64,000 bases of DNA from positions 62,001-126,000 of the forward strand of contig NZ_CABFVH010000003.1 of NCBI RefSeq assembly GCF_902141855.1, in the 5' to 3' direction. Both the position numbers and the translations under genes were made by a program. The DNA is from Methylobacterium dankookense. Its GTDB lineage: Bacteria; Pseudomonadota; Alphaproteobacteria; Rhizobiales; Beijerinckiaceae. This document shows, piece after piece, positions 1 to 64,000 of this stretch (the stretch's first letter is position 1; the number at the start of each line of letters is the position of its first letter). The notes below the pieces were generated by a model. That model was not told the DNA's origin and did no database searches. It saw nothing but the letters and a program-made list of their open reading frames with translations.

Positions 1-177
1 CGCAGTGGTCGCGGCGTCGAGGCTCCACAGGAAGGCGGCGCAGAGCGTCCCGACCGCCGCGGCCATTGGCACGAGGGCGATCAGCCAGCGCGCGACCGAC
101 AGGGCGTGGACCCGCCTGAGACGCAGGAAGGCGATGAGGTCAAACTGAGAGAGAAGATTCCGGAACGAGGCGCGCAT
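1..177 (-). CDS. ClC-family chloride channel/antiporter, N-terminal part (gene runs off the window)
   Basis: Only the first 59 codons are present. The start is the ATG at 177-175, preceded by a strong AAGGGGG ribosome site. After a basic N-terminus of about 25 residues comes a hydrophobic helix (RWLIALVPMAAAVGTL) followed by FLWSLDAAT, which looks like the first membrane helix and loop of bacterial ClC proteins that move chloride, or exchange chloride for protons, across the inner membrane. The selectivity motifs lie outside the window, so the family call rests on the N-terminus alone. It lies downstream of sorB on the same strand, separated by a palindrome that may end sor transcription. Confidence 0.55.
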   Translation of the reverse strand, partial: MRASFRNLLSQFDLIAFLRLRRVHALSVARWLIALVPMAAAVGTLCAAFLWSLDAATTA

Positions 178-306
178 AATTCCCCCTTGTTGCGAGATCG
201 CAAAAGGTAGGAATCATCAGCCCGAGAGCGGTTCGGCCACGATGGCCCGGCAGAAATCCATTGCCGTGCTGGCGATGTGTCAGCCGCGGAGTTGCGTGTC
301 AAGCTA

Positions 307-338
307 CGCTCTCCGCGCGTGCGCACGCGCGGAGAGCG
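307..338. terminator. 32-bp perfect palindrome downstream of sorB
   Basis: The 16-base arm CGCTCTCCGCGCGTGC is followed at once by its exact reverse complement. It begins 19 nt past the sorB stop codon and could fold as a very stable hairpin in the sorAB transcript. There is no U-run, so it may be a processing or stabilising hairpin rather than a classical intrinsic terminator. Confidence 0.5.
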
Positions 339-356
339 GACTGCCCGTGCAACGCT

Positions 357-677
357 TCAGTACGTCTCCGCCAGATAGGCGGCGATGGCCTTGGCCTGCG
401 CCTCGTCGATCGGCGCGTGGTAGACCTTGACCATCTTGTGCACCTCGGACTCCCAGAAGGCCGCGCCTTTGCCGGGCGGCTGCATCGCGATGTAGTCCAC
501 CGAATGGCAGACGAGGCAGTTCGTCTGGGCCGCCTCGAAGCCTTCCGCGTGCGTGCCGGCCTTCGGCGCCCGCAGGGTCGCGATCGGTTCGGGCACCTCG
601 TAGGATTTCGGCGCGGCAAGCGCCGCGCCGGTCGCGAGGGCGAGGGCCGCCGTCAGGGCGAGGGTGATGCGGGTCAT
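357..677 (-). CDS. sorB: Sulfite dehydrogenase cytochrome c subunit
   Basis: A 106-residue periplasmic c-type cytochrome that takes electrons from the molybdenum subunit SorA and passes them to the respiratory chain. It has a Sec signal peptide at residues 1-22 (cleavage after ALAA) and one haem-binding site, CLVCH, at 54-58. Met65 in the following MQPPGKG is a candidate sixth ligand. The length fits single-haem SorB proteins. The ATG at 677 lies 13 nt after the sorA stop, so the two are probably one transcript. SorAB heterodimers are known from Starkeya; the assignment rests on the haem motif plus the adjacent sorA. Confidence 0.85.
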   Translation of the reverse strand: MTRITLALTAALALATGAALAAPKSYEVPEPIATLRAPKAGTHAEGFEAAQTNCLVCHSVDYIAMQPPGKGAAFWESEVHKMVKVYHAPIDEAQAKAIAAYLAETY

Positions 678-690
678 CGTCGTCACTCCC

Positions 691-1902
691 TCAGGCCGCG
701 CGCACGCGGGTGGTTTCGACCACGTTGCGCAGGTACCCGGCCGGGTTCCAGCGCGGTTCCATCGGCTGGCTCGCCCCGTCGTTGGCGGTCGCCCGCACCC
801 GGATCGCGTGCGCCCCCGGCGACAGCTCCGCGTCGAGGGTCCAGGGCCGGAAGGCGTAGGGGCCGAGATCCTGCCCGAGCCGCGCCTCCGTCCAGGTCTT
901 GCCGTCGTCGGTCGAGACCGCCACCGCCTTGATCCCGGAGCCGCCGTCAAAAGCGATGCCGCGCAAGGGGATGCGCCCGGCCTTCACCTCCGCCCCATCG
1001 GTCAGGTTGGTGAGGAAGGAGCGCACCGTGAAGCGGTTGATCGGCACGGTCTTGTCCGCCGCCTTGCCGGGTTCGGTGCAGGCGCAGTCGTTGTCGGGGA
1101 TGCGATAGGCCTTCTGCATCCAGAAGCCGTCGAAGGGTTTGTCGAGCACGCTGATGCTCTCCAGGTGCTTGACCCAGTAGGTGCCGTAGAAGCCCGGCAC
1201 GACGAGGCGCAGCGGATAGCCGTTGAGCCAGGGCAGGTCCTGCCCATTCATGCCCCAGGCCAGCATCACCTGCCCGTCGCGGGCGTGGTCGAGCTTGAGC
1301 GACTTGGCGAAGTCCGGCGTCTCCGGGATCACCGGGCCGTCGAGCCCGGTGAAGGCGACCTCCACGGCGCCCGCCTTCACCCCGGCCTTGTCGAGCACGG
1401 CCTTCAGCGGCACGCCGGTCCAACGGGCGCAGCCCATGGCGCCGTTGGCAAGCTGCCCGCCGGCCATGCGCGGCGCGAAGAAGCCGCGGGAATTGCCCGA
1501 GCACTGGTTGACCGCGACGATCTCGGTCGTCGGCATCGCCTTCAGGTCGGCGAGCGAGAGCGAGACCTCCCGCTCGACATGGCCCTTGATCGAGACCCGG
1601 TAGGTCTCGGGATCGATCTCGGTCGGGATGTCGGCGAGATGGTAGCGCACGAAGAACGCGTCGTTGGGCGTGATGGCGCCCTCGTCGAACACCGAGAACG
1701 GGGTCTCCAGCTGCGGCGGGCGCGCGGTCATCTGGAGCAGCGGGCGCTTGCCCGGATAGGCCACCAGGGGCCGCTCGCCGTTGCCGAAGGGCAGCGTGGC
1801 GGTGTCGCCCGCGAGCGCCCGCAAGGGCGCGAAGCTGCCGCCGCCGAGGCCTGCCAGGGCGGTGAGGCCCGCCCGCCTGATGAGATCGCGTCTGTCGAGC
1901 AT
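691..1902 (-). CDS. sorA: Sulfite:cytochrome c oxidoreductase, molybdenum subunit
   Basis: A 403-residue enzyme of the sulfite oxidase family that oxidises sulfite to sulfate in the periplasm. The N-terminus is a Tat signal (DRRDLIRRAG, then a hydrophobic stretch to about residue 31). The pyranopterin domain follows, with the molybdenum-ligand cysteine at 134 in NQCSGNSRG. The C-terminal dimerisation domain (about 290-395) carries the GYLRNVVE-type ending of the family. It precedes sorB, so it is called SorA rather than YedY or SoxC. An ECF sigma/anti-sigma pair lies immediately upstream on the same strand, suggesting control by an extracytoplasmic signal. A 10-bp inverted repeat sits in its leader at 1946-1975. 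Confidence 0.88.
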   Translation of the reverse strand: MLDRRDLIRRAGLTALAGLGGGSFAPLRALAGDTATLPFGNGERPLVAYPGKRPLLQMTARPPQLETPFSVFDEGAITPNDAFFVRYHLADIPTEIDPETYRVSIKGHVEREVSLSLADLKAMPTTEIVAVNQCSGNSRGFFAPRMAGGQLANGAMGCARWTGVPLKAVLDKAGVKAGAVEVAFTGLDGPVIPETPDFAKSLKLDHARDGQVMLAWGMNGQDLPWLNGYPLRLVVPGFYGTYWVKHLESISVLDKPFDGFWMQKAYRIPDNDCACTEPGKAADKTVPINRFTVRSFLTNLTDGAEVKAGRIPLRGIAFDGGSGIKAVAVSTDDGKTWTEARLGQDLGPYAFRPWTLDAELSPGAHAIRVRATANDGASQPMEPRWNPAGYLRNVVETTRVRAA

Positions 1903-1945
1903 CCGATTCCTCCCCGATCCGCGCGTGGCTCATGCCAAGGAGCCC

Positions 1946-1975
1946 GCGACGTGCGGAGGAGGAGACGCACGTCGC
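1946..1975. promoter_or_regulatory. Perfect 10-bp inverted repeat in the sorA leader
   Basis: GCGACGTGCG and its exact complement CGCACGTCGC are separated by 10 nt. The repeat lies 44 nt upstream of the sorA start, between the anti-sigma gene and sorA. It could be an operator, an attenuator, or a hairpin separating sigma/anti-sigma from sorAB expression. No T-run follows. Confidence 0.45.
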
Positions 1976-2024
1976 CCCCGGTCTATTCGCGGCGGGTCGA
2001 AATAAATCCGCGACTCGCCCCGGA

Positions 2025-2741
2025 TCAGCCGGTGCAGGGGCGCTCCGAGAGGCTGGTCGCCCGGTCTAGAGCGAGCCGCAGGCGGTCTGTCCTGTCCGGT
2101 GCCGTGAGCAGCACGGCCGCCTCGGCCAGCAGGGCGAACCGCTCGGCCGGCACCGTCTCGGACAGGAGGACGTAGCGCCGCCCCTCGCTGTCCCAGCGCG
2201 CCAGACGCAGGCCGCCACTCCCTTGCGCGATCTCCAGACGGGCCTGCCCGCGCGACGGTCCGCTCCAGATGGCGAGCCGGCAGCCGTGACGCCCCTCGTA
2301 ACCGGCGAGCCAACCGGCCGAACCGTTACCCTCGGACACATAGACCAAGCGGAAGCCGGCCGCCTCGAGATCGAGGGGGAAGCCATTCAGGCCGCCCGCG
2401 GGCCGCACGTCGTTCGGGGGCGAGCCCGCCGCGCTCCAGGCCGTGAAGGCCGCGCGCGCGGGGTCGGTCGGCGCGCGAGACGACAGGGCCAGCCAGCCGG
2501 TGCCGACGAGGACGACCAGGGCCGCGGCACACACCCATCCGAGGGAGGCGCGGGCGATCGGTGCGCGCCGGGGCGGCACGGCCGCCGACGTTACCCCTTG
2601 CCTCACCCCCTGCTTCAGCCGGGTCAGGATCGCGACCCGCGCGGACAGGACCGGGTCCCGTGCCAGCGTCTCCGCGACCGCGCGCCGGTCCTGCGCATCG
2701 AGTTCCCCATCGACGTAGGCATTGAGGGTCTCCCAGCGCAT
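2025..2741 (-). CDS. Transmembrane anti-sigma factor
   Basis: A 238-residue protein. The N-terminus (MRWETLNAYVDGELDAQDRR) has the WxxLNAYVDGEL pattern of membrane anti-sigma factors of the RsiW/ChrR-like group but lacks the zinc-binding HxxxCxxC motif. One membrane helix at about residues 66-88 (GWVCAAALVVLVGTGWLAL) is followed by a periplasmic C-terminal domain of about 150 residues. The ATG at 2741 overlaps the sigma factor's stop (TGATG), so the two are translationally coupled; an in-frame GTG one codon upstream is an alternative. It probably holds the upstream ECF sigma factor at the membrane until a periplasmic signal arrives, which from context may be sulfite. Confidence 0.75.
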   Translation of the reverse strand: MRWETLNAYVDGELDAQDRRAVAETLARDPVLSARVAILTRLKQGVRQGVTSAAVPPRRAPIARASLGWVCAAALVVLVGTGWLALSSRAPTDPARAAFTAWSAAGSPPNDVRPAGGLNGFPLDLEAAGFRLVYVSEGNGSAGWLAGYEGRHGCRLAIWSGPSRGQARLEIAQGSGGLRLARWDSEGRRYVLLSETVPAERFALLAEAAVLLTAPDRTDRLRLALDRATSLSERPCTG

Positions 2742-3229
2742 CACGGCCCCTCGCTCCCATCGGACGGCCCGGCGATCCGGTTCAGCATGATCCGCCTCGC
2801 CCTATGCAGACGGCTCATGACCGTGCCGACGGGAATGCCGAGCCGTTCGGCGGTCTCCCGGTAGCTCAGACCTTCGACGTCCACGCAGGTCACGACCCTC
2901 TGGCAGGGCGCATCGAGGGCAGCGAAAGCCTGGCGCACGGCAATGGCCTCGATCAGGCGGTCGTCGAACCCTTCGTCGGGCCAATCCACCAGATCGTCCT
3001 CGCGGCGGGTCCGGGTCCGGCGGATCCGGTCGATCCAGGCGTGGCGCACGATCCGGAACAGGTAGGCGCGGGCCGCCCGCGGTTCGCTCGGCGTCGTCCC
3101 CGTCGAGAGCGCCTTGAGGGCGCTCTGCTGCATCAGGTCGCGCGCGGCGTCGGGCTCCCGCGTCAGCGTCAGGGCGTAGCGGAACAGGCGCGGCCACGCA
3201 TCGACGAGGTGCTGACCGATGGACCGCAT
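2741..3229 (-). CDS. ECF-subfamily RNA polymerase sigma factor
   Basis: A 162-residue sigma-70 family protein with only regions 2 and 4. Region 2 spans about residues 10-80 (YALTLTREPDAARDLMQQ, then AYLFRIVRHAWIDRIRR). Region 4 spans about 105-155 and contains the helix-turn-helix YRETAERLGIPVGTVMSRLHRAR. It is the first gene of an apparent unit: sigma factor, anti-sigma factor, sorA, sorB. In Sinorhizobium meliloti, ECF factors with co-encoded anti-sigma factors respond to sulfite and control the sulfite dehydrogenase sorT. A comparable role here is inferred from gene order only. No clear GGAAC-type -35 was found upstream. Confidence 0.9.
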   Translation of the reverse strand: MRSIGQHLVDAWPRLFRYALTLTREPDAARDLMQQSALKALSTGTTPSEPRAARAYLFRIVRHAWIDRIRRTRTRREDDLVDWPDEGFDDRLIEAIAVRQAFAALDAPCQRVVTCVDVEGLSYRETAERLGIPVGTVMSRLHRARRIMLNRIAGPSDGSEGP

Positions 3230-3718
3230 CCTGATGTGTCATCCTCCCCGCACTCCATAGCACATCGATGCATGTCCACACAGAGGCGCAACGGTCGTTG
3301 ATGGTTGTGGATGTCGGGAGGCCTTACACCTCAGCAGCGCTACTCGGAGCGTTGCTGTTGCTGAACAATCGATAGCAAGCTCGCATGTCTGCTTTCAGGC
3401 ATTGTGAGGATGCGGTTTTAAGGCCGGGGTGGGCGGGAAGCTAAATGTCCGGTTCCGGGTATCGAGCTGATGTCCGCTCATGGCGCATTGCTGACCGACA
3501 AGTGCTTGGCGGTCTCCGGCCGCCCGCCGCGGCGCGGGGGATTTTCGTTGCGAATCCGTGAAGTAACGGGGGGAGCGGCTTGGCCGAGCCCCAGGTCGAC
3601 TCGGACCCGTCCGTCCGCATTTCCCGCCCAGGGATTGGGTAACCCTGGCGCCAAGCGCAGCTGGACAGGGAGTCCCGGCTCTGAATCTATGGGCCTACGG
3701 ACACGGCGGGAGGCGGAC
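3230..3718. other. 489-bp gap without a gene; possible left edge of the genomic island
   Basis: No convincing coding region is seen. The stretch 3350-3440 is clearly lower in GC than its surroundings and may hold the promoter of the sigma/anti-sigma/sor unit. The typical chromosomal gene set ends here and island-type hypothetical genes start at 3719. I looked for a second copy of the tRNA-Lys 3' end found at 11345 and saw none. Confidence 0.4.
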
Positions 3719-4006
3719 ATGGCAGGGCACGCGAGGGCAGCGACGGGCGAGATCGGCGCCGGCCTGATGGGCGCGCTCCTGGCCGTCGACGGCGCCGTCC
3801 GGGCGGCCCGGGAGCAGGCCGCGTGGGACCGTGCCGAGGCCCGCGCCGAGGACGCCGTCCACCGCCTGGGGCAGGCCCTCCTCGCCTCCCGCGCCCGAGA
3901 GGCGGAGCTCGCCCGCCAACTCGCCGCCGCGCGCGCCGAGGCCACCGGCCTGCGGATCAGGGCCACCCGGGCGGAGGCCCGGATCCCCGCCGCCCGGCGC
4001 GCCTGA
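3719..4006 (+). CDS. Small coiled-coil hypothetical protein
   Basis: A 95-residue protein, almost entirely Ala/Arg/Glu-rich helix from residue 25 to the end (heptads such as AEARAEDAVHRLGQALLASR), predicting a coiled coil. The ATG at 3719 has GGGAGGCGG just upstream; a longer in-frame start at 3470 is unlikely because the added part reads like non-coding DNA. A strong terminator hairpin follows at 4103. No family is recognised. It is the leftmost gene assigned to the island. Confidence 0.55.
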   Translation: MAGHARAATGEIGAGLMGALLAVDGAVRAAREQAAWDRAEARAEDAVHRLGQALLASRAREAELARQLAAARAEATGLRIRATRAEARIPAARRA

Positions 4007-4102
4007 CCGCTCGATTTCCGTTGTCCCTTTCCGGGTGCGCCCGACAGGGGCCGCACGTCGGCCGACACAGGCCGCACGTCGGGCGCACGCTCCCATGAGC
4101 AA

Positions 4103-4127
4103 GGCCCGCCGGGGTGACCGGCGGGCC
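4103..4127. terminator. Intrinsic terminator hairpin
   Basis: A perfect 10-bp stem, GGCCCGCCGG paired with CCGGCGGGCC around a 5-nt loop, is followed on the plus strand by TCTTCGTTT. It lies about 100 nt past the 3719-4006 gene and can also stop transcription arriving from the minus-strand genes at 4218-5690. Two direct copies of GGCCGCACGTCGG precede it at about 4048-4082. Confidence 0.75.
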
Positions 4128-4154
4128 TCTTCGTTTCCGGGAATGCGGGGCGGG

Positions 4155-4214
4155 CTAGGCGGCGGAGGTCTGCCGGCGGCGGAGCCCCTCGACGTGGGCC
4201 AGCAGGTCGGCCAT
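4155..4214 (-). CDS. Possible 19-residue ORF after the 4218-4736 gene
   Basis: The sequence MADLLAHVEGLRRRQTSAA starts 3 nt after the TAA of the upstream gene and ends before the shared terminator hairpin. The tight spacing is suggestive of coupling, but such a short reading frame could arise by chance in GC-rich DNA. Confidence 0.25.
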   Translation of the reverse strand: MADLLAHVEGLRRRQTSAA

Positions 4215-4217
4215 CGC

Positions 4218-4736
4218 TTAGTCCGAACGGTCCCGGCGATGGGGCCATGAGTAGACGGGTGCGGACGCGTCCGCATCGGCCTGCGGATGCGTCACGGGAT
4301 CCGCGGACACGTCCGCGTCGTGGGGCCCTCTCAGGCCGGGGACCGTGCCCGTCCCAGCGGCCAGGGCCTCCGCCTCATGGGGGAGCGTCCGGGCCAGGAC
4401 CGCGAGCTCGTCCGGCGCGAGCGAGTGCAGCCACGTCGCGACGTCGGCCGGCAGGGCGGACAGGTCCACCGGATCCCCGCCGGCGGCCACATGCCGGGCG
4501 TGCAGCACGAGCGCGACGCCGAGGGGATGCCTTGCAGGGACGCCGGCGACGGTCGGCACCGCCGGCGGCGGGGCGGCCGCGGCGTCCAGGTAGTCTTCCG
4601 CGGCGACGGCCGTGGGCAGGACGGGATCGGGGCGGGCGAGGGTCTTGAGCACCCAGCGCCCTCCCTCCCAGACCATGACGAGCGGAGCGAGGGCGACCGC
4701 GGCGAGGGCGGCGGCGAGGCGGGCGAGTAGGCGCAT
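4218..4736 (-). CDS. Hypothetical membrane-anchored protein
   Basis: A 172-residue protein that starts at the ATG at 4736 with GGAG 10 nt upstream. An N-terminal hydrophobic helix (residues 2-22, LLARLAAALAAVALAPLVMVW) acts as a membrane anchor or signal. The rest is Ala/Pro-rich with a small helical core (ALPADVATWLHSLAPDELAVLA) around residues 95-120 and an acidic tail. It lies 60 nt downstream of the 4797-5690 gene on the same strand. No family is recognised. Confidence 0.55.
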   Translation of the reverse strand: MRLLARLAAALAAVALAPLVMVWEGGRWVLKTLARPDPVLPTAVAAEDYLDAAAAPPPAVPTVAGVPARHPLGVALVLHARHVAAGGDPVDLSALPADVATWLHSLAPDELAVLARTLPHEAEALAAGTGTVPGLRGPHDADVSADPVTHPQADADASAPVYSWPHRRDRSD

Positions 4737-4796
4737 CGTGGGATCTCCGTGTCGGGGGCGACGCCTCGATGATCGCCCCCGGCCGGCAACCCACAA

Positions 4797-5690
4797 TCAG
4801 GCGGCCGCCTCCGCCAGCATGTCGGCCATCTCGTGCCCGAAAACGGCGAGCTCCATCTCGCGCGGGAGCTGCTTGCGGTGCGTCCGGAGCGCCCGCAGGG
4901 CGTGGCTCGCGAGCGTGGCGTCGAGCGCCGGGAGACCGGCGAGGATATGGCCCCGGGTCGTCGTCGTCTTGCCCCAGCCCGACGAGTTGCGGATGCCGGC
5001 CCGATCCGCGTCGCGCGCGGTCAGGAGCTTGCACCCCTCGTGCGCGGCGGCCTGGACTTCGGGCAGCGCGGCTCGCTCGGCCTCGGGCTCGTACGGGATC
5101 TCCATCGCCTTGAGCGCCCGGTCGATGTTGGCCTGCGCGCGGGCGACGAGGTCGAGCAGGTGCTCGGACTGGTAGCGCTCCATGCCGGCGGGCCCGCGGG
5201 CGATGCGCCGCTCCGCCGTCTCGACGTCGTCGCGCACCGCCCAGGCCCACGCCTGCGTCCGGAGCGATTCGCGCGCGGCGGCGATGGCGCGCTCGGCCAG
5301 TACGAGGTCCTCGGCCGCGCGCCGGGCGACGGCGGCCGCCGTCAGGGCCTCGCGCTCCGCTTTCTCGACGCGCTCGCGGGCGAGCTTCTCGCGGTACGCC
5401 GGCAGCCCCCTGACCGCGGTGTTGACCAGGCACTCGACCTGGCGCGCGTCGGCGTGCACGCCTTCCCAGTAGCAGGGCAGGCCGCCCCTGAGCCTGTCGT
5501 GGGAGAACCCGAGGTTCCGCAGCGAGCGCCCCTCCGGCCCGGCGAGCGCGTCGTCGTAGTCCTGGCTCGGCGCCTCCGCCGTCCAGAGCGCCTTCGGGAC
5601 GCCCCCGACCTTCAGCTCGCGCGGCGGCTGCCACGTCAGGCCGAACCCCGCCGGCGGCCCCTGCCACCCACCCACATTCGTCTCCGGCAT
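4797..5690 (-). CDS. Hypothetical island protein, helical
   Basis: A 297-residue protein. The ATG at 5690 has an ideal GGAGG 5 nt upstream; the longer in-frame opening from 5837 is rejected. Residues 1-80 are globular with Trp/Pro motifs (GGWQGPPAGFGLTWQPP). Residues 100-200 form a long charged helix likely to be a coiled coil, and the C-terminal third contains SGWGKTTTTRG, which resembles but does not meet the Walker A consensus. No family is recognised. Its start faces the plus-strand gene array across a 250-bp AT-richer control region at 5691-5942. Confidence 0.65.
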   Translation of the reverse strand: MPETNVGGWQGPPAGFGLTWQPPRELKVGGVPKALWTAEAPSQDYDDALAGPEGRSLRNLGFSHDRLRGGLPCYWEGVHADARQVECLVNTAVRGLPAYREKLARERVEKAEREALTAAAVARRAAEDLVLAERAIAAARESLRTQAWAWAVRDDVETAERRIARGPAGMERYQSEHLLDLVARAQANIDRALKAMEIPYEPEAERAALPEVQAAAHEGCKLLTARDADRAGIRNSSGWGKTTTTRGHILAGLPALDATLASHALRALRTHRKQLPREMELAVFGHEMADMLAEAAA

Positions 5691-5799
5691 CGTAACCTCC
5701 GCGTGCACGACATACGGCACATGACGAATGCTAGCACTCGCGGGGGCAGCCGCAAGATCTCGTTCAGTCCTGGTGTCAATTTTGGACCCCAACCGGATG

Positions 5800-5812
5800 C
5801 TCATTAAATGAG
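5800..5812. promoter_or_regulatory. 13-bp palindrome in the divergent control region of the island
   Basis: CTCATT-A-AATGAG is an exact inverted repeat in the lowest-GC stretch of the island, between the minus-strand genes ending leftward and the plus-strand gene array. The position between two divergent units that include several HTH proteins suggests a repressor operator. The sequence TGTCAATTTTGGACCCC just upstream recalls insertion-sequence ends but has no partner. Confidence 0.4.
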
Positions 5813-5942
5813 TAAATTCTGAGTGCTCCATGCTCATCCAGTCGTCCGCGTTAAGTTTGTGCCCTCAACTTCCCTTTCGTCATCTGACGAACGTGCTTGA
5901 ATGCTTGGGCGCGGCGTCGCGCGTCGATTCGTGGAGGGGGCT

Positions 5943-6302
5943 ATGCGGGTGTGGAGGGAGGTCGGCTCGGGCGTGACGGCGGCGCAAGTCCGCCGTGTCG
6001 TCGCGAGCACGGTGGGCGTCGGCGCCGTCGCGCGCCGGCTGGGCGTCGCGGAGTGCACGGCGCATCGCTGGGCCGGCCTGGCGGGCGTGAGCATCGTACC
6101 GCGGCCCCGAACGGAGCGCATGCCCGGGCGCCAGCTCGTGTCCGACGCCGCCGTGCGGGACGCCATGCTCGGCCCACTCTCGCTCCGCGGCGCGGCGGCC
6201 GCGCTCGGCGTCACCGCCGCCGGCCTCCAGGCGCGCGCCCAATACCTGGGGCTGCCGACCGACCCCCTCGGGCGCGAGGCCCTGAGGAGGACGCAGGTGT
6301 GA
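5943..6302 (+). CDS. Small protein with two helix-turn-helix-like segments
   Basis: A 119-residue protein. The ATG at 5943 is preferred over 5901 because GGAGGGGG lies 5 nt upstream. Two segments look like DNA-binding helix-turn-helix units: about 24-48 (GVGAVARRLGVAECTAHRWA) and about 79-105 (LRGAAAALGVTAAGLQARAQ). It is the first gene of a plus-strand series in which each stop overlaps the next start by 4 nt (GTGA or ATGA). It is probably a regulator of the island; the family is not recognised. Confidence 0.6.
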   Translation: MRVWREVGSGVTAAQVRRVVASTVGVGAVARRLGVAECTAHRWAGLAGVSIVPRPRTERMPGRQLVSDAAVRDAMLGPLSLRGAAAALGVTAAGLQARAQYLGLPTDPLGREALRRTQV

Positions 6303-6556
6303 GCTGGCACCCCGACGACGCCTACGACGCGGCCGCGCTCTCCCGCGAGGAGGCGGCCGAGGTCGCGGCTCCCGCCGCCGTCCTCGACGAGCTCCGCGCC
6401 GCCGTCGAGCGCGCGCCCTCCGCCGCCCGCTGGGCCCGGCGCCACGGCGTCGGACCCGGCTACCTCGCAGACGTGCTTTCGGGCCGCCGCCCGCCGGGCG
6501 CGAAGATCCTGTCGGCGCTCGGCATCGACCGGGCCTTCGTGAGGGGGCGCCCGTGA
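6299..6556 (+). CDS. Small Xre/Cro-like DNA-binding protein
   Basis: An 85-residue protein whose GTG start overlaps the previous stop (GTGA). Residues 45-80 (ARWARRHGVGPGYLADVLSG, then ILSALGID) follow the pattern of lambda-repressor-type helix-turn-helix domains that end in a short helix after the recognition helix. The N-terminal half is acidic and Ala-rich. It may be co-translated with its neighbours. Its role is inferred only from the fold pattern. Confidence 0.6.
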   Translation: MSWHPDDAYDAAALSREEAAEVAAPAAVLDELRAAVERAPSAARWARRHGVGPGYLADVLSGRRPPGAKILSALGIDRAFVRGRP

Positions 6557-6744
6557 CCGACCGCGACGCCGCCGTCCTGGCCGCCCTGCGCGCCGTCCCC
6601 GCGGGCGCGCTCCCGATGCACCTGGCGCCCGGCCTCGGGCTCGGGGTCAAGCAGGTCTCGACCGTCCTGCAGCGCCTGCGCATCGCCGGCCTCGTCCGGT
6701 TCGAGGCGCCCCGCTGGACCGCCATCGAGGAGCCCCGCCCGTGA
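6553..6744 (+). CDS. Small winged-helix-like protein
   Basis: A 63-residue protein that starts with GTG overlapping the previous stop by 4 nt. The central part (VKQVSTVLQRLRIAGLVRFE, then PRWTAIE) reads like the recognition helix and wing of MarR/DprA-type winged helices. It is too short for an effector domain. It is likely translationally coupled to both neighbours. Confidence 0.55.
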   Translation: MTDRDAAVLAALRAVPAGALPMHLAPGLGLGVKQVSTVLQRLRIAGLVRFEAPRWTAIEEPRP

Positions 6745-6953
6745 GCCCTCCCCTGCTCGACGGCCTCGACGCTCTCGTCGGCGCCGCCCTGCGTGAGCGC
6801 CTCGTCGCCGCCCTGGCGGCCGCCCTGGCCGCCGCCGCCGGCGACCCCGCGCACCCCCTCGTCGCCCGCGTCCGCGCTGCCGGGCGAGGCGGCCGCCCCG
6901 GCGCCGCGCACCCCGATCCGCCGCGTCCCCGCACCCGCCCCGAGGTCCCATGA
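6741..6953 (+). CDS. Small Ala-rich hypothetical protein
   Basis: A 70-residue reading frame starting at a GTG that overlaps the previous stop. One predicted helix (LDALVGAALRERLVAALAAALA) occupies residues 7-35 and is followed by a Pro/Arg/Gly-rich tail. No family is recognised; support is mainly the uninterrupted chain of 4-nt overlaps with the genes before and after. Confidence 0.45.
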   Translation: MSPPLLDGLDALVGAALRERLVAALAAALAAAAGDPAHPLVARVRAAGRGGRPGAAHPDPPRPRTRPEVP

Positions 6954-7135
6954 CGACGCCCCCGCCGGACCCGCCGCGCCTGAGGCTCGTGCCGGGGCCG
7001 CCCCCGGGATCCCCACCGCCGGCGCGGCCGCGGCCCCGCCCGCCATCATCGATCCTCGGGCCGGCCTCGTGCGAGCGCCGGTGGCGGCCGGCGGACCGGC
7101 GCCCGTGGCCGGACGCGGAGCGCTGGCCGCGCTGA
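6950..7135 (+). CDS. Doubtful small Pro/Arg-rich ORF
   Basis: A 61-residue frame starting at an ATG that overlaps the previous stop (ATGA). The composition (runs of [10 protein letters not shown]) is what random GC-rich DNA gives, and a competing frame (see 7069-7464) stays open through the same DNA. It is listed because the overlap continues the pattern of the array. Confidence 0.3.
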   Translation: MTTPPPDPPRLRLVPGPPPGSPPPARPRPRPPSSILGPASCERRWRPADRRPWPDAERWPR

Positions 7136-7464
7136 GGCGAACGTCGGCGGCCGCGGCGGACGGCCCGCCCAAGACGCCGGAGCGGACCGTCCCAGCGAGG
7201 CCGGCCGTCCCGCCGTCCCGCCGTCCCGCCCGCAGGCCCGTCGGCCGGTGCCGCAGCTCGCGCCGCCGCCCCCTCGCCGTCGCCCTGGCGGCCGCCGAGG
7301 CGCGCGCTGCCCGCCGTCCCGCCGCCGTCCCGGGCGAGATGACCGCCGAGGACATCGCGTGGCTGCACGCGCTCCCCGACTACGAGCCCCCGGCCGCCCC
7401 GGCGCCGGCGCGCCGCCCCACGGACGGCGCTTGGCTCCGCGACCTGCTCATGCAGGCGAGGTGA
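7069..7464 (+). CDS. Doubtful ORF with a plausible C-terminal segment
   Basis: This frame is open from well before 6950 to 7464 and ends in a protein-like segment (MTAEDIAWLHALPDYEPPAA, then a short helix GAWLRDLLMQAR). The start is unclear: the GTG at 7069 gives 131 residues, while the ATG at 7339 gives only 41. The middle is Pro/Arg-rich and repetitive. It stops 2 nt before the next gene's ATG. A frameshift linking it to the 6741 gene is possible. Confidence 0.4.
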   Translation: MRAPVAAGGPAPVAGRGALAALRRTSAAAADGPPKTPERTVPARPAVPPSRRPARRPVGRCRSSRRRPLAVALAAAEARAARRPAAVPGEMTAEDIAWLHALPDYEPPAAPAPARRPTDGAWLRDLLMQAR

Positions 7465-7466
7465 GC

Positions 7467-7976
7467 ATGGCCGCCGTCACCGCCCCCGCCTTCACCCGGC
7501 CGATCCGCCGCCGCATCCGGTGGGGCTACGGCCGCACGGTCATCCGGCCGGGCCACAGCGACCTGGCCGGGCTGCGCCGGTTCCCGGTCGAGACGTGGCA
7601 CCCGATGAACGTCATCCTCGCGCCGCTCCCGGACCCGTGGCGCGAGGACCTCTACCTCTCCTCGCCCCTCCGCGACGCCACGCCGGCATGGGCCGCGCGC
7701 GTCACGGACGACGAGACCGGCGACCTCGTCGGCCTGCTCGTCGAGACGCCGCCCGGCGCCTGGCCCGCCCACGCCTGGCACCGGGGCGAGCTCGCCGCCG
7801 ACGGCCACGCCGCGGGAGCCGGGGGCGGCCGCTACGCCGCCGTCGACCGGGAAGCGCGCCTCATCGTCGGCGAGTGCGCGGTGAGCCTGGACTCGGCCCT
7901 CGACGCGCTGTGCCGGACCGTGCGCCGCCGGCGCGAGACCCCCGAGGACCTCGCCGCGCTGGAGGGACTGCAATGA
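7467..7976 (+). CDS. Hypothetical island protein
   Basis: A 169-residue soluble protein with protein-like composition (WHPMNVILAPLPDPWREDLY, an ETGDLVGLLVETPPG turn, and an ARLIVGECAVSLDSALDALC segment). It starts at the ATG at 7467, 2 nt after the preceding frame, and its stop overlaps the next start (ATGA). It resembles the 8337-8903 product in arrangement: an opening region with MPVVLEEHSDPW-like or MNVILAPLPDPW-like wording, then a substrate-domain-like middle and a C-terminal helix. The two may be distant relatives. No known family is recognised. Confidence 0.6.
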   Translation: MAAVTAPAFTRPIRRRIRWGYGRTVIRPGHSDLAGLRRFPVETWHPMNVILAPLPDPWREDLYLSSPLRDATPAWAARVTDDETGDLVGLLVETPPGAWPAHAWHRGELAADGHAAGAGGGRYAAVDREARLIVGECAVSLDSALDALCRTVRRRRETPEDLAALEGLQ

Positions 7977-8248
7977 CGCCCGCCGACCTCGCCCCCGCTG
8001 GCCGCCTGCTCTCGGGCAGCGACGAAGAGTGGAAGCGCCCGCTCGCCCGGATGCTCGGCGCCATGCACCCCGACGGCCCCCGCGAGAGCCTGGATCCCCG
8101 CGGCGTCGACCGCTGGGCGTCGGGCGCCCGCGAGATCCCCGGATGGGTCGGGCCCGCCGTCGCGCGCCTGCTCAGGGACCTAGCGGACAGCCTGGAATTC
8201 GAGGCGGCCGCCGCTCGCGCCGTGGCGGTTAGGGTTGCCGCGGGTTGA
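7973..8248 (+). CDS. Small helix-turn-helix-like protein
   Basis: A 91-residue protein whose ATG overlaps the previous stop (ATGA). Residues 13-60 (LLSGSDEEWKRPLARMLGAM, then GVDRWASGAREIPGWV) match the pattern of short phage and island DNA-binding proteins in which WxxxLAxxLG is followed by a VxRWxxGxxxIP recognition segment. It closes the overlapping part of the array. Confidence 0.6.
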   Translation: MTPADLAPAGRLLSGSDEEWKRPLARMLGAMHPDGPRESLDPRGVDRWASGAREIPGWVGPAVARLLRDLADSLEFEAAAARAVAVRVAAG

Positions 8249-8336
8249 ACGAGCCTCATCGCATTTGACGCGATTCCCGACGGGTCGATTCACGCGCGCC
8301 TGCTACGCCGTCCCCGTCGAGAGCGAGGAGGGCGGC

Positions 8337-8903
8337 ATGCCTGAGGATTACACGGTCGAATGGCCGAAGGTGCCCGGGGCTAAGTATATGCACCTCGCCG
8401 ACATCGGCTGGGGCTGGTGGCGGCCCATGCCGGTCGTGCTCGAAGAACACAGCGATCCTTGGGCGCACCGGCTCTACGCGCAGAGCCGACTGCCACAGGC
8501 AGTGCATCCCGAGCGCCGCCCACGGCAGGGCCTCCTCGTCCTCAACCCGGACCCGGCCCTCGACCAGAGGGAGCGTGAGCTCGCGCTCATCCTCCGCATG
8601 CCCCGAGACCCGCCGGGTGAAGAGCACCGGCTCCGATACCGTTGCCTGTACCTCGACGACCGCCATCCCGACCCGGGGACGCCGTGGGAGGACTGGCTCG
8701 TCGATAACCGGCGTTGGATCGCCATACGGTCGGACTGTCGGGTCGTTCGCGCGACGACGACCCGCGCCGAGGCCATCCGACATGCCCTCCAACCGCACCG
8801 GAAGTGGGTGTCATCGCCGGCCCCGGAGCGGGAGGCCGAGCCCGAGGGCGAGGACCTGGTCGAGCTCGGGATCGTCGCCGAGGCTCATCTCGGGCGGGGC
8901 TAG
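8337..8903 (+). CDS. Hypothetical island protein
   Basis: A 188-residue protein that starts at ATG 8337 with GAGGAGGGCGGC upstream. It has many aromatic residues at the N-terminus (IGWGWWRPMPVVLEEHSDPW), no membrane segment and an acidic C-terminal tail. The reading Y-A-Q-S-R-L-P after the DPW motif parallels LYLSSPLRD in the 7467-7976 product, so the two may share an ancestor. Its stop overlaps the convergent phosphoesterase gene by 4 nt. Confidence 0.6.
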   Translation: MPEDYTVEWPKVPGAKYMHLADIGWGWWRPMPVVLEEHSDPWAHRLYAQSRLPQAVHPERRPRQGLLVLNPDPALDQRERELALILRMPRDPPGEEHRLRYRCLYLDDRHPDPGTPWEDWLVDNRRWIAIRSDCRVVRATTTRAEAIRHALQPHRKWVSSPAPEREAEPEGEDLVELGIVAEAHLGRG

Positions 8904-9442
8904 CCCCTGTCCCGCGCCCGGGCGACCTCCTCCGGCACGGTGTCGCTCAGGGCCATCGCATCCACGATGTCCGAGAGCGACACCGGCCGGTAGCTCCAGA
9001 CGTCGACGCCTACGTCGCAGGACTGCGTCGTGCCCGGCAGCGTGCCGTGCACGTGCCCGTACAGGTGCAGGCTGCCCCGGAACGCCCGCGGCCAGCTACG
9101 CATGGGATAGTGGCACAGCACCAGGTGCCGCCCCTCGACCGAGATCTCGCGGATCCCGTCGTGCTGCTCCGCCCAGGGGAGCTTGCGCGACCGCTTGTCG
9201 TGGTTGCCAGCGACGAGGCACTTGCGCCCGTGCAGCCGGCGGAAGATGCGCTCGGCCGCCTCGGCCGGGCCCAAGGCGAAGTCGCCCACGTGGTAGACGG
9301 TGTCGGCGGGCCGGACGGTCGCGTTCCAGGCCTCGACCAGCGACGCGTCGTGCTCGGCGATGGACGAGAACGGGCGCCGGCAGGCCGGGATGACCCCGGC
9401 GTGCAGGAAATGCGTGTCGGCGGTGAACCAGGTGTCGGGCAC
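8900..9442 (-). CDS. Calcineurin-like metallophosphoesterase
   Basis: A 180-residue single-domain phosphoesterase with the full dimetal motif set in order: DTH near the N-terminus, GDFALG, GNHDKRS, a lone HYP histidine and GHVHG. Proteins of this size group hydrolyse small phosphodiesters or nucleotides; no substrate can be named. The GTG start at 9442 has GGAGG 5 nt upstream; that ribosome site lies inside a hairpin (9446-9466). Such enzymes are frequent cargo of phages and islands. Confidence 0.8.
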   Translation of the reverse strand: MPDTWFTADTHFLHAGVIPACRRPFSSIAEHDASLVEAWNATVRPADTVYHVGDFALGPAEAAERIFRRLHGRKCLVAGNHDKRSRKLPWAEQHDGIREISVEGRHLVLCHYPMRSWPRAFRGSLHLYGHVHGTLPGTTQSCDVGVDVWSYRPVSLSDIVDAMALSDTVPEEVARARDRG

Positions 9443-9445
9443 GGA

Positions 9446-9466
9446 GGCCTCCAAAAATCGGAGGCC
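9446..9466 (-). promoter_or_regulatory. Hairpin covering the ribosome site of the phosphoesterase gene
   Basis: On the minus strand GGCCTCC, a 7-nt loop GATTTTT and GGAGGCC form a perfect 7-bp stem whose 3' arm contains the Shine-Dalgarno GGAGG of the gene starting at 9442. In the folded state translation would be blocked. Confidence 0.45.
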
Positions 9467-9644
9467 GGCGTCGCGCGCTCAGGGCCTCCGGGATGTCGGG
9501 ACGGGCGGCGGGGCCCAGGGTTTTCGGGACATCGGGAAGGTCTCAGGCGGGGCAGGAATCGTGACGATCGCAGCTCGCGGCGTGGCGGTCCAGCGCGGGC
9601 TCGCGGCAGGGTGAACGAATGCCTGGCCGGGGCGGTCTGGTGGG

Positions 9645-9684
9645 ACAAACCTAAGGCGGATCCGGGATTCTGCCTTAGGTTTGT
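9645..9684. terminator. 13-bp inverted repeat overlapping the integrase stop codon
   Basis: ACAAACCTAAGGC and its exact complement GCCTTAGGTTTGT are separated by 14 nt. The integrase TAA (9677-9675) lies inside the right arm. It may be a terminator of the integrase transcript or a protein-binding site. There is no clear U-run. Confidence 0.5.
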
Positions 9685-11171
9685 ACCGTGGGCTCCCTCC
9701 CCTTCTGCCTAGCGCGTGCAGCCAGGAACCCGGCCCGCACCTCGTCGAGGTCGAACTTCGCCTTGCCGGCGTGCTCCTCGACTAGGTCCCACCACGCCCT
9801 CATCGCGGGCCGCTTGAGGTCCATGCGGTCGTCGTCGACGTAGTGCCGCTCGGACACGTTGCCCGACGCGACGCCCTCGGCGTGGTCGATGATCATGTCC
9901 AGGACCGACGGCGCCAGGCCCAGGGCCCGGCGGCCATGCGAGCGCAGGGCGCGGCGCAGGTCGTGCGGGCTAGCGTCGACCGGGAGCGCCGCGAGCAGGT
10001 GCGTCAGCGCCGATTCGGACAGGTAGCCGACCGGCGCGCCGGCGCGGCGCGGCCGCATCCCCGGGAACAGCCACGGCCCCTCCCCGAACTGCCCCCGGAC
10101 CGCCGCCCAGACCGGCGGCGGCAGCGGCACCGCGTGGTGCGCCTGCGCCCGGCCCGTCTCGCCCGTCTTGCGCCGCACGGGCGGCAGGCGCCACACGCCC
10201 CAGCCATCGCCGGCATCGGAGAACTCGTCGAGCCGGGCGGACACGATGGCGTGCCGGCGCTGGACTGTCGCGACCAGGAGCAGCACCGCGGCGGCCAGGC
10301 GAGGGTCGAGCAGGTCGGTGCGGGCGAGCGCCACGAGCAGCCCGACGCGCTCCATCGTCGGCCAGCGCACCTGCTGCCGCGGCGCCTCGCCCTCGCGCGC
10401 CTTCGGGCGCTTGGGCCGCTGCAGGTCGTCGAGGTAGCCCTTGGCGACGCCGCTGTCCCGCCTCGGCCCCGGCGTCGCAAGCCAGCCGTAGAAGTGGCGC
10501 AGCCGCACGAACAGGGCCTCGGCCTGGCGGTGGTGCGAGCGGTTCTTCGCGGCCAGCACCGTCGCCAGGTCGTCGGGCGTGACGGCCGCCACCGGCATGC
10601 CGGCGAACCGCTTGAGGACGGGGTGGCGCAGGTTCTTGCGCGCGTCTTCGTGGGCGGCCTTGCGCCACTCGGGCTCGTGGGCGGCGAGGTAGGCGGCGAC
10701 GGCCTGATCGTACGTCCAGCCCCGGGGCCGCGGCGGGGGCGCGGGCGTCGGGTGGTGGTAGACGTTCTTCGGGAACACCTCCTCGATCCGCATGAGGCCG
10801 AGCTCGGCCAGGCGCCGGTTGAGCCAGAGCAGGGTCGGCCAGCCGTTGCCGGAGCGAAGCAGGTCCATGGCCTCCCCGGCGACCTGGCGGGCCTGGGCGA
10901 CGGTCAGCCGCTCCACCGGCCCGAGGTCAAGGCGTACCGTCCTCTTGAGGCGCTCCGCCTTCCAGCCCCACGATATCGTCCGGGGCGAGACCCGCAGCAG
11001 CAGGCCCGGGGCGCGCAGGTCGCGGACGTCGACGGCCGGCACGCCGGGGCGCTGCTCCTCCCGGCACCGGGTGATGAATGTCCCCGTGATGTCGACCGGC
11101 CCGCGGGGCGGCCAGTCGATCCGGGCGCGGGCCGGTGCGGCCTTCTTCGCAGCGGGCTTGGCGCGGGCCAT
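9675..11171 (-). CDS. int: Tyrosine-type site-specific integrase
   Basis: A 498-residue P4-like integrase. The N-terminus (about residues 45-105, DLRAPGLLLRVSPRTISWGW then LGPVERLTVAQARQVAGEAM) is the arm-binding domain of this family, followed by a SAM-like core-binding domain (about 150-245). The catalytic domain has the first Arg near VQRRHAIVSARL, HDLRR at 403-407, His430 and the nucleophile Tyr444 in SERHY. It lies 170 nt from a tRNA-Lys 3' end, its probable integration target, and repeats of TTGGGCGG flank its start. It appears intact. Confidence 0.9.
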   Translation of the reverse strand: MARAKPAAKKAAPARARIDWPPRGPVDITGTFITRCREEQRPGVPAVDVRDLRAPGLLLRVSPRTISWGWKAERLKRTVRLDLGPVERLTVAQARQVAGEAMDLLRSGNGWPTLLWLNRRLAELGLMRIEEVFPKNVYHHPTPAPPPRPRGWTYDQAVAAYLAAHEPEWRKAAHEDARKNLRHPVLKRFAGMPVAAVTPDDLATVLAAKNRSHHRQAEALFVRLRHFYGWLATPGPRRDSGVAKGYLDDLQRPKRPKAREGEAPRQQVRWPTMERVGLLVALARTDLLDPRLAAAVLLLVATVQRRHAIVSARLDEFSDAGDGWGVWRLPPVRRKTGETGRAQAHHAVPLPPPVWAAVRGQFGEGPWLFPGMRPRRAGAPVGYLSESALTHLLAALPVDASPHDLRRALRSHGRRALGLAPSVLDMIIDHAEGVASGNVSERHYVDDDRMDLKRPAMRAWWDLVEEHAGKAKFDLDEVRAGFLAARARQKGREPTVQT

Positions 11172-11332
11172 TTGGGCGGGATTCCTTGGGCGGCTTTGGG
11201 CGGGGCCGCGAAAATCACCCGGCCGGGGCCCGCCGTCGAGGGAAAACCGCCGCCGCTGGCTAAGTCCCTGTGGATGCTCGCGGAAGTTAACGCCCGTTAG
11301 CTACACGTTCCTGGCACCAGAAGCCGCCCAAA
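11171..11332. repeat. TTGGGCGG repeats between integrase start and attachment site
   Basis: Three direct copies, TTTGGGCGG at 11171-11179, TTGGGCGG at 11186-11193 and TTTGGGCGG at 11195-11203, are followed by an inverted copy CCGCCCAAA at 11324-11332, 12 nt from the tRNA fragment. Position and repetition fit arm-type integrase sites or excisionase sites. The first copy abuts the integrase ATG. Confidence 0.5.
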
Positions 11333-11344
11333 ACCGGTCGGGAA

Positions 11345-11394
11345 GCTGACTCTTAATCAGCGGGTCCTAGGTTCGAACCCTAGTGCGCCCACCA
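11345..11394 (+). mobile_element. Attachment-site scar: 3' half of tRNA-Lys(CTT)
   Basis: The sequence runs from a complete anticodon arm (GCTGA-CTCTTAA-TCAGC, anticodon CTT at 11352-11354) through a perfect T arm (CTAGG-TTCGAAC-CCTAG) to the acceptor strand TGCGCCC, A and an encoded CCA. The matching 5' half, which should include GGGCGCA-like acceptor and D arm, is absent upstream. It is therefore not a functional tRNA gene but the displaced end left when an element integrated into tRNA-Lys. Confidence 0.8.
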
Positions 11395-11570
11395 AGATTT
11401 CCAGACACTTCGCCGAAATACCCACCTCGGTTCGATCGACCGGGGAGACGTTGCGGGTAGCAGGGTGTCTCACCACCTCCTGCCTCAGAAGCGGCGCCGT
11501 TAGCCCTTACTGCCGCCACACGGGTGCCCGATCTTGGCCGTTCGGACCATTGATCGCGGAGGCACCCACG

Positions 11571-11711
11571 ATGGCCTCAATCAAGATCCACGGGACCGGA
11601 GACGGCACGTTCTCCGTCTTCAAGAACGGCAGCGCCGTCTGCTCGGGCCTCACCCGAGCGCAGGCCGAGAAGATGGCAGCACTTCTGCGCTGGACCGAGC
11701 CGGCCCTTTAA
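11571..11711 (+). CDS. Small conserved-looking hypothetical protein
   Basis: A 46-residue protein with an ideal GGAGGCACCCACG ribosome site before the ATG at 11571. The sequence (IKIHGTGDGTFSVFKNGSAV, then LTRAQAEKMAALLRW) predicts a short beta hairpin and a helix, like tiny DUF2188-type beta-beta-alpha proteins; this is a resemblance, not an assignment. It is the first gene to the right of the island scar and is followed by a terminator. Confidence 0.6.
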   Translation: MASIKIHGTGDGTFSVFKNGSAVCSGLTRAQAEKMAALLRWTEPAL

Positions 11712-11808
11712 GACGCCGATCTCTGCGAACCGCACAGATCGCCGCATCGTGAGGTGACGGCTGGCGCTGTGGATCGTAGCGTCGAGCCTTCTTCTCCAAG
11801 CTTCTCGG

Positions 11809-11832
11809 CCCGCCCGGCATCGCCGCGGCGGG
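11809..11832 (+). terminator. Intrinsic terminator
   Basis: CCCGCC pairs with GGCGGG across a 12-nt loop and is followed by TCTTCTTTCTT on the plus strand. It is placed to end transcription of the 11571-11711 gene, about 100 nt after its stop. Confidence 0.55.
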
Positions 11833-11857
11833 TCTTCTTTCTTGGGAAGCGAGCAGC

Positions 11858-12136
11858 CTACGCGGCCTCGGCGATGACGAACGCCATGCCGAGACCCGGA
11901 CCCTGGTCGGCATATTCAGCGAGCGTCAGGCCGCGCTCGGCAAGCACCGCCTCGACGGTCTCGCGCTGCTTGCGCACCATCTGCCCGATCGCCAGCGGCG
12001 TCAGACGCGGGCTGGCGCGTCGGAGCTGGTCCACGCCGATGCTGGCCGGCAAGCCCTCGCCTTCGGCAATCCGGGCAAGCGCCAGGCCGAGATCGTGGGC
12101 CTTGGTCTCGGCGGCGGATTTCTGCGTGAACGCCAT
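11858..12136 (-). CDS. Hypothetical protein, second gene of a LexA-box unit
   Basis: A 92-residue, mostly helical protein (TKAHDLGLALARIAEGEGLP, then LRRASPRLTPLAIGQMVRKQ). The ATG at 12136 follows the upstream gene's TGA after 1 nt (TGACATG), so the pair is translationally coupled. The SOS-type box at 12464 lies ahead of the pair. No family is recognised. Confidence 0.6.
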   Translation of the reverse strand: MAFTQKSAAETKAHDLGLALARIAEGEGLPASIGVDQLRRASPRLTPLAIGQMVRKQRETVEAVLAERGLTLAEYADQGPGLGMAFVIAEAA

Positions 12137-12137
12137 G

Positions 12138-12392
12138 TCAGGCCGCCTCCAGGCTCTCGGCGAAATCATCCGGCACCTCGCCGAACTGGCCGAGGATCGT
12201 CGCGCTCTCCAGTTCGCCCGTCTCGTCGTCGGCCACGATGCGCAGCGCCGCGGTGCCGGGCAGCCGGCCCGCCATGGCCTCCGCCTTCTTCAGCGCGCCC
12301 CACTCGGTCGTTGCCGTCTCGGGCCGGTCGGGCTTCAGCCGCTTCCGCTGGAGGCTGAAGGTCTGAACGAGAAACGTCGTCTTCATCGCCAT
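12138..12392 (-). CDS. Hypothetical protein, first gene of a LexA-box unit
   Basis: An 84-residue protein starting at the ATG at 12392 with GGAG 10 nt upstream; a second ATG two codons on is also possible. It opens with FLVQTFSLQRKRLKPD and has an LRIVADDETGELESATILGQFGEVP segment (positions about 49-73), predicting an alpha/beta fold of about 80 residues. A perfect GTTC-N7-GTTC box lies 71 nt upstream, so SOS control is likely. No family is recognised. Confidence 0.6.
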   Translation of the reverse strand: MAMKTTFLVQTFSLQRKRLKPDRPETATTEWGALKKAEAMAGRLPGTAALRIVADDETGELESATILGQFGEVPDDFAESLEAA

Positions 12393-12463
12393 CGCGGCGC
12401 ATCTCCACACAAAGGCCTGAGGGGGCGCCCTCCACGGTGCCGACCCATGGCCGCACACCCTCT

Positions 12464-12478
12464 GTTCATTATTCGTTC
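12464..12478. promoter_or_regulatory. Alphaproteobacterial LexA (SOS) box
   Basis: GTTCATTATTCGTTC matches the alphaproteobacterial LexA consensus GTTC-N7-GTTC exactly and sits in an AT-rich pocket 71 nt upstream of the 12392 start on the minus strand. The plus-strand side has no gene start nearby, so the target is the 12392/12136 gene pair. Confidence 0.7.
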
Positions 12479-12552
12479 TAGCACAGAGAGGCTTGGCCTG
12501 CACGCGGAGAGTGGGGCGGTGCGACCGGCCGAGGCCGCGCGGGCGGGGCCCT

Positions 12553-13239
12553 CTATCCCGCAGCGGCCGCGCCCTGCGTCGCGACCCAGACCACGTGGCG
12601 CGGGCCGCTGTTGCCGCTCGCCGGGATGCGGACCTCTTCGACCGCGAAGCCGAGCCGCTGCAGGCGGGCCTTGAACTTCCGGTCGGGCGTCCCGGACCAG
12701 ACGCCGAGGACGCCGCCCGGCTTGAGGGCCCACTGCACCCGCTTCAGCCCCCAGGTGTCGTAGAGCCGGTCGTTGGCCCGGCGCATCAGCCCTTCCGGCC
12801 CATTGTCGACGTCGAGCAGGATGGCGTCCCAGCCGGCCGCCCCGGACTGGATGAGGCGGTTGACGTCGGCCTCGCACAGGTGGACGCGGGGGTCGTCGAG
12901 GCAGCCGCCGAAGACCTGGGCGAGCGGCCCGCGGGCCCAGGCGGCCACGGCCGGCACCAGCTCGGCCACGACGATCTCCGCCTGCGGCCCCAGCGTGCGC
13001 AGGGCGGCGCGCAGGGTGAAGCCCATGCCGAGGCCGCCGATCAGCACACGCGGGGCTGGCGTATGCGACAGGCGCTCGCAGGTCAGCGCGGCCAGCGCCT
13101 CCTCCGAGGTGCCGCGGGTGCTGTTCATCAGCTCGATCGCATCGACGACGATCGAGAACTCGTCGCCCTTCTGCATGAGCGCGAGGCTCTTGCCGCCGCC
13201 GGGCACGAGGCCGGTGTCGATGTGCACCCAAGCGTTCAT
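12553..13239 (-). CDS. Spermidine-synthase-like methyltransferase-fold protein
   Basis: A 228-residue protein starting at the ATG at 13239. The Rossmann core shows the nucleotide-binding glycine motif IGGLGMGFTLRAAL (about residues 64-77), an acidic strand end (VVAELVPAV) and a DAILLDVDNGPEG strand (about 140-152), as in spermidine synthase-like proteins that bind S-adenosylmethionine derivatives. The N-terminal part (GDEFSIVVDAIELMNSTRGTS) matches the beta-region of the same family. The substrate cannot be named. Upstream is a copy of the two-hairpin repeat. Confidence 0.7.
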   Translation of the reverse strand: MNAWVHIDTGLVPGGGKSLALMQKGDEFSIVVDAIELMNSTRGTSEEALAALTCERLSHTPAPRVLIGGLGMGFTLRAALRTLGPQAEIVVAELVPAVAAWARGPLAQVFGGCLDDPRVHLCEADVNRLIQSGAAGWDAILLDVDNGPEGLMRRANDRLYDTWGLKRVQWALKPGGVLGVWSGTPDRKFKARLQRLGFAVEEVRIPASGNSGPRHVVWVATQGAAAAG

Positions 13240-13270
13240 GGAGGATCTTTCTGGCAGTTGCGGCTTCGGC

Positions 13271-13380
13271 TTGGAGCGCCCTTCCGCCGACATGGGTGCC
13301 GGTCCGGCGAAAGCGCGCGCGTCATGACAAGGACTGGGAGCCGGACTCGGTCGCGATGCGATCGGGCACGGCTCCAGCCG
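13271..13380 (+). repeat. Two-hairpin intergenic repeat, divergent full copy
   Basis: This copy aligns end to end with those at 50991 and 28965. Hairpin 1 has the inner stem CGCCG/CGGCG around the conserved loop region ending in CCGGT. Hairpin 2 has GGAGCCG (13336) paired with CGGCTCC (13369) around GGTCGCGATGCGATCGGG. It occupies most of the gap between the methyltransferase and the 13503 gene. Confidence 0.65.
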
Positions 13381-13502
13381 GAGGAAGATGGGGATCGGCC
13401 CCGGACGGCGGCACCCGACGCCGTCGTCAAGCCTGCGCAGGGCCTGCGTCCCGTGCGCGCGCAGGCGTTGCCGCGCCGGCACGGCTGCGTCTATCAGCCC
13501 TC

Positions 13503-13754
13503 ATGGCAAAGCGCATCAAATCCCTGCCGCAGGAACGCGGCTCCGTTCTGTTCGACATCGTCTATACCGATGGCAGCCGCGCATCGAACCGGCGCGTCCC
13601 CGTCGAGATCCTCGGCGGCCTGGACGGCGACGAGCCGGCCCGGCAGCTCATCGCCGAGCAGGACGAGGCCATCGCCCAGAAATCGGGGCGGCCGGCCCGC
13701 GAGATCCTGAGCCTGACGCGCTCGCCGCCGCCCACCCCGAAGCCCGCAGCCTGA
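13503..13754 (+). CDS. Small hypothetical protein
   Basis: An 83-residue protein starting at the ATG at 13503. The N-terminal part predicts a beta meander (SVLFDIVYTDGSRASNRRVP), then a helical segment (ARQLIAEQDEAIAQKSGRPA) and a Pro-rich end. No membrane segment is seen and no family is recognised. It is followed after about 100 nt by the cyclase gene on the same strand. Confidence 0.6.
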   Translation: MAKRIKSLPQERGSVLFDIVYTDGSRASNRRVPVEILGGLDGDEPARQLIAEQDEAIAQKSGRPAREILSLTRSPPPTPKPAA

Positions 13755-13850
13755 CCGGCACCGGGCCGGGCGTGTGGCGGCCCGGGCTCGGCCATGCTCT
13801 AATCTCCGCACCGGCTCTTCGTCGCGGAGCCGCGGAGCCAGGACGCCGTC

Positions 13851-15248
13851 ATGCGGCACGAACTGCGCGGACATGCCCCGCCGCGGGAACCGGAGCCGTT
13901 CATCGGCATTCCCAGCGGCTCCCTGGAAGGCGACCTCGTCAGCGCGCTGATGCGCCGCCACGAGGTCGCGGCGGAGCGCCTGATCGGGTGGCTGCGCGTG
14001 GCGATCGGGGGCTGCATCTTCCTGTCGGTGATCGTGGCGAGCGCCGTGCTGAGCGAGCTGACGGACGCGTCCCTCGATGCGTTCGAGCGCAATGCCTGGA
14101 TCGCCTCGCTCGGCTTCCTCGCCATCGGCGCCGTCAGCATCGTCCTCGCCGTGCCGCAGCGCTGGCACCACGCCTTCGCCTACCTGTTCATGGCCCTCGA
14201 TGTCGGGCTCGTGCTCGGCATCGCCTGCCTCGCCGTCGGCGGACGCGATCTGCCCGGCAACGCGCTGCCCTCCGCGCCCATCGTCTGGGCGGCGCCGCTG
14301 GTCCTGGCGGTCGGGGCGCTCCGCTACGACGTCAAGGTGCAGCTCTGCGCGATCGCGCTCCTGGCGCTCGGCTTCATCGCCATCGCGGTCGGGCTGGAGC
14401 ACAAGCTCGTCATGGAGCCGGGGGCTGCGACCATGCCGGCCTGGCCGCAGCTCTTCTCGATGCCGGTCAACGTGATGCGGTTCGCGCTGATCCTCATGGC
14501 GGGCGGGGCGACGGCGTTCGGCATCGTGCGCTCGCGCCGGCTCCTAGCCTCCGCGGTCAAGGACGCCGTCGGGCGCGCCAGCCTGTCGCGCTTCCTGCCC
14601 GCCGAGATCGCGCCCCGGCTCGCGGCCGGCGACGTCGACCTCCGCCGGGGACGCCGCCAGCGGGCGGTCATCGTCTTCGTCGACATCCGCGACTCGACCG
14701 GCATGGCCGAGGGCATGGACCCGGAGCGCCTGTCGCAGTTCTTCACCGCCTTCCGGACCCGCATCCTGGGCTGCGTGCGCCGGCACCACGGCGTGGTCGA
14801 CAAGTTCATCGGCGACGGGGCCCTGATCCTGTTCGGCGTGCCGGACGAGGACAGCGACGATACGGGCCGCGCCCTGACCTTCGCGCATGACCTCGTCGGC
14901 ATCGTCGAAGCGTGGAACGCGACGCAGGAGCACCCGCATCCCATCCGGATCGGGATCGGGATCCATGTCGGCGAGGTGTTCTGCGGCATCATCGGCGACG
15001 AGGAGCGCATGGAGTTCACGGTCCTGGGCGATGCCGTGAACGTCGCCTCGCGGCTCGAGCAGGCGACCAAGCGCTACGGCGAGGTGGTCCTCGCCTCCGG
15101 AGCCGTCGTCGAGGGCTCGTCCGAGCGCGAGGCGTGGCGCGAGATCGGGCGGGAGCCCCTCGCCGGCCGCAAGGAGCCGGTCACGATCTACGCGCCCGCG
15201 GCGTCGCCGGCCCGCCAGGGCACCGAGCTCGCGCATCTGGGCTCCTGA
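13851..15248 (+). CDS. Membrane-bound class III adenylate/guanylate cyclase
   Basis: A 465-residue protein. Residues 45-245 contain six predicted membrane helices; residues about 265-450 are a class III cyclase domain that makes cAMP or cGMP from the nucleoside triphosphate. The metal-binding Asp near 278 (FVDIRDSTG), the second Asp near 322 (FIGDGALILFG) and the transition-state Asn/Arg near 398-402 (LGDAVNVASRLEQ) are all present, so it should be active. The membrane part may sense a signal or only anchor the enzyme. A second cyclase is encoded at 22701. Confidence 0.85.
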   Translation: MRHELRGHAPPREPEPFIGIPSGSLEGDLVSALMRRHEVAAERLIGWLRVAIGGCIFLSVIVASAVLSELTDASLDAFERNAWIASLGFLAIGAVSIVLAVPQRWHHAFAYLFMALDVGLVLGIACLAVGGRDLPGNALPSAPIVWAAPLVLAVGALRYDVKVQLCAIALLALGFIAIAVGLEHKLVMEPGAATMPAWPQLFSMPVNVMRFALILMAGGATAFGIVRSRRLLASAVKDAVGRASLSRFLPAEIAPRLAAGDVDLRRGRRQRAVIVFVDIRDSTGMAEGMDPERLSQFFTAFRTRILGCVRRHHGVVDKFIGDGALILFGVPDEDSDDTGRALTFAHDLVGIVEAWNATQEHPHPIRIGIGIHVGEVFCGIIGDEERMEFTVLGDAVNVASRLEQATKRYGEVVLASGAVVEGSSEREAWREIGREPLAGRKEPVTIYAPAASPARQGTELAHLGS

Positions 15249-15255
15249 GGGCCCT

Positions 15256-15292
15256 GATCCGCCGAGGGGATGCCGGCTCGGCGAAGCGCGCG
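15256..15292 (+). repeat. Degenerate half copy of the two-hairpin repeat
   Basis: CGCCGA and TCGGCG pair across a 12-nt loop containing GGATGCCGG, followed by AGCGCGCGC, matching hairpin 1 of the repeat at 50991. Hairpin 2 is missing. It lies between two convergent genes and could act as a bidirectional terminator. Confidence 0.45.
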
Positions 15293-15871
15293 CTACCGGC
15301 CCAGCGTGTAGAACTCGTCGTTCGGCCGCATGCGCGTCACGTTCGCCATGCGGTTCGACAGGGCGAAGAAGGCCGCGATCGCGGCGATGTCCCAGACGTC
15401 GTCCTCGCCGAAGCCGTGGACCACGAGGTCGGCGAAATCCGCCTCGTCGACGGTGTGGGCCTCGGACGCCACCTTGACGGCGAAGTCGAGCATCGAGCGC
15501 TGCCGATGCGTGATGTCGGCCTTGCGGTAGTTGATCGCGACCTGATCGGCGATCAGCGGGTTCTTGGCGCGGATGCGCAGGATCGCCCCATGGGCGACGA
15601 CGCAGTAGTGGCACTGGTTCATGCTGCTCGTCGCGACGACGATCATCTCGCGCTCGGCCTTGGTCAGGCCGCCCTCCTTGTCCATGAGCGCGTCGTGATA
15701 GGCCATGAAGGCGCGGAACTCGTCCGGACGATGGGCGAGGACCAGGAACACGTTCGGGATGAAGCCCGTCTTCTCCTGCACGCGGATCAGGCGGTCGCGG
15801 ATGTCCTCGGGCATGTCGTCGAGGGCCGGGACGGGAAATCGGCTGATCGGAGCCTGCGCGGATTGGGCCAT
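15293..15871 (-). CDS. AhpD-like peroxidase-related protein
   Basis: A 192-residue protein of the alkylhydroperoxidase AhpD/carboxymuconolactone decarboxylase fold. The redox motif is NQCHYCVVAHG (Cys87, Cys90, His94), and the length and opening (PALDDMPEDIRDRLIRVQEK) fit the uncharacterised peroxidase-related subgroup. Such proteins reduce peroxides with a thiol partner; the natural partner is not visible. The start at 15871 is 96 nt downstream of the anti-sigma stop, so it may belong to the same regulon as the ECF operon upstream. Confidence 0.8.
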   Translation of the reverse strand: MAQSAQAPISRFPVPALDDMPEDIRDRLIRVQEKTGFIPNVFLVLAHRPDEFRAFMAYHDALMDKEGGLTKAEREMIVVATSSMNQCHYCVVAHGAILRIRAKNPLIADQVAINYRKADITHRQRSMLDFAVKVASEAHTVDEADFADLVVHGFGEDDVWDIAAIAAFFALSNRMANVTRMRPNDEFYTLGR

Positions 15872-15966
15872 GGCGTTGGTCCTCCTTGACTAGGAGCCTG
15901 TTCGGACGGGACCGCCGGTCTCGGAGGGGGCCCTTACGGGATACCTAGCACGGCCCCGGTCCCGGC

Positions 15967-16761
15967 TCAGCGCGGCGCGCGCTCGGCGAAATCGTCCTGG
16001 AATTCCTTCAGCTCGACCGCGTTGAGATCCGACACCGCCCAGAAGGTGAGCCCGGCCTGCTGCCAGCCGAGGATGTTGTAGCCGTCCATCGCGCCGGACC
16101 GCGGGATGCGCCCGTCCGAGGGCCAGGAGAAGAGATTGATGACGTGCTTGTGCCGCCTGTAGATCAGCGCGGCCACGACGCGGTCGCCGATATAGTCGAG
16201 CCGGCCGCCGACCAGCGGGAAGCCGCGGTCGCTGAGGTCGACCACCGGCGGCGCAAAGTCGATCTTGCCGGAGAACCACGGCTTGACCGTATGCTGGTCC
16301 GAGGTCTGGACGTCGGTCAGGTGGTTCGCCAGGAGCGAGCGGACATGGCCGGCGACGAGCTGCTTCGACAGGTCGGTCGTCTCCTCCGGCCGCGTCACCA
16401 GCACGGCGAGGGCGAGGCTCGCCGCGAGCGCGACGCCGCCGGGCAGCACAGCCCAGCTCCGCGCCGCATCGCGCAGGCGCGCCATCCAGCCGGGGCCGGG
16501 AGCCCGTCCCGCGCCGGCGGCCTGCTCCTCCCGCGCCAGTGCGTCGCGGATCCGCATGCGCAGGGCATCGGGCGCGCGCCAGGCGACGCCGTCGGCGAGC
16601 AGGGCCCGGATCTCGACCAGATGGCCGAGCTCGGCCCGGCAGGCGGCGCACTCCGCCACATGGGCCTCGCAGCGCAGGGCGTTCGCGGCGTCGAGCTCGC
16701 CGTCGAAGAGGGCGTGCAGCAGCGCGTTCTCGGCGCAGGGGGTGTCGTGGCCGGTCGTCAT
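15967..16761 (-). CDS. Zinc-type (ZAS) membrane anti-sigma factor
   Basis: A 264-residue protein. The N-terminal domain has a zinc-binding anti-sigma motif HVAECAAC (His34, Cys38, Cys41). One membrane helix lies at about residues 108-125 (LPGGVALAASLALAVLV), and the C-terminal half is a periplasmic domain with FSGKIDFAPPVVDLSDRGFP-type repeats seen in RsiW-like regulators. Its start overlaps the end of the sigma gene (ATGA), so they are co-translated. Redox or metal stress on the Cys pair could release the sigma factor; this is inference from the motif. Confidence 0.85.
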   Translation of the reverse strand: MTTGHDTPCAENALLHALFDGELDAANALRCEAHVAECAACRAELGHLVEIRALLADGVAWRAPDALRMRIRDALAREEQAAGAGRAPGPGWMARLRDAARSWAVLPGGVALAASLALAVLVTRPEETTDLSKQLVAGHVRSLLANHLTDVQTSDQHTVKPWFSGKIDFAPPVVDLSDRGFPLVGGRLDYIGDRVVAALIYRRHKHVINLFSWPSDGRIPRSGAMDGYNILGWQQAGLTFWAVSDLNAVELKEFQDDFAERAPR

Positions 16762-17519
16762 GGCCGCGCCTCGCCGCTCCGGCCGTGCCAGGCCTCGCCG
16801 AGCATCTGGCGGGCCCGGGCCAGCCGCGACATCACCGTGCCGATCGGCGTCGCGGTGATGTCGGCGATCTGCTTGTAGGAGAGGTCGTCGAACTCACGCA
16901 GGATCAGCACCTCGCGGAAGGCCTCGGGCAGGGCCTCGATCAGCCGGCGGACGAGGCTCGCCTCGCTGTCGCGCAGCACGGCCGTCTCCGGGGTGTCCTG
17001 GTCGGGATCCCACGCCTCGTTCTCCTCGCGCTCGCCATCCGCGTCCCCGCGCGCGGGCGACCCGCCGAGCGGCTCGCAGAGGGCGCGCGTCCGGCTCCGC
17101 TCGCTCGCCCAGCTCCGCACGCAGTTGCGCACGATGGCGAGGAGCCAGGCCCGGGCATCGCCGCCGCGGAACCCGGCGAAGGCCCGGTGCGCGCGCAGGA
17201 ACGCGTCCTGCACGATGTCGTCGGCGGCGTCCGCGTCGCGGGTCATGAAGCGGGCGAGGTTGTAGGCGGCATCGAGATGCGGGAGCATGATCTCCTGGAA
17301 CGATCGGCTCCCCGAGAGCGGATGCGGCGCGGATCCGGCCGGAGCGCGCTCGGCCCGCGGCAGCGCGCCGACGGCCTCGGCGCGGTCCGCGGCCGACATG
17401 GCGAGCACGCTGCCCGACCGCGCCGCGAGCCGGGCGGCGGCTTTCCCGAGCCAGGCACGGAGATCCACGGCCTGCCATCGCTGCCGGGACGGGGCGGGCA
17501 GCATCAGTGCGTGCGCCAT
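16758..17519 (-). CDS. ECF-subfamily RNA polymerase sigma factor
   Basis: A protein of up to 253 residues. Region 2 (about 75-145, LPHLDAAYNLARFMTRDADA, then ARAWLLAIVRNCVRSW) and region 4 (about 195-245, AFREVLILREFDDLSYKQIA, then GTVMSRLARARQML) are clear. A variable acidic linker separates them. The start is uncertain: the ATG at 17519 (AGGAG about 12 nt upstream) gives an unusual N-terminal extension of about 70 residues, while ECF proteins often begin just before the LPHLDAAY segment (ATG at 17289). It forms an operon with the cupredoxin and phosphoesterase genes upstream and its anti-sigma gene downstream. Confidence 0.88.
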   Translation of the reverse strand: MAHALMLPAPSRQRWQAVDLRAWLGKAAARLAARSGSVLAMSAADRAEAVGALPRAERAPAGSAPHPLSGSRSFQEIMLPHLDAAYNLARFMTRDADAADDIVQDAFLRAHRAFAGFRGGDARAWLLAIVRNCVRSWASERSRTRALCEPLGGSPARGDADGEREENEAWDPDQDTPETAVLRDSEASLVRRLIEALPEAFREVLILREFDDLSYKQIADITATPIGTVMSRLARARQMLGEAWHGRSGEARP

Positions 17520-17569
17520 CACGGGACCGCTCCTGTGCTCACGGACGGCGTCCACGGAGCCCGGCCGCC

Positions 17570-17953
17570 TCAGCCCGCCGGGTCCTTCACCACGACCTTG
17601 CCGGTCATGTGCGGGTGCAGCGAGCAGAAGTAAGGATACTCCCCCGGCGCATCGAAGGTGAAGGTGTAGCGATCGTCCGTATCGAGGGTCTTCGAGCGGA
17701 AGATCCTGGATTGCGAGACCACGGTGTGCGGGATGTCGTCGCCGTTGATCCAGGTCACCGTCGTGCCCGGCGCCACGGTCACCGTCTCGGGGCCGAAGGT
17801 GAAGTTGTCGATGCGGATGACGACGGGCTTGCCGGCATCGGCCGGCTCGGCGGCCGGCGCCTCCATCGGCGCGAGCGCGAGGATCTGCGCGGTGACGGCG
17901 ACCGCGAACCGGCAGCGGCCGCGACGACGGGGCGAGGGAGAGGACGCGTCCAT
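17570..17953 (-). CDS. Cupredoxin (blue copper) domain protein
   Basis: A 127-residue periplasmic protein with a basic signal peptide (about 1-35). The type 1 copper ligands are all visible: His76 in DIPHTVV, Cys110, His113 and Met116 in YFCSLHPHM. The fold and length match the plastocyanin/amicyanin group that transfers electrons or carries copper in the periplasm. It lies 33 nt after the phosphoesterase gene and 50 nt before the sigma factor, so it is likely co-transcribed. A role in metal or redox stress is inferred from this context. Confidence 0.85.
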   Translation of the reverse strand: MDASSPSPRRRGRCRFAVAVTAQILALAPMEAPAAEPADAGKPVVIRIDNFTFGPETVTVAPGTTVTWINGDDIPHTVVSQSRIFRSKTLDTDDRYTFTFDAPGEYPYFCSLHPHMTGKVVVKDPAG

Positions 17954-17986
17954 GGCGGATTCCTGATCTGGCGGGATGGGGCGGGC

Positions 17987-18940
17987 TCAGCCGGCGAGCG
18001 GCGTGTCGATGATCGCGAGCGGCTCGCTGCCGCGCACGAGCGTGACGCTGGCGATGCCGAGATGCCGGCGCAGCTCGCCGGCCGGCACCTTCATCGGCCC
18101 CGGCGAGGGGGCGCTGCCGGGCGCGGGCTGGGGGAAGGCCGTGGAGCGCGCCGTGTGAAAGGCCACGTTGCCCTCGACCTTCTGGATGATCTGGTGGATG
18201 TGCCCGTTCAGCACCGTCACCGAGCCGAAGCGCCTGAGCAGCGCGAGGGCCCTCGCCCCGTCCTGCGTGCCCCAGCCCCATTCGGGATAGACCGTCCAGA
18301 GCGGGATGTGGGCGAACACGACCACGGGCGTGCTCGACGCGAGCCCCGCCACGTCCGCCTCCAGCCAGTCGAGCTGCTCGGCCCCGAGATTGCCGAGGCC
18401 GCCGGCCTTCAGGTCGACGACGTTGACGAGGCCGATGAAATGGATGCCGCCCTGGTCGAAGCTGTACCAGCCGGCGCCGCGCGAGCCCTTGCCGTAGCGG
18501 GCGAGGTAGGCGCGGCCCTGCTCGTCGTCGAGCAGGTCGTGCTCGCCCGGCACGAAGAACAGGGGCAGGCCGGTTTCGCGCAGGATCTGGTCGGCATCGT
18601 CGAACTCCCCGTCCTTGGAGAGATGGCTGATGTCGCCGGTATGGATGATGAAGGCCGGCTTCTGCGGCAGCGCGCGGATCCGCTCGACGGCCTCGCGCAG
18701 CGTGCCGAGGGCATCGGGATTGGCCGGCTTGCTGAAGCCGACATGGCTGTCGCTGATCTGGAGGAAGCTGAAGGGCGCCGGCGCGGCCTCGGCTGCCAGG
18801 GCCCGCTCCAGCCCGACCGCGCGCGGTAGCCCGCCGCCGAGGGTCCAGAGGAGGCCCGTGCCCGCCCAGGCCATGCATTCGAGGGCGCCGCGGCGGCTCG
18901 GCCGCGACGGGTCCCCGTCCGAATCCGTGGGGTCGTGCAT
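17987..18940 (-). CDS. Secreted calcineurin-like phosphoesterase
   Basis: A 317-residue protein starting at the ATG at 18940. The N-terminus has a twin-arginine-like signal (RPSRRGALECMAWAGTG). The metallophosphoesterase motifs follow in order: DSHVG, GDISH, GEHD, a lone HIP and GHIHQ. The third motif is GEHD where most family members have GNHD; Asn is normally a metal ligand, so activity or metal use may differ. It is the first gene of the operon phosphoesterase, cupredoxin, ECF sigma, anti-sigma. Substrate unknown. Confidence 0.8.
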   Translation of the reverse strand: MHDPTDSDGDPSRPSRRGALECMAWAGTGLLWTLGGGLPRAVGLERALAAEAAPAPFSFLQISDSHVGFSKPANPDALGTLREAVERIRALPQKPAFIIHTGDISHLSKDGEFDDADQILRETGLPLFFVPGEHDLLDDEQGRAYLARYGKGSRGAGWYSFDQGGIHFIGLVNVVDLKAGGLGNLGAEQLDWLEADVAGLASSTPVVVFAHIPLWTVYPEWGWGTQDGARALALLRRFGSVTVLNGHIHQIIQKVEGNVAFHTARSTAFPQPAPGSAPSPGPMKVPAGELRRHLGIASVTLVRGSEPLAIIDTPLAG

Positions 18941-19238
18941 GATCCGGCTCCGTATCGAGACGGGACGTCGGCGTCCCTGCGGGTCCAGATCGGCGAAGGG
19001 TCCCGGATATTCCCGGGAGCCGACGATATTTCTCGCGATTGCCCGAAATTCCGGTCTCCGGGAATAAAGCGGCCCGCCCCGAAGTCTGGATGGCACGAGA
19101 GGCCGGAAAGGCCCTCGCACAGGACCAGCAGAGCCGGGATCTCGAACAGTATTCCCACCCGCAGGGACGCCGATCCGGCACGCCGGACAGGCGCTCCCGC
19201 GGGGCAGGCCCCTGCTGGCCGCCACCCAGGAGAGCGCC

Positions 19239-19547
19239 ATGACGATCCATCACCTCGCCCGGCCCGCCGGCCTGCCGTTCCGGACGGCGGCCGTCCTCGT
19301 CTTCCTGCTGGCCGGCGCGTCGGCGGCCGCGGCCGGCCCGCGGCACGCGCCGCGCAGGGCGGTTCCGACGACCTACGACGCCGTCGGCGCGCTTGACCGG
19401 GATCGGACCGGGAGTATCAACGCCGGGCGGAATCCCGTCGCCCCGCCGCACGCGCTGAGGAGCAGCACCCTCGGCAATGCGGAGTTTCCGGAGCGCGATC
19501 CCATCGCGCAGAATCTCGGCAACACGGCGGGCGGCGGCCTGAACTGA
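19239..19547 (+). CDS. Small secreted protein with C-terminal LGNTAGG motif
   Basis: A 102-residue protein with GGAGAGCGCC before the ATG and a signal peptide at about 1-32 (ending SAAAAG). The mature part is Pro/Arg-rich and ends ERDPIAQNLGNTAGGGLN. The 46973-47266 product is also small and secreted and ends in QQLGNTTGGPRY, so the two probably share a terminal motif. Function unknown. It starts opposite the phosphoesterase operon across a 298-bp divergent gap that carries two ATTCC-CCGGGA-type motifs near 19010-19065. Confidence 0.55.
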   Translation: MTIHHLARPAGLPFRTAAVLVFLLAGASAAAAGPRHAPRRAVPTTYDAVGALDRDRTGSINAGRNPVAPPHALRSSTLGNAEFPERDPIAQNLGNTAGGGLN

Positions 19548-19651
19548 GATGGGCGCCGCCCGACCGGCAAGCCCGCGCGGCGTTCGAGCCGGGCAAAGGC
19601 CGCACGGGGTGCGGGTCCGCGACGGCGGGCCCGGTCCGGTGGATGTGAGCC

Positions 19652-20635
19652 ATGAGGCGTCGACATCTCCTCGCAGCCGCGGCCGGCGCGCTCCTCGCGC
19701 CCCGGACCGGCCGCGCGCAGCAGGCGCGTCGGCCGGTGGTCGGCTTCCTGTCGATCTCCTCGGCGGCGGCCGTCGGGCCGTCGCTGCTGCCGGCCTTCCA
19801 TCGCGGCCTCGGGGAGGCCGGCTACGGCGAGGGGCGCAACGTGGAGATCCGCTACGTCTGGGCGGACGGATCCTACGATCGGTTGGCGGCCCTCGCGGGC
19901 GAGCTCGCGCGGCAGAGGGTCGACGTGATCGTGGCGGCGGGCGGCACCATCGCGGCGCTCGCCTCCAAGGCCGCGACGCCCGAGATTCCGATCGTCGGGC
20001 TCGCGGGCGACGATCCGGTCCGGCTCGGACTGGTCCGGAGCATCAACCGGCCGGGCGACAACTTCACCGGCGTCGTCCAGCTCGTGGTCGCCTCGGTGGG
20101 CAAGCGCGTGGAGCTGCTGCGCGAGCTCGTCCCGGACATGTCGGTGGTCGCCTTCCTCGACAACCCGCGCCGGTCCAACGCCTCGAATCAGGTCCGCGAG
20201 ATGCGGGAGGCGGCGCGCGCGCTCGGCCTGGAGGTGGCCCTGATCGAGGCGAGCGACGACGACGCGCTCCGCTCCGCCCTGTCGGCGGCGCGGGCTGGGG
20301 CCGGCGGCCTCGTCATCGCCGGCGATCCGTTCTTCTTCGCCCGCCACGCGCTGATCGTAGCCCTCGCCGCCCAGCACGCGCTGCCGACCGTGTACTTCTT
20401 CAAGGAATTCGTCTCGGCCGGCGGGCTGATCAGCTACGGCTCGAACCTCGCGGACGCGTTCCACCGCATCGGCGTCTATACCGGCGCCATCCTGGCCGGG
20501 GCGAGGCCCGCCGAGCTGCCGATGGCGCAGCAGACCGACAAGCTCGAACTCGCCGTCAATCTCGGGACGGCGCGGACCTTGCGCCTGTCGGTCCCGGTCT
20601 CGATCCTGATCCAGGCCGACACGGTGATCGAGTGA
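19652..20635 (+). CDS. ABC-type substrate-binding protein (ABC_sub_bind family)
   Basis: A 327-residue periplasmic protein with a Tat/Sec-like signal (MRRRHLLAAAAGALLAPRTG) and the two-lobed fold of the TrpX-like ABC_sub_bind family: VVGFLSI, AFHRGLGEAGYGEGRNVEI, and NRPGDNFTGV motifs. Proteins of this type bind amino acids or small aromatics for an ABC importer. No permease or ATPase gene is adjacent, so it is an orphan. It is a clear paralogue of the protein encoded convergently at 21241, sharing the ending ADTVIE. Confidence 0.82.
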   Translation: MRRRHLLAAAAGALLAPRTGRAQQARRPVVGFLSISSAAAVGPSLLPAFHRGLGEAGYGEGRNVEIRYVWADGSYDRLAALAGELARQRVDVIVAAGGTIAALASKAATPEIPIVGLAGDDPVRLGLVRSINRPGDNFTGVVQLVVASVGKRVELLRELVPDMSVVAFLDNPRRSNASNQVREMREAARALGLEVALIEASDDDALRSALSAARAGAGGLVIAGDPFFFARHALIVALAAQHALPTVYFFKEFVSAGGLISYGSNLADAFHRIGVYTGAILAGARPAELPMAQQTDKLELAVNLGTARTLRLSVPVSILIQADTVIE

Positions 20636-20792
20636 GAGGGCGGGCATCGCCCGCAGCCATCACGCACCGACAGATCCAGATAGCGGCAGCGAAAGCGTGG
20701 CCGTATCGGATCGGACGGCGTGCGCTTCAGCACAGTCATCGTCACGCGTCCGGTTTACGCATCCAGTTCGATCGGGGGGATGGGAGGTGATC

Positions 20793-20960
20793 ATGCAGAT
20801 CATCCGTCATCCGCGAGCCGACGACAGCTTCACGGCACTTCTGGCCCTCGCGCTGTCGTTCATCGGTATCCTGCTCTCGTTGGCCGCATTCGAGCGTGTT
20901 TACGAGGCTCAGACACGCGAAATCGAATCGACCATCGACCGTCTTCGATCGGCCTCCTGA
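20793..20960 (+). CDS. Small single-span membrane protein
   Basis: A 55-residue protein with a GGGAGGTGATC ribosome site before the ATG at 20793. One membrane helix (residues 13-33, FTALLALALSFIGILLSLAA) is followed by a charged helix (YEAQTREIESTIDRLRSA). No family is recognised. It lies between the two substrate-binding genes, in clearly lower-GC DNA than its surroundings. Confidence 0.55.
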   Translation: MQIIRHPRADDSFTALLALALSFIGILLSLAAFERVYEAQTREIESTIDRLRSAS

Positions 20961-21088
20961 CCGGTCGAAGCCGTCACGCAACGATGGCGACACCCTCGAG
21001 ACGGGCAACCATCCCGCGCGAGGCGAGAACATCCGGTCTTTCGTCATGGGAGAATCGACGAACGCGACTTCCGAACGCGGAGGCGGGC

Positions 21089-21229
21089 ATGTGGCTGATG
21101 CTTCGATACATGAGGGCGTGGCGGCTGACGCGCAGCGCCTGCCGGGAACTGCGGCGTCTCAGCGACCGCGAATTGGAGGATATCGGCCTCAATCCCTGCG
21201 AGGTGATCTCCCGCAGGATCCGCTCCTGA
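21089..21229 (+). CDS. DUF1127 family small protein
   Basis: A 46-residue protein with GGAGGCGGGC before the ATG at 21089. The C-terminal part, CRELRRLSDRELEDIGLNPC then EVISRRI, is the DUF1127 signature (L-x-x-L-S-D-R-E-L-x-D-I-G). Small arginine-rich members of this family affect RNA turnover and phosphate or carbon metabolism in other alphaproteobacteria; nothing here shows which applies. Confidence 0.8.
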   Translation: MWLMLRYMRAWRLTRSACRELRRLSDRELEDIGLNPCEVISRRIRS

Positions 21230-21240
21230 GGCGCTGACGG

Positions 21241-22218
21241 TCACTCGATCACCGTGTCGGCACTTATCGCGAGCGTCGCGGGCACGTTGACGCCGAGCTT
21301 GGCCGCCGACTGGAGGTTGATGAACAGCTCGACCTTGGTGACGAGTTGGACCGGCAGGTCGCCGGGCTTCTCGCCCGCAAGGATCCGGCCGGTATAGAGG
21401 CCGGCATAGCGGTGCGACTGCTCGAAATCGCCGCCATAGCTCATCAGCCCGCCGGCCGTGGCGAAGTCGCGCGTCTGGGTGATCGCGGGGATGCGATAGC
21501 GCAGCCCCAGGGTCGCGAGCATCTGGCTGCGGGTGGCGAAATAGGGATCCGACGTGAAGACGAGCCCGGCCCAGCGGCGCCGCTGCTCGGGCATGAACGC
21601 CGCCTCGAGCTCCGCCTCGGTGCTGGCCTGGATGATCTGGAGCGTGACGCCGAGGGAATCGGCGGCCTCGTGCAAATTCTTGAGCTGCGAGGCCGCGGTC
21701 GGGCTGGTCGGGTTGACGACGACCGCCATGCGGCCGGCGCCGGGGAGCACCTCGTGCAGGAATTCCAGCCGCTTGCGCGAGACCTCGACGCTCAGGCTCG
21801 ATATGCCCGTGAGGTTGCCGCCGGGACGCGACAGGCTGTCCACCACCCCGAGCGCGACCGGATCGCCGCCCATCTCGAAGACGACCGGGATCGTCGTGGT
21901 GGCGGCCTTCGCCGCGAGCGCCACCGGGGCGCCTCCGGGCGTCGCCAGCACCGAGACCTGCCGGGCGACGAGGTCGGCGGCGAGGGCGGGAAGCCGGTCG
22001 TACGCCCCTTCCGCCCAGCGATAGGCGATGGTGACGTTGCGGTCCTCCTCGTAGCCGGCCTCGGCCAGCCCCTTCCGGAAGGCGATCAGGCGGCTGGCAT
22101 AGGGGCCGGGCGATTCGAGGCCGAGATAGCCGATGACGGGTCTGGCGCCCGGCTGCGCGCGGACCGGGCGCGCCCAGGCCGCCGCGCCGAGCAACAGGAT
22201 GATCTCGCGCCGCCTCAT
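21241..22218 (-). CDS. ABC-type substrate-binding protein (ABC_sub_bind family)
   Basis: A 325-residue periplasmic protein with signal peptide 1-22 (ending VRAQ), paralogous to the 19652 product: RPVIGYLGLESPG, AFRKGLAEAGYEEDRNVTI, SRPGGNLTGI, and the same C-terminal ADTVIE. It converges on the DUF1127 gene with 11 nt between the stops. Again no membrane or ATPase partner is nearby. Ligand unknown. Confidence 0.82.
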   Translation of the reverse strand: MRRREIILLLGAAAWARPVRAQPGARPVIGYLGLESPGPYASRLIAFRKGLAEAGYEEDRNVTIAYRWAEGAYDRLPALAADLVARQVSVLATPGGAPVALAAKAATTTIPVVFEMGGDPVALGVVDSLSRPGGNLTGISSLSVEVSRKRLEFLHEVLPGAGRMAVVVNPTSPTAASQLKNLHEAADSLGVTLQIIQASTEAELEAAFMPEQRRRWAGLVFTSDPYFATRSQMLATLGLRYRIPAITQTRDFATAGGLMSYGGDFEQSHRYAGLYTGRILAGEKPGDLPVQLVTKVELFINLQSAAKLGVNVPATLAISADTVIE

Positions 22219-22700
22219 CTCGCGCAGCCCCTGGGATCCGCATCGTCCGATCGGGATCTCGGCACGGGACAGGAATTCAGGCTCGACGACCGCGCATCAT
22301 CGCGGCGGAGCCCGAATGTCCGGCCCGACGATGATCAGCATAGCGGCGCGCCTCTTCGGAACCAATCCGTCCCGAATCGGAATCCGGCATCGCGCCATGC
22401 CGAGGGCGAAGATGCTTGCGCAGCTGGGACCGATCTGAGGATCTCCCGCCAAGACCTGAGCGTGCGCAATTCTTGAGATCTCGAAAGCCCGTTCTTGTCC
22501 CGCATTCGACGACATCGGACATCGAAGGCCCATGAGCTTGCCCCGGCAGATCCAGCCATGACGCGGGACTTTTCGCATGCCATAGTCCGGCCGACCTCCC
22601 GAAGGGCGTCGAGGCCATCCATGAGGCGGCGCGAGATCCCCTGCCTGCCACGCGGCGCACGGCCCTGCGCCGCAGGCGGCCCGGACCGGCCCGCCCGGCC
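22219..22700. other. 482-bp divergent gap without a gene
   Basis: It separates the substrate-binding gene (start 22218) from the cyclase gene (start 22701). No convincing ORF, strong palindrome or known site was seen. It presumably holds both promoters. Confidence 0.4.
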
Positions 22701-24521
22701 ATGAGCGGCCGGCCCAGCCGCTCGCTCCTGCGCAAGTATTTCCTCGCGCTGTTCGCGGCGGTGGTCGTGCCGCTCCTCGGGAACGGCGCCATGGAGGCCT
22801 GGTTCGGCTACCGGGACCAGCGCGCCCAGCTGGACGTGCTGCTGGAGGCCGAGGCACACGCCGCCGCCTCCCGGATCCGCAGCTTCATCGACAACATTCG
22901 CGACCAGCTCGGCTGGATGGTCCAGATCCCGCCGGCCCCGGGCGCCGAGGAGCAGTCGCGGCTCGATGCCCTGCGGCTCCTGCGCCAGGTCCCGGCCGTC
23001 GTGAGCCTCACGGTTCTCGACGGGGCCGGACGGGAGCGTCTGCGCGTCTCGCGCGTCGGCCTCAACCAGGTCGGCAGCGACATCGACCGCTCCGCCGAGG
23101 CCGCCGTGGTCGGGGCCCGGGCCGCCCGGGTCTGGTACGGGCCGGTGACGTATTTCCGCGGCTCGGAGCCGTTCATGACGATCGCCCTGGCCGGCAATCG
23201 CGCCGCCGCCGGGATCGTGGTCGCCGAGATCAACCTCAAGCTGATCTGGGAGGTCGTCTCGGCCATCCGGGTGGGCGAGACCGGGCAGGCCTTCGTGCTC
23301 GACGCGCAGGGGCGCCTGATCGCGCATCCGGACATCAGCCTCGTGCTGCGCGGCGGCGATTCCGTCGCGGCGCGCCCGCTCCTGACGCTCCGCGACGCCA
23401 TCCGGGCCGGCGGCGGCTCGGCCATCGGCCAGGACGCCGCCGGCGCCACGATCATCGGCGCCATGGCCTCGGTCCCCGGCGTGAACTGGAGCGTCATCGT
23501 CCATCAGCCCGTGCTGGAGGCGTTCGGGCCGATCTACCGCGCGCTCTGGCGCACTATCGCCCTGCTCGTCCTCGGCACCGCCTTCGCGGGGCTGCTCGCC
23601 TACTGGCTGGCGCGCCGCATGATCGGCCCCATCCGGCAGCTCGAGCACGGCACCGAGCAGATCGGCGCGGGGCATTTCGACCACCGCATCGCGATCGCCT
23701 CGACGGACGAGCTGGGCCGGCTGGCCCGGCGCTTCAACGCCATGGCGGCCGAGCTCGCCCTCTCGAAGGAGCGCCAGGAGCGCATCGCGCGCCTCCGGCG
23801 CTTCCTCGCCCCCCAGGTCGCGGAGCTGATCGATTCGGCGGGGGACGACAGCGTCCTCGAAGGCCGGCGGGTCGAGGTGGCGGTGATCTTCGGCGATCTG
23901 CGCGGCTTCACCGCCTTCTCGGCGAAGACGCCGCCGGACGAGATCATGCAGGTCCTGGCCGAATATTTCGATGCGCTCGGACGTGTCATCACAGCCCACG
24001 GCGCCACGCTGACGAACTTCGCCGGCGACGGGCTGATGGTGCTGGTCAATGCGCCGGTCGCCTGCCCCGACCCCGGGGGGACCGCCATCCGGCTCGCCAC
24101 CGACATGCAGGCGGTCGTCCGCTGCCTCGTGTCGGACTGGCGCGCCCGGGGATACACGATCGGCTTCGGGGTCGGCGCCGCGATGGGGACGGCGACCGTC
24201 GGGCGGATCGGATACGAGAACCGGTTCGACTACACGGCGATCGGCCCGGTGGTGAACCTCGCCGCGCGGCTCTGCTCGGCCGCGGAGAACGAGCAGATCC
24301 TGATCGACGGGGCCCTCGCCGCCGCGATCCGGGACCATGCCGGCCTCGTGGCCCTCGGCTCGCGCGCCGTGAAGGGGCTCGATGCCGAGGTGGCGGTCTT
24401 CGGAATCGTCCCCAGGAATCCGGCCCCGGTGGCATCCGGCCCCGGCGAGTCAGAGACGTTTCCGCCCGGACCCGATCCGATCGCGGAAATTCAGGCCGCT
24501 TCGAGGGCCGGGGTCGCGTAA
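22701..24521 (+). CDS. Cache-HAMP-class III nucleotidyl cyclase
   Basis: A 606-residue receptor cyclase. A membrane helix at about 12-32 is followed by a periplasmic Cache-like sensor (about 35-280, including GETGQAFVLDAQGRLIAHPD), a second helix at about 290-312, a HAMP linker (about 313-365) and a class III cyclase domain (about 385-570). Catalytic residues are present: Asp near 398 (IFGDLRGFT), Asp near 442 (FAGDGLMVL) and Asn/Arg near 519-523 (GPVVNLAARL). It should convert an external small-molecule signal into cAMP or cGMP. Confidence 0.88.
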   Translation: MSGRPSRSLLRKYFLALFAAVVVPLLGNGAMEAWFGYRDQRAQLDVLLEAEAHAAASRIRSFIDNIRDQLGWMVQIPPAPGAEEQSRLDALRLLRQVPAVVSLTVLDGAGRERLRVSRVGLNQVGSDIDRSAEAAVVGARAARVWYGPVTYFRGSEPFMTIALAGNRAAAGIVVAEINLKLIWEVVSAIRVGETGQAFVLDAQGRLIAHPDISLVLRGGDSVAARPLLTLRDAIRAGGGSAIGQDAAGATIIGAMASVPGVNWSVIVHQPVLEAFGPIYRALWRTIALLVLGTAFAGLLAYWLARRMIGPIRQLEHGTEQIGAGHFDHRIAIASTDELGRLARRFNAMAAELALSKERQERIARLRRFLAPQVAELIDSAGDDSVLEGRRVEVAVIFGDLRGFTAFSAKTPPDEIMQVLAEYFDALGRVITAHGATLTNFAGDGLMVLVNAPVACPDPGGTAIRLATDMQAVVRCLVSDWRARGYTIGFGVGAAMGTATVGRIGYENRFDYTAIGPVVNLAARLCSAAENEQILIDGALAAAIRDHAGLVALGSRAVKGLDAEVAVFGIVPRNPAPVASGPGESETFPPGPDPIAEIQAASRAGVA

Positions 24522-24760
24522 GGCCGTTCGATGTCCTCCGGCGCGGCGGCTCCGGAGCCGAGGGGCCCGGCATGGAGGCTCGCCACCAGGGCGGCGATCT
24601 CGTCGGGGAAGGCCGGCTCGCCCTCGATGCCGAAGGCGAGGTCGAGGAGCGGGGCGAGGCCGTTCAGGAGGGCCTGGGCCGGCCGGGGCTCGGCCCCGGA
24701 TCGATCGGCATCCGCGCACCGAGGGCTCGGGCCGAGGGCGGGGCGCGCGCGAGAGGGCAT
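24491..24760 (-). CDS. Possible small hypothetical protein
   Basis: An 89-residue frame with ATG at 24760 and AGGA 7 nt upstream. The core (QALLNGLAPLLDLAFGIEGE, then FPDEIAALVASL) looks like two amphipathic helices. Its 3' end overlaps the end of the cyclase gene by 31 bp tail to tail. No family is recognised; composition is compatible with a real gene, but support is modest. Confidence 0.4.
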   Translation of the reverse strand: MPSRARPALGPSPRCADADRSGAEPRPAQALLNGLAPLLDLAFGIEGEPAFPDEIAALVASLHAGPLGSGAAAPEDIERPYATPALEAA

Positions 24761-24960
24761 GGGATCCTGATCGGTGACCTGCGCTCGGCCGGCCCGAGGT
24801 TCGGGCGCCCATCCCTGCGAGGCCCGCCAAGCTAGGCCGGCCCAGTTGAACGGCACCTGAAAACCGCTGGCAGGGTCCGGTTCAGAAATCGCCGGCGCGG
24901 GCGCGGTAACGCATCGTTAACCATGAGGCGGCGAGGGTCCGGCGGTTCGGAGATCCCGCC

Positions 24961-25161
24961 ATGACTCGACGCAGCCGCCGCGATTTCGGAGCCCTGACCG
25001 AGGCCCAGATCCGGGCGAAGCGGATCGATCCGCGCCGGGTCGACGCGTCCAGCCTGTTGCGCACGCCCGAGCCGAAGCGGATGGTGGACCTGCTCGACGC
25101 GATCCAGCAGGTCGAGGAAGCCGCCAAGGGCGAGCGCAGCTTCCTGCACCGGCGCGGCTGA
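24961..25161 (+). CDS. Small hypothetical basic protein
   Basis: A 66-residue protein with GGAGATCCCGCC before the ATG at 24961. It is basic at the N-terminus and has a helix (KRMVDLLDAIQQVEEAAKGE) in the second half. No family is recognised. Confidence 0.5.
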   Translation: MTRRSRRDFGALTEAQIRAKRIDPRRVDASSLLRTPEPKRMVDLLDAIQQVEEAAKGERSFLHRRG

Positions 25162-25304
25162 GCCCACGCGCCGCGGGCCCTCGAACCGCTCCGGCGACAG
25201 GTTCCGAAACGTCGATTTCTTCGCTCGCGATCACGAATGGTCTATGCCGCGCCGCGAACTCTGCCTATCGATGCAGGCGGGTTGACGAGGGCTGATTCGC
25301 GCGG

Positions 25305-26537
25305 ATGTCGCTGGCTTCAATTCTGGATATCAGACCCGGAACCACGGGAGAGCAGATTCAATCGATCCTCCGATCCGTCCGCAGGCATCTGGCGATGGAT
25401 GTCGGCTTCGTGTCGGAATTCTTGAACGGCAACCGGGTGTTCCGCTTCTCCGACAGCGAGACGTACAGCAATCCCGTGGTCGTCGGCGCCTCCGATCCGC
25501 TGGACAAGAGCTTCTGCTACTATATCGCCCGCGGGCTGATGCCGGAGATCATGCACGATGCGCGCGAGAATCCGGTCGCCGCGCAGCTTCCCGTGACGGA
25601 CGCGCTTCCCGTCGGCGCGCATCTCAGCGTTCCCCTGCGCTACGACGACGGGACGCCGTTCGGCACCCTGTGCTGCTTCAGCTTCACGCCCGACCGGACC
25701 CTGACGACGCGCGACCTCGGCGTGCTGCGCCTCTGCGCCGACGTCGTCTCGGCCGCCATGCAGAAGGACCGCTCGGCCGCCCTCGACCTGGAGGCGCGGC
25801 GCAGCCGCATCGAGCAGGTGATCGCGGCGGGCGACCTCGACATGGTGTTCCAGCCCCTCTACCGGGTGGCCGACGCGCAGTTGATCGGGTTCGAGGCCCT
25901 GTCCCGCTTCCGGCCCGAGCCGCGCCGGCCGCCGGATACGTGGTTCGCCGAGGCCGAGGCGGTGGGCCTCGGCGAGGAGCTGAAATTCCTGGCCGTCGAG
26001 CGGGCGCTCACGGCCTTCTCCAGGCTCGATCCCACCCTCCGGCTCACGCTCAACCTCTCGCCCGGCGCCATCCTCGGGCCGCGCTTCGCCAGCGCGATCA
26101 CGGAGGCCCTGCTCCACCGCGTCGTCATCGAGCTGACCGAGCACGCGGAGGTCCCCTCCTACGAGGCGCTGCGCTCGGCCCTGGCGCCCGCGCGGGCGAA
26201 GGGCCTGCGCCTCGCCATCGACGATGTGGGGGCCGGCCACGCCACCTTTCGGCACGTGCTCGATCTCGCGCCCGAGATGATCAAGCTCGACCGCAGCCTG
26301 GTCCACGGCATCCACACGGACAACGCACGGCGCGCGCTCGCCGAGGCCCTGACGATGTACGGGCGGCGGATCGGCTGCGAGGTCGTGGCCGAGGGCATCG
26401 AGACCGCCGACGACTACGCGATCCTGCAGGATATCGGCGTCACCCGCGCCCAGGGCTACCTGCTCGGCCGCCCCCTGCCCCTCGCCGAGGCCGCCGCCCT
26501 CCCACTCCGGCACGGCACGCTGGCGGCCCGCGCCTAG
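25305..26537 (+). CDS. GAF-EAL domain protein, c-di-GMP phosphodiesterase-like
   Basis: A 410-residue cytoplasmic protein. Residues 10-155 are a GAF sensor domain (SFCYYIARGLMPEIMHDARE, then HLSVPLRYDDGTPFGTLCCF). Residues 165-405 are an EAL domain that cleaves c-di-GMP: GFEALSRF, NLSPGAI, VIELTEH, AIDDVGAGHA, IKLDRSLV and AEGIE are all there. The usual DDFGTG is DDVGAG, but the metal-binding acids are kept, so activity is plausible. The start at 25305 has a weak ribosome site. Confidence 0.87.
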   Translation: MSLASILDIRPGTTGEQIQSILRSVRRHLAMDVGFVSEFLNGNRVFRFSDSETYSNPVVVGASDPLDKSFCYYIARGLMPEIMHDARENPVAAQLPVTDALPVGAHLSVPLRYDDGTPFGTLCCFSFTPDRTLTTRDLGVLRLCADVVSAAMQKDRSAALDLEARRSRIEQVIAAGDLDMVFQPLYRVADAQLIGFEALSRFRPEPRRPPDTWFAEAEAVGLGEELKFLAVERALTAFSRLDPTLRLTLNLSPGAILGPRFASAITEALLHRVVIELTEHAEVPSYEALRSALAPARAKGLRLAIDDVGAGHATFRHVLDLAPEMIKLDRSLVHGIHTDNARRALAEALTMYGRRIGCEVVAEGIETADDYAILQDIGVTRAQGYLLGRPLPLAEAAALPLRHGTLAARA

Positions 26538-26601
26538 GCGCGGGGGCCCAACGCCCTCCGGTCGAGTCGTTCGCGGACGCGGTCCGGACTGGACGCGGGT
26601 C

Positions 26602-26623
26602 CCCTCTCCCGAACGGGAGAGGG
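26602..26623. repeat. Short CCCTCTCCC hairpin repeat
   Basis: CCCTCTCCC, loop GAAC, GGGAGAGGG. The element with its flank (GGACGCGGGT on one side) recurs in opposite orientation at 60249-60266, and similar hairpins lie at 37802-37843 and 44080-44112. It lies between the EAL gene and kdp. Confidence 0.6.
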
Positions 26624-26701
26624 AGCGCCGCGCGCCTCGCCCGCAAGGCCGCGCTTCGCCAAAGGACGCCGAACCGAGCGCCTATGCCCCAGGGCCCCCG
26701 A

Positions 26702-26725
26702 GGATCCTGATGGGATCCTTATAAG
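26702..26725 (+). promoter_or_regulatory. Tandem 10-bp direct repeat and TATAAG upstream of kdp
   Basis: GGATCCTGAT and GGATCCTTAT follow each other with an 11-bp period, i.e. one helical turn, and the second copy runs into TATAAG (26720-26725), a candidate -10 box. OmpR-family regulators such as KdpE bind direct repeats with this spacing. It is about 115 nt upstream of the first kdp ORF. A GGGCCG/CGGCCC hairpin follows at 26764-26781. Confidence 0.5.
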
Positions 26726-26837
26726 ATCGCGGTCCTCTCCCTCTCGAACGCTAACGCGGTTCGGGCCGACAATCCGGCCCGGCCGAGGAGGGCGCGCGCG
26801 GCGCGTCCGGTCCCGGCCGAACGGACACGGACGCACC

Positions 26838-26921
26838 ATGCTCGACATCGTCTTCCTCGCCGGCGGCCTCGCCTTCTTCGGCCTGTCGGCCGGCTACGCC
26901 GCCCTCTGCGAGCGCCTCTGA
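26838..26921 (+). CDS. 27-residue membrane peptide ahead of kdpF
   Basis: The sequence opens MLDIVFLAGGLAFFGLSAGY and ends in AALCERL: a single membrane helix with a short cytosolic end. Comparable tiny ORFs precede kdpF in many proteobacterial kdp operons, so it is probably real. It stops 11 nt before the kdpF start. Its ribosome site is weak. Function unknown; it may be an accessory of the Kdp complex. Confidence 0.55.
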   Translation: MLDIVFLAGGLAFFGLSAGYAALCERL

Positions 26922-26932
26922 GCGCGGTCGCC

Positions 26933-27022
26933 ATGATCCTCGACCTCGCCCTCGGCGCCCTCGTGACGGCCGGACTCCTCGCCTACCTCATCGTCGCCCT
27001 CGTCCGCCCCGAGCGGTTCTGA
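26933..27022 (+). CDS. kdpF: Potassium-transporting ATPase subunit F
   Basis: A 29-residue single-span peptide with the typical KdpF ending AYLIVALVRPERF. KdpF sits beside KdpA and stabilises the KdpFABC complex in the inner membrane. It lies 33 nt before kdpA. Confidence 0.85.
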   Translation: MILDLALGALVTAGLLAYLIVALVRPERF

Positions 27023-27055
27023 GCGGCGGGCAGACCCCATCCCGGACCCCATCCC

Positions 27056-28771
27056 ATGACCCTCAACGGCTGGATCCAGATCGCGCTGTTCTGCGCGGTC
27101 GTGCTGGCGCTCGTGAAGCCGCTCGGCCTCTACATGACCCGCGTCTTCACCGGCGCGCGCACCCCCCTCTCGCCCGTGCTCGGCCCCGTCGAGCGCGGGC
27201 TCTACCGGGCGGCCGGCATCGATGCGGGCCACGAGCAGAGCTGGCTCGGCTACGGGCTCGCCATGCTCGCCTTCCACGCGCTCGGCTTCGTGCTGCTCTA
27301 CGCGGTGCTGCGCCTGCAGGCTCTGCTGCCCCTCAACCCGATGGAGCAGGCGGCGGTGGCGCCCGACCTCGCCTTCAACACGGCGGCGAGCTTCGTCACC
27401 AACACCAACTGGCAGAACTACGGCGGCGAGAGCACGCTCTCCTACCTGTCGCAGATGCTCGGGCTGACCCACCAGAACTTCCTCTCGGCGGCCACCGGCA
27501 TCGCGCTCGCCGTCGCGCTGATCCGCGGCTTTTCCCGCGCCTCGGCGCGGACGGTCGGCTCGTTCTGGGTCGACCTGACCCGCTGCACCCTCTACGTGCT
27601 GCTGCCGCTCTGCGCCGTGCTGACCCTGTTCTACGTCGCGCAGGGCATGCCGCAGACGCTGTCGCCGTATGTCGAGGCGACGACGCTGGAGGGCGCGAAG
27701 CAGACCATCGCGGTCGGCCCGGTGGCGAGCCAGGTCGCGATCAAGATGCTCGGCACCAATGGCGGCGGCTTCTTCAACGCCAACGCCGCGCATCCCTTCG
27801 AGAACCCGACCGCGCTGGCGAACTTCGTGCAGATCGTCACGATCTTCGCGCTCGGCGCCGCGCTCACCAACGTCTTCGGCCGCATGGTCGGCGACGAGCG
27901 GCAGGGCTGGGCGATCCTCGCGGCGATGATGCTGCTGTTCGTGGCCGGCGCCGCCGTGACCTACGGGGCCGAGGCCGCGGGCAGCCCCGTGCTGAACGGG
28001 CTCGGGCTCACGGGCGGCAACATGGAGGGCAAGGAGGTCCGCTTCGGCATCATCGCCTCGGCGCTCTTCGCGGTGGTGACGACGGCCGCCTCCTGCGGCG
28101 CGGTCAACGCCATGCACGACTCGTTCACGGCGCTCGGCGGCCTCGTGCCGATGCTCAACATGCAGCTCGGCGAGATCATCGTCGGCGGCGTCGGGGCGGG
28201 CCTCTACGGCATGCTGGTCTTCGTCGTGGTGGCGATCTTCGTGGCCGGGCTGATGGTCGGGCGCACGCCGGAATATCTCGGCAAGAAGATCGAGGCGCGC
28301 GAGGTGAAGATGGCCATGCTCGCCGTCCTCTGCCTGCCGCTGATGATGCTGGGGCTCACGGCGCTCGCGACCGTGCTGCCGGCGGGCCTCGCCGGCCCCG
28401 CCAATGCCGGCCCGCACGGCTTCTCGGAGATCCTCTACGCCTTCACCTCGGCGGCGGCCAATAACGGCTCGGCCTTCGGCGGGCTCACCGGCAACACCCT
28501 GTTCTACAACGTGACCCTGGCGCTCGGCATGCTGGTCGGCCGCTTCTTCGTGATCCTCCCGGCGCTCGCCATCGCCGGCTCGCTCGCGGCCAAGAAGCGG
28601 GTCCCGGCCTCTTCCGGCACTTTCCCCACCGATGGCGGGCTGTTCGTCGGGCTGCTCGTCGGCGTCATCCTGATCGTCGGCGGCCTCACCTTCTTCCCGT
28701 CGCTGGCGCTCGGCCCCGTGGTCGAGCACCTCGCCGGCGCGGCGGGCCAGACCTTCGCGACGGGGGGCTGA
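27056..28771 (+). CDS. kdpA: Potassium-transporting ATPase subunit A (K+ channel-like)
   Basis: A 571-residue membrane protein with about ten helices, the K+-selective translocation subunit of the high-affinity KdpFABC pump. Selectivity-loop segments are recognisable, e.g. [19 protein letters not shown] (about 107-125), [19 protein letters not shown] (about 230-248), [16 protein letters not shown] and the final [14 protein letters not shown]. Full length. It is followed after 1 nt by a small extra ORF rather than by kdpB. Confidence 0.95.
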
Positions 28772-28772
28772 G

Positions 28773-28967
28773 ATGCCGCGCGCCCTCGACCTCCGCCGCT
28801 CCCGGCACCTGCTCGCCCAGGCGCCGCTCCGCCACCGCGCGCACGGGCCCGAGCCGCGGCCGGTGCGCACCTCCGACCTCGTGCTGGCCCTCCTCTCGGT
28901 GGTGATGCTCGGCGGCCTCGCCCTCGCGGCGGCCTTCGCGCTGACCGCCGGCACGGCCGCGCCCTAG
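28773..28967 (+). CDS. 64-residue membrane protein between kdpA and kdpB
   Basis: It starts 1 nt after the kdpA stop, so it is translated with kdpA. It has a basic N-terminal half (RHLLAQAPLRHRAHGPEPRP) and one membrane helix (residues 35-58, LVLALLSVVMLGGLALAAAF). It is not one of the canonical Kdp subunits. Its TAG stop lies inside the first bases of a two-hairpin repeat. Function unknown. Confidence 0.6.
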   Translation: MPRALDLRRSRHLLAQAPLRHRAHGPEPRPVRTSDLVLALLSVVMLGGLALAAAFALTAGTAAP

Positions 28968-29076
28968 AGCATTTTCCGCGGAAGCGGTCGCCGGTTCCGC
29001 GAAAGAAAATGCGGCACGATCAATCGGTTAGAGGATTTTCTGTGATCCAGGGATCATGGGAGATCCTCTAGCGCTC
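28965..29076 (+). repeat. Two-hairpin intergenic repeat, full copy inside the kdp operon
   Basis: Hairpin 1: outer stem GCATTTTC/GAAAATGC and inner stem CGCGGAA/TTCCGCG around GCGGTCGCCGG. Hairpin 2: TAGAGGAT (29029-29036) with ATCCTCTA (29063-29070), enclosing TGATCC/GGATCA. It begins TAGAGC and ends CTCTAGCGCTC like the copy at 50991, but the stem bases differ in pairs. It separates kdpA and the small ORF from kdpB. Confidence 0.75.
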
Positions 29077-29147
29077 TTGAGCCGAATGCCGAGGACCCGG
29101 GCGTCGGCCCCGGGTCCCCTCGCCTCCCCTTCCGGACACCCAGATCC

Positions 29148-31238
29148 ATGTCCCGCAAGACCGCATCCCTGTTCAGCGCCGCCCTCGTCGGGCCGGCCCT
29201 CATCGGCTCCGTCAGGAAGCTCGATCCGCGCGCCATGATCCGCAACCCGGTCATGTTCGTGGTCGAGGTCGTGGCGGCGCTCACGACCGTCCTGTTCCTC
29301 CGCGACCTCGCCGCGGGAGGAAGCGACCTGTTCTTCTCGGGCCAGATCATCCTCTGGCTCTGGTTCACCCTGCTCTTCGCGAACTTCGCCGAGGCGCTGG
29401 CCGAGGGCCGCGGCAAGGCCCAGGCCGAGTCGCTGCGCCGCACCCGCACCGAGATGACGGCCAAGCGCCTCACCGGCGAGGGCGGCAGCTACCGGACCGT
29501 GCCGGGCACGAGCCTCAAGGTCGGCGACCTCGTCCTCGTCGAGGCGGGCGACCTGATCCCCTCGGACGGCGAGGTGGTCGCGGGCGTGGCCTCGGTCAAC
29601 GAGGCGGCGATCACCGGCGAATCCGCCCCCGTGATCCGCGAATCGGGCGGCGACCGCTCGGCGGTGACCGGCGGCACGCAGGTGCTCTCGGACGCGATCA
29701 CGGTGCGCATCACCGCCGAGCCCGGCTCGACCTTCGTCGACCGCATGATCGCGCTCGTGGAGGGCGCATCGCGCAGCAAGACCCCGAACGAGATCGCGCT
29801 GAACATCCTGCTCGCCGGCCTCACCATCGTGTTCGTCTTCGCGGTGGCCTCGATCCCGAGCTTCGCGAGCTATGCCGGCGGCACGATCCCGGTGATCGTG
29901 CTGGTGGCCCTGTTCGTGACGCTGATCCCGACCACGATCGGCGCCCTGCTCTCGGCCATCGGCATCGCCGGCATGGACCGGCTGGTGCGCTTCAACGTGC
30001 TCGCCATGTCGGGCCGCGCCGTCGAGGCGGCGGGCGACGTGGACACGCTGCTCCTCGACAAGACCGGCACGATCACGCTGGGCAACCGGCAGGCCACCGA
30101 GTTCCGCCCCGTGCGCGGCGTCTCCGAGCGGGATCTCGCCGACGCGGCGCAGCTCGCCTCGCTCGCCGACGAGACGCCGGAGGGCCGCTCCATCGTCGTT
30201 CTCGCGAAGGAGGCCTACGGCATCCGCGCCCGCGACATGGCCGCCCTCAACGCCACCTTCGTGCCCTTCACGGCGCAGTCGCGCATGTCCGGCGTCGATC
30301 TCGACGGCAGCGCCATCCGCAAGGGCGCGGTCGAGGCCGTGATCGCCGCCCTCTCGACGCAGCCGGCGGCGAGCCGCGGCTCGAACGCCGCCCTCGCCTT
30401 CGCCCCGGAGGCCGAGAGCGAGGCCGTGGCCGAGATCCGCGCCATCGCCGAGGAGATCGCCAAGGCCGGCGGCACTCCCCTCGCGGTCGCCCGCGACGGC
30501 CGGCTCCTCGGCGTCGTCCACCTCAAGGACATCGTGAAGGGCGGCATCCGCGAGCGCTTCGCGGAGCTGCGCCGCATGGGCATCCGCACGGTGATGATCA
30601 CCGGCGACAACCCCATGACCGCGGCCGCCATCGCCGCCGAGGCCGGGGTGGACGATTTCCTCGCCCAAGCCACCCCCGAGGACAAGCTGGCGCTGATCCG
30701 CCGCGAGCAGGCGGAGGGCAAGCTGGTGGCCATGTGCGGCGACGGCACCAACGACGCGCCGGCCCTCGCCCAGGCCGATGTCGGCGTCGCCATGAATACC
30801 GGCACGGTGGCCGCGCGCGAGGCCGGCAACATGGTCGATCTCGATTCCGACCCGACGAAGCTCATCGAGATCGTCGGCATCGGCAAGCAGCTCCTGATGA
30901 CCCGCGGGGCGCTGACGACCTTCTCCATCGCCAACGATGTGGCGAAGTACTTCGCGGTGCTTCCGGCGATGTTCCTCGGGCTCTACCCGCAGCTCCAGGC
31001 GCTGAACGTCATGGGGCTGGCCTCGCCCCAGAGCGCGATCCTGTCGGCGATCGTCTTCAACGCCCTCGTCATCGTCGCGCTGATCCCGCTCGCGCTGAAG
31101 GGCGTCGCCTACCGCCCGGTCGGGGCCGCCTCGCTCCTGCGCCGCAACCTCCTCGTCTACGGCCTCGGCGGCGTCCTGGTGCCCTTCCTCGGCATCAAGG
31201 CCATCGACCTCGCCGTCAGCGCCCTGCACCTCGCCTGA
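29148..31238 (+). CDS. kdpB: Potassium-transporting ATPase ATP-binding subunit B
   Basis: A 696-residue P-type ATPase subunit that hydrolyses ATP to drive K+ uptake. The phosphorylated Asp is 304 in [10 protein letters not shown]. Other P-type motifs are present: AITGESAPV (about 159-167), [16 protein letters not shown] and [17 protein letters not shown] (about 529-545). It begins with the usual KdpB opening [17 protein letters not shown]. It is unusually far (176 nt) from the preceding ORF because of the repeat at 28965. Confidence 0.96.
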
Positions 31239-31255
31239 TCACACCTGGAACCACC

Positions 31256-31861
31256 ATGCTCACGCATCTGCGCCCCGCCCTCGTCCTCCTCGTCGCCCTG
31301 ACCGGGCTGACGGGCCTCGCCTACCCGCTCGCCATGACCGGCATCGCCGGAACGGTCTTCCCGGCCAGGGCCGCCGGCAGCCTGATCGAGCGCGACGGCA
31401 AGGTCGTCGGCTCCAGCCTGATCGGGCAGAGCTTCACCGGGGCCGGCTACTTCCACGGCCGGCCCTCGGCCACCACCGCGGCGGACCCGGCCGATTCCGC
31501 CAAGACCGTGCCGGCGCCCTACAACGCGGCGAACTCCATGGGCTCGAATCTCGGGCCGACCAGCGCGGCGCTGGCCGAGCGCGTGAAGGCCGACCGCGAC
31601 GCCCTGCAGGCCGAGAATCCGGGCCAGCCGGTGCCGCTCGACCTCGTCACCACGAGCGGCTCGGGGCTCGATCCCGACATCTCGCCGGAGGCCGCCCTGT
31701 TCCAGGTGCCGCGCGTCGCCCGGGCGCGCAACCTGCCCGAGGAGCGCCTGCGCGCCCTCGTGGCGGCCGCGATCCAGGGCCGGACGCTGGGCCTCCTCGG
31801 CGAGCCCCGCGTCAACGTGCTGGGGCTGAACCTCGCGCTGGACGATCTCGCCCGGCGCTGA
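31256..31861 (+). CDS. kdpC: Potassium-transporting ATPase subunit C
   Basis: A 201-residue protein with one N-terminal membrane helix ([20 protein letters not shown]) and the conserved KdpC periplasmic domain: [36 protein letters not shown] and the C-terminal [12 protein letters not shown]. It stabilises the complex and assists ATP use by KdpB. It starts 17 nt after kdpB. Confidence 0.94.
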
Positions 31862-31945
31862 GCGCGCCGACAATGCCAGACCCCGATGAACGCGACGCAT
31901 CGCAATCTGCCCGCGCGACGGCGCGGCGGCGGTCGTCCGCCGGGC

Positions 31946-31978
31946 GCGTCGATCCCGACCAAAGGTCGGGATCGACGC
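31946..31978. terminator. 15-bp perfect hairpin between kdpC and kdpD
   Basis: GCGTCGATCCCGACC, loop AAA, and the exact complement form a very stable stem 85 nt after the kdpC stop and 20 nt before the preferred kdpD start. It could attenuate read-through from kdpFABC into kdpDE. The following CACTTTGGTATAGGAT is AT-richer and may contain a separate -10. Confidence 0.55.
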
Positions 31979-31998
31979 ACTTTGGTATAGGATCGCGC

Positions 31999-34716
31999 AT
32001 GCCCGAGACCGGCCGCGCCCCGAACCGCCCCTCGCCCGACGCGCTGCTCGATGCAGCGCGCCGGGAGGCGCGCACGCGCGGCCGGCTCAAGGTCTTCCTC
32101 GGCGCGGCGCCGGGCGTCGGCAAGACCTACGAGATGCTCACCATCGGGCGCGCCCGGCTGAAGGCCGGCGCCGACGTGGTGGTCGGCGTGGTCGAGACCC
32201 ATGGCCGGGCCGAGACCGAGGCCCTGCTCGACGGCTTCGCGGTGATCCCGCGGCGCAGCGTGCCCTATCACGGCACGGTGCTGGAGGAGATGGACCTCGA
32301 CGCGCTGCTGGCGCGCCGGCCCGAGATCGCGCTGGTGGACGAACTCGCCCACACCAACGCGCCGGGCTCGCGCCACCCCAAGCGCTACCAGGACGTGGAG
32401 GAGCTGCTCGATGCCGGCATCGACGTGCTCACCACGCTCAACATCCAGCACGTGGAGAGCCTGAACGACGTCGTCGCCGCGATCACCCGCATCCGCGTGC
32501 GCGAGACGGTGCCCGACGGCGTGCTCGACCGGGCCGACGACATCGAGGTGATCGACCTCAACCCCGACGACCTGATCCAGCGCCTGAAGGACGGCAAGGT
32601 CTACGTGCCGGACAATGCCGAGCGGGCGCTGAAGCACTACTTCTCCCGCGGCAACCTCACCGCCTTGCGCGAGTTGGCGCTGCGGCGCACCGCCGACCGG
32701 GTGGACGACGAGCTCCTCAGCCACATGCGGGCGAACGCCATCGCCGGGCCCTGGGCGGCCGGCGAGCGGGTGCTGGTCTGCGTCAACGAGGATCCGCGCT
32801 CGGCCGGCCTCGTGCGCTACGCCAAGCGCCTCGCCGACCGCCTGCACGCGCCCTGGACCGCGCTCTCCATCGAGGGCGCGCGCTCGGCCGCCTTCAGCGA
32901 GGCGCAGCGCGACCGCATCGCCGAGGCGCTGCGCCTCGCCGACCGGCTCGGGGGCGACGCCGTCACCCTGCCGGGCGGGCGGCGCATCGCCGACGACATC
33001 CTGGCCTATGCGCGCTCGGCCAACGTCAACCACATCGTGGTCGGCAAGGCGGCACGGTCCTGGGCCTTCGAGCTGGTCAACGGCTCGGTGGTGCACGACC
33101 TCGTGCGCCGCAGCGGCACGATCGGCGTGCACGTGGTGCCCGGCGAGGCGCCCCCCGCGGAGAGCCCGGCGCGGCGCGCCGTCGCCACTGCCGCGCCGCG
33201 CCGGACGCGCGACGGCCGGCCCTATCTCGTGGCGCTGCTCGCCACCGCCACGGGCCTCGGCGCGGCGCTGCTGCTCCAGCCCTATGCCGGCGTCGAGAAT
33301 GCCGACCTGTTCCTGCTCACCGCCGTGGTCGGCGTCGCCGTGCGCTGGGGGCTCGGGCCCTCACTCGTCGCGGTGGTGGCGGCCTCGCTCGCCTACAACT
33401 TCTTCTTCCTGCCGCCGGTCTACACCTTCACCATCGCCGACCCGACCAACGTCGCCGCCTTCCTGCTCTTCACCCTGGTCGCCGTGCTGGTCTCGAACCT
33501 CGCCGCGCGGGCGCGCTCGGTGGCGGTGATCGCGCAGGGGCGCGCCAAGGCGACGGAGCGGCTGTTCGGCTTCTCGCGCAAGCTCGCGGGCTGCGGCACC
33601 CTCGACGACGTGCTCTGGGCCACCTCCGCGCAGGTGGCGGCCATGCTGGGGGTGCGCGTCGTGCTGCTCCTGCCCGAGGGCAAGGCCGTCACCGTGCGGG
33701 CCGGCTACCCGCCGGAGGACATGCTGGACGAGGCCGACCTCGCCGCCGCGCAATGGGCTTTCGACAACGACCGCCCGGCCGGGCGCGGCGCCGACACCCT
33801 GCCGGGGGCGCGGCGCCTGTTCCTGCCGATGCGCACCGGGCGCGGCACCATCGGCGTGATCGGCCTCGACCGCGACGGGACCGGGCCGATCCTGACGCCG
33901 GAGGGACGGCGCCTGCTCGACGCCCTCGCCGACATGGGCGCCCTCGCCATCGAGCGGGTCCGCCTCGTGGAGGATCTCGACCGGGCCGAGCGCGAAGCCG
34001 AGACCGACCGGCTGGCCCGGGCGCTGCTGACCTCGATCAGCCACGACCTGCGCACGCCGCTCGCCTCGGTACTCGGCGCGGCGAGCACCCTGCGCGACCT
34101 CGACGCCGACCTGCCCAAGGAGGCCAAGGCCGAACTCGTCGCCACCATCATCGCGGAATCGGAACGGCTCAACCGCTTCATCGCCAACCTCCTCGACATG
34201 ACGCGGCTGGAGGCGGGCGCCGTCGCGCCGAACCTCCTGGCCCAGGACGTCGCCGAGACCGTCGACACGGCGCTCCGCCGCACCGAGGCGGTGCTCGCCG
34301 GCCACCGGGTGCGCGTCGCGGTGGAGCCGGACCTGCCGACGCTGCGGCTCGATCCGGTCCTGTTCGAGCAGGTGCTGGTCAACCTGCTCGACAACGCCGC
34401 CAAATATGCGCCGGAGGGCACCACGGTCACGGTCCGGGCGCGCCGCGAGGGGGCCAGCGTCCGCATCGCCGTGCTCGACGAGGGCGACGGGCTGCCCGAG
34501 GCGGATGTGGAGCGGGTGTTCGACAAGTTCTACCGGGCCCGCAAGGGCGACCGGGTCCGGGCCGGCACGGGGCTCGGGCTCGCCATCGCCCGCGGCTTCG
34601 TCGAGGCGATGGGCGGCACCGTCACGGCGGCCAACCGGCGCGACCGCGGCGGGGCCTGCTTCCTCGTCACCCTGCCGGTCCCCGCCCGGACCACGCCGAA
34701 GGACATCGCCGCATGA
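31999..34716 (+). CDS. kdpD: Osmosensitive K+ channel sensor histidine kinase
   Basis: A 905-residue sensor kinase. In order: KdpD domain with Walker A ([15 protein letters not shown], about 34-48), universal-stress-like domain (about 245-370), four membrane helices (about 400-500), GAF-like region, HisKA with His681 in [11 protein letters not shown], and HATPase with [11 protein letters not shown] and [11 protein letters not shown]. The ATG at 31999 is chosen (AGGA 6 nt upstream) because the longer frame from 31873 would translate the hairpin at 31946. It phosphorylates KdpE in response to low K+. Confidence 0.93.
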
Positions 34717-34738
34717 GGCGCCGCATGAGGCCGAGGTC

Positions 34739-35461
34739 ATGAGCCCGACCGTCCTCGTCGTCGACGACGAGCCGCCCATCCGCAAGCTCCTGCGCATGGG
34801 CCTGTCCACGCAGGGCTACGCCATCCTGGAGGCGCCGGACGCGCGCAGCGCCCTCGAGGTCCTGGGCCGGACCCGCGCGGACCTCGTCATCCTCGATCTC
34901 GGCCTGCCCGACATGCGCGGCCACGACCTGCTCCGCGCCATCCGCGCCAGCCATCCCGACCTGCCGGTGGTGGTGCTGTCGAGCCGCGACGACGAGGGCG
35001 GCAAGGTCGAGGCGCTCGATCTCGGCGCGGACGACTACGTCACCAAGCCCTTCGGCATGGCCGAGCTGCTCGCCCGCCTGCGCGCGGCGCTGCGCCACCA
35101 GCTCGCGGTGCGCGGTGAGCGCCCGGTCTTCCGGATCGACGGGCTCTCGGTCGATCTCGTGCGGCGCATCGTGCGGGTGGGCGAGGCCGAGGTGAAGCTG
35201 ACCCCGCGCGAATACGATTTCCTGCGGGTGCTGGTGCTGCATGCCGGCAAGGTGCTGACCCATTCCCAATTGATGCAGCAGGTCTCGACCTCCTCCGACC
35301 CGCAATACCTGCGCGTCTACATGCGCCAGCTCCGGCAGAAGCTCGAAGTCGATCCCGAGCGCCCGCGCATCCTCCTGACCGAGACCGGCATCGGCTACCG
35401 CCTCCGCGCGCCGGACGACGAGCCGCGCCCCGTCCCGGCCGGCGATCCGGCGGGACGCTGA
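34739..35461 (+). CDS. kdpE: Response regulator of the kdp operon
   Basis: A 240-residue OmpR-family regulator. The receiver domain has acidic pocket VVDDE, phosphoacceptor Asp53 in LVILDLGLPD and the switch Lys in DDYVTKPFG. The C-terminal winged helix (about 130-228, VKLTPREYDFLRVLVLHAGK, then GIGYRLR) binds DNA. It follows kdpD after 22 nt. Its likely target is the direct repeat at 26702. Confidence 0.95.
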   Translation: MSPTVLVVDDEPPIRKLLRMGLSTQGYAILEAPDARSALEVLGRTRADLVILDLGLPDMRGHDLLRAIRASHPDLPVVVLSSRDDEGGKVEALDLGADDYVTKPFGMAELLARLRAALRHQLAVRGERPVFRIDGLSVDLVRRIVRVGEAEVKLTPREYDFLRVLVLHAGKVLTHSQLMQQVSTSSDPQYLRVYMRQLRQKLEVDPERPRILLTETGIGYRLRAPDDEPRPVPAGDPAGR

Positions 35462-35574
35462 TGCCGGACCGGCCCGAACCGCCGCGCGGGGTCCGCCCTG
35501 CCCGATTCGCCCGCTGGATCGCCTATGCGGTGGTGCTGGCCACCGCCCTCTGGCTGGCGGCGCATCTGCGCTGA
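35461..35574 (+). CDS. 37-residue membrane peptide coupled to kdpE
   Basis: Its ATG overlaps the kdpE stop (TGATG). A basic N-terminus is followed by one membrane helix (WIAYAVVLATALWLAAHLR). Translational coupling to kdpE suggests it is expressed with the two-component system. Function unknown; compare the other tiny membrane ORFs in this locus. Confidence 0.5.
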   Translation: MPDRPEPPRGVRPARFARWIAYAVVLATALWLAAHLR

Positions 35575-35878
35575 GCCCCCCTTGTCGCCATCCGGCGCGG
35601 TGCAGATCCGCACCTGGGAAAATCAGTCTAAATTGCATGCTATCGCTGTCTCATCCCGCATTTGGGGTATGGATCCAGCGGTAATTCAGTCTCCCTGGCA
35701 TACGACATCATGCGATGATTGGGCCCGCCTGTAACAGGACGTGCGGGAGGGCAATTGAGGCGGTGTCCGCACGATTTAACGTTGATCGCAGCGGAGACAT
35801 GAAAGATCTGGCGCGGTGCCGGAGCCTCCGCGGAACCGAGTAGCCGCCGCACCGCGCATGTCATGCTGGGAGGGGGTC
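35575..35878. other. 304-bp gap, lower GC, without a gene
   Basis: The DNA from 35620 to 35810 is clearly more AT-rich than its neighbours. No ORF with a good ribosome site and no strong hairpin was found. It probably contains the promoter of the 35879 gene. Confidence 0.4.
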
Positions 35879-36070
35879 ATGAGTGACGCTGATACCGTGC
35901 CCGTTTGGGCGCGCCGCCGGTTCGAGCGCCTGGTCGGCCGCGGCCTTCCCGCCGCGCTCGCGCGCCGCATCGTGCTGCCGACCAAGCGGCTGCCGGTCGA
36001 CGAGATCCCCGAGGCTCCGAGCAACCTGATCCGGTTCCCGGTCCTGGCCTACTCGTCCGACGCGGTCTGA
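35879..36070 (+). CDS. Small hypothetical protein
   Basis: A 63-residue protein with GGGAGGGGGTC before the ATG at 35879. It starts MSDADTVPVWARRRFERLVG and has a basic helical N-terminal half and an extended end (NLIRFPVLAYSSDAV). No membrane segment is seen and no family is recognised. It stands alone, between the kdp locus and a small secreted protein. Confidence 0.55.
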   Translation: MSDADTVPVWARRRFERLVGRGLPAALARRIVLPTKRLPVDEIPEAPSNLIRFPVLAYSSDAV

Positions 36071-36157
36071 CCGGCCCGACATCCGGCCATCGCCGACGAG
36101 GCCGGGCGGCGGGGGGCCTGGAACGCTCCCCGCCGAGGTGAACCGAATCCTGAGCTT

Positions 36158-36454
36158 TTACCGGGCGGGAACTGCCGGGCTCAGGGTGACGCCGGACGTG
36201 CCCGGAGCCCCCGTGCTCGGCGTGCCGCCGACCCCGGCCGTGGGCGGGGAGACGAGCGGCACGGTCCCCGTGGTCGCCGCCGATTCCTCGAGCGTCGGGG
36301 CGACCGTTCGGGGCCCCTCGACCACGCCGACGGCCGGCGGGACGGGATCCAGCACCACCGGGCCGCCGGCCCGGGCCGGCGCGTCCTGCGCCAGCGCACC
36401 CCCGGCAAGTGCTGCGGTGAAGACTGCTGCCAGTGCGATCGTCGCGCGTCCCAT
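36158..36454 (-). CDS. Small secreted Pro/Thr/Gly-rich protein
   Basis: A 98-residue protein with signal peptide 1-22 (AAVFTAALAGGALAQ). The mature part is low complexity (Pro, Thr, Gly, Val) without cysteine, as in exported proteins of unstructured type. The ATG at 36454 has GAGGA about 10 nt upstream. Function unknown. Confidence 0.55.
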   Translation of the reverse strand: MGRATIALAAVFTAALAGGALAQDAPARAGGPVVLDPVPPAVGVVEGPRTVAPTLEESAATTGTVPLVSPPTAGVGGTPSTGAPGTSGVTLSPAVPAR

Positions 36455-36579
36455 CTCTTCGTCCTCTCTATTCGAGTCGGACGGTAACGAGCGACGTGGG
36501 ACGAAGTTCGTGTTGGGGCTCAGGGGCCTGGCCCAAAGGGGCATGCCGGCGATCGACGCCAGCGCGCCCGCAGGACCCG

Positions 36580-36957
36580 TCACCCGGCGAGCCGGAACGC
36601 GTTGCCGGCCCGGGTGGCCGGGTGGATCAGGAAATCCATGATCAGCTTCACCCGGACGAGGTCGCGCGTCTCGGCATGGGTGATGAGCCAGTAGGACCGG
36701 ACGAGGCGCACGGTGCCCGTGACCTGCCGGCAGGCCTCGTCGAGATGGGAGCGCATGGCGATCGCCATGCGCTCCATGCGCTCGGCATCCGCCAGCAGCC
36801 GCTCGCCCGCCGCGGTGAGGACGAAGCCGCTCGGCCGCCGGTCGAACAGGCGCGCGCCGAACGCGGCCTCTAGGCCCGACAGGCGCCGGCTCAGGGTCGA
36901 GTGGTCGATCCCCAGGCGCTGCGCCGCCACGGTGAGGCGCCCCATCCTCGCGATCCC
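36580..36957 (-). pseudogene. Broken LysR-type regulator gene
   Basis: The frame encodes a LysR-type DNA-binding domain missing its first helix, starting within ARMGRLTVAAQRLGIDHSTL, and continuing LSRRLSGLEAAFGARLFDRR. After AFRSHLDEA-like sequence it jumps from CRQVTGTVR to a C-terminal tail (THAETRDLVRVKLIMDFLIH), so the effector domain is mostly deleted. At its 5' end it runs straight into the remains of an MFS gene on the other strand. No start codon of its own remains. It is judged non-functional. Confidence 0.65.
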
Positions 36958-37784
36958 GCTCGCGGGCGTCGTCGGCAGCCCGGTCTCGGGGCTGATCCTG
37001 GAGCATTTCGACGGCTCCACGATCATGAAGGGCTGGCAATGGCTGTTCCTGCTGGAGGCGGTGCCCTCGCTCGTCGCCGGCATCGCGGTGCTGTGGTGAT
37101 GGTCGACCGGCCGGAGCAGGCGCGCTGGCTCAGCGACCGGGAGAAGGCCGAGGTGACGGCGGATCTCCGCCGCGAGGACGGCGACAAGGTGGTCCACACC
37201 TCGTCCCGGCAGTTCCTGCGCGACGTCAACATCTGGAAGCTCTGCGCCGTCTACTTCATGACGATCATCGGCCTCTACGGGATCAGCTTCTGGCTCCCCT
37301 CGGTGGTGAAGAATTCCGGCATCGCCAGCGTCGAGCTATCGGCTGGATCTCGGCCATCCCCTACCTCGTCGCCGTGCCCACCCTCATCCTCACCGGCATC
37401 AACGCCGACCGCACCCGCCGGCGCCGGCTGCACTTCACGGTCACCCTGGCGGTCGGCGCCGCCGGGCTCGCGCTCAGCGGCTATGTCGGCCAGAACCCGG
37501 TCGCGGCGGTGATCTGGCTCAGCGTCGGCACGGCGGGCATGCTCTCCGCGCTCTCGCTGTCCTGGGGCGTGCCCTGCACCTTCCTCGCCGGATCCTCGGC
37601 GGCGGCGGGCATCGCGACCATCAACTGCGTCGGCAACCTCGCCGGGTTCGTGTCGCCCTACATGGTCAGCTGGCTGAACGTGCTCACCGGCAATCCGGCG
37701 ATCGGCCTCTACGCGGTCGCGGCCTGCATGCTGGTCGGATCCTGCCTGATCCGCCTCGTGCCGGCCTCGCTCGGGGACCGCTGA
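36941..37784 (+). pseudogene. Broken MFS transporter gene (anion:cation symporter-like)
   Basis: Homology-like sequence lies in three successive frames: 36941-37099 (ILAIPLAGVVGSPVSGLILE to GIAVLW), 37099 to about 37336 (MVDRPEQARWLSDREKAEVT, then LYGISFWLPSVVKNSG) and about 37338-37784 (GWISAIPYLVAVPTLILTGI to LVPASLGDR). Together these give the second half of a major-facilitator transporter of the ACS/phthalate type. The first helices are missing and two frameshifts interrupt the rest. Its likely regulator, the LysR remnant, is fused to its broken end. Confidence 0.7.
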
Positions 37785-37801
37785 TCGGATCCAGGGCCCG
37801 C

Positions 37802-37843
37802 CGCGCATCCCCTCTCCCGGCAAGCGGGGAGAGGGGATGCGCG
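37802..37843. repeat. Short CCCTCTCCC hairpin repeat
   Basis: CGCGCATCCCCTCTCCC pairs with its complement across the loop GGCAAGCG, a 17-bp stem. Same family as 26602, 44080 and 60249. It lies between the convergent MFS remnant and the SMR gene and may act as a terminator. Confidence 0.6.
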
Positions 37844-37854
37844 CTCGGACAGGC

Positions 37855-38181
37855 TCAGGTTTGCGACTGCGCGATCGCCAGGATGGTGACGCCGAGGGCG
37901 ATCACGGCGATGCCCAGGATCATCGTGGCGTTCACCGCCTCACCGAACAGGAGGGCGCCCCCGAGGGCCGCCCCCACCATGCCGACGCCGGCCCAGATCG
38001 CGTAGACGACGCCGATCGGCAGCATGTCCATGCTGGTCGACATCAGCCACAGGGCCGTGCCGTAGCCGAGGGCGACGATCAGGCTGGGGACCGGCCGCGT
38101 GAAGCCGTCGGCGGCCTTGAGCGCCAGCGTGGCCGAGACCTCGGCGCTGATCGACAGGGCGAGGATCAGGAACGGGTTCAC
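37855..38181 (-). CDS. Small multidrug resistance (SMR) family transporter
   Basis: A 108-residue, four-helix membrane protein of the EmrE/SugE family. The first helix has the essential Glu in LALSISAEVSATLALKAADG, and the GVVYAIWAGVGMVGAALGG segment is the SMR signature of helices 2-3. Such proteins export cationic drugs, guanidinium or polyamines with protons. The GTG start at 38181 overlaps the stop of the preceding reductase gene (GTGA), so the two are co-translated. Substrate unknown. Confidence 0.88.
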   Translation of the reverse strand: MNPFLILALSISAEVSATLALKAADGFTRPVPSLIVALGYGTALWLMSTSMDMLPIGVVYAIWAGVGMVGAALGGALLFGEAVNATMILGIAVIALGVTILAIAQSQT

Positions 38182-39332
38182 GCCACCACCGCCTGCGGGA
38201 GCGCGGCGGGGGCTTGCGGCGCGCGCACGAACATCTCGAGGTCGTCGGCGAACTGGTCGACGATCGGCCCGGAATTCGCCAGGCAGGTCGCGAGATAGGC
38301 CGAGAGCGAGGGGGCCGGGGCCACGCCCTCGGCGAGCAGGCGGTCGTTCGCGAAGGTCATGTCGAGGGCGCAGAAGGCGTAATAGGCGCGGGTTGCCCGC
38401 AGCATGGTCTGCTTCAGCGGGCTGTCGAGGCCGAAGACCTCGCGGAACCGGTCGCGCAGGGCCGCCCGGTCGCTCAGGTCGAAGCTCGCCAGCGCGCGCA
38501 CGCCATCGCTCGGCTCGCAGGCCTCGAAGGCGCGGTTCAATTCGCTCCAGCGGGTCACGCTCGGGCGGCCCGCCGACACATGGTAGAGGTCGTGCGCGAG
38601 ATGCGGCTTGAGGAGCAGCGTCAGAAGCGCGCCGGCGGCCCAGTCCGCGGGGACGATGTCGCAATGGCTCTCGGGCGCGCAAGGGAGCAGGCGCAGCCGG
38701 TCGGCGGCGCGCACGAGCCAGAGGATGCTGGAGCTCGGCCCCGCGCCGAGCGTGCTATGCCCGACGACGATCGAGGGCCGCGCCACCACGAGGGGGAGGT
38801 CCGGAAGCTCGGCCAGCAGGGCCTCCTCGGCCGCGGCCTTCGAGGCGGTGTAGGGGACGAGATGGCGCGCGGCCGGGTCTGAGCGGCCCTCGCTGACTAC
38901 CGGCCCGGCATCGGCGCCGCAGCTCATCGCCGTCCCGATATGCAGGAAGCGGCGCAGGTGCCGCATGCGTGCGGCCCGCCGCGCGAGCGCGAGGCTGCCG
39001 TCGCGGTTCGTGCGGAACAGCCGCTCGCCGCCGAAATAGGACGTGTCGGCGGCGAGATGCAGCACGTGGGTCACGTCGTCGAGACGGGGATCGTTGTCGC
39101 GGTCGGCCTGGGTGAAGTCCCCCGGCACGATCTCGACCTTGCGGGCGAGGCGCTGCGCGGTGAAGGGATCGGTGAAGCGCGCGAGGCGGCCGGCGACGCG
39201 CTGCCGGCCCTGATCTGCATTCGCGCAGCGAACCAGGCAGACCCACGCGGTGCCGTCGTCACGCTGAAGGGCTTCGTGGAGAACAGCGCCGCCGAGCAGG
39301 CCGGTGGCGCCCGTCAAAAGGATACGTGCCAA
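38178..39332 (-). CDS. NAD(P)-dependent thioester-reductase-like / extended SDR protein
   Basis: A 384-residue protein. The Rossmann motif GATGLLG is at 8-14, and an extended-SDR active site (HIGTAMSCG and YTASKAAAEEALL) follows at about 140-195. The wording (LPLVVARPSIVVGHSTLG, HVSAGRPS) fits the male-sterility/thioester-reductase group that reduces or hydrolyses acyl thioesters bound to CoA or carrier proteins. No synthase is near. It overlaps an SMR transporter gene, so it may make a compound that is exported. Confidence 0.72.
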   Translation of the reverse strand: MARILLTGATGLLGGAVLHEALQRDDGTAWVCLVRCANADQGRQRVAGRLARFTDPFTAQRLARKVEIVPGDFTQADRDNDPRLDDVTHVLHLAADTSYFGGERLFRTNRDGSLALARRAARMRHLRRFLHIGTAMSCGADAGPVVSEGRSDPAARHLVPYTASKAAAEEALLAELPDLPLVVARPSIVVGHSTLGAGPSSSILWLVRAADRLRLLPCAPESHCDIVPADWAAGALLTLLLKPHLAHDLYHVSAGRPSVTRWSELNRAFEACEPSDGVRALASFDLSDRAALRDRFREVFGLDSPLKQTMLRATRAYYAFCALDMTFANDRLLAEGVAPAPSLSAYLATCLANSGPIVDQFADDLEMFVRAPQAPAALPQAVVA

Positions 39333-39497
39333 GGGTTTCTCTCCCGTCTCCGGGGAGTATACGGAGAAACAATCCGCAATATTTTGGCAAATCGTGCCTA
39401 GGTAGTACGAACGGATAGTGCCGTGTCAATTATATCACATGTATTCACGAGAACGTGATCTCGTTTTTAGGGCCGACTACACGTCTCACGCAAAGTT
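39333..39497. promoter_or_regulatory. AT-rich control region upstream of the reductase/SMR pair
   Basis: This 165-bp stretch is the most AT-rich in the neighbourhood. It includes a TATACT -10-like box on the minus strand near 39360, and on the plus strand CGAGA-ACGTGA-TCTCG followed by TTTTT (39448-39468), which looks like a weak intrinsic terminator but has no plus-strand gene to end. Confidence 0.35.
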
Positions 39498-40361
39498 TTA
39501 TTGACCGACCGCGAAGGTGTGAATCAGCCCGGTTCCAACGGTGACTTCGTCGAGTCTTCCGGTCCGGCGCACGATCGGGCTCGCCCCGGCGGATCCGATC
39601 ATCCGGTCGTAGCGCAGATAGGCCAGGACCTGCCAGGACTCGGACCAGTCGTAGCTGACCGCGCCGGTGGCGCCGATGGAGCGCGGCCCGGCCGCGGCGC
39701 GGTAGGGCGCGAGCAGCGGGTTCAGCAGCGCCGAGCGGACGGGCACGTCGAAGGCGAGCCGCTCGGCAGCGGTGTCGCCGACGACGAGGCGCGGGCCGCC
39801 GCTCAGGGTGAAGCGGCCGAGATGGGCGACCACGTCGGCCCCGATCTTGGCCACCACGCCGTCCCGCTCGCGCAGGCCCTGCGTCACCTCGGCCCGGAGC
39901 CGGAGGACACCCTCCACCGGCCAGACCTCGGCGAACAGGCCGGCGGCCGGCGCCAGGGGCAGGCGCGGCAGGCCCATGAGGCGGCGGTCGTCCCGCGCCG
40001 AGCGCGCCTCGCGCAGGTCGAGGACCGCCCCGACCTCGAGGGGCCCCTGCCGGACGAAGGAAAAGTCGAGCCCGTCATCGGGGGACCACCAGTCCCGCGG
40101 CTCGTCCGGGCCGCGCAGCGACAGATAGGGAAAGGCCCAGACCCCGGACTTCCCCGCCCCGGGAAAGCGCGGCCCGGAGCCGAGCAGGCCGCCCACCGAG
40201 ACCAGGGTGCGCGGCTCGAGCAGGACGCTGAGGTCGTCGGCGCGCGCGGAGACCGGCGCCATCGCGGCGAGCGACAGGGCTGACCCGGCCGATAGCGCGG
40301 CACGGGCCCAGCGCGCGGCCGGGCCCAGGGCGGCGCGCGCCGGTCGAACAGGCTGAGCCAT
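39498..40361 (-). CDS. MipA/OmpV family outer-membrane protein
   Basis: A 287-residue protein with signal peptide to about residue 43 (SALSLAAMAPVSARADD). The mature part has MipA-like features: VGGLLGSGPRFPGAGKSGVW near the N-terminus, alternating beta strands with PYLSLRG and LSGGPRLVVGD, and a final aromatic-rich strand (VGTGLIHTFAVGQ). MipA/OmpV proteins form or scaffold outer-membrane beta barrels. The ATG at 40361 is used; an ATG four codons earlier (40373) is equally possible. Confidence 0.72.
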   Translation of the reverse strand: MAQPVRPARAALGPAARWARAALSAGSALSLAAMAPVSARADDLSVLLEPRTLVSVGGLLGSGPRFPGAGKSGVWAFPYLSLRGPDEPRDWWSPDDGLDFSFVRQGPLEVGAVLDLREARSARDDRRLMGLPRLPLAPAAGLFAEVWPVEGVLRLRAEVTQGLRERDGVVAKIGADVVAHLGRFTLSGGPRLVVGDTAAERLAFDVPVRSALLNPLLAPYRAAAGPRSIGATGAVSYDWSESWQVLAYLRYDRMIGSAGASPIVRRTGRLDEVTVGTGLIHTFAVGQ

Positions 40362-40681
40362 GCCGCTCTTCATGTCAGGCAGATCGGTCCGAGGCCACGC
40401 GATGCCAGATCTCGACTGGCGCAAGCCAGACGTTCGGGCTCGTCGGAGATACAGCCGGAGAGGTCAAGAATATATCTCCCGGTGGAATGCTCTGTACACG
40501 GTCCCGGGCGAATTGCGAGTGGCGCCCCGGGCTGGGTTCGTTGTCCGTTCCCATCAGCGTGGCTGTTCCTGGCGCACTCGCCGCTCCGTGATAGGGGGCT
40601 AACATGGGTGGGTAACCCAATCGGTGATACGGCGGCCGGGACGGTTCGTATTGTTGCGCTCGCGGCGCCGAGATCCCGCCC
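40362..40681. other. 320-bp divergent gap without a gene
   Basis: It lies between the MipA-like gene and the hybrid kinase. An 11-bp palindrome TGGGT-A-ACCCA lies at 40609-40619, about 60 nt upstream of the kinase start and could be an operator. Nothing else is supported. Confidence 0.4.
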
Positions 40682-43600
40682 ATGGTCCCTGTTCCGGTCA
40701 ACGAGGCCGCCCGGCTCGCAGAACTGCGCCGCCTCGCGATCTTCGGCACGCCGCGCCAGCCGCATTTCGACGCCGTCTGCCGCCTCGCCTGCGAATTGTT
40801 CGCCGTGCCGATCGCCACGATCGCCTTCGTCGAGGCGGACCGGCAATGGTTCAAGGCGTCCTGCGGCGTCGCCTCGGAGGGCTCGTCCCGCGAGGACGCG
40901 TTCTGCTCCTACACCATTATGTCCGACGCGCCGTTCATCGTCGCGGACGCCGCCGCCGATCCGCGATTCGCCGAGAACGCGCTCGTCGTCTCCGAGCCGC
41001 ATATCCGGTTCTATGCGGGGCTGCCGCTCTCGCTGCGGCCGGACCTGCGGATCGGCACCCTCTGCCTGATCGACACCGTGCCGCGGGACTTCCCGCCTGA
41101 GCAGGTCGCGCGGCTGCGCGATCTCGGCGAGATCGTCGTGGCGCATCTGCGCCTCCACGAATCCGCCAACGCGCATGCCGCGGAGCTCGACGCGCAGCGC
41201 CGGGTCGCGGAGGCGCTCGCCCTGGCCAACCGCGCCCTGGCCGAGCGCGAGGCGGACCTGCGCGCGACGAAGGACCTCCTGCGCAACACCATCGACCGGA
41301 TGGACCAGGGGCTCGTCGTGCTCGATGCCGGGCAGCGCATCCGGGTCGCCAACGCGCGCATGGCCGACCTGCTCGACCTGCCGCCCGCCCTCCTGCACGA
41401 GGGCGCGGCGCTCGCCGAGATCCGCCGCCGCCAGCGCGCCCGCGGCGACGCCGCGGAGCTTCCGCCCGGCCTGTGCCCGGTATCCGAGGACGGATCCGAA
41501 CCGCAGAGCCCGCCGGTCTTCGACTGGCCGCGGCCGGATGGCGGGGTGCTGGAGGTCCGGCGCTCGCCGCTCCACGACGGCGGGTCGGTCGTGGTCTTCT
41601 CGGACGTCACCCAGCACCGGCTCGCGGCGCGGGCCGTGCAGGAGAGCGAGCGCACCTTCCGGCTCCTCGCCGAGCACACGACCGACATCATCATCTGGAG
41701 CGACCTCACCACGGCCCGGCGCTACGTGTCGCCGGCGGTGACCACCGTGCTCGGCTACGATCCCGCCGCGCTCCTCGGCACGCGGCCCCTCGACTTCGTG
41801 CATCCGGGCGAGGCCGACGCCTATGCCGGCATCCTGGGGGACCTGACCGCCGGCCGCGCCGAGCGCGCCCTGACGACCCAGCGCTACCGGCACCGGGACG
41901 GCCACTGGGTCTGGCTGGAGATCAGCTTCCGCCTCACGCACGATGCCCGCACGGGGCGTCCGGACGGGTATGTCGCCTCCCTGCGCGACATCTCGGAGCG
42001 CAGGGCCATGGAGGAGGCGCTGCGCGAGAGCGACGCGCGCTACCGCGCCCTGGTCGAGCACCAGCTGCGCCAGGCGCGGGAGCATGCCGACTTCACCGCT
42101 ACGACGAGCGCCGCGATCCTCGGGCAGCTCGCCGAGGGCGTGATCGTCACGGACGGCGACGGGCGGATCATCCTCGTCAACAACGCCGCCGCGGCGATCC
42201 ACGGAACCTCCCGCCTCGACGTGCCCCCGGACGCCTACAGCGACACCTACCACCTGTTCACCGAGGACGGGCAGCCGCATCCGCCGGAGGCGCTGCCCCT
42301 GGCGCGCGCCGTGCGCGGCGAGGTGGTGCGCGACGCCTGCTGGCTGATCCGGCGCCCCGACGGCACCGAGATCCGCGCGGTGGGCAACGCGCAGCCGCTG
42401 TTCGGGCCGGCCGACGCGCAGATCGGCGCCGTGCTCACGCTTCGCGACGACACCGCCCGCGCGGCGGCCGAGCAATCCCTGCGCGACCTCAACGCGACGC
42501 TGAGCCAGCACGTGGCCGTGCGCACCCGCGAGGTGGAGGCCGCGCGCGAGCTGGCCGAGGCGGGCAGCCGGGCGAAGTCCGATTTCCTGGCCGCCATGAG
42601 CCACGAGATCCGCACGCCGCTGAACGGCGTGATCGGCTATGCCGACCTGCTGCAGGAGGAGCCGGGCCTCAGCCCCGCCGCGCGCCTGCACGCCGACCGC
42701 ATCCGCTCCTCGGGCTCGGCGCTGCTCACCATCGTCAACGACATCCTCGACTTCTCGAAGATCGAGGCCGGCCGCGTCGAGATCCAGTCCGAGCCCTTCC
42801 TCGTCTCGGGGCTGGTCGAGGGCGCCTTCGCGATCGTGCGGGGCTCGGCCGAGGCCAAGGGGCTCGCCGTCAACGTCACGGTCGCCTCCGAGGTGCCGGT
42901 CTGGGTGTCGGGCGACAAGGCGCGCCTGCGGCAGGTGCTGCTCAACCTGCTCAACAACGCCATCAAGTTCACCCATCGCGGCTGGGTCGACCTCAGCGTC
43001 GCGTCGGCCCCCTGCCCGGACGGCCGGGTCCGCCTGCACTTCGCCGTGTCCGACACGGGCGTCGGCATCCCCGCCGGCCGGCGCCACCGGCTCTTCCGGC
43101 GCTTCAGCCAGGCGGACGCCTCGATCAGCCGGGATTTCGGCGGAACCGGGCTCGGGCTCGCGATCTCGAAGTCGCTCGTCGACCTCATGGCCGGGTCGAT
43201 CGGCTTCGAGAGCACCGAGGGTCAGGGCTCGCGGTTCTGGTTCGACGTCCCATTGCCCATCGTGCCGCCGGACGCGCGGTCCGACGAGGCGAGCGCCGCA
43301 CCCGTCATCCGCACCAGCCACCACCTCCTCCTCGCCGAGGACGTCCCGCTCAACCAGGATCTCGCCTGCCTCATCCTGCGCGGGGCCGGCCATACGGTGG
43401 ACGTGGTCGGGGACGGGGCCGAGGCGGTCGCGGCGGTGCGGACCAACAGCTACGATCTCGTCCTGATGGACGTGCAGATGCCCGGCGTCGACGGGCTCAC
43501 CGCGACCCGGCGGATCCGGGCGCTCGACGGCGCGGCCGGGCGGGTGCCGATCGTGGCGCTGACCGCGAACGTGCTGCCGCAGCAGGTGGCGGCTTTGCAC

Positions 43601-44026
43601 GCGACCGGGATGGACGGCCATGTGGGCAAGCCGTTCCGGAAGGACGCCCTGCTCGCCGCCGTCGAGCGCTGGGCGCTGCGGCGGATGGCGGGTACGCCGC
43701 GCCCCAGCATCGACAGGGAGGTCTACGAGGAGACGAGCGGCCTCGTCGGCCGCGAGCGGATGCGCGACATGCTGGCGATGCTGGCCGAGGAGCTGGGCCA
43801 ACGCTTCGGCCCCGCCTCGGTCGCCCATCACCGCGAGCGGATCGCGGAGGACGCGCACGCGATGATCTCGGCCACCAGCATGATCGGGTTCTCATCCCTG
43901 GCGGAGACCTGCCGCGAGGTCGAGGATGCCTGTCGGTCGGACGGGGCCTACGAGCACCGCTTCGAGGCCCTGCGCGCCCGGGCGGCCGAGACGATCGCGG
44001 AGATCGAGGCGTTGCGCGCGGCCTGA
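40682..44026 (+). CDS. Hybrid sensor histidine kinase (GAF-PAS-HK-REC-Hpt)
   Basis: An 1114-residue cytoplasmic phosphorelay protein. Domains: GAF (about 1-165), a PAS-like domain with a preceding coiled coil (about 165-320), a PAS/PAC pair (about 322-450), another PAS (about 470-605), HisKA with His641 in MSHEIRTPLNG, HATPase ([20 protein letters not shown]), receiver with Asp930 in LVLMDVQMPG, and an Hpt domain with His1059 in EDAHAMISA. No membrane helix is seen, so the input is likely intracellular, such as light, redox or a ligand. No response regulator is next to it. Confidence 0.9.
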   Translation: MVPVPVNEAARLAELRRLAIFGTPRQPHFDAVCRLACELFAVPIATIAFVEADRQWFKASCGVASEGSSREDAFCSYTIMSDAPFIVADAAADPRFAENALVVSEPHIRFYAGLPLSLRPDLRIGTLCLIDTVPRDFPPEQVARLRDLGEIVVAHLRLHESANAHAAELDAQRRVAEALALANRALAEREADLRATKDLLRNTIDRMDQGLVVLDAGQRIRVANARMADLLDLPPALLHEGAALAEIRRRQRARGDAAELPPGLCPVSEDGSEPQSPPVFDWPRPDGGVLEVRRSPLHDGGSVVVFSDVTQHRLAARAVQESERTFRLLAEHTTDIIIWSDLTTARRYVSPAVTTVLGYDPAALLGTRPLDFVHPGEADAYAGILGDLTAGRAERALTTQRYRHRDGHWVWLEISFRLTHDARTGRPDGYVASLRDISERRAMEEALRESDARYRALVEHQLRQAREHADFTATTSAAILGQLAEGVIVTDGDGRIILVNNAAAAIHGTSRLDVPPDAYSDTYHLFTEDGQPHPPEALPLARAVRGEVVRDACWLIRRPDGTEIRAVGNAQPLFGPADAQIGAVLTLRDDTARAAAEQSLRDLNATLSQHVAVRTREVEAARELAEAGSRAKSDFLAAMSHEIRTPLNGVIGYADLLQEEPGLSPAARLHADRIRSSGSALLTIVNDILDFSKIEAGRVEIQSEPFLVSGLVEGAFAIVRGSAEAKGLAVNVTVASEVPVWVSGDKARLRQVLLNLLNNAIKFTHRGWVDLSVASAPCPDGRVRLHFAVSDTGVGIPAGRRHRLFRRFSQADASISRDFGGTGLGLAISKSLVDLMAGSIGFESTEGQGSRFWFDVPLPIVPPDARSDEASAAPVIRTSHHLLLAEDVPLNQDLACLILRGAGHTVDVVGDGAEAVAAVRTNSYDLVLMDVQMPGVDGLTATRRIRALDGAAGRVPIVALTANVLPQQVAALHATGMDGHVGKPFRKDALLAAVERWALRRMAGTPRPSIDREVYEETSGLVGRERMRDMLAMLAEELGQRFGPASVAHHRERIAEDAHAMISATSMIGFSSLAETCREVEDACRSDGAYEHRFEALRARAAETIAEIEALRAA

Positions 44027-44079
44027 GGGAGGCCCGGATTCCGGCACCCCAGCACGGGAGGCATCCGGACGAGGCACCA

Positions 44080-44112
44080 ATCCCCTCTCCCCGCCGGGCG
44101 GGGAGAGGGGAT
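44080..44112. repeat. Short CCCTCTCCC hairpin repeat
   Basis: ATCCCCTCTCCCCGCC and its exact complement meet with a single-base loop, a 16-bp stem. It lies between the convergent kinase and mutS genes and could terminate both. Related copies are at 26602, 37802 and 60249. Confidence 0.6.
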
Positions 44113-44125
44113 CCGCGGCGGGCGC

Positions 44126-46840
44126 TCAAGCCCCCGCCGCGCGTTCGCGCTTGAGCCGGTACAGCACCTCCAGCGCCTCGCGCGGCGTCAGCGCGTCGGG
44201 GTCGACCGCGTCGAGGAGCGGGCCGAGGCGGTCCTCGGCCTGGGGCTCCGGCGGGGGCGGCGGGGCGAGGGCCGCGAAGAGGGGCAGGTCGTCGATGCGC
44301 GGACGGCCCGGGCGCTCGCGCTCGGCCTTCTCCAGGCCCTTCAGGATCGCGCCGGCCCGCGTCACCACGCTCGCCGGCAGGCCGGCGAGGCGGGCGACCT
44401 GCAGGCCGTAGCTGCGCTCGGCCACCCCCGACACCACCTCGTGCAGGAACACCACCTCGCCCCGGTGCTCGGCCACCTTCAGGGTGGCGTTGTCGAGGCG
44501 GGCGAGCCGCTGGCCGAGCGCCGTCAGCTCGTGGAAATGCGTGGCGAAGAGCGCCCGGCAGGCATTGGCCTCGTGCAGGTGCTCCAGGCAGGCCCAAGCG
44601 ATCGAGAGACCGTCGAAGGTCGCGGTGCCGCGCCCGATCTCGTCGAGGATGACGAGGGAGCGCCGCGTCGCCTGGTTCAGGATCGCGGCGGTCTCGACCA
44701 TCTCGACCATGAAGGTCGACTGGCCTCGCGCGAGGTCGTCGGCGGCGCCGACTCGCGAGAACAGCCGGTCGACCCGGCCGATCCGCGCCTCGGCCGCCGG
44801 CACGAAGGCGCCAATCTGGGCGAGCACGGCGATGAGCGCGTTCTGGCGCAGGAAGGTCGACTTGCCGCCCATGTTCGGGCCGGTGATCAGGCGGATGCGC
44901 CCGCGCGAATCGCCCGACAGGTCGCAATCGTTGGCGATGAAGGGCTCGCCCGCGCGGCGGAGCGCCGCCTCCACCACCGGGTGGCGCCCGCCCTGGATCT
45001 CGAAGGCGAGGGAATCGTCCACCACCGGGCGGCGCCAGTCGAGCTCCACCGCGAGCTCGGCATGGCTCTGGGCCACGTCGAGACCGGCCAGCGCCTCGGC
45101 CACCGCGGCGATGCCCTCGGCGCGCGCCAGGACCCGGGCGGCGAGATCGTCGAATACCGCGGTTTCGAGGGCGAGCGCCCGGTCGGAGGCGCCGGAGATC
45201 TTGGATTCCAGCTCGCCCAGCTCGACGCTGGTGAAGCGCATGGCGTCCACCATGGTCTGGCGGTGGACGAACTCGCTCATCAGGCCCTTCAGGCAGGCCT
45301 CGCCCACCGATTGCGGCACCTCGATGAAATAGCCGAGCAGGTTGTTGTGCTTGATCCTGAGCGTGCGGCAGCCGGTCGCCTCGGCGTAGCGCGCCTGCAA
45401 GGCCGCGATGACCTTGCGCGAATCCTGGCCGAGCGTGCGGGCCTCGTCGATCTCGGGGTGGTAGCCCGCGCGCACGAAGCCGCCGTCGCGGCGGTTGAGC
45501 GGCAGCTCGTCGGCGAGTGCCGCCTGCAGGGTGGCGATCAGGTCCGGATCGGCCCGGAGCAGGTCCTCGGCGAGGCCCGCGAGGTCGTCGGGCAAAGCTG
45601 CCCCAGTGAGCCGCGTGCCGAGCCGGACCGCCACGTCGAGCCCGTCGCGGATCGCGGCGAGGTCGCGCGGACCCGACCGGCCGAGGCCGACCCGCGAGAG
45701 GGCGCGGGCGAGGTCCGGCGCGCGGGCGAGCGTGTCGCGCAAGCCTCCCCGCAGGGCCATGGCCTCGGTGAGATGGGCCACCGCCTCGTGCCGCCGGGCG
45801 ATCCGCCCGAGATCGGTGAGCGGGCCGGCGAGGTGCTCGGCCAGGAGCCGCGCCCCGTTCGCCGTCACCGTGCGGTCGATGGTGGCGAGCAGGCTGCCGG
45901 CGCGCTCGCCCGACAGGGTGCGGGTGAGTTCGAGATTGGCCCGCGTCGCCGCGTCGATGGCGAGGGTCGCGCCGCCGCCCTCGCGGGTCGGGACGCCGAG
46001 CGTCGGACGCGCCGCGAGCTGGGTCCGCGCGATGTAGAGGAGCGCCGCGCCCGCCGCCGCGATCTCGGCCCGGGTGAACTGCCCGAAGCCGTCGAGGGTC
46101 GAGACGCCGTACTGCTCGCGGATGCGCCGCTCGGCGGAGGCCGGCTCCAGCTCGCCCTGCGCCAGCGGCACCACAGCGGCGCTCGTCTCCTGCCAGAGCC
46201 GGGCCAGGGCCGGATCGGCGTGGATCGCCTCCGAGAGCACGATCTCGCGCGGGTCGTGCCGGCTGATCGCGCCGGAGAGGTCCTGGGCCGGGACCTCGCT
46301 CAGGGCGAAGCGGCCGGTCGAGATGTCCACGGCGGCGAGGCCGTAGGCGTAGGCCGTCTCCGAGAGCTTGCGCCGGCCGATGGCGAGCAGGAGGTTGGCG
46401 CGGGCCGGGTCGAGCAGCCGGTCCTCGGTGATGGTGCCGGGCGTGACGAGGCGGACCACCTCGCGCCGCACCACGGATTTCGGGCCCCGGCGCTTCGCCT
46501 CGGCCGGATCCTCGGTCTGCTCGCAGACGGCGACGCGGTGACCGAGCGCGATCAGGCGGTTGAGGTAGTCGTCGGCCCGCTCCACCGGCACGCCGCACAT
46601 CGGGATGTCGGCGCCGCCATGCTTGCCGCGCTTGGTCAGCACGATGCCGAGCGCCCGCGAGGCCGTCTCCGCATCGGCGAAGAACAGCTCGTAGAAATCG
46701 CCCATGCGGTAGAACAGCAGGCAGTCGGGATTGGCCGCCTTGATCTCGATGTACTGCGCCATCATCGGCGTGGCGCCGGCCACCTCCGGCCCGGCGGGCA
46801 CATCCGGGGTGGGGGCGATCTTGCGGGCGGTGCGGGGCAT
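44126..46840 (-). CDS. mutS: DNA mismatch repair protein MutS
   Basis: A 904-residue mismatch-recognition ATPase. The N-terminal domain has the mismatch-contact motif [12 protein letters not shown] (about 46-57, with the Phe-x-Glu element). The core and lever domains follow, then the ATPase with Walker [12 protein letters not shown] (about 652-662), the [16 protein letters not shown] Walker B and ATHFHEL. The C-terminal end has the ATPase-associated helix ([10 protein letters not shown]). Full length. It starts at the ATG at 46840. Confidence 0.97.
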
Positions 46841-46922
46841 GGCCCGACCTTAGCAGAGCCGGCCGCGCGAATCAGGCGCGCGGGGTCGCAGGGCTGGGGA
46901 GAAGCCGTGCCGGCACGGCGAA

Positions 46923-46948
46923 GGGGCCGCCGCATGCGCGACGGCCCC
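46923..46948. terminator. GC-rich hairpin after the small secreted gene
   Basis: GGGGCCG pairs with CGGCCCC across a 12-nt loop that itself contains CGCATGCG. It lies 25 nt after the stop of the 46973-47266 gene. No U-run is present. Confidence 0.4.
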
Positions 46949-46972
46949 CTGTCATCCTCGATCCGGATCCGC

Positions 46973-47266
46973 TCAGTAGCGCGGGCCGCCCGTGGTGTTG
47001 CCGAGCTGCTGCTTGTAGCCGGGCCGCTCGGGATTGCGGGCGTTCGGGTTGCCGTGGCGCATGGTGTTCATGCGGCGCGCGCGGCGCTCGGCCCGGGTGG
47101 AGTGGTGGCGGTAGCGCATGTGGTGATGGCGGCGCCAAGCGGCCGCCTCGACCGTCTCGCTGGCGGAGACGCCCGCGGGCACGGCGAGCGGGGCGGCCGA
47201 GGCCGAGAAGGAGCCGAGGCCGCCGAGCAGTAGGCCGGCGGACAAGGCGAGGGCGAGACGCGTCAT
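46973..47266 (-). CDS. Small secreted His/Arg-rich protein with C-terminal LGNTTGG motif
   Basis: A 97-residue protein with signal peptide 1-24 (GSFSASA). The mature part is rich in His and Arg (AWRRHHHMRYRHHSTRAERR) and ends KQQLGNTTGGPRY. The ending resembles that of the 19239-19547 product. GGAGATCCCTTG precedes the ATG at 47266. The basic His cluster could bind metal or anionic polymers; function unknown. Confidence 0.6.
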   Translation of the reverse strand: MTRLALALSAGLLLGGLGSFSASAAPLAVPAGVSASETVEAAAWRRHHHMRYRHHSTRAERRARRMNTMRHGNPNARNPERPGYKQQLGNTTGGPRY

Positions 47267-47507
47267 CAAGGGATCTCCACGGCGCGCGGGCTGCGCGCGT
47301 CGACCGCTTAAGACCCGTCGAAAGCCCTTGTTCCGCGGCATCGCGGGAAAAAATAACCTGTCGAAACCGCCGCCTTTAGGGACGACGACAGTCGCTCGCA
47401 CGTGGGTCAGCGCGAACTATCCCATCAGCTGCTACTTATGGGCGCATGCGGTCTCGGCAAGTCGGCCCGGTTGCCTCACCGCCGCGATCGCGCCATCACC
47501 CGCCGCG

Positions 47508-49967
47508 ATGCCACTCGCCCCCTCGCCTCCCCTGCCGATCGATGCGGTGCTGCCGCGCCTCCTCGGCGCGCTCGACGACCGCACCGGCGCCGTGCTGGTG
47601 GCACCGCCGGGCGCGGGCAAGACGACGCGGGTGCCGCTCGCCCTCCTCGACGCGGACTGGCTCGACGGACGCCGCATCATCCTGCTGGAGCCGCGGCGGC
47701 TGGCCGCCCGCGCCGCGGCCGAGCGCATGGCCGCGACGCTCGGCGAGCGCGTCGGCGAGACGGTGGGCCTGCGCGTGCGCCTCGGCTCCAAGGTCACGGG
47801 CCGGACCCGGATCGAGGTGGTCACCGAGGGCGTGTTCACCCGCATGATCCTCGACGACCCGGAGCTCGCCCGCATCGGCGCCGTGCTGTTCGACGAGTTC
47901 CACGAGCGCTCTCTCGATGCCGATCTCGGCCTCGCCCTCGCCCTCGACGCGCAGGGGGCCCTGCGCGAGGATCTGCGCATCCTCGTGATGTCGGCGACCC
48001 TCGACGGCGCCCGCGTGGCGCGCCTCCTCGGCGACGCGCCGGTGATCGAGTCCGAGGGCCGCGCCTTCCCGGTCGAGACCCGCTACCTCGAGCGCGACCC
48101 GAACCGGCGGATCGAGGAGCAGATGGCCGAGCTGGTCCTGCGCGCGCTGCGGGCGGATCCGGGCTCGGTGCTCGCCTTCCTGCCGGGCCAGGCCGAGATC
48201 CGCCGCGTCGCCGAGGCGCTGGAGGGCCGCGTCGGGCCCGAGACCGACCTCGCCCCCCTCTACGGCGCCCTGACGCCGGCCGAGCAGGACCGCGCCGTCT
48301 CACCCACCGCACCCGGGCGGCGCAAGGTGGTGCTCGCCACCTCCATCGCGGAGACCTCGCTGACGATCCAGGGCGTGCGCATCGTGGTCGATTCGGGCCT
48401 CGCCCGGGTGCCGCATTACGAGCCCGGCATCGGGCTCACCCGCCTCGTCACGGCCCGCGCCTCCCGCGCATCGGTGGACCAGCGCCGCGGCCGCGCCGGG
48501 CGCACCGAGCCCGGCATCTGCTGGCGCCTGTGGTCGGAGGCCGGCACCGGCGCGCTCGAACCCTTCACCCGGCCCGAGATCCTGGCCGCCGACCTCGCCG
48601 GCCTCGTGCTCGACTGCGCCGCCTGGGGCGTCTCCGACCCCGCGCGCCTCGCCTTCCTCGATCCACCGCCTGCCCCTGCCTTGCGCGAGGCCGGCACGAT
48701 GCTGCGCGACCTCGACGCCCTCGACGCGGACGGGCGCCTCACGGAGGCCGGCGCGCGGCTCAGGGCGCTGCCCCTGCCGCCGCGCCTCGCCCGCATGGTG
48801 GTGAGCGCGGCGGGCCTCGGCCAGGCCCGCGCGGCGGCGGACATCGCCGCCCTGCTGGTGGAGCGCGGCCTCGGCGGCGACGCCCCCGACCTCGCCGAGC
48901 GCCTCGACCGCTTCCGGCGGGACCGCGGGCAGCGCGCCGCCGACATGCGGCGGCTCGCGGGCAATTGGGCGACGCTCGCAGGGAATGCCGAGGCGTCCGA
49001 GCCGGCCGAGCCCGGCCCCCTCCTGGCGCTCGCCTATCCCGACCGCGTCGCGAGGGCGCGCGGACGCGAGGGCGAGTTCGTGATGGTGAACGGCCGCGCC
49101 GGCCGCCTCGACCCCGCATCGCCGCTGGCCCGCGAGCCCTTCATCGTGGTCGCCGACCTTTCGGGGAGCGCCGGCAATGCCCGCATCCTCGCGGCGGCGG
49201 CGATCGACGGAACCGCCATCGAGGCCGCCTTCGCCGGGCGGATCGAGGCGGTCACGCAGGTGAGTTTCGACGCCGCGGCCCGGGCGCTGCGGGCCCGGGC
49301 GATCCGCCGCCTCGGCGCGGTCAATCTCGGCGAGCGCCCGCTGCCCGTGCCCGCCGATCTCGACAGCGCCGCGATCCTCGCCCGCGGCCTCGCCGGGCTC
49401 GGCCTGGAGCGCCTGCCCTGGAGCGCGGGCCAGCGCCAGATGCTCGCCCGCATCCGCTTCCTGCGCGGCGCCGAGGGCGAGCCCTGGCCGGACCTCACGG
49501 AGGCCGGCCTCGCCGCCTCGGTGGAGGATTGGCTCGCCCCCGCCCTCGTCGGACGCACCGGCCTCGATGCGATCAGCGCGGACGATCTGGGCCAGGCGCT
49601 CGCCGCCCTGCTGCCCTGGGACCTGCGTGCGCGTCTCGACAACGCCGCGCCGACCCATGTGGAGGTGCCGACGGGCTCGCGCATCCCGGTCGATTACGAG
49701 GCGGAGGGCGGCCCGGCGCTCGCCGTGCGGGTGCAGGAGCTGTTCGGGCTCGACACCCATCCGAGCGCCGGCGGCATCCCCCTCGTCCTCAACCTGCTCT
49801 CGCCGGCCCAGCGCCCGATCCAGATCACCCGCGACCTGCCGGGCTTCTGGCGCGGCTCCTGGACTGCCGTCCGCGCCGAGATGCGCGGGCGCTACCCGCG
49901 CCACCCCTGGCCCGAGGACCCGCTCGCCGAGGCCCCGACCCGCCGCGCCAAGCCGCGGGGGACGTGA
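47508..49967 (+). CDS. hrpB: ATP-dependent RNA helicase-like protein HrpB
   Basis: An 819-residue DEAH-type helicase. Walker A is APPGAGKTTR (about 32-41), the DEAH-box equivalent is DEFHERS (about 129-135), motif III is SATLDG, and motif VI is QRRGRAGRTEPG. The helicase-associated and HrpB C-terminal domains follow to the end. The ATG at 47508 gives the usual family length of about 820. HrpB proteins are widely conserved but their RNA targets are unclear. Confidence 0.92.
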   Translation: MPLAPSPPLPIDAVLPRLLGALDDRTGAVLVAPPGAGKTTRVPLALLDADWLDGRRIILLEPRRLAARAAAERMAATLGERVGETVGLRVRLGSKVTGRTRIEVVTEGVFTRMILDDPELARIGAVLFDEFHERSLDADLGLALALDAQGALREDLRILVMSATLDGARVARLLGDAPVIESEGRAFPVETRYLERDPNRRIEEQMAELVLRALRADPGSVLAFLPGQAEIRRVAEALEGRVGPETDLAPLYGALTPAEQDRAVSPTAPGRRKVVLATSIAETSLTIQGVRIVVDSGLARVPHYEPGIGLTRLVTARASRASVDQRRGRAGRTEPGICWRLWSEAGTGALEPFTRPEILAADLAGLVLDCAAWGVSDPARLAFLDPPPAPALREAGTMLRDLDALDADGRLTEAGARLRALPLPPRLARMVVSAAGLGQARAAADIAALLVERGLGGDAPDLAERLDRFRRDRGQRAADMRRLAGNWATLAGNAEASEPAEPGPLLALAYPDRVARARGREGEFVMVNGRAGRLDPASPLAREPFIVVADLSGSAGNARILAAAAIDGTAIEAAFAGRIEAVTQVSFDAAARALRARAIRRLGAVNLGERPLPVPADLDSAAILARGLAGLGLERLPWSAGQRQMLARIRFLRGAEGEPWPDLTEAGLAASVEDWLAPALVGRTGLDAISADDLGQALAALLPWDLRARLDNAAPTHVEVPTGSRIPVDYEAEGGPALAVRVQELFGLDTHPSAGGIPLVLNLLSPAQRPIQITRDLPGFWRGSWTAVRAEMRGRYPRHPWPEDPLAEAPTRRAKPRGT

Positions 49968-50140
49968 GGGTTCAGGTTTCGAATACGGCAAGCCGAACCA
50001 TTCATAGGGGCACCTCCGGCCCAAATAGGACTTGTATCGGCGCAGTACTGGATGTCTGGTCCCGCGTGTAACTGGTCCGCGCAGTCACTCGAATGAGGGA
50101 CGCGCCTTGGGCTATCGCCTGCAACCGGAGACGCGCTTCG

Positions 50141-50923
50141 ATGATGACCCGTCGAGATCTGAACCGCACACTCGCAGCGACAGTCGCGGCGGCGCTCCTA
50201 CCTGGAACGGCATCTAGCCAAGATGCACCGCGCGCGCGCAACGTCGTGCTTGTTCACGGGCTCTTCGCGGACGGATCGTGCTGGTCGGAGGTGATACCGC
50301 GGTTGCAGGCGGTTGGGCTCAACGTCACCTCCGTGCAGAACCCGCTGACCACTCTGGAGGAAGCGGTCGCCGCCGCGCAACGCGTGCTCGCACGTCAGGA
50401 AGGGCCGACAGTGCTCGTCGGGCATTCGTTCTCGGGCATGATCGTAACTGAGATCGGGATAGACCCGAAAGTCTCGGCGCTCGTGTATGTGGCGGCTCGT
50501 GCGCCAGATGCCGGAGAGGACTACACGGCGTTGGCCAAGACCTACCCGACGCCGCCCGCCTCGGCCGGGATCGTGTTCGACGGGGATGAGGGGCGCTTGA
50601 GCGAAGCGGCCTTCCTGAAGGACTTTGCAGGTGACCTGCCGATGGAGAAGGCCAAGGTGCTGTTCGCGGTGCAACAGCCGTTCCGCGAAGCCTTGTTGAC
50701 GGGCAAGACGACCCGGGCCGCATGGCGATCGAAGCCGAGCTTCTATGCTGTGTCCACACAGGATCGGACGATCGATCCCGACCTTGAGCGTTTCATGGCC
50801 AAGCGGATGGGTGCGAAGACCATCGAGTTGCAGGCAAGCCACTTGTCCTTGATCTCGCACCCGCAGGAGATCGCGGATCTCATCCTCGAGGCCACGGGCC
50901 AGCTGCACGGCCGTCGCGGCTGA
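50141..50923 (+). CDS. Exported alpha/beta-fold hydrolase
   Basis: A 260-residue protein with a Tat/Sec-like signal (MMTRRDLNRTLAATVAAALL, cleavage near SSQD). The hydrolase core has VVLVHGLFADGSCW (oxyanion region), nucleophile Ser96 in VGHSFSGM and a C-terminal His in ASHLSLISHP. The wording matches the salicylate esterase/MES-like group of short alpha/beta hydrolases. Base composition (about 60% GC) is clearly lower than that of its neighbours, which suggests recent acquisition. Substrate unknown. Confidence 0.82.
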   Translation: MMTRRDLNRTLAATVAAALLPGTASSQDAPRARNVVLVHGLFADGSCWSEVIPRLQAVGLNVTSVQNPLTTLEEAVAAAQRVLARQEGPTVLVGHSFSGMIVTEIGIDPKVSALVYVAARAPDAGEDYTALAKTYPTPPASAGIVFDGDEGRLSEAAFLKDFAGDLPMEKAKVLFAVQQPFREALLTGKTTRAAWRSKPSFYAVSTQDRTIDPDLERFMAKRMGAKTIELQASHLSLISHPQEIADLILEATGQLHGRRG

Positions 50924-50990
50924 TCGGAGCCGTTCGCCTCGTGGCGCGAAGCGGAGGGGAAGTCCGGACTCGTCCAATCTCCGCTTCCCC

Positions 50991-51100
50991 TAGAGCGCGC
51001 TCCGCCGAAGTGGACACCGGTTCGGCGAAAAAGAGCGCGTCAACACAAAGGCTTAGAGCCGCGTCCCGTCGCAACGCGATCGGGAACGGCTCTAGCGCTC
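50991..51100 (+). repeat. Two-hairpin intergenic repeat, full copy
   Basis: Hairpin 1: GCGCTC/GAGCGC outer stem and CGCCGAA/TTCGGCG inner stem around GTGGACACCGG. Hairpin 2: AGAGCCG (51054-51060) with CGGCTCT (51087-51093) around CCCG and CGGG arms. It shares the frame TAGAGC...CCGGTTC...TTAGAG...CTCTAGCGCTC with the copy at 28965, and the stem differences between them are compensatory. Confidence 0.75.
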
Positions 51101-51202
51101 CCGCACACGCCGACGAGGACCGCGTTCAGGCCCCGGCGCGAGGCTTCTCGCGCCGCACCCGCTATGCCATCGTCCTCAGCCTCCTCCGGAACCCATCCCT
51201 GC

Positions 51203-51637
51203 ATGACATCCACCGACGAGACGCCCGCCGGCTTCGAGCCGATCCACGATGTCGGCTTCATCGACCATGTCGGCCCGGTCTATCGGCGCGCGGACGGGGC
51301 CTACGGCTTCCGGGCCGCGCAGAAGCACGCCAACCTGATCCAGGTGGTGCATGGCGGCATGCTGATGAGCTTCGCCGACCGGGCGCTCGGTGAGACCGCC
51401 ATGGCCGCGGCCGATGGGGCCAATTGCGTGACCATCCAGATGGAGATGCAGTTCATCGACGTGGCCCGCCTCGGCGACTGGATCGAGGCGCGGCCGGAGG
51501 TGGTGCGGCGCACGGGCTCGCTGGTCTTCCTGCGCACCGACCTCCGGGCCGGCGAGCGCCGGGTCGCGGCGGCCACCGGCGTCTGGAAGATCCTGCGGCG
51601 CCGGCCCGATGCCGTGGCGCCCGAGCGCGCTAGCTGA
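51203..51637 (+). CDS. PaaI/YbgC-like hotdog-fold thioesterase
   Basis: A 144-residue protein of the hotdog fold: VVHGGMLMSFADRALGETAM (about 49-68) carries the HGG loop and catalytic acid of PaaI-type thioesterases. The sequence continues with VTIQMEMQFIDVARLGDWIE and VFLRTDLRAGERRVAAATGV, both typical. It hydrolyses an acyl-CoA; which one is unknown. The ATG at 51203 has only a weak ribosome site. It is followed 7 nt later by the DUF1285 gene, starting an apparent unit that runs to cca. Confidence 0.8.
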   Translation: MTSTDETPAGFEPIHDVGFIDHVGPVYRRADGAYGFRAAQKHANLIQVVHGGMLMSFADRALGETAMAAADGANCVTIQMEMQFIDVARLGDWIEARPEVVRRTGSLVFLRTDLRAGERRVAAATGVWKILRRRPDAVAPERAS

Positions 51638-51644
51638 GTCGCCC

Positions 51645-52229
51645 ATGGACGACGCGACACCGCAGGACCCGACCCTCGCCCGCCTCGGCGCAGCCCTCGG
51701 CAGCCTGCCCAAGCGCGGGCCCGCCCCCGTGGACCAGTGGAACCCGCCCTATTGCGGCGCCATCGACATCCGCATCGCCGCGGACGGAACGTGGTTCCAC
51801 AACGGCAGCCCGATCCGGCGGGACAAGATGGTCCGCCTGTTCGCCTCGATCCTGCGGGCGGAGCCAGACGGCAGCATCCGCCTCGTCACCCCCGTCGAGA
51901 GCGTCGGCATCAGCGTGGAGGACGCGCCCTTCGTCGCCGTCGAGATGGCGGTGGACGGGGAGGGCCCGGCGCGCCGCATCAGCTTCCGCACCAACGTGGA
52001 CGACCTCGTCGCGGTCGGGCCCGAGCACCCGCTGCGCTTCGCGGAGGGCGAATCGGGCGCCCTGAAGCCCTACCTGCTGGTGCGCGGCGGCCTCTGGGCG
52101 CTGGTGAGCCGCGCGCTGACCTACGACCTCGTCGAGATGGCCGAGGCGCGGGAGGTCGACGGGCAGAGCTGGCTCGGCGTGGCGGCCGGCGGCGCCTTCC
52201 ACCGCATCGCACCGGCCGAGGCGGCGTGA
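51645..52229 (+). CDS. DUF1285 family protein
   Basis: A 194-residue protein with the DUF1285 signature: PYCGAIDIRIAADGTWFHNG, the SPIRRDKMVRLFASILR segment, and TPVESVGISVEDAPFVAVEM. Members are conserved in alphaproteobacteria; structures exist but no enzymatic role is established. It lies between the thioesterase and Nudix genes and its stop overlaps the Nudix start (GTGA). Confidence 0.85.
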   Translation: MDDATPQDPTLARLGAALGSLPKRGPAPVDQWNPPYCGAIDIRIAADGTWFHNGSPIRRDKMVRLFASILRAEPDGSIRLVTPVESVGISVEDAPFVAVEMAVDGEGPARRISFRTNVDDLVAVGPEHPLRFAEGESGALKPYLLVRGGLWALVSRALTYDLVEMAEAREVDGQSWLGVAAGGAFHRIAPAEAA

Positions 52230-52882
52230 GCGTGGCCACGGTTCAAGTGTGGGACCGGGAGGCGAGCGCCTTCCTCGACCGCTGCGCAGAGGCCCTGCTG
52301 GCCGAGCCGCCGGGGCCCGACGACCCCACCTCGAACCCGCGCGGCGACCACAGCCTCGACCCGGACGGCAGCGCCGTGATCCCGCCGCCGCCCCATCGGC
52401 GCGCGGCGGTGCTGGTGCCCGTCGTCGCCCGCGCGGAGGGCCTCCGCCTCGTCCTGACCCAGCGCGCCGCGCATCTGCGCGACCATTCCGGCCAGATCGC
52501 CCTGCCCGGCGGCAAGATCGACCCCGCCGAGACGCCTCGCGAGGCGGCGTTCCGCGAGGCGCACGAGGAGATCGGCCTCGATCCCGATTCCGTGCGGGCG
52601 CTCGGCTATCTCGATCCCTATCTCTCGGCCACCGGCTTCCTGGTGAGCCCGGTGATCGGCTTGGTCGATTCGGCCGCGGGCTTCCGGCCGAACCCGGAGG
52701 AGGTCGCCGAGATCTTCGAGGTGCCGCTCCCCTTCCTGATGGACCGGGCGCGCTATCAGCTCCGCTCGCGCGAATGGCAGGGCCGCACGCGCTATTTCTA
52801 CGCCCTACCCTTCGGCGAGCGCATGATCTGGGGCGTCACGGCGGGCATCCTCAACAACCTGCGCGAGCGGCTGTCGCGATGA
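52226..52882 (+). CDS. Nudix hydrolase, CoA pyrophosphatase type
   Basis: A 218-residue Nudix hydrolase. The Nudix box GGKIDPAETPREAAFREAHE then EIGL is complete from residue 93. Immediately before it lies LTQRAAHLRDHSGQIALPGG, the CoA-pyrophosphatase signature of the NUDT7/YeaB group, which cleaves CoA or acyl-CoA to 3',5'-ADP and phosphopantetheine. The GTG at 52226 overlaps the DUF1285 stop. A CoA-related role fits the thioesterase upstream. Confidence 0.88.
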   Translation: MSVATVQVWDREASAFLDRCAEALLAEPPGPDDPTSNPRGDHSLDPDGSAVIPPPPHRRAAVLVPVVARAEGLRLVLTQRAAHLRDHSGQIALPGGKIDPAETPREAAFREAHEEIGLDPDSVRALGYLDPYLSATGFLVSPVIGLVDSAAGFRPNPEEVAEIFEVPLPFLMDRARYQLRSREWQGRTRYFYALPFGERMIWGVTAGILNNLRERLSR

Positions 52883-52918
52883 CGCGCGCGGATACGGCCG
52901 CACCCACCGGTACGCGGC

Positions 52919-53029
52919 TTCCCCTCCCCCTTGCGGGGAGGGGCCAGGGGTGGGGGTGGTTCAGGATGGAGCGTCGAGCGTTGTTCGGCACCACCCCCAC
53001 CTCCAACTCCTCCCCGCAAGGGGGAGGAG
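52919..53029. repeat. Long inverted repeat, first of three copies
   Basis: The left arm CCCCTCCCCCTTGCGGGGAG with GGGTGGGGGTGG pairs imperfectly with a right arm of CCACCCCCACCTCC and CCTCCCCGCAAGGGGGAGGA, with a central loop of about 30 nt. The arms are nested hairpins. Very similar elements lie at 55063 and 57617. It lies between the Nudix gene and the 53102 gene. Confidence 0.7.
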
Positions 53030-53101
53030 AGCGCGACGCCCTCGAAAAAGGTGTCGCATCCGCGCCGAGGATCGGAGCGCCGGCCCAAGGGTAGACCTCT
53101 C

Positions 53102-53359
53102 ATGCTGCGTCGCTTCATCGAAGAGTTCGCCCTCTTCCTCATCCCCTTCGCGCTCTTCTTCGCCTACCTGCTGCTGGCGGGGCGGAACCCGCTGCAGCGG
53201 GCGCATTGGGACCCGCACACCCTGCGCCTCGTCCTGGCCGGACTCGCCATCGTGATCGCCTCCCTCGTCTGGTCGGGCCTGTTCTCCGAGCGCAGCAGCG
53301 GCGGCTACGTGCCCTCGCACATGGAGAACGGGCGGCTCGTGCCGGGGCAGTTCCGCTGA
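53102..53359 (+). CDS. Small two-helix membrane protein (DUF6111-like)
   Basis: An 85-residue protein with two membrane helices (residues 9-27, FALFLIPFALFFAYLLLAG; and 42-62, LRLVLAGLAIVIASLVWSGL) and a hydrophilic end PSHMENGRLVPGQFR. The ending and length match small membrane proteins found before cca in alphaproteobacteria. It overlaps the cca start (TGATG). Function unknown. Confidence 0.7.
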   Translation: MLRRFIEEFALFLIPFALFFAYLLLAGRNPLQRAHWDPHTLRLVLAGLAIVIASLVWSGLFSERSSGGYVPSHMENGRLVPGQFR

Positions 53360-54564
53360 TGCGCGTGCTCGACCCCGCCGGGCTGGCGCGCCTGCGCGGG
53401 CGGCCCGGCGTCGCGGCCGTGCTCGCGGCCCTCGATGCGCCCGGCGCCGAGACCCGGCTCGTCGGCGGCTGCGTGCGCGACGCGCTGCTCGGGCACGACG
53501 CCGCCGACATCGACTGCGCCACCACCCATCTCCCCGAGGCGGTGATGGCACGGGCCGGGGCTGCTGGGCTCAAGGCGGTGCCGACCGGAATCGAGCACGG
53601 CACCGTCACGCTGGTGGCGGACGGGGCGCCGATCGAGGTCACGACCCTGCGCGAGGACGTGGAGACGGACGGGCGCCGCGCGGTGGTGCGCTTCGGCGGC
53701 GACTTCGCGCGCGACGCCGAGCGGCGCGACTTCACGGTGAACGCGCTCTCGCTCGATGCGGGCGGGCGCCTGCACGACACGACCGGCGGCGTCGAGGATC
53801 TGCGTACCGGCCGCGTGCGCTTCATCGGCGATCCGGCGACGCGCATCCGCGAGGACGCGTTGCGCATCCTGCGCTTCTTCCGCTTCCACGCCCGGTTCGG
53901 GCAGGGCGCGCCGGACGGGCCGGCGCTCGCCGCCTGCATCGCGGCGCGCGACGACCTCGACCGGCTCTCGCGCGAGCGGGTGCGGGCGGAGTTCCTGAAG
54001 CTGCTGGAGGCGCCGGGCGCCGTCACGATGGTCGCGACCCTGAGCGAGACCGGGTTGCTCGCCCGCATCACCGGCGGCGTCGGCGAGGTCGGCCGGCTCG
54101 CCCGGGCGCAGTTCCTGCCGCTCGGCGCCCTCGCGGTCGCGGTGCCGGAGGATGCGGAGCGCCTGCGCGAGCGGCTGCGCCTCTCGAACGGCGAGCACGC
54201 CGCCCTCGACCGCTACGCCCGGGCGCTCGGCGCGGCGCGGAACCGGGCGGCGCTCGATGCCGGGGCGATCCGCGCGCTCGCCGCCGAGCACGGCGTCGAG
54301 GCCGTCGATGCAGCGCTCGCAGTGCTCGCCGGCGAGCCGCGCCCGAGCCTGCCCGCGGACATCCCTGCCCTTCTGGACGATCTCCGCGCCGGGCCGCCTC
54401 TCGCCCTGCCGGTGACGGGCGCCGATCTCGTCGCCCGCGGGCTGGCGCCGGGCCGCGGCATCGGCCGGGCCCTCACCCGGGCCCGGGCGCGCTGGCTGGC
54501 GCTCGGCTGCCCGATGGACGCGGCGGCGCGCGCCATGCTGATCGCGCACGCGCTGGAGACATGA
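53359..54564 (+). CDS. cca: CCA-adding tRNA nucleotidyltransferase / poly(A) polymerase family
   Basis: A 401-residue class II nucleotidyltransferase. Motif A is RLVGGCVRDALLGHDAADID with catalytic Asp50 and Asp52; motif B is RRDFTVNAL; the FIGDPATRIREDALRILRFFRFHARFG block is the neck/body region. It adds or repairs the CCA end of tRNAs. It is shorter than the HD-domain CCA enzymes and has no HD phosphohydrolase domain. The ATG overlaps the upstream stop. Confidence 0.9.
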   Translation: MRVLDPAGLARLRGRPGVAAVLAALDAPGAETRLVGGCVRDALLGHDAADIDCATTHLPEAVMARAGAAGLKAVPTGIEHGTVTLVADGAPIEVTTLREDVETDGRRAVVRFGGDFARDAERRDFTVNALSLDAGGRLHDTTGGVEDLRTGRVRFIGDPATRIREDALRILRFFRFHARFGQGAPDGPALAACIAARDDLDRLSRERVRAEFLKLLEAPGAVTMVATLSETGLLARITGGVGEVGRLARAQFLPLGALAVAVPEDAERLRERLRLSNGEHAALDRYARALGAARNRAALDAGAIRALAAEHGVEAVDAALAVLAGEPRPSLPADIPALLDDLRAGPPLALPVTGADLVARGLAPGRGIGRALTRARARWLALGCPMDAAARAMLIAHALET

Positions 54565-54567
54565 GAA

Positions 54568-54607
54568 AGCCCGCCGCGGCCGATCCGTAAGGATGGCCGG
54601 GCGGGCT
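54568..54607. terminator. Bidirectional terminator between cca and atpC
   Basis: AGCCCGCC pairs with GGCGGGCT around a 24-nt loop that contains further pairing (GGCC/GGCC). It lies 4 nt after the cca stop and about 28 nt after the atpC stop on the other strand, between convergent genes. Confidence 0.6.
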
Positions 54608-54634
54608 GTCCCGAACCCGAATCGGCGTGCGCGA

Positions 54635-55036
54635 TCAGAGCTTGAGGAGAACCTTGGTCTCCTGGAGCTGCACGATCTGCGCGTTCAGCTCCTGGCGCTT
54701 CTGCTGGTCCTCGGTGGCGTCGCGGGCGAGCTCGGCCGCCTCGATGTCCCGGTCGATCGATTCGGGGGTCAGCTCCTCGATCGGGGCGGCGCGCTCGGCC
54801 AGCACCGTGCAGGAGGTCGGCCCGATATCGGCGAAGCCGCCGCGCACGTAGATGCGCTTGCCGTTGCCCTGGCCCTCGGTGACCACGATGACGCCGACGC
54901 GCAGCGTGGTGATGACGGGGGCGTGGCCCGGCAGGACCGTCATCTCGCCCTCGGTCCCCGGAAGCTGAACCGCCTCGACGGCGCCCGAATACAGGGTCCG
55001 CTCGGGGCCGACGAAATCGAACTGGAAGGTGGCCAT
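54635..55036 (-). CDS. atpC: F1 ATP synthase subunit epsilon
   Basis: A 133-residue subunit of the rotor stalk that links gamma to the c ring and restrains ATP hydrolysis. The N-terminal beta sandwich has FVGPERTLYSGAVEAVQLPG and EGEMTVLPGHAPVITTLRVG; a C-terminal two-helix arm follows. Alphaproteobacterial type. It is separated from atpD by a long inverted repeat (55063-55176). It is the last gene of the atpHAGDC unit. Confidence 0.95.
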   Translation of the reverse strand: MATFQFDFVGPERTLYSGAVEAVQLPGTEGEMTVLPGHAPVITTLRVGVIVVTEGQGNGKRIYVRGGFADIGPTSCTVLAERAAPIEELTPESIDRDIEAAELARDATEDQQKRQELNAQIVQLQETKVLLKL

Positions 55037-55062
55037 CTGAAGCTTTCCGGGATCTGGGTCGC

Positions 55063-55176
55063 CCTCTCCTCCCCCTTGCGGGGAGGAGCCGGAGGTGGGG
55101 GTGATGCAGGAGAGGCCGTGACGCCCAAGCCTGCGCGACCCCAACCCCTACCCCCTCCCCGCAAGGGGGGAGGGGA
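55063..55176. repeat. Long inverted repeat between atpD and atpC
   Basis: CCTCTCCTCCCCCTTGCGGGG with GGTGGGGGT pairs with ACCCCTACCCCCTCCCC and GCAAGGGGGGAGGGG. It fills the whole 150-bp gap between two genes of the operon. Same family as 52919 and 57617. Confidence 0.7.
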
Positions 55177-55186
55177 CGTGCTCGCC

Positions 55187-56653
<1,467 letters not shown>

Positions 56654-56706
56654 CTACCCTTCGATGCGTGTGCGGTCGGGGCGCCGGGGCGCCCGCTTCG
56701 TTTCGG

Positions 56707-57588
56707 TCAGAGCGCTTCCGCGCCCGAGATGATCTCGATGAGTTCCTTGGTGATCATGGCCTGACGCGTGCGGTTGTAGACCAGCGTCTGCTTCTTGATC
56801 ATCTCGCCCGCGTTGCGCGTGGCGGAATCCATGGCGCTCATGCGCGCGCCCTGCTCGGAGGCCGCGTTCTCCAGGAGCGCGCGGAAGATCTGGACGGTCA
56901 GGTTCTTCGGCAGCAGCGTCTCGAGGATCGCCTCTTCGGAGGGCTCGAATTCCAGCGCCGCGTCGGAGCCGGGGCCCTTGGCGTCGGCCTCGGGGAGCTC
57001 GGCCGGGATGATCTTCTGCGCCGTGGGGATCTGCGAGATCACCGAGCGGAACTCGGAGTAGAACAGGGTCGCCACGTCGAACTCGCCGGCATCGAAGCGG
57101 GCGAGGATGTCGTCGGCGATCTCGGCGGCGAACTCGTAGTCGACCGGCTTGTTGCCGCGGATGTCGCGCGAGGCGACGATCTGCTCGCGGAACTGGCGGC
57201 GGAGCACGTCGAGGCCCTTCTTGCCCACCGTGATGATCTTCACGGTCTTGCCCTCGGCGATCAGCCGGTTGGCATGGTCGCGGGCGAGACGCGCGATCGA
57301 GGAGTTGAAGGCGCCGGCCAGACCCCGGTCGCCGGTGCAGACGACGAGCAGGTGCGTCTGCTCGGAGCCGGTGCCCGACAGGAGGCGCGGCGCGCCGACG
57401 CCGCCGATCAGGCCGCCCGCGAGGTTGCCGAGCACCGCCGCCATCTTCTCGGCATAGGGGCGCCCGCTCTCGGCGGCGATCTGCGCCCGCCGCAGCTTGG
57501 CGGCGGCGACCATCTGCATGGCCTTGGTGATCTTCTGCGTCGCCTTCACCGAGGTGATGCGGTTGCGCAGATCCTTCAAACTCGGCAT
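56707..57588 (-). CDS. atpG: F1 ATP synthase subunit gamma
   Basis: A 293-residue central-stalk subunit. The N-terminal helix [20 protein letters not shown] and the C-terminal helix [20 protein letters not shown]-type ending (position about 268-293) are the two long helices inside the alpha3beta3 ring. [15 protein letters not shown] (about 83-97) is the family signature. It is 59 nt upstream of atpD and is separated from atpA by a long inverted repeat. Confidence 0.96.
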
Positions 57589-57616
57589 CGGGCGGCGTCC
57601 AGATCCGTTCGGAAGA

Positions 57617-57732
57617 GCCTCTCCTCCCCCTTAGCGGGGAGGAGCCGGAGGTGGGGGTTGGTGCGGGATGGCGTCGCGGAGCCTTGCGGGCACCGTCACC
57701 ATCCCCGCCCCCTCGCCCCGCAGGGGGAGGGA
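57617..57732. repeat. Long inverted repeat between atpA and atpG
   Basis: GCCTCTCCTCCCCCTTAGCG with GGAGGTGGGGGTTGG pairs imperfectly with CACCATCCCCGCCCCC and CGCCCCGCAGGGGGAGGG. It fills the gap between two genes of the operon. Same family as 52919 and 55063, with a different spacer. Confidence 0.7.
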
Positions 57733-57746
57733 AAGCCCGTCCGGGC

Positions 57747-59288
<1,542 letters not shown>

Positions 59289-59333
59289 TTACAAATCGAA
59301 TTCAGTCAGGGCGTCGGCGTTGCGGTCCCGCTT

Positions 59334-59906
59334 TCAGCGGGCTTCCCGCATCGCCAGGCGGATTCCGTTGAGCTTCGTGCGCAGCGAAGCGTCGACCATG
59401 CGCGAGCCCATCTTCACGACGAGGCCGCCGATCAGGCTCGGATCGACATGGAGGTCGACGTCGATCTCGGCCTTCGCGATCTCGCGGAGCGCGGCCTTGA
59501 TCTCGGTCAGCACCGCGTCGGAGGGCTTCTCGGCCACGCGCACCTCGGCGCGGACGATGCCCTTCGACTCGCGCACCAGGGCGCGGAAGACGGCGATCAT
59601 GTCCGGCAGGGCGAACAGACGGCGGTTGGCGGCGGCGAGGCGAATGAAGTTGGCGGCGAGCCCCTTGATGCCGGCCTTCCCGACCACGGCACCGATGGCA
59701 GCGGCCTGCTGCTCGGCGGTGAAGACGGGGCTCTTCACGAGGCGGCGGAGATCGGCGCTCTCGCGCAGCAGCGCGTCGAACGTGTCGAGATCGGCGGCGA
59801 CCGCATCGACTTGGCCACCCTCGCGGGCCAACTCGAACAGGGCGGAAGCGTAGCGGCCCGCCATGCCTGCGACGAGGGACCCTGCCTCGGAACCGTTCTG
59901 CGCCAC
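59334..59906 (-). CDS. atpH: F1 ATP synthase subunit delta
   Basis: A 190-residue peripheral-stalk subunit that ties F1 to the b subunits. SLVAGMAGRYASALFELARE opens the N-terminal domain, and the C-terminal region contains VRAEVRVAEKPSDAVLTEIK and DPSLIGGLVVKMGSRMVDAS, typical of delta. The GTG start at 59906 is used. It is the first gene of the atpHAGDC unit; F0 genes are elsewhere, as usual in alphaproteobacteria. Confidence 0.95.
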   Translation of the reverse strand: MAQNGSEAGSLVAGMAGRYASALFELAREGGQVDAVAADLDTFDALLRESADLRRLVKSPVFTAEQQAAAIGAVVGKAGIKGLAANFIRLAAANRRLFALPDMIAVFRALVRESKGIVRAEVRVAEKPSDAVLTEIKAALREIAKAEIDVDLHVDPSLIGGLVVKMGSRMVDASLRTKLNGIRLAMREAR

Positions 59907-60315
59907 CCGTCGCTCTCTCTTGCCTTGCCCGCGGTTCCGGCCGGGCCAGGCCCGATCAGGGGCTCGGTGGGGAGACCGCAGGAGATGGGATTGTGCCGCG
60001 CGGCCGGGTGCATAGTGCTCCCTGCCCGGCGCGGCGACCGCCTAGCATGGCAACACGGTGGCACGCAAGGCGAGGCGGGAGGCCGCGACGGATCGTTCCG
60101 CCATATGGTTGCGACGCCCGGGCGCAGGCCGGTAGCCGGCTCAGCGCGATTGCCCTCCCCCTTTGCGAGAGAGAATTGCCCCTGCGTCCAAGAGGGTTCG
60201 GGAAGGGGAACCCGCGTCGGAACGCACGCAGGACCCGCGACAGGCTCTCTCTCCCATTCGGGAGAGGGGACCCGCGCCTGATCCTGAAAACCAGCGATGC
60301 GCGTAGGCGACCGCC
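59907..60315. other. 409-bp gap upstream of atpH, containing hairpin repeats
   Basis: It presumably holds the atp promoter. From about 60155 it contains a degenerate copy of the CCTCCCCC-type repeat (CCCTCCCCCTTTGCG) and, at 60249-60266, the hairpin CTCTCCC-ATTC-GGGAGAG followed by GGACCCGCG, the inverse of the 26602 element. No gene is supported. Confidence 0.5.
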
Positions 60316-60450
60316 CTACCGCCGCCGGCCCCGGCCCTCGCTGATCCGGCTCGCGAGGCTGCGCACCGGGGTCTCGATCCTCTCGGCCACGAGCACGCCG
60401 GCGATGACGGCGGCGGTCATCGCGAGAAGCTGGGCGATCAGGGCGTGCAT
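60316..60450 (-). CDS. Small membrane protein
   Basis: A 44-residue protein with one membrane helix (residues 2-22, HALIAQLLAMTAAVIAGVLV) and a basic cytosolic tail (VRSLASRISEGRGRRR). The ATG at 60450 has only a weak ribosome site. No family is recognised; the helix-plus-basic-tail pattern supports a real gene, modestly. Confidence 0.45.
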   Translation of the reverse strand: MHALIAQLLAMTAAVIAGVLVAERIETPVRSLASRISEGRGRRR

Positions 60451-60574
60451 GGTCTGTCCACAGGTTCGGTCCGGAGCCGGCTCGGGCCCAGGAAAACCTT
60501 AGCCGCGAAACCCTCTCGATTCTTGAACGGCCAGGCTTGACCGGAGCTTGCCCCGCCCTACCGCCGCCGTGACG

Positions 60575-60619
60575 CGCGCTCTTTCGCCGGACCGGTGTCC
60601 ATTTCGGCTCAAGAGCGCG
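60575..60619 (-). repeat. Half copy of the two-hairpin repeat, reversed
   Basis: CGCGCTCTT pairs with AAGAGCGCG as outer stem, and GCCG with CGGC inside, around the conserved CCGGTGTCC loop. Read on the minus strand it matches hairpin 1 of the 50991 copy with a third version of the outer stem. No hairpin 2 was found. It lies just past the end of the dsbA-like gene. Confidence 0.6.
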
Positions 60620-60625
60620 AGCCCC

Positions 60626-61318
60626 TCAGCAGGCGAGCTTGTCGCAGCGGCGGGTGCTGGCGATCATCCGCGCGAGGGAGCGGACGCCGGGATGGCCGAG
60701 GATTCCGGCATTTCCGAGGACGTAGGAGGGCGTCGCGTAGAGGCCGAGATCGGCCGCCATGCGCATGTGGCTGCGCAGGGCCTCGCGCACGGCGTCGCTG
60801 TCGGCGACCGCCTCGATCTCGGCGGCCGGCACGCCGAGGCCGCCCGCGACCTCCAGGGCGCCCGGCCCGTCGATCCGGCCGGGCTTGCCGAGCAGCTTGG
60901 CGTAGAAGCCCCAGGCGGCCTCGGCGCCGAGCCGGCGCTGCACGGCGAGCATCACCTTGGCGGCCTGCGCCGATTGCGGCGACAGGATCGGGTTGTGCAC
61001 GAGGCCGATCCGCAGGGCGGCGTCGCTCTCGTGCAGCGAGACCATGTCGGCGGCGGCCTTGCGGCACCAGGGGCAGTTGAAGTCGAAGAACTCGTAGAGC
61101 GCCGTCTCGGCCTCGCGGGAGCCGGCATAGGTCACGCCCTTCATCGCCGGGATCTGGCCGGTGATCTCGCCGGGCAGGATGGAGTTGGCCACCGCCTTGC
61201 CCTCGTCGTTGGCGACGGGCACGCGCTGCCCATAGGACTGGGCGCGGGCGAGGCTTGCGGTGAGGCCAGCGGCGAGGCCGGCGGAGGCGACGAGGAAGCG
61301 GCGGCGGTCGAAGGGCAT
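60626..61318 (-). CDS. Periplasmic DsbA-family thiol:disulfide protein
   Basis: A 230-residue exported protein with a Tat-like signal (FDRRRFLVASAGLAAG, cleavage near ARAQ). The thioredoxin-fold active site is CPWC at 82-85 (FFDFNCPWCRKAA), followed by the helical insertion and a cis-Pro loop in YATPSYVLGN. Such DsbA/DsbG-like proteins catalyse disulfide exchange in exported proteins. An unpaired Cys near the C-terminus (RRCDKLAC) is unusual. It lies beside another DsbA-fold gene. Confidence 0.82.
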   Translation of the reverse strand: MPFDRRRFLVASAGLAAGLTASLARAQSYGQRVPVANDEGKAVANSILPGEITGQIPAMKGVTYAGSREAETALYEFFDFNCPWCRKAAADMVSLHESDAALRIGLVHNPILSPQSAQAAKVMLAVQRRLGAEAAWGFYAKLLGKPGRIDGPGALEVAGGLGVPAAEIEAVADSDAVREALRSHMRMAADLGLYATPSYVLGNAGILGHPGVRSLARMIASTRRCDKLAC

Positions 61319-61369
61319 GCCCGGCAGGTCCCGAGGGTCAGGAGCCGCCCTTCTAGCCGAGGATATGGC

Positions 61370-61996
61370 CTAACGGAGGCCGCCGGAGCGCTCGCCGACC
61401 GCCCAGGCCAGCGCCTGTTCCAGCCGGTCGTTGCCCCAGAACAGCTCGCCGTCCTCGGTGAGGAAGCTCGGCGCGCCGTAGATGCCGCGCGAGCGCGCCT
61501 CCTCGCCGGCCACCCGCAGGCGCGTCTTGTTCGCCTCGGCGCTCGCAGCCTTGAGGGTCTGGGTGCCGTCGAGCCCGAGCGAATCGAGGATGCCGATCAC
61601 CGCGGCCGGCTCGGCGATGGAGCGCCCCTCCGCGAAGCTCGCCGTGTAGACCGCCTTCGAGAAGGGCACGAGCCAGTCCTCGCCCTGGCCGAGGACGGCC
61701 GCGCGGGTGGCGCTGAGGCTGTTCTGCGGGAAGGGATCGGGCTTGGTCAGGGCCGGCAGGCCGAGCCGCGCGGCCTCCCGCTCCACGTCGCGCCACATGT
61801 TGCGGCCCTTGGCCGGGTAGAGGTTGAAGGGCGAGGAGGTCCAGCCCTGCGCCGCGAAGATCGGGCCGAGCAGGAAGGGCCGCCAGCGCACGGCGACGCC
61901 GGCCTCGGCCGCAGCCGCCTCCATCCGCATGGCGGCGAGGTAGGAATAGGTCGAGGCGAACTCGTACCAGAACTCGATGGCTGGCTGGCGGGCCAT
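61370..61996 (-). CDS. 2-hydroxychromene-2-carboxylate isomerase-like protein (DsbA fold)
   Basis: A 208-residue cytoplasmic protein of the DsbA/GST-kappa fold. It opens with [20 protein letters not shown], where Ser replaces the redox cysteines as in 2-hydroxychromene-2-carboxylate isomerases, and ends with the [20 protein letters not shown] block of that family. These enzymes act on glutathione-dependent isomerisations in aromatic breakdown; the substrate here is unknown. Confidence 0.82.
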
Positions 61997-62207
61997 GGGC
62001 GCAGCGTCTCCGCACGGGAGGGGTGAAGCAAGGAGCGAACCGGCCGGGGCGGAAGGCGGCGCGGCCCGAGGGAGTAGATGGGGCGCTCCCGGGCCGGGGC
62101 GAATCCCCCCGGCAGGGTCCGGCGGTTGCAGGCGCCGGATCCGCGCGATAAGCCGCCCGCGACCGCGACAGCCTGCCGCGACAGCCCGAAGACGACGGAA
62201 CCGCCCG

Positions 62208-63446
<1,239 letters not shown>

Positions 63447-63487
63447 GCGGCGCGACCCGGGCGGCGGCGCATCCGCCGCCCGGGCGA

Positions 63488-64000
63488 TCAGGCGTAGTCG
63501 CCCGGCGCGATGTCGGCGTAGCGCAGGAAGATCTGCAGGGCCGGCTGCATGGCGTGGTGCAGGCGGTCCAGGTCGGCCTCGGCGCCGCCGATGCGGCGGT
63601 GCATCGAGGCCTCCAGGTCGGCCTCGCCGTAGGGCGCGGCCGGATCGACCAGCGGCACCATCCGGGCCTCGTCCCACAGCACGGCGAGATGCGGGATCAG
63701 GGCGAGGTGCTCGGGCGCCACGTCGAAGGTGATCTGCTCCGGCGCGGCGCCGGCCTCGTCGCGGAAGACGTCGCCGGTCCGCGCCGGGTCGAGCTTCACC
63801 AGCGGGTTGTGGTAGGTGTAGCGGCCGGGCTTCAGGGCCGCGTGCCGCACGAAGGCGGCGAGCGCGGCGCCCACCGCGCGGTGCTCCTCCTCCGCCCCCT
63901 CGTCGTCGCCGGTGACGTTGGCGATGTCGCCGTCGCGGTCGGTGCTGCCGTAGGGCGCGTCCGGATGGACGATCGGCGCGCCGTGCCCCTCCGGGTTCCA
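63488..64000 (-). CDS. Unrecognised protein, C-terminal part (gene runs off the window)
   Basis: The last 170 codons of a gene that begins beyond base 64000. Visible parts include HPDAPYGSTDRDGDIANVTG, the AAFVRHAALKPGRYTYHNPL segment and the acidic end LQIFLRYADIAPGDYA. No membrane helix is seen in this part. The family is not recognised. An internal GTG at 63874 could be mistaken for a start, but the frame stays open upstream to the edge. Confidence 0.55.
   Translation of the reverse strand, partial: WNPEGHGAPIVHPDAPYGSTDRDGDIANVTGDDEGAEEEHRAVGAALAAFVRHAALKPGRYTYHNPLVKLDPARTGDVFRDEAGAAPEQITFDVAPEHLALIPHLAVLWDEARMVPLVDPAAPYGEADLEASMHRRIGGAEADLDRLHHAMQPALQIFLRYADIAPGDYA

Follow-up and report, generated by a model that had tools for sequence, protein, structure and literature searches.

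A gene-less two-hairpin repeat of Methylobacterium dankookense, probably moved by IS630-family transposases

Described two-hairpin repeats and the copies in the window

The closest described relatives of the repeat reported here are RIME1, Bru-RS and CIR. RIME1 of Rhizobium and Sinorhizobium, reportedly described by Osteras in 1995, is said to be 108 bp long and to comprise two palindromes, and the first paper on Bru-RS is said to be that of Halling and Bricker in 1994. In the cited passages, Bru-RS1 and Bru-RS2 of Brucella are palindromic intergenic repeats of 103-105 bp (PMC2267715, PMC2266754), or of 103 and 106 bp (PMC10800456). The CcrM-associated intergenic repeats (CIR; Chen and Shapiro 2003) appear in a section of PMC2229807 as alphaproteobacterial, intergenic sequences of about 110 bp with two long hairpins, a linker and TA ends; GANTC is placed there at the terminal loop, the TIR is listed as absent and the TSD as unknown. 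The RUP repeat of Streptococcus pneumoniae is presented in parts of PMC2229807 and PMC3049150 as a 107 bp sequence with IS630-like inverted repeats and a TA target, enriched between convergent genes and reported inside IS elements. The mobility of RIME1, Bru-RS and CIR is left open in a 2007 review.

As far as their cited passages go, the remaining sources describe a MITE of about 400 bp (PMC2680597), Br-REP1/2 of Bradyrhizobium (PMC5082802), REPs of other kinds with Methylobacterium and RIME unmentioned (PMC3733652) and transcribed REP elements with no detail on this repeat family (PMC2873474); RIMEs are excluded as repeats in PMC2573895 and PMC2245857, and the RIME paper is merely cited in PMC3233446, PMC10459465 and PMC1273637. 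No statement linking IS630 to RIME, CIR or Bru-RS was found among the listed titles and abstract starts of open-licence PMC papers, and an earlier statement is possible.

A two-hairpin repeat of about 105 bp, hereafter the element, is present in dozens of copies in the M. dankookense genome. One of them lies at 28965-29071 of the window, the 64,000-nucleotide stretch of DNA that was analysed. Copies were scored with the covariance model R1, built from 15 M. dankookense copies including the one at 28965, and the features of the window are the following.

28965 to 29071, forward strand: full-length AT-type copy, TAGAGC...CTCTAG, counted with the flanking TA on each side and the final G; R1 score 119.2 bits
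28969 to 29012, forward strand: hairpin 1, from fold and covariation
29013 to 29029, forward strand: spacer between the hairpins, where AAAACAA is frequent in copies outside the genus
29030 to 29069, forward strand: hairpin 2, with a stem of 18 bp and a loop of 4 nt
28965 to 28966, no strand: left TA of the presumed target duplication, forming with the next G the TAG stop of a small ORF
29069 to 29070, no strand: right TA of the presumed target duplication; a clean duplication was read at another copy
50991 to 51095, forward strand: full-length copy of the GC type, flanked by genes for an alpha/beta hydrolase and a thioesterase; R1 score 55.5 bits
13272 to 13377, forward strand: decayed GC-type copy reading TTGGAGC ... 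CCGGTCC ... GGCTCCAG; R1 score 38.2 bits
60575 to 60619, reverse strand (orientation by eye): possible relic with hairpin 1 only; fold z-score -2.1, 7 of 200 shuffles as good
27056 to 28771, forward strand: flanking gene kdpA (PF03814, E 6.3e-245)
28773 to 28967, forward strand: small ORF of 64 aa between kdpA and kdpB, whose stop codon is the TAG of the element
29148 to 31238, forward strand: flanking gene for a kdpB-like P-type ATPase (PF00122, PF00702)

The three window copies announced by the original prediction are therefore real. The sequence frame that they were said to share stands except in the decayed copy at 13272, from which it is missing, and the CGCTC following CTCTAG, which had been counted in, falls outside the element. 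The half copy claimed at 60575 folds weakly and gave no R1 match in the window at E 0.01. The motif TAGAGC by itself is not enriched in the window (13 occurrences for 10.6 expected).

The strand at 28965-29071 folds with an energy of -61.1 kcal/mol. Folding z-scores were -6.8, -4.4 and -2.2 for the copies at 28965, 50991 and 13272, and 0, 0 and 5 of 200 shuffles, respectively, folded equally well. Hairpin 1 has an outer stem of 8 bp, an inner stem of 7 bp and a 3-nt AAA bulge on the 3' side; its conserved apex reads CGG..CCG in the 28965 copy and TGG..CCG in most copies. The 3' arm of hairpin 2 resembles an IS630 end in the subfamily consensus. The 64-aa ORF gave no Pfam match and occupies what we take to be the kdpF position. 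Elsewhere in the window, a fluoride riboswitch (RF01734, 39.9 bits) was noted at 201-274 on the reverse strand.

On the basis of its architecture and of matches in Sinorhizobium, Brucella and Caulobacter, the element is to be classed with the RIME1, Bru-RS and CIR repeats. The original prediction knew of no described function; none is described in the literature covered here, but repeats of this kind are. The two hairpin arms, the linker, the length near 110 bp and the TA ends of CIR are all found in the element. The window copy has no GANTC like that of a CIR terminal loop; in hairpin 2 this site is depleted within the genus (2 of 64 copies, shuffled mean 9.8) and occurs in 16 of 41 copies outside it (shuffled mean 6.4). 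The likeness to Bru-RS, which is one of size and structure, includes a 105 bp copy of Brucella cytisi that is matched with 60.2 bits by a second model, R2, built from 64 copies all belonging to the genus; the element associated with Bru-RS in print is, however, IS711 rather than IS630. The likeness to RIME1 comes from the Sinorhizobium replicons matched by the same genus-only model. The element would work like RUP, having in common with it the IS630-type ends, the TA target, the convergent sites and the hits in IS elements, but the two ends of RUP pair together, according to a passage of PMC3049150, whereas each end of the element forms its own hairpin.

At the gathering score, Rfam returned nothing over the element in the window or at six other loci. 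Below this threshold, RF02600 (BASRCI27) matched window positions 28956-29123 with 30.6 bits (gathering score 59.8) and, at another locus, L414:3110-3244. Aligned to a Caulobacter copy, BASRCI27 displays the same succession of a hairpin, an AAAACAA spacer and a second hairpin, and this entry, filed as a Brucella sRNA, looks like one copy of this kind of repeat. Repeat copies can thus be filed as small RNAs.

The element is short, multi-copy and dispersed, as expected of a MITE. In the M. dankookense genome (6.15 Mb, 132 contigs), blastn gave at least 45 rows with an AT-type query and at least 61 with a GC-type query, part of these rows being the opposite strand of one palindromic copy. R1 matched all 13 genus genomes, M. 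dankookense included, from at least 1 to at least 129 times each, counts that possibly include opposite-strand matches and come from a model favouring the AT type. R2 matched 67 of 121 genomes of the order, in 48 of 84 genera, and at E up to 0.01 gave 12 matches on pSymB and 6 on pSymA of S. meliloti and 14 on pNGR234b; Caulobacter sp. Root655 was matched with 90.8 bits. At least 118 stretches turned up in a scan for the frame motif. Brucella, Bradyrhizobium, Mesorhizobium, Rhizobium, Agrobacterium, Bosea, Caulobacter, Phenylobacterium and Sphingomonas are represented among the 80 that were listed, and R2 run on these 80 loci gave 96 matches. The frame motif was also seen at L436 and L424, in records named Frankia sp. 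RB7 and an Acidobacteria MAG, by transfer or mis-binning. A blast search of plasmids with the element matched Methylobacterium records alone (1 and 5), in part or at 75-85%.

Some copies depart from the simple form. Four lie in tandem at G011:C159:4968-5378, with a spacing of 102 bp and shared boundaries, and such tandem or nested copies with one shared boundary (also L011/L040) are consistent with recombination or with a copy landing at the end of another. A mini copy (L022:1501-1568) keeps both ends and hairpin 1 and has lost hairpin 2. Against G011, L044 looks like a product of recombination: in the comparison with L203, a second copy seems to have recombined into an older one, with a mosaic hairpin 2 whose arms are mismatched.

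Covariation of the stems and strand asymmetry

Covariation was measured on alignments fitted to the model with a script of our own, not R-scape, in which the null places the changes of each column on a FastTree tree. The alignments comprised 64 copies of the genus (A4), 41 copies from outside it (A5), copies from two near genomes (A6) and another set from inside the genus (A7). Rows more than 95% identical were removed for the tree null, which kept 53 of 64 rows in A4, 41 of 41 in A5, 85 of 104 in A6 and 49 of 65 in A7. Two alignments were left out: A1, in which MAFFT had set the GC-type hairpin 2 out of register, and A3, which contained opposite-strand matches.

Outside the genus, 16 of the 36 structure pairs covary at E<=0.05 against the tree null, compared with 1 of 5529 other column pairs. 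Inside the genus the signal is weaker, with 6 of 36 pairs in A4 and 4 of 36 in A7 (0 of 5529 others in both) and 1 of 36 in A6 (0 of 5424). Paired cells reach 95.6% in A4 and 93.0% in A5, for 76.7% and 67.4% after column shuffling; two-sided changes affect 30 of 36 pairs in A4 (19.5 when shuffled), and sliding the partner reduces pairing to 33-46% in A4 and A5 alike. A model-free test was made on the 111 distinct sequences among 120 motif sites of 112 nt, the motif leaving most stem letters free. In 102 of the 111, the outer arm of hairpin 1 pairs better with its own partner than with those of other copies, and the same holds for the inner arm in 100. In hairpin 2, at least 14 of 18 Watson-Crick pairs form in 33 sites, compared with none of 111 after shuffling, and the other 78 sites fall short of that number. 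The original prediction, which had set a failure to find covarying pairs beforehand as its refuting test, is upheld on this point: the stems do change in pairs, and since the covariation survives column shuffles, slid partners, the tree null and the model-free test, selection on the folded form of the element is supported.

The changes that affect a single side of a stem indicate which strand folds. They were counted on the + strand of the element, in clusters of at least 5 copies, at pairs with a Watson-Crick consensus of at least 60% support, leaving out the three apical pairs of hairpin 1. Unique G.T and A.C changes numbered 38:23 in A6 (p 0.07) and 23:6 in A7 (p 0.002), that is 61:29 when pooled (p 0.001), and 39:21 among singletons (p 0.03). 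That G.T outnumbers A.C on the + strand suggests the folding of a single strand in one orientation, either RNA or single-stranded DNA. In the unpaired columns of A6 and A7, the + strand also carries 39 A>G for 10 T>C changes, which perhaps reflects the A-rich spacer.

The same counts bear on a different origin of the pairing, in which template switching at replication hairpins corrects the palindromes at the DNA level, with no selection on a folded strand. In many copies hairpin 2 is almost perfectly palindromic and its loop is short, which is the kind of substrate that such a correction needs. By itself, however, palindrome correction predicts as many G.T as A.C changes, contrary to the pooled ratio; unpaired C>T changes are not raised (11 for 18 G>A), and hairpin 1 retains its unpaired bulge and apex. 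This explanation is accordingly considered unlikely, even if it survives better than the others discussed below.

Insertion sites, neighbouring genes and IS630-type ends

The mobility of the element is supported by empty sites together with IS630-type ends. One M. dankookense copy (L035/L213, at C25:82545-82649) sits inside an IS630 transposase gene. The IS of G009, identical at 234 of 242 positions, has a single TA (CCACA-TA-GG), and the filled site has two (CCACA-TA-[GAGC...GCTC]-TA-GG). This copy can be considered young, since it is 99% identical to another one in the genome, and its TAG shortens the reading frame of the interrupted gene. The gene hit in this case belongs to the very family that probably moves the element.

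At the kdp site, the closest relative (G011, flanks 95% identical) has CCCTAG and no element. No match to the element was listed at this locus in 58 other genus genomes, 55 of which matched the flanks, and it is absent from all 10 junctions read, G011 included. At L002, G011 and G028 carry a bare TAG without the element. At L260, G028 lacks it and shows CA in place of the expected TA; G011 keeps an apparent 3' remnant, so deletion seems to happen as well. The 13272 copy is absent in the G011 sequence, with flanks too diverged for the junction to be read, and the L060 junction is likewise unreadable. The duplication of TA is therefore clean in the IS630 gene, consistent at kdp and L002, and altered by one base at L260.

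Both ends of the element read TAGAGC from outside, so that an insertion into the TA of a TAG or TAA codon leaves a TAG on the gene. Using a simple gene caller of our own, and counting only copies flanked on each side by 400 bp or more, we found that 61 of 161 copies (26 of 68 in M. dankookense, 27 of 64 in other species and 8 of 29 in G011) adjoin a called gene whose stop codon is the TAG of the element. Against the window, where 13 of 172 candidate TAs lie in stop codons and 159 are intergenic, the binomial p is about 3e-27, a value to be read for copies that are not fully independent and include stops made by truncation, such as L035. Relatives without the element have TAG at kdp and L002, the two such sites that were checked.

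The gene arrangement, callable for 144 of the 161 copies, is convergent for 51, tandem for 81, divergent for 10 and inside or overlapping a gene for 2; the window gaps of at least 100 bp are 3 convergent, 21 tandem and 9 divergent. Such a preference for gene 3' ends, like the covariation, the one-strand excess of G.T and the sub-threshold match to an sRNA model, could be expected of a repeated host RNA, regulatory or structural (3'-UTR stabiliser, attenuator or small RNA), and this role would then be the source of the covariation. The orientation relative to tandem genes is, however, 18:18 in M. dankookense, with 20:11 and 13:3 in the other counts and 51:32 when pooled (p 0.05; 2 of these 83 lie within a called gene or overlap one), a marginal bias that fits poorly with a conserved cis-regulator. 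The kdp insertion is not conserved either, and no terminator or promoter pattern was found at 28700-29300. A host RNA is consequently quite improbable. Of the two roles offered by the original prediction, that of substrate for a mobilising enzyme is sustained by the empty sites and the IS630-type ends, and that of RNA is weakened, in its host RNA form, by the marginal orientation bias. Its own alternative of unrelated intrinsic terminators was rejected, the stretch around the 28965 copy being devoid of a terminator pattern and the copies forming one homologous family.

The preferred reading, an element moved by IS630-family transposases, draws in part on its ends. These were compared at DDE_3 (IS630-family) loci, the screen being confined to this IS family. 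Each of the ten DDE_3 loci of the M. dankookense genome has at least one exact TAGAGCN5CCG, in one case (L214) about 1.4 kb off the domain; control flanks totalling 150,932 bases contain the motif 9 times. At 14 of 37 genus DDE_3 loci, of which L211 and L213 are one IS, two TAGAGCN5CCG ends form a pair at a distance of 900-1350 bp, with no more than 2 mismatches between them in all; the other 23 have no such pair, some of them being fragments or contig ends. The IS copies bounded in this way measure about 1030-1061 bp, or 1172 bp where the element interrupts. The ends differ in a second subgroup of IS630, where they read TAGTG (L226, L235-L237). Among DDE_3 loci elsewhere, those bounded by TAGAGC number 4 of 7 on S. 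meliloti pSymA/pSymB and 1 of 6 on the M. extorquens AM1 megaplasmid.

TAGAGC, in most cases followed after five bases by CC(G), is thus common to the element and the IS630-family elements of the genus. Beyond it, at positions 7-24, the right end of the AT type agrees with the IS L239 of G001 at 15 of 18 positions and that of the GC type with the IS L220 of G007 at 14 of 18, a level reached in 0 of 2000 shuffles in both cases. The left ends agree weakly with IS ends (AT type 10 of 18, reached by 309 of 2000 shuffles; GC type 12 of 18, by 17 of 2000), so the inverted repeats common to the element and IS630 of the same group are weak on the left. The M. dankookense genome yielded no IS with ends of the AT type, the AT match lying in G001, and over 13 species the number of element copies does not correlate with that of DDE_3 matches (Spearman -0.05). 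When 55-nt ends were folded, IS630 gave -16.4 kcal/mol (22 ends) and the element -26.7 and -25.9 kcal/mol (25 copies), so the IS can apparently dispense with hairpins of this kind.

Another transposase that duplicates TA could be proposed as the mobiliser, for instance of the IS5/IS427 type like IS711 of Brucella, which a passage of PMC2266754 links to Bru-RS repeats and describes as apparently duplicating the TA within YTAR. The agreement of both right ends with IS630 ends speaks against this, and IS711 is described as inserting into Bru-RS, a use of the repeat as a target rather than its origin; such a mover is therefore improbable. A REP/BIME-type element moved by a RAYT (Y1, PF01797) on single-stranded hairpins would match the two hairpins and the one-strand asymmetry, as an HUH enzyme would, yet it is hardly credible: TA duplication is not known to go with Y1 chemistry, and PF01797, in a search that found it in the E. 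coli and Caulobacter controls, occurs in 5 of 59 genus genomes (own included) and is absent from M. dankookense, where a RAYT is not favoured as the present-day mover.

Proposed mechanism and wider reading

On balance, the element is quite likely to be a gene-less, MITE-like hairpin repeat moved in trans by IS630 at TA, which rebuilds stop codons and whose fold is kept. In this mechanism, IS630-family transposases would move the element in trans by cutting at TA. Because GAGC reads inwards at both ends, insertion into TAG or TAA would rebuild a TAG in either orientation, and insertions into stop codons would be tolerated for this reason. The most tentative step is the last one: copies folding as a single strand right behind the stop would provide harmless or protective mRNA 3' ends, only lineages that fold would keep spreading, and the two end hairpins would hence be kept. 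The idea that the hairpins persist because a fold at gene ends is harmless or protective in mRNA should be given slightly less than an even chance.

What is new here is the probable manner in which the element moves, the class of repeat being already known. As a tentative extension, a little less likely to hold than to fail, RIME1, Bru-RS and CIR could form one superfamily of IS630-mobilised MITEs, with self-paired terminal hairpins that evolve by compensatory change, selection on one strand, a landing in stop codons that repairs itself and a hairpin at the mRNA 3' end. The strong covariation of a mobile element also calls for caution, a host RNA not being proven by covariation alone. Finally, the rebuilding of stop codons would account for the crowding of such repeats at the ends of genes, with no function for the host being required.
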